DNA of 10,149 bases from an uncultured Gammaproteobacteria bacterium. GTDB taxonomy: Bacteria; Pseudomonadota; Gammaproteobacteria; Pseudomonadales; Azotimanducaceae_A. Below the pieces are notes generated by a model. That model searched no databases, was not told where the DNA came from, and worked only from the letters and a program-made list of their open reading frames with translations. The stretch lies in the NCBI GenBank assembly GCA_913049565.1, contig CAJWZG010000084.1:1-10149 (forward strand), given 5' to 3'. Shown piece after piece: positions 1 through 10,149 of this stretch. A program made the translations under genes and the position numbers. The first letter of the stretch is position 1, and each line of letters opens with the position of its first letter.

Positions 1-130
1 CAGCGATGTTAGAAATAGGTGTTCTCATGGGCGCGCAGCATGCCAGCTTAGACGCGAATTGGAAGCCGTGGGCTCGAATCTAAAGGTGAAATAAATCTCA
101 AATCGGATAACAATTTGCAGATCAAGAAAC

Positions 131-158
131 GTGCTTGCCCGGCTGCCCGTGCAAGCAC
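131..158 (-). terminator. candidate terminator hairpin after the acyl-CoA dehydrogenase gene
   Basis: A perfect 8-bp inverted repeat (GTGCTTGC at 131-138, GCAAGCAC at 151-158) lies 10 bases beyond the stop of the leftward acyl-CoA dehydrogenase gene. Inside it a further CGG/CCG pair (140-142 with 147-149) could extend the stem after one mismatch. In the leftward transcript the stem is followed by GUUUCUUGAU, only moderately U-rich, so intrinsic termination may be weak. The rest of the left edge (1-130) holds no gene I can support. Confidence 0.45.
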
Positions 159-168
159 CGTGACGTTG

Positions 169-1347
169 CTATTCAGGCAAGCCCAATACGCGTTTGGCAA
201 TAATGTTTGCTTGAATCTCGTTGCTGCCGCCGTAGATTGTGGTCGCCTTGGTGTGCAGCCATTCTTCAACGCTGGTCAGCTCGTGCTCGGTAAAGCCCTC
301 ACCTTGAACGCCAAGGCCCTGAAAGCCCATCAGCTCTCGCTTCAACTCTGCGCCATCTTGTTGCAGGGCTGCCCCATACAGCTTGAAGATAGAGGTGGCT
401 GCCCCCGGGGTGCCGGACTTGTTCTCCGCATTTGCGCGTTGCGCCGTCAAACGGAAAGAGGCTCGGTTCATGCTAAGCGTGGTGACCTTTTCGCGTACCG
501 CGGGGTCACTGATACGTCCTGATTCCTCGCCGACATATTTCTTCGCGATATCAGACAGGCTAGTACCTGCTTCGGATGGGCGCGCACCACCGCTCAGGCC
601 GCCAATACCCGAACGCTCGAATTGCAGCAGGCGTTTCCCGACAGTCCAGCCCTTGTTGAGATCCCCCACCAAGTCTTCTTTCGCAGCAACCGCGTTGTCG
701 AGAAATGTTTCGCAGAAGGGCGATGAGCCGGAGATAAGACGAATAGGCTTAACGGTTATGCCTTCCTGATCCATGGGCAGCAGTACAAAGCTGATGCCGT
801 CGTGCTTAGGTGCATCAAAGTCGGTGCGAACTAGTGCGAACATCCAGTCGGCGGTGTAGGCACCAGAGGTCCAAATTTTTTGACCGCTCAGCAGGTAGTG
901 ATCGCCCTTGTCTTCAGCGCGGGTGTTCAGCGCAGCAAGATCAGAGCCTGCGTTGGGCTCCGAGTAACCCTGACACCATTGCAGTTCGCCGCGAATAATC
1001 TTCGGCATGTGACGCTCTTTCTGCGCCTGGGTACCGTACTCCAGCAGAGTCGGCCCGATCATGGTCATTCCCATGCCGGTCAGCGGTGTTCGGGCATTAG
1101 CCTTACCCATCTCTTCGAAGAAGATCTTGGCTTGCTCGGCTGACAGGCCCCCGCCACCAAATTCTGTTGGCCAAGTCGGAGCCGTGTAACCTTTTTCGGC
1201 GCAGCGCTCCAGCCAAAGGGCTACGTCTTTGTCTAGTTCTATCTTAGTGCTGCCGTTTGCTAACTGGCCGGGCCCCTTGGCGCCTTGCGGACAATTTTCG
1301 GCAATCCAGGCACTGACGTCGCTTCGAAACTCGGCTACTTCGCTCAT
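169..1347 (-). CDS. acyl-CoA dehydrogenase family protein
   Basis: This is a 392-residue FAD-dependent acyl-CoA dehydrogenase, the normal length for the family, which oxidises acyl-CoA to the 2,3-enoyl-CoA and passes electrons to an electron-transfer flavoprotein. Visible marks are the flavin/substrate-binding segment YSEPNAGSD (about 128-136), the following KIWTSGA stretch, and the C-terminal IYGGSNEIQ (371-379) with NIIAKRVLG near the end. At the position of the catalytic Glu of medium-chain enzymes (YEGT) there is Gly. Glu244 in LQFERSG lies where isovaleryl- and long-chain-type enzymes carry their base, so it is the likely catalytic residue (inference). I chose the ATG at 1347 because GGGGAA stands four bases before it; a TTG at 1359 is an in-frame alternative that would use up that site. 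The gene is divergent from the thioredoxin/UGSC pair. The acyl substrate is unknown; acyl-CoA dehydrogenases of this general kind occur in fatty acid, steroid and aromatic side-chain catabolism. Confidence 0.93.
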   Translation of the reverse strand: MSEVAEFRSDVSAWIAENCPQGAKGPGQLANGSTKIELDKDVALWLERCAEKGYTAPTWPTEFGGGGLSAEQAKIFFEEMGKANARTPLTGMGMTMIGPTLLEYGTQAQKERHMPKIIRGELQWCQGYSEPNAGSDLAALNTRAEDKGDHYLLSGQKIWTSGAYTADWMFALVRTDFDAPKHDGISFVLLPMDQEGITVKPIRLISGSSPFCETFLDNAVAAKEDLVGDLNKGWTVGKRLLQFERSGIGGLSGGARPSEAGTSLSDIAKKYVGEESGRISDPAVREKVTTLSMNRASFRLTAQRANAENKSGTPGAATSIFKLYGAALQQDGAELKRELMGFQGLGVQGEGFTEHELTSVEEWLHTKATTIYGGSNEIQANIIAKRVLGLPE

Positions 1348-1383
1348 CGGGTTCCCCAAAAGTTTTTCTTGAACAGGTTTAGG

Positions 1384-1412
1384 AATAAAGAGTACTCGGT
1401 ATAGACTGTGAA
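1384..1412 (-). promoter_or_regulatory. candidate sigma-70 promoter for the acyl-CoA dehydrogenase gene
   Basis: On the minus strand TTCACA (1412-1407, 5 of 6 to the -35 consensus) is followed after exactly 17 bases by TTTATT (1389-1384, 4 of 6 to the -10). Transcription would start near 1377 and give a leader of about 30 bases before the ATG at 1347. An 8-bp palindrome GAGTACTC (1390-1397) lies in the spacer. For the rightward genes only a poor candidate is seen (TTTAGG 1378-1383, 16-base gap, TATAGA 1400-1405). Confidence 0.35.
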
Positions 1413-1453
1413 ACTCAACACACCGTTAGTTGTACAAAACTGGGGAGGGCAGT

Positions 1454-3031
1454 GTGGCGACGCGTCTGGCTTATGAGCTTGAGAATTTACAGGGCGACTT
1501 GGTTTCCAGTCCGCAGAATGAAGGCTCGCTTGTCTGTTTTATCAAAGAAGATTGTCCCACCTGCAAAGAGGTTATGCCGGTACTCGATGCTCTTTATGAT
1601 CAGTTCGCCGCGCAGCTGCCGTTGCAGATCATTGGCCAAACTCAAGCAGGCAATGTGGCCCTTGCCAAAGAATTTTCGCCGGCCTTTTCAATACTCGATG
1701 ACAGCACTTTGCAGGTCTCTTTTTCAGCTGACATCGAGACCGTTCCCACGTTGCTTGTGGTGGATGCTGCCGGTCAAGAAACCCAACGGCTGGTTGGGTT
1801 TGTCAACGAAGAGTGGCAGGCATTGGCTTCCCAGCTAGAGTCGGATCTGGGTCTGGATGCCATGGTCTTAGATTGGTCCGCCCTGCCCGATTGGCGGCCC
1901 GGTTGTGGTTCCTTGTCCGTGGATCCAGCGAACGAGCCAAGGCTGCGCGCTATGGCCGAAGGCAGTCCCTTGCGGGCGAGACGGATCAACGTGGGCAGCC
2001 AGGACGATGATGCCGAGTTTATGTTTGATCAAGGCTTCTCCGATGGCTTGCCATTGGTGCCGCCAACGCCAGAGCGCGTATTGGCGATGCTGCAAGGTAG
2101 CCGGCGGGATGCCCAGCAGGTGCTTGGCGAAATGGCCCCCAACATGGGTGTGGTTACCGTAGAGAAGGTGGCAATCAATGCGGTTATGGCCGGGTGCAAG
2201 CCTGAGTATTTGCCGGTTGTCATAGCAGCGACTGAAGCGATCTTGACCGATGACTACAATATCCACGGCGTCATGGCGACCACGATGGGTGCCAGCCCAG
2301 TTTTAGTGGTAAACGGCCCGATTCGCCAGCGCATTGGCATGAACATGGGTCTGGGCGCCTTGGGTCAGGGTAATCGAGCCAATGCCACGATTGGTCGCGC
2401 AGTGCGGCTGGTGATACGCAATATCGGGGGTGCCAAACCCGGCGAGACCGAGCGCTCAACGCTGGGTAACCCGATGAAATTCACCATGTGTTTTGCCGAA
2501 TGGGAAGAGCGCAACCCCTGGTCACCGCTGCATGTAGAAAGAGGCTTTGAGAAAGACGATTCTGTGGTGACGGTGTTTACAATGAGCAGCGGTCCGACAT
2601 TAATCGTGGATCAAGACTCGCGCAGCGCATCGCAGTTGGCAGGTACTCTGGGTCAGGGTTTACAGGCCGTGATGAGCCCGAAAGCCTACTTTGCAACAGA
2701 CTGCTTGCTGGTTGTAGTGCCTGAGCATGTCGATACGCTGATGCGCGATAATTTCAGTAAAGAGAATTTGCGTCAGCGCATACAACAAGTGACAACCAAG
2801 TCGGTGAGAGAGTTAGTTGCAGACGAAAATTCCGGCACGGGCATTAAACCGGAAGTGGCGGCTGCCATGGATGAAGCCAGCTTGAACAAGCTGATGACGA
2901 AGTTTCGGCGTGATGAAGACATTCATATAGTGGTGGCCGGCAGCGAAGCAGGAAAATTTTCGGGCGCATTTCACGGCTGGGTTACCGGCAACGTTGGCTC
3001 GATACCCGTGTCGCGCAAAATTGAAGATTAG
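1454..3031 (+). CDS. thioredoxin-domain protein with large conserved C-terminal domain, UGSC partner
   Basis: This is a 525-residue two-part protein. Residues 1 to about 135 look like a thioredoxin fold: a beta strand (SLVCFI), then the active site C34-P-T-C37 followed by a helix, and VPT at about 97-99, where thioredoxins have their cis-proline. After a linker with CGS at 151-153, about 370 residues form a domain I cannot name. It contains FSDGLPLVPPTPERV (about 195-209), AGCKPEYLP (246-254), a Gly/Asn-rich centre and SSGPTLIVDQDSRSA (about 378-392). Other cysteines are at 28, 248, 345 and 417. No signal peptide or membrane span is seen, so it is probably cytoplasmic. I chose GTG 1454 because GGGGAGGG (1442-1449) stands four bases before it; a TTG at 1430 would add eight residues and put that site inside the gene. 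The UGSC selenoprotein gene follows after 87 bases with no terminator, so the two are probably one operon. The likely role is a disulfide/selenosulfide reductant or partner for it (inference). Confidence 0.85.
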   Translation: MATRLAYELENLQGDLVSSPQNEGSLVCFIKEDCPTCKEVMPVLDALYDQFAAQLPLQIIGQTQAGNVALAKEFSPAFSILDDSTLQVSFSADIETVPTLLVVDAAGQETQRLVGFVNEEWQALASQLESDLGLDAMVLDWSALPDWRPGCGSLSVDPANEPRLRAMAEGSPLRARRINVGSQDDDAEFMFDQGFSDGLPLVPPTPERVLAMLQGSRRDAQQVLGEMAPNMGVVTVEKVAINAVMAGCKPEYLPVVIAATEAILTDDYNIHGVMATTMGASPVLVVNGPIRQRIGMNMGLGALGQGNRANATIGRAVRLVIRNIGGAKPGETERSTLGNPMKFTMCFAEWEERNPWSPLHVERGFEKDDSVVTVFTMSSGPTLIVDQDSRSASQLAGTLGQGLQAVMSPKAYFATDCLLVVVPEHVDTLMRDNFSKENLRQRIQQVTTKSVRELVADENSGTGIKPEVAAAMDEASLNKLMTKFRRDEDIHIVVAGSEAGKFSGAFHGWVTGNVGSIPVSRKIED

Positions 3032-3106
3032 GGCGACAAGTCCATTGCAGATCGATAAAGCTAAGAACCTAGAAAGCGCATAGAAACTAAATAGAAAGAA
3101 CTCAGC

Positions 3107-3113
3107 AAAGGAG
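3107..3113 (+). promoter_or_regulatory. ribosome binding site that sets the UGSC gene start
   Basis: AAAGGAG lies five bases before ATG 3119. An in-frame GTG at 3116 is only two bases away, too close to be used well, so ATG 3119 is preferred. Confidence 0.7.
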
Positions 3114-3118
3114 AAGTG

Positions 3119-3637
3119 ATGACAACGTTGATGGATCCTACCGATGAACGGGTGACGGTTACACGGCAACTCACCCCAAGGCCAAATGCGGTAACGGGCC
3201 GCGTGGCACTTTTGGATATCTCCAAACCCAGAGGCAGCGTGCTGCTAGACCGTTTGGAAGAAGTGCTGGCTAAACAGCTGCCTGGCGTGACGTTAACGCG
3301 CTACGCCAAGCCAACATTCTCGAAGCCTGCGCCCGCCGCGCTGCGCGAGGAGATTCACCAAGATAACGATTTTGTGATCGAAGCGCTGGCTGACTGAGGC
3401 TCTTGTACTACGTGCAGTTTGCATGACACGGTATGGTTTGAGATTCAGGGAACACCAGCAGTTTCTATTGCATCGTCTGAGTTTGTAACAGCGGCAACGG
3501 CGCAAGCCGATGCGTTGGGAATGCCGGACGCCCATCGGGTTTTCGTCCAGCACCCCATTCAAGATGCGACCGATGCTGAAATGCGCGATAAAGCCGAGGT
3601 CATCGTCGATCAAGTGCTGCAAGCGCTGACGGCTTAG
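3119..3637 (+). CDS. UGSC family selenoprotein (TGA 3395-3397 read as selenocysteine)
   Basis: Read with TGA 3395-3397 as selenocysteine, this is one 172-residue protein ending at TAG 3637. The frame is uninterrupted on both sides. The TGA falls in Ala-Asp-Sec-Gly-Ser-Cys-Thr-Thr-Cys, giving Sec93-G-S-C96 and a further C99. This is the defining motif of the UGSC family, whose non-selenium members have CGSC at the same place. The flanks fit too: RVALLDISKP near the start, FSKPAPAALREEI before the site, and SLHDTVWFEIQGTPAV then FVTAA after it. A U-x-x-C pair is a typical redox site that can form a selenosulfide. Without Sec the product would be a 92-residue fragment lacking the active site. 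A SECIS-like hairpin follows the TGA. The preceding thioredoxin-domain gene is the likely co-transcribed partner. The biochemical function of the family is not known to me. No selA, selB, selC or selD lies in the window, so the host must carry them elsewhere. Confidence 0.92.
3409..3433 (+). promoter_or_regulatory. candidate bacterial SECIS element
   Basis: Just inside the coding sequence after the TGA, TACGTG (3409-3414) can pair with CACG+TA (3427-3430, 3432-3433; G3431 bulged). The stem is extended by CA (3415-3416) with TG (3424-3425), leaving A3426 bulged. The apical loop is GUUUGCA (3417-3423), beginning with G-U about 20 bases from the UGA. A G at the start of the loop and that distance match the known pattern for SelB-binding bacterial SECIS elements. 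The folding was done by eye; an alternative GUGC/GCAU stem with loop AGUUU is also possible. Confidence 0.6.
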
Positions 3638-3650
3638 TCGTCTCGTTTTG

Positions 3651-3676
3651 ATAGGCCTCTGTCGGCAGAGGCCTAT
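3651..3676 (+). terminator. strong hairpin after the UGSC gene, probable terminator or RNA-stability element
   Basis: A perfect 11-bp inverted repeat (ATAGGCCTCTG, loop TCGG, CAGAGGCCTAT) begins 14 bases after the UGSC stop codon. The stem is GC-rich and very stable with a four-base loop. The following bases (TGTCACCC) contain no U-tract, and the other strand has none either, so it is not a textbook intrinsic terminator. It may cap and protect the selenoprotein mRNA, or partly terminate before the transporter gene that starts about 30 bases further on. Confidence 0.6.
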
Positions 3677-3706
3677 TGTCACCCGCGCCGTTAGCCCGGT
3701 TGCTGT

Positions 3707-5008
3707 TTGGAAAGTTCATTGGCCATAACCAACGCCCGCAACTCCGAGCCGATCTATTACGGCTACTATCTCGTCGGCGCAGCCTTCATCTCCCAATTCA
3801 TCTCGACGGGAATGTACAGCTATGTGTTGGGTTCCTTTATGGAACCTATGACAGCAGAGCTTGGCTGGAGCCGGGCAGATTTTACCCTAACCCGGACCAT
3901 CGGGCAGATGGTGATGGCGATCGTCGGCATCTATATCGGTTCTCGCGTCGACGCCTATGGCGGGCGAACCATCATGTTTTGCGGCAGTTTGTTGCTGGGT
4001 ATCACGCTGGCAATGACCAGTCAGATTCATACGCTTTGGGCTTGGCTTTTGCTTAACGGTGTCATGGTCACCATTGGCTGCGCCATGTTGGGCAATCTGG
4101 TTGTCAACGTCACTTTGTCGAAGTGGTTTGTGGCTAGACGTGGCATCGTTATCTCCGTTGCAGCCATGGGCGTATCTTTTGGAGGAGTGGTGTTGACGCC
4201 ACTTGCAACCTATTTGGTCGACACTCTCGGGTGGCGAGAGGCGTGGCTATGGTTGGGTTTGTGTGCCACCTGTCTCACTCTGCCTTTGGCTTTGATTATG
4301 CGGCGGGCACCGGAGGATCACGGTCTGCACCCAGACGGACTCACCGCAGCGCAGATCGCCGACGGGCAGGGCGAGCGCGCCAGACTGGAATTCGAAACGT
4401 CTTTTACCCGCACTCAAGCGATACGCACGTTCTCCTTCTATGCCCTAGTGATCGCCTTTGGTTTTTTCTCCATCAATATATTTGTGTTGCTGATTCATAC
4501 AGTGCCGTTTTTGTCTGACGCAGGGCTTACCCGCACTGAAGCGTCTTTTGCGATGTTGGTCGCTTCCATTCCCGCGATGGTAAGCAAACCGTTCTGGGGT
4601 TACTGGATTGATCGGTCGCCGGCCAAGCCGCTGGCTGCTGCATCAGCGGCAGTCACCGGCATCGCTTTGTTTTTGATCGTTTTCTCTGCAGCTTCGGGCA
4701 GCTTCTTTTGGGTTTGCGCGGCCTATGCGGTACTCGGCCTGGGGTGGGGCGGCATGATTCCCATGCAAGAAGTGATTTGGGCGTCATTTTTCGGACGTCG
4801 CTTTTTGGGTTCGATTCGTGGCGCCGCCATGCCTTTCGCTCTGGCGTTGAGCGCCTTAGCTCCGTGGTTAGTCTCCATTTATCGCGATACAATGGGATAC
4901 TACGACGGCTCGCTTCTGATCGTTGCCACACTGAATGTAATGTCTGGCGTGCTGATATTTTTCGCACCGGCGCCGCAGAAAAAGGCAGCGAGCCATCCTG
5001 AAACATAA
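3707..5008 (+). CDS. MFS transporter, monocarboxylate/oxalate-formate antiporter-like
   Basis: This is a 433-residue inner-membrane carrier of the major facilitator superfamily with about 12 hydrophobic spans in two halves and a hydrophilic central loop (about residues 205-240). The loop between spans 2 and 3 carries the MFS signature (GSRVDAYGGR, residues 78-87), and a second-half copy is seen in GYWIDRSPAKPL. GWSRADFTLTRTI after the first span is typical of the oxalate/formate antiporter and monocarboxylate-type carriers, so an organic anion is the likely cargo (inference). The start is unusual. An in-frame TAG at 3692-3694 limits the frame, and no ATG occurs before codon 36, inside the first span. 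Only TTG 3707 or TTG 3719 remain; the latter has GGAAAG (3709-3714) four bases ahead of it and would give 429 residues. It lies just after the UGSC hairpin and 78 bases before the dioxygenase gene, with which it is probably co-transcribed. Confidence 0.88.
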   Translation: MESSLAITNARNSEPIYYGYYLVGAAFISQFISTGMYSYVLGSFMEPMTAELGWSRADFTLTRTIGQMVMAIVGIYIGSRVDAYGGRTIMFCGSLLLGITLAMTSQIHTLWAWLLLNGVMVTIGCAMLGNLVVNVTLSKWFVARRGIVISVAAMGVSFGGVVLTPLATYLVDTLGWREAWLWLGLCATCLTLPLALIMRRAPEDHGLHPDGLTAAQIADGQGERARLEFETSFTRTQAIRTFSFYALVIAFGFFSINIFVLLIHTVPFLSDAGLTRTEASFAMLVASIPAMVSKPFWGYWIDRSPAKPLAAASAAVTGIALFLIVFSAASGSFFWVCAAYAVLGLGWGGMIPMQEVIWASFFGRRFLGSIRGAAMPFALALSALAPWLVSIYRDTMGYYDGSLLIVATLNVMSGVLIFFAPAPQKKAASHPET

Positions 5009-5026
5009 CCTGGCTAGATCGTTATC

Positions 5027-5060
5027 GGGCAAGGGCGAGGGCAAGGATAGTATGAAGGGG
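5027..5060 (+). other. G-tract cluster upstream of the dioxygenase gene
   Basis: In the 78-base gap between the transporter and dioxygenase genes, three GGG runs are spaced by three bases each (5027-5029, 5033-5035, 5039-5041). A GGGG run follows at 5057-5060 after a 15-base loop. On the mRNA-sense strand this could fold as a three-layer G-quadruplex in the dioxygenase leader. It may equally be a purine-rich stretch with no function. No terminator hairpin is seen in this gap. Confidence 0.25.
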
Positions 5061-5086
5061 AAGTTGAAAAGGATGGGGGTATAACC

Positions 5087-5926
5087 ATGGGTCATTCATT
5101 ATCGATTGTCAGTACTGGGGCAGTGGGGGCGCTGGTTGAGAACATTGATCTTGCTCAAGTGACGCCTGATCAGATGCTCGAACTGCAGCAAGCCTTTGCA
5201 GACCATGAGGTGTTGTTTTTCCAGCACCAACAGCTAACGCCGGAAGCACACCTTGCTTTTGCTGAGCGTTGGGGTGAAATCAACGTCAACCGCTTTTTTA
5301 CCCATGTAAACGGCCATCCGTCCATTGCTCAAGTGGTGAAAGAACCCGAGCAGCAGGCCAATATTGGCGGCTACTGGCATACCGATCATTCCTACGATCA
5401 GATCCCAGCGTTGGGTTCGATGCTGCTGGCGAGGCAGGTACCCCCCATCGGTGGTGACACGCTATTCGCCTCTTGTACTAAGGCTTTTGCCAGCCTGTCG
5501 GCAGGCATGCAGCAGACATTGCTATCGCTGCGGGCCGTCCACTCGTCGCGGCATGTCTTTGGTGACCTGTCACCCTACATGGGAGAAATGAAAGGGCGGC
5601 TTGGTAACTCAGATGCTGCGAACCAAGACGCTGTGCACCCGGTGGTGATACGTCATCCGCTGTCAGGCCGGCCGTCGCTTTATGTAAACCCGGGTTTCAC
5701 CCTTCGATTCGAGGGCTGGACTGAAAAGGAATCGGCGCCACTACTGGAGTTCCTATATCAACATATCGGCCGCGCCGAGCACACCATGCGCTTTCAATGG
5801 AGCGAAGGCGCCATGGCCTTCTGGGACAACAGGGCAACCTGGCACTGGGCGGTAAACGACTACCAAGGCAGTCGGCGCGAAATGCACCGCATAACCCTTG
5901 AAGGCGGTAATCTCGACGCAGCCTGA
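5087..5926 (+). CDS. TauD/TfdA family 2-oxoglutarate- and Fe(II)-dependent dioxygenase
   Basis: This 279-residue cytoplasmic enzyme has the full length of the TauD/TfdA family, which couples oxidative decarboxylation of 2-oxoglutarate to hydroxylation of a substrate, often releasing sulfite, or an aldehyde or acid side chain. The iron triad is visible as H98-x-D100 (WHTDHSY) and H253 in the WDNRATWH box (246-253). R268, 15 residues later, matches the Arg that binds 2-oxoglutarate in TauD. The N-terminal VGALVENIDL and DHEVLFFQHQQLTPEAH are also typical. The start ATG at 5087 follows purine-rich sequence with GGGGG (5075-5079). The gene follows the MFS carrier and ends 19 bases before the stop of the convergent epoxide hydrolase. 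A carrier next to such an enzyme suggests that imported substrate is hydroxylated here (inference). Which substrate (taurine, aryloxy acid, alkyl sulfate or other) cannot be decided. Confidence 0.93.
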   Translation: MGHSLSIVSTGAVGALVENIDLAQVTPDQMLELQQAFADHEVLFFQHQQLTPEAHLAFAERWGEINVNRFFTHVNGHPSIAQVVKEPEQQANIGGYWHTDHSYDQIPALGSMLLARQVPPIGGDTLFASCTKAFASLSAGMQQTLLSLRAVHSSRHVFGDLSPYMGEMKGRLGNSDAANQDAVHPVVIRHPLSGRPSLYVNPGFTLRFEGWTEKESAPLLEFLYQHIGRAEHTMRFQWSEGAMAFWDNRATWHWAVNDYQGSRREMHRITLEGGNLDAA

Positions 5927-5945
5927 TCGTCGCAGTACAAGCGAA

Positions 5946-7091
5946 TCAGGGTTGCGGCATTACCCTAAAGCAATCGCGAACCTCAGCAACAAATACATCC
6001 GGCTGCTCAAAGGCAGCAAAGTGGCCGCCGCTGTCTTTGTCGCGCCAAAACACAATATTCTTGTAAACGTTGCTCGCAAAGCGCTGGCTTGTACGGAAAA
6101 TTTCCTTCGGAAAAATTGATGCGCCCATGGGCACGCTGACGGGAATAGCGTTGCCAGCAGCACCGCCAAAACTCTCCCAGTACAGCCGGGCAGAAGAAGC
6201 GCCGGCACCGTTCAGCCAATACACCATGATGTCATCCAGCAACTCTTCTCGACTGACAACATTTTCCGGGTGACCTTGGCAGTCCATCCATTGATAGAAC
6301 TTTTCAATAATCCAAGCCGCCTGACCACTGGGTGAATCGACCAAGCCGTAGCCTAGGGTTTGTGGTCGGGTTGCCTGTTGTTTCGAGTAGCCAGAATCCC
6401 ATTCCTGATAGTACTGCCAGCCGGCGAGCGCTGAAAGTTCGAGCTCTGTTAAGTCAGTGGCGCTGGTGTCAGGTGGTACCGTCACCATATTCAAATGAAT
6501 ACCTAAACAGTGATCAGGATCGCGCCGCCCAACATGCGACGTGACGACGGCGCCCCAGTCACCGCCCTGAGCAAAGTAACGCGAGTAGCCGAGCCGGGCC
6601 ATCAGCTCAGCCCAGGCGTCAGCAGTTTTTTCAACACCCCAGCCGGTTTCTTCCGGTTTGGCAGAAAAGCCATAGCCCGGCAGAGAGGGAATGACAAGGT
6701 GGAAGGCATCTTCAGGCTTACCACCGTGGTCTTGGGGCTCCGTAAGCGGTCCAATCACATTGAGGAACTCCACAACAGACCCAGGCCAGCCGTGAGTCAG
6801 CAGCAGGGGGCGCGCATGGACGTAGGTCGAACGCACATGCAAAAAATGAATATCCAGCCCCAACAGGTTGGTTTTGTAGTTGTCATAGACGTTGAGTCGA
6901 GTAGCCAGGCGTTGATGGTCATAGGATTTACCCCAATACGCGACCAACTCCTTCATGTAACTCAGTGGCACACCTTGGCTCCAATCTTCAGGGGTCTCTT
7001 CATCAGGCCAACGTGTGTGCATGAGGCGGCGCTGTAAATCGGTAACAGCCTCAGGGTCGATGACGATCTCGAAGGGATTTATCACGGTCAT
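5946..7091 (-). CDS. epoxide hydrolase (EHN domain plus alpha/beta hydrolase)
   Basis: This is a 381-residue protein of the microsomal-type epoxide hydrolase family, which opens epoxides to vicinal diols through a covalent alkyl-enzyme intermediate. The N-terminal EHN region (about 1-110) carries PFEIVIDPEAVTDLQRRL and TRWPD. The alpha/beta hydrolase core has the oxyanion motif H100-G-W-P, the nucleophile D178 in QGGDWG, a lid Tyr304 (RLYWES) that could activate the epoxide oxygen, and the catalytic H357 in SGGHFAAFEQPD. The charge-relay acid was not placed with certainty. No signal peptide or N-terminal anchor is seen, so it is probably soluble. GGAGGG (7098-7103) precedes ATG 7091 and lies in the 14-base gap after the SDR stop, so the two genes are almost surely one operon and may be translationally coupled. 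Juvenile-hormone-type and limonene-type annotations of this family are by similarity only; no substrate is implied. Confidence 0.93.
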   Translation of the reverse strand: MTVINPFEIVIDPEAVTDLQRRLMHTRWPDEETPEDWSQGVPLSYMKELVAYWGKSYDHQRLATRLNVYDNYKTNLLGLDIHFLHVRSTYVHARPLLLTHGWPGSVVEFLNVIGPLTEPQDHGGKPEDAFHLVIPSLPGYGFSAKPEETGWGVEKTADAWAELMARLGYSRYFAQGGDWGAVVTSHVGRRDPDHCLGIHLNMVTVPPDTSATDLTELELSALAGWQYYQEWDSGYSKQQATRPQTLGYGLVDSPSGQAAWIIEKFYQWMDCQGHPENVVSREELLDDIMVYWLNGAGASSARLYWESFGGAAGNAIPVSVPMGASIFPKEIFRTSQRFASNVYKNIVFWRDKDSGGHFAAFEQPDVFVAEVRDCFRVMPQP

Positions 7092-7105
7092 TGTCAGCCC
7101 TCCAG

Positions 7106-7879
7106 TTATAGTGATGCGCAGATGTGGCCGCCATCGACCACCAGTACCGAACCTGTCATGTAGCGAGACGCGTCACTGGCGAGCAGCAGTAGCGGACCGT
7201 CAAGATCAGGGAACTCGCCTACCCGACGCATCGGTATCCCTTTGACAAAGTCCTCGCTGATGGGCGATTCCAACAAAATGCGGCTGACATCCGTTAGGAA
7301 GTAACCGGGTGCCAGAGCGTTAACGCGGATATTGTATTTTGCCGCCTCCAAAGACATAACCTCGGTCATGCGCGTCATGCCGCCTTTGGAGACCGCATAA
7401 GGGAATTGCCCTTTGATGGTTCTCGAATCAGTGATGCTGGAAATCATGATGATGTTGCCGCCGTCTTGCTTATAGGACAGCACACGGTCGGTGTACAGTT
7501 TTGACACCAGCCAAGCAGATTTTAGATTGGTATCCAGCACGAAGTCCCAGTCGTCTTCATCAATGGTGTGGTAAGTCTTCGCGCCGGCTTCGACACCGGC
7601 GTTGTTGATTACACAATCAAGCCGTCCGAAAGTCTCGAACGCGGTATTGAGAAAACCGCCAATGCTGTCTTTCTCCCGCACATCGAGACTGACCGCAATG
7701 GCCTTGCCGCCGTTTGCGGTAATTTCCTCTACACGCTCGGCGAGCTTGTCGGTGCGTCTCGCACCTAAGATAACTTTTGCGCCGGCCTCAGCGAGTACAC
7801 CGGCAAAGTGGTGACCGAAACCCGAGGACGCGCCGGTAATGGCGATAACTTGGCCGCCTAGATCAAATGGATGCTGCAT
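7106..7879 (-). CDS. short-chain dehydrogenase/reductase (SDR)
   Basis: This is a 257-residue classical SDR, an NAD(P)-dependent alcohol dehydrogenase or ketone reductase with a Rossmann fold. It shows the dinucleotide motif TGASSGFG (15-22), NNAG (92-95), N118, the catalytic Ser in MISS (S147 or S148), Y161-x-x-x-K165, and the C-terminal VLVVDGGH of the family. R41/R42 after the second strand (GARRTDK) hint at NADP(H) preference, an inference. ATG 7879 is preceded on the minus strand by a run of six G and AA (about 7885-7892) that can serve as ribosome binding site. It is the first gene of a leftward pair with the epoxide hydrolase and is divergent from the CoA-ester lyase gene. It could oxidise a diol or alcohol produced by its neighbours. 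Confidence 0.93.
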   Translation of the reverse strand: MQHPFDLGGQVIAITGASSGFGHHFAGVLAEAGAKVILGARRTDKLAERVEEITANGGKAIAVSLDVREKDSIGGFLNTAFETFGRLDCVINNAGVEAGAKTYHTIDEDDWDFVLDTNLKSAWLVSKLYTDRVLSYKQDGGNIIMISSITDSRTIKGQFPYAVSKGGMTRMTEVMSLEAAKYNIRVNALAPGYFLTDVSRILLESPISEDFVKGIPMRRVGEFPDLDGPLLLLASDASRYMTGSVLVVDGGHICASL

Positions 7880-7903
7880 ATATCGTTCCCCCCAATTCTG
7901 TCG

Positions 7904-7919
7904 ATCAGCAAATGCTGAT
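7904..7919. promoter_or_regulatory. candidate operator: 7+2+7 palindrome in the divergent promoter region
   Basis: ATCAGCA-AA-TGCTGAT is a perfect inverted repeat with a two-base centre, in the only gap between the leftward SDR/epoxide hydrolase pair and the rightward CoA lyase/hydrolase pair. It lies 25 bases from the SDR start and about 65 from the lyase start, well placed for a dimeric repressor or activator serving both sides. No regulator gene is in the window. I found no convincing -35/-10 pair here on either strand. Confidence 0.45.
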
Positions 7920-7984
7920 ACCCGTGAATGCTAATGCAAAATGATGTTCGGCGTGGCACTTTAGCGGGCGCAGTCGCAGGAGTG

Positions 7985-8866
7985 ATGAATAGCATGCAGA
8001 CAGGCCAAACCATCGTGCCGAGGCGCTCGCTGCTCTACATGCCCGGTGCCAATGCGCGAGCACTGGAGAAGGCACAGGCAATTGACTGCGACACGATCCT
8101 ATTCGACCTCGAAGATGCGGTGGCACCCAGCGCCAAGTCGCAAGCGCGTGAGCAAGTGGCTCATGCTTTAGGCAGACACCAATATGGTCATCGGGAGCTG
8201 GTAGTCCGCTGCAACGGGCTGGATACGCCTTGGGGGCTTGAAGATCTGCAAGCGTTCGCCAACGCGCCGGTGGCCGCGCTGCTCTTCCCCAAGATCGAAA
8301 GCAACGAGCAGATCAATCACATCAAGGAACAATTGGCATCGTGCCATTCTACCTTGCCCATCTGGCTCATGATCGAAACTCCGTTAGCGGTGCTGAATTT
8401 GGAGCAGTTTGCAGGCGATCCAAAGGTGGACTGTTTGGTGATGGGCACCAGTGATTTAGTCAAGGCGCTGCGCGCCCAGCACACGACCTCCCGCCACAAT
8501 TTAGCCTATGCGTTACAACGCTGCGTCACCGTCGCCCGGGCCTACCACAAAGACATCGTAGACGGTGTGCACCTCGATTTTCGTAATCTGGAGAGCTTTC
8601 AGGCCGCTTGCGAGGAAGGCAGGGATCTAGGCTTTGACGGCAAAACTTTGATCCACCCCAGCCAAGTAGCCATAGCAAACTCAGTATTTGGTTTCAGTGA
8701 CGCGGCAATCGCCAATGCGCAAGCCCTATTGCAGGCGTGGCAGCAGGCGCTGGATGCGGGTAAAGGGGTAGCAGAACTGAATGGCCAGTTGATCGAAAGT
8801 CTGCACGCTGACGATGCAAGGCGCATTCTCGCCTTCGCTGAGGCGATGGGTCTACGAGAGACTTAG
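7985..8866 (+). CDS. CoA-ester lyase, HpcH/HpaI aldolase and citrate lyase beta-subunit (CitE) family
   Basis: This is a TIM-barrel, magnesium-dependent lyase of about 293 residues that cleaves or condenses 3-hydroxyacyl-CoA esters such as malyl-, methylmalyl- or citramalyl-CoA. The family marks are present in order: RRSLLYMPG near the start, FDLEDAV (40-46), VVRCNG (73-78), PKIES (102-106), MIETPLAV with metal ligand E131, MGTSDL with metal ligand D157, GVHLDF (194-199), and GFDGKTLIHPSQV near residues 216-228. The start is uncertain. AGGAG (7978-7982) is two bases before ATG 7985 and eleven before ATG 7994, while ATG 7928 has no ribosome binding site and would add 19 residues absent from the usual N-terminus. 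No partner citrate lyase alpha or gamma (acyl carrier) gene is beside it, which favours a free-standing CoA-ester lyase over the citrate lyase complex. The hydrolase gene follows after 40 bases. Confidence 0.9.
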   Translation: MNSMQTGQTIVPRRSLLYMPGANARALEKAQAIDCDTILFDLEDAVAPSAKSQAREQVAHALGRHQYGHRELVVRCNGLDTPWGLEDLQAFANAPVAALLFPKIESNEQINHIKEQLASCHSTLPIWLMIETPLAVLNLEQFAGDPKVDCLVMGTSDLVKALRAQHTTSRHNLAYALQRCVTVARAYHKDIVDGVHLDFRNLESFQAACEEGRDLGFDGKTLIHPSQVAIANSVFGFSDAAIANAQALLQAWQQALDAGKGVAELNGQLIESLHADDARRILAFAEAMGLRET

Positions 8867-8906
8867 CGGGGATCCCGGGACAAAAAAATTGGATGTTGGA
8901 GCGAAA

Positions 8907-9719
8907 ATGTTAGACAGCGATTTCACAGGTTTTGTGCGGGCAAACGGACTACAGCTATATGTGCAACGAGGAGGGCTGGGTGAAACGCTGTTTTATATCA
9001 GCGGTACCGGTGGTGACCTGCGCAACAAGCCCAACCAGTTTGACTCACCTCTGGCGCAACACTTCAATTTACTCTGCTTTGATCAGCGCGGTCTCGGTCA
9101 GAGCGGTAAACCATCAGGTGAGTACACGATGGTGGATTACGCCAATGACGCTGCCGCGCTGCTCGATCAGATTGCTGACGAACCCGTGCGGGTCATCGGC
9201 GTATCTTACGGTGGCATGGTGGCTCAGGAACTCGCCGTTAGATACCCTGAAAAAATCCGCTCGCTGTTATTGGTATGCACATCGTCGGGCGGCGCAGGTA
9301 GGCCCTCCTATCCGCTGCACGAGTTGGAGGCGTTTGAGCCTGCAGAGCGCGTCAAACGCCACTTACAAATTTCCGATACCCGGCGCACCGATGAATGGAT
9401 CACTGAAAATGCCGAGCAATGGCATAAGCTGTTAGAAATGTCGTTAGCCGGACGTCGAACTGACCGGGACGAGGTGGGTGCTATGAAGCAACTCAATGCC
9501 CGGAAGCTGCACGATACCTTTGACCGACTGCCCGATTTAACCATGCCGGTGCTACTGCAGGGCGGGCTTTATGACGGGATTGCCCCGCCGGATAACATGC
9601 GGGAGCTGCAGGGGGCCATCCCTCACGCTGAGCTTCGTTTTTATGAGGGTGGCCATCTCTTCTTCATTCAAGACCGGCGAGCCTACCCGGATATGATTGA
9701 ATGGCTGGCGGCTCACTAG
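8907..9719 (+). CDS. alpha/beta fold hydrolase
   Basis: This is a 270-residue cytoplasmic serine hydrolase of the alpha/beta superfamily. It has the oxyanion segment SGTGGD (about 32-37), FDQRGLGQSGKP (58-69), the nucleophile elbow G98-V-S100-Y-G-G, the acid D223 in LYDGIAPP and the catalytic H250 in EGGHLFF. DQRGxGxS with GxSxGG and this length are shared by esterases, 3-oxoadipate enol-lactone hydrolases and C-C bond (meta-cleavage) hydrolases, so the exact reaction is open. ATG 8907 was chosen because GGAG (8898-8901) stands five bases before it; a start at 8814 would overlap the lyase gene by 53 bases with a poor N-terminus. It is probably in one operon with the CoA-ester lyase. Its TAG overlaps the stop of the convergent RND gene. 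Confidence 0.88.
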   Translation: MLDSDFTGFVRANGLQLYVQRGGLGETLFYISGTGGDLRNKPNQFDSPLAQHFNLLCFDQRGLGQSGKPSGEYTMVDYANDAAALLDQIADEPVRVIGVSYGGMVAQELAVRYPEKIRSLLLVCTSSGGAGRPSYPLHELEAFEPAERVKRHLQISDTRRTDEWITENAEQWHKLLEMSLAGRRTDRDEVGAMKQLNARKLHDTFDRLPDLTMPVLLQGGLYDGIAPPDNMRELQGAIPHAELRFYEGGHLFFIQDRRAYPDMIEWLAAH

Positions 9720-10149
9720 CCTGCTGAATCGCCAGCTAGCTGTTGTGCTGCGGTGGCTCGATTGCTGCGCAGGCGTCGGTAGATGGCTTTGAGCTGATGG
9801 GGTATAGCCAACATCGCCGGTGTTGTGACAAGCGTAAGCAGGGTTGCGAAGGTAAGCCCTGAAACGATGGCTTGAGACAACGGCACCCAAAAACTCGAAA
9901 GCATACTGCCGTATTCGATGTTCCGATTGACAAAGTCGATACTTAGATTGCTGGCCAAAGGCAGCAGGCCAAACACGGTGGTGATGGTAGTCAGCATTAC
10001 GGGCCGCAATCGCTGTGCGCCGGTGCGCACAATCAGGTCGACGTAGTGCATGTCTGGGTTTTTGTCGCGTATCTCGTTGTAGGTATCGATGAGTACGATA
10101 TTGTTATTCACAACAATGCCCGCCAGCGCAACGATCCCCACGCCGGTCA
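9716..10149 (-). CDS. RND family efflux permease, C-terminal part (cut by the window edge)
   Basis: The last ~144 residues of an inner-membrane resistance-nodulation-division permease, the proton-driven pump of tripartite efflux systems. The frame is open to the right edge and begins TGVGIVALAGIVVNNNIVLID, the conserved start of a transmembrane span in the C-terminal half. RTGAQRLRPVMLTTITTVFGLLPLA is the family's best-known C-terminal segment. Two further hydrophobic stretches follow (around VPLSQAIVSGLTFATL and LLTLVTTPAMLAI) with a basic cytoplasmic tail. The full protein should be about 1,000 residues, so roughly 85% lies outside. A GTG at 10141 is internal and not a start. Its TAG (9718-9716) overlaps the hydrolase stop, with no terminator between the two convergent genes. 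Cargo and partner genes cannot be judged from this fragment. Confidence 0.92.
   Translation of the reverse strand, partial: TGVGIVALAGIVVNNNIVLIDTYNEIRDKNPDMHYVDLIVRTGAQRLRPVMLTTITTVFGLLPLASNLSIDFVNRNIEYGSMLSSFWVPLSQAIVSGLTFATLLTLVTTPAMLAIPHQLKAIYRRLRSNRATAAQQLAGDSAG

Follow-up and report, generated by a model that had tools for sequence, protein, structure and literature searches.

The window analysed here, a stretch of 10,149 nucleotides from an uncultured gammaproteobacterium, almost certainly encodes, as judged from comparative sequence evidence, a selenoprotein of the UGSC family, and the locus is probably best explained by a selenoenzyme composed of the UGSC protein and of a domain of the upstream gene product, here named CTD, acting as a selenol reductase pair fed by thioredoxin. 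The family is already known and the window gene adds one more member to it; in PMC2398784 it appears as the "UGSC-containing protein" of the Global Ocean Sampling selenoproteome, in PMC9402790 it accounts for 8.2% of the selenoprotein genes of one ocean-sampling survey, and a 2026 review places it among the selenoproteins whose functions are largely uncharacterised (PMC13188914), in agreement with a preliminary description of this DNA that had regarded the function of the family as undetermined. The present analysis adds to the description of the family a partner domain, the covariation of the SECIS hairpin and a fold; in particular, the additions with respect to the preliminary description are an adjoining conserved partner gene, a predicted non-thioredoxin fold and a bacterial SECIS.

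The UGSC gene (3119..3637, forward strand) opens with an ATG at 3119..3121, located 5 nt after a Shine-Dalgarno-like AAGGAG found by direct reading at about 3108..3113 on the same strand, and closes with a TAG stop codon at 3635..3637. Direct reading and translation of its frame give 92 codons up to 3394, the in-frame TGA at 3395..3397 (forward strand) and 79 further codons, for a total of 172 aa with selenocysteine (Sec) at position 93 and with the residues A-D-(TGA)-G-S-C-T-T-C around it. The arrangement from which the preliminary description started, two open stretches in the same frame (3119..3394 and 3398..3637) divided by a single TGA, was confirmed. The assignment to the UGSC family was likewise borne out, since the joined protein matches both Pfam PF24696 (UGSC) over residues 4–171 (E 3.9e-49, 167.5 bits; cut-off 25) and NCBIfam NF041046, "UGSC family (seleno)protein" (163.2 bits; cut-off 125), in both cases above the curated cut-off.

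Upstream of UGSC lies the partner gene (1454..3031, forward strand), whose product is of 525 aa when started at GTG 1454 and of 533 aa if started at TTG 1430, and which consists of a TlpA/ResA-like thioredoxin domain (1454..1855, forward strand; CPTC at 1553..1564) and of the CTD (1982..3028, forward strand), a domain of about 350 aa that is fused to UGSC in some Chloroflexota and for which no convincing sequence match was found in Pfam, NCBIfam or PDB. The conservation of this arrangement was followed in a scan of GTDB contigs that gave at least 567 confirmed UGSC relatives, the best 80 of which were retained as loci, a choice biased towards Sec forms near the query; according to the labels of the records, these loci span Gammaproteobacteria, Alphaproteobacteria, Chloroflexi, Binataceae and one deltaproteobacterium. 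The partner was detected in 76 of the 80 loci, always on the same strand as UGSC (76/76), and the gap between the two genes is at most 200 nt in 74 of the 75 measurable cases, with a median of 32 nt; the fetched DNA of the other four loci, all from Chloroflexota (L041, L044, L049 and L056), gave no partner, also when the CTD profile was broadened. Among 398 sampled Pseudomonadota genomes, UGSC was present in five and the CTD in the same five, a co-occurrence that rests on five genomes including two previously known UGSC carriers (G013, the centre of the sample, and G021), and each of the seven UGSC copies has a CTD at a distance of no more than about 125 nt. Twelve hand-picked Chloroflexota regions contain 16 UGSC copies, half of which (8/16) are in one frame with the CTD, the TGA being read through, and the other eight are close to it. 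One UGSC locus, L055, is labelled Klebsiella pneumoniae in a metagenome assembly; its UGSC and partner genes resemble those of uncultured gammaproteobacteria and the label may be wrong.

Linkage, co-occurrence and natural fusions are observed, and UGSC and the CTD very probably constitute a functional unit, whose two parts would associate in a physical complex. The new element is that UGSC is in most cases adjacent, or else fused, to a domain that has no match in Pfam. PMC2398784 mentions a fusion of UGSC with a domain named "Unknown_1", which is possibly but not necessarily the CTD; beyond this 2008 fusion, neither a function nor a defined partner of UGSC was found in the accessible parts of the open-licence literature. 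Several UGSC-CTD pairs are clustered in L143, L144 and L145, and up to 11 UGSC matches occur in one Chloroflexota genome (G558); the presence of multiple pairs suggests paralogs with different substrates.

As regards the electron supply, a tblastn survey of L001–L080 and L120–L149 (about 100 loci, with flanks of variable length and some overlap between loci) located a thioredoxin-reductase-like gene near UGSC in only six distinct places. In L149 and L128 a thioredoxin-reductase-like flavoprotein directly adjoins UGSC where the CTD is without the thioredoxin domain; the order is CTD, UGSC and reductase in the former, with the ATG of the reductase overlapping the stop codon of UGSC, and reductase, UGSC, CTD and CTD in the latter. 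In L132 the reductase is on the other strand, about 2.3 kb ahead of the partner gene, and the reductases of L024, L036 and L071, on the opposite strand, look like ordinary trxB. In the window, a 12-bp hairpin with a perfect stem, a UCGG loop and no T run (3650..3677, forward strand; −20.3 kcal/mol, z −3.2) follows both genes and precedes the next one, and could serve to terminate or to stabilise the transcript of the two genes. The neighbours of this unit are genes for an acyl-CoA dehydrogenase, an MFS transporter, a TauD-type dioxygenase, an epoxide hydrolase, an SDR and a CitE-type lyase, in an arrangement that is kept wholly or partly in close relatives; neighbours hand-picked for scanning in other loci include CoA transferases, acyl-CoA ligases, acyl-CoA dehydrogenases and an amidohydrolase. 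The neighbour genes suggest a substrate deriving from acyl-CoA or xenobiotic catabolism, or more generally a carboxylic or CoA-linked compound.

In the proposed mechanism, UGSC would be one half of a two-part enzyme, the other half being the CTD of the upstream gene, and the comparative data indicate that SelB-tRNA(Sec), assisted by the hairpin that follows, decodes the UGA codon 93 as selenocysteine. The selenolate of Sec93 would attack an electrophilic substrate bound by the CTD, and Cys96 would resolve the selenium adduct, a Se-S bond being formed at each turnover; the CTD-fused thioredoxin domain, through its CPTC motif and fed by thioredoxin reductase, would re-reduce this bond, in a cycle that would follow the general logic of the GrdB/PrdB reductases. 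Regarding the chemistry, the evidence leans slightly towards a thiol reductase cycle, and a GrdB-like reductive bond cleavage is a tentative proposal, less likely than not. More speculative still is the possibility, to be regarded as rather unlikely, that UGSC and the CTD represent a widespread modular class of selenoenzymes that would reductively cleave a carbon-heteroatom bond of organic compounds, with a selenolate chemistry like that of glycine and proline reductases and yet distinct from them; in Chloroflexota this class would have diversified to as many as 11 copies in a genome, and it would be driven either by a built-in thioredoxin domain or by an adjoining thioredoxin reductase. An alternative of comparably low probability is that UGSC and the CTD form an enzyme without redox function, for example a lyase, a transferase or a racemase, in which Sec or Cys would act as a nucleophile with no net reduction and thioredoxin would only keep the selenol reduced. 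The invariance of H95, H249, E248, K260, D210 and Q211 in 42 aligned CTDs, which share no invariant Cys, suits acid-base catalysis, and many CoA-ester enzymes are found among the identified neighbours; however, a redox cycle is suggested by the presence of a resolving Cys at a distance of three residues from Sec and by the coupling with thioredoxin or thioredoxin reductase.

The structural model of UGSC, based on 65 sequences (mean pLDDT 94.2), shows five beta-alpha units in a row, and in this predicted (beta-alpha)5 domain Sec93 follows the third strand, three residues before Cys96, and is placed at the N-terminus of a helix, because helix 94–109 begins directly after residue 93; the order of strands and helices typical of thioredoxins is absent from the model. 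Among the matches listed by Foldseek and VIA there are, besides others, flavodoxin-like, receiver-like and lumazine-synthase folds, and the comparison of UGSC with the neighbouring thioredoxin domain by hhalign gives 14.4 bits. A non-thioredoxin fold is likely on the basis of the model, in disagreement with the thioredoxin-like fold suggested in the 2008 ocean survey (PMC2398784). It appears quite improbable that UGSC has a thioredoxin-like fold and acts as a general thiol oxidoreductase or peroxidase, merely reduced by the product of the upstream gene: the UxxC motif does resemble the active sites of redoxins and a thioredoxin domain does adjoin, but the regular beta-alpha alternation, the other folds named by the structural searches and the low hhalign score speak against such a fold, and the multiple matches in one genome together with the co-inheritance of the CTD better fit a substrate-specific enzyme.

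The selenocysteine is supported by the conservation of its codon. TGA is present at the UGSC codon in 79 of the 80 loci by motif search and also in the 80th (L069), whose motif is UGSCMTC. The loss of conservation after the TGA, which the preliminary description had named as a possible refutation, was not encountered in 65 aligned sequences, where the invariant columns beyond this codon include G94, S95, C96, T97, C99, H102 and D103, as well as H145, P146 and Q148. The homologs with Cys at position 93 that had been sought alongside those with TGA exist (P0016, L114 and L131). In several relatives Cys99 is replaced by W, R, A, G or S, so that only the UxxC pair is general. A protein search gave 752 UGSC relatives from 968 candidates, and among the 120 listed 98 are of 94–105 aa and 107 terminate in LAD, exactly where the window gene has its TGA, as anticipated for a gene that standard annotation would split or truncate. 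Longer database relatives have at the Sec site G (P0001), W (P0002–P0004), R (P0005) or C (P0016); a possible origin of W and G is the reading of TGA by gene callers under other genetic codes. Gene calling splits the UGSC protein, and in the fused forms the partner domain would be hidden behind the TGA. In L142 (7238–9043) a fused UGSC-CTD copy with neither Sec nor Cys at the site, and also without Cys96, is in tandem with a TGA copy.

The bacterial SECIS is a hairpin that lies just downstream of the TGA and whose apical loop opens with a G. Such a hairpin is found in the UGSC gene at 3411..3425 (forward strand), with a 6-bp stem (CGUGCA/UGCAUG) and a GUU loop; it starts 13 nt past the TGA, the G of the loop is nucleotide 23 counting from the U of UGA and its recognition is based on covariation and codon choice, the window hairpin by itself being not unusually stable in comparison to shuffled sequences. 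Cys99-Ser100 is encoded by TGC AGT in all 80 segments (the window and 79 loci), and AGT represents 8% of the 532 Ser codons elsewhere in the same UGSC genes, compared with 80/80 at Ser100. All six pairs are kept in 46 of the 51 distinct segments that pass the motif filter and the loop begins with GU in 47; the exceptions include USTC variants in which, by eye, the hairpin may be shifted. L138, L140 and L147 contain fused copies in which USTC replaces UGSC and the SECIS hairpin is apparently shifted. In 17 segments chosen by hand for diversity, 99.0% of the cells are paired and double changes are found at four of the six pairs, with a covariation of 0.353 against a shuffled mean of 0.099, a value reached by none of 500 shuffles. 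The pairing is preserved through compensatory changes, and the hairpin adds independent support for Sec.

The machinery for selenocysteine insertion is generally present in related genomes, where SelA was found above the cut-off in 23 of 25, SelB in 17 of 20, SelD in 24 of 25 and tRNA-Sec in 21 of 25 (18 at 62 bits or more), the tRNA cut-off being passed also in 5 of 14 control genomes. As regards the three nearest relatives, selA, selB, selC and selD are all present in G002 and G003, whose UGSC proteins are 93% and 91% identical to that of the window, and only SelA, cut by the contig end, was found in G001 (93% identical), an incomplete assembly of 1.8 Mb. In L060, L062, L067 and L076 the partner, followed by UGSC, is directly preceded on the same strand by two genes whose sizes correspond to SelA and SelB, and their identity was confirmed by Pfam in L062. 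In the sample of 398 Pseudomonadota genomes, the TGA copies occur in G013, G164 and G021, all with SelA, and the Cys copies, encoded by TGC, in G168 and G302, both without SelA. Two of the 25 related genomes have a TGA copy but no SelA match: in the 1.8-Mb assembly G004 SelD alone was found, and in the isolate draft of Hyphomonas sp. CY54-11-8 (G019) neither SelA nor SelB passed the cut-off and the tRNA match is marginal. In the latter organism (L068, 8540–9943) the partner gene is in two open frames and the UGSC TGA is retained, a state that may reflect either decay after the loss of Sec or a fault of the draft assembly. SelD lies in open frames of about 670–780 aa in many of the genomes G002–G013, G017, G024 and G025, which is consistent with the Ndh-SelD fusion mentioned in PMC2398784, and other related genomes have a SelD with an in-frame TGA. 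The proposal that TGA encodes Sec93 is supported by the TGA of all 80 loci, the SECIS covariation and the sel genes of the relatives; these same data, together with fused copies that have more than 300 aa of conserved domain beyond the TGA, leave practically no room for a real stop or a sequencing error in a broken gene, even though the window hairpin alone folds no better than shuffles.

A near-constant partner, an optional built-in thioredoxin, a covarying SECIS and a likely non-thioredoxin fold make the function of UGSC testable; the partner domain, the likely electron path and the different fold turn what was an open function into a definite experiment. In comparison with the UGSC family the window protein has a full-length match, the Sec-Gly-Ser-Cys motif and Cys homologs, with no differing feature. 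The similarity to the GrdB/PrdB selenoproteins at the profile level appears weak but above controls: against a PrdB/GrdB-like profile of 19 sequences from the same genomes, six of which were recovered by motif and have TGA in UPVC, hhalign gives 33.2 bits (probability 49%, E 1.7e-4) and, with a more diverse UGSC set, 32.4 bits (probability 42%, E 2.7e-4), values that refer to single comparisons and not to a database, and the alignment places Sec on Sec and C96 on the second Cys. The maxima of 100 and 60 column shuffles are 26.5 and 25.2 bits, the reversed profile gives 18.3 bits and the maximum of 27 other families is 20.6 bits. Some genomes that carry UGSC also encode PrdB/GrdB-like proteins whose genes have an in-frame TGA in a UPVC motif (L090, L091, L093, L095, L096 and L107). 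UGSC gave no match to PF07355 (GRDB) in Pfam at E up to 10, in a search whose HMMER filters drop most matches above about 0.1, so that a mode of action like that of GrdB/PrdB is put forward as a reasoned proposal, with no claim that UGSC itself is a GrdB. In common with these reductases UGSC has UxxC and here, as UGSCTTC, the UxxCxxC motif of GrdB, as well as a probable partner, and thioredoxin takes part in glycine reductase, according to PMC13188914. Unlike GrdB/PrdB, it is without a PF07355 match and its partner is the CTD, a domain without a detected relative. Finally, the N-terminal domain of the partner shares the fold and the CxxC of the TlpA/ResA thiol-disulfide oxidoreductases, whose usual clients are cytochrome-maturation factors; in contrast to these, it is fused to the CTD and its presumed client is a selenoprotein.
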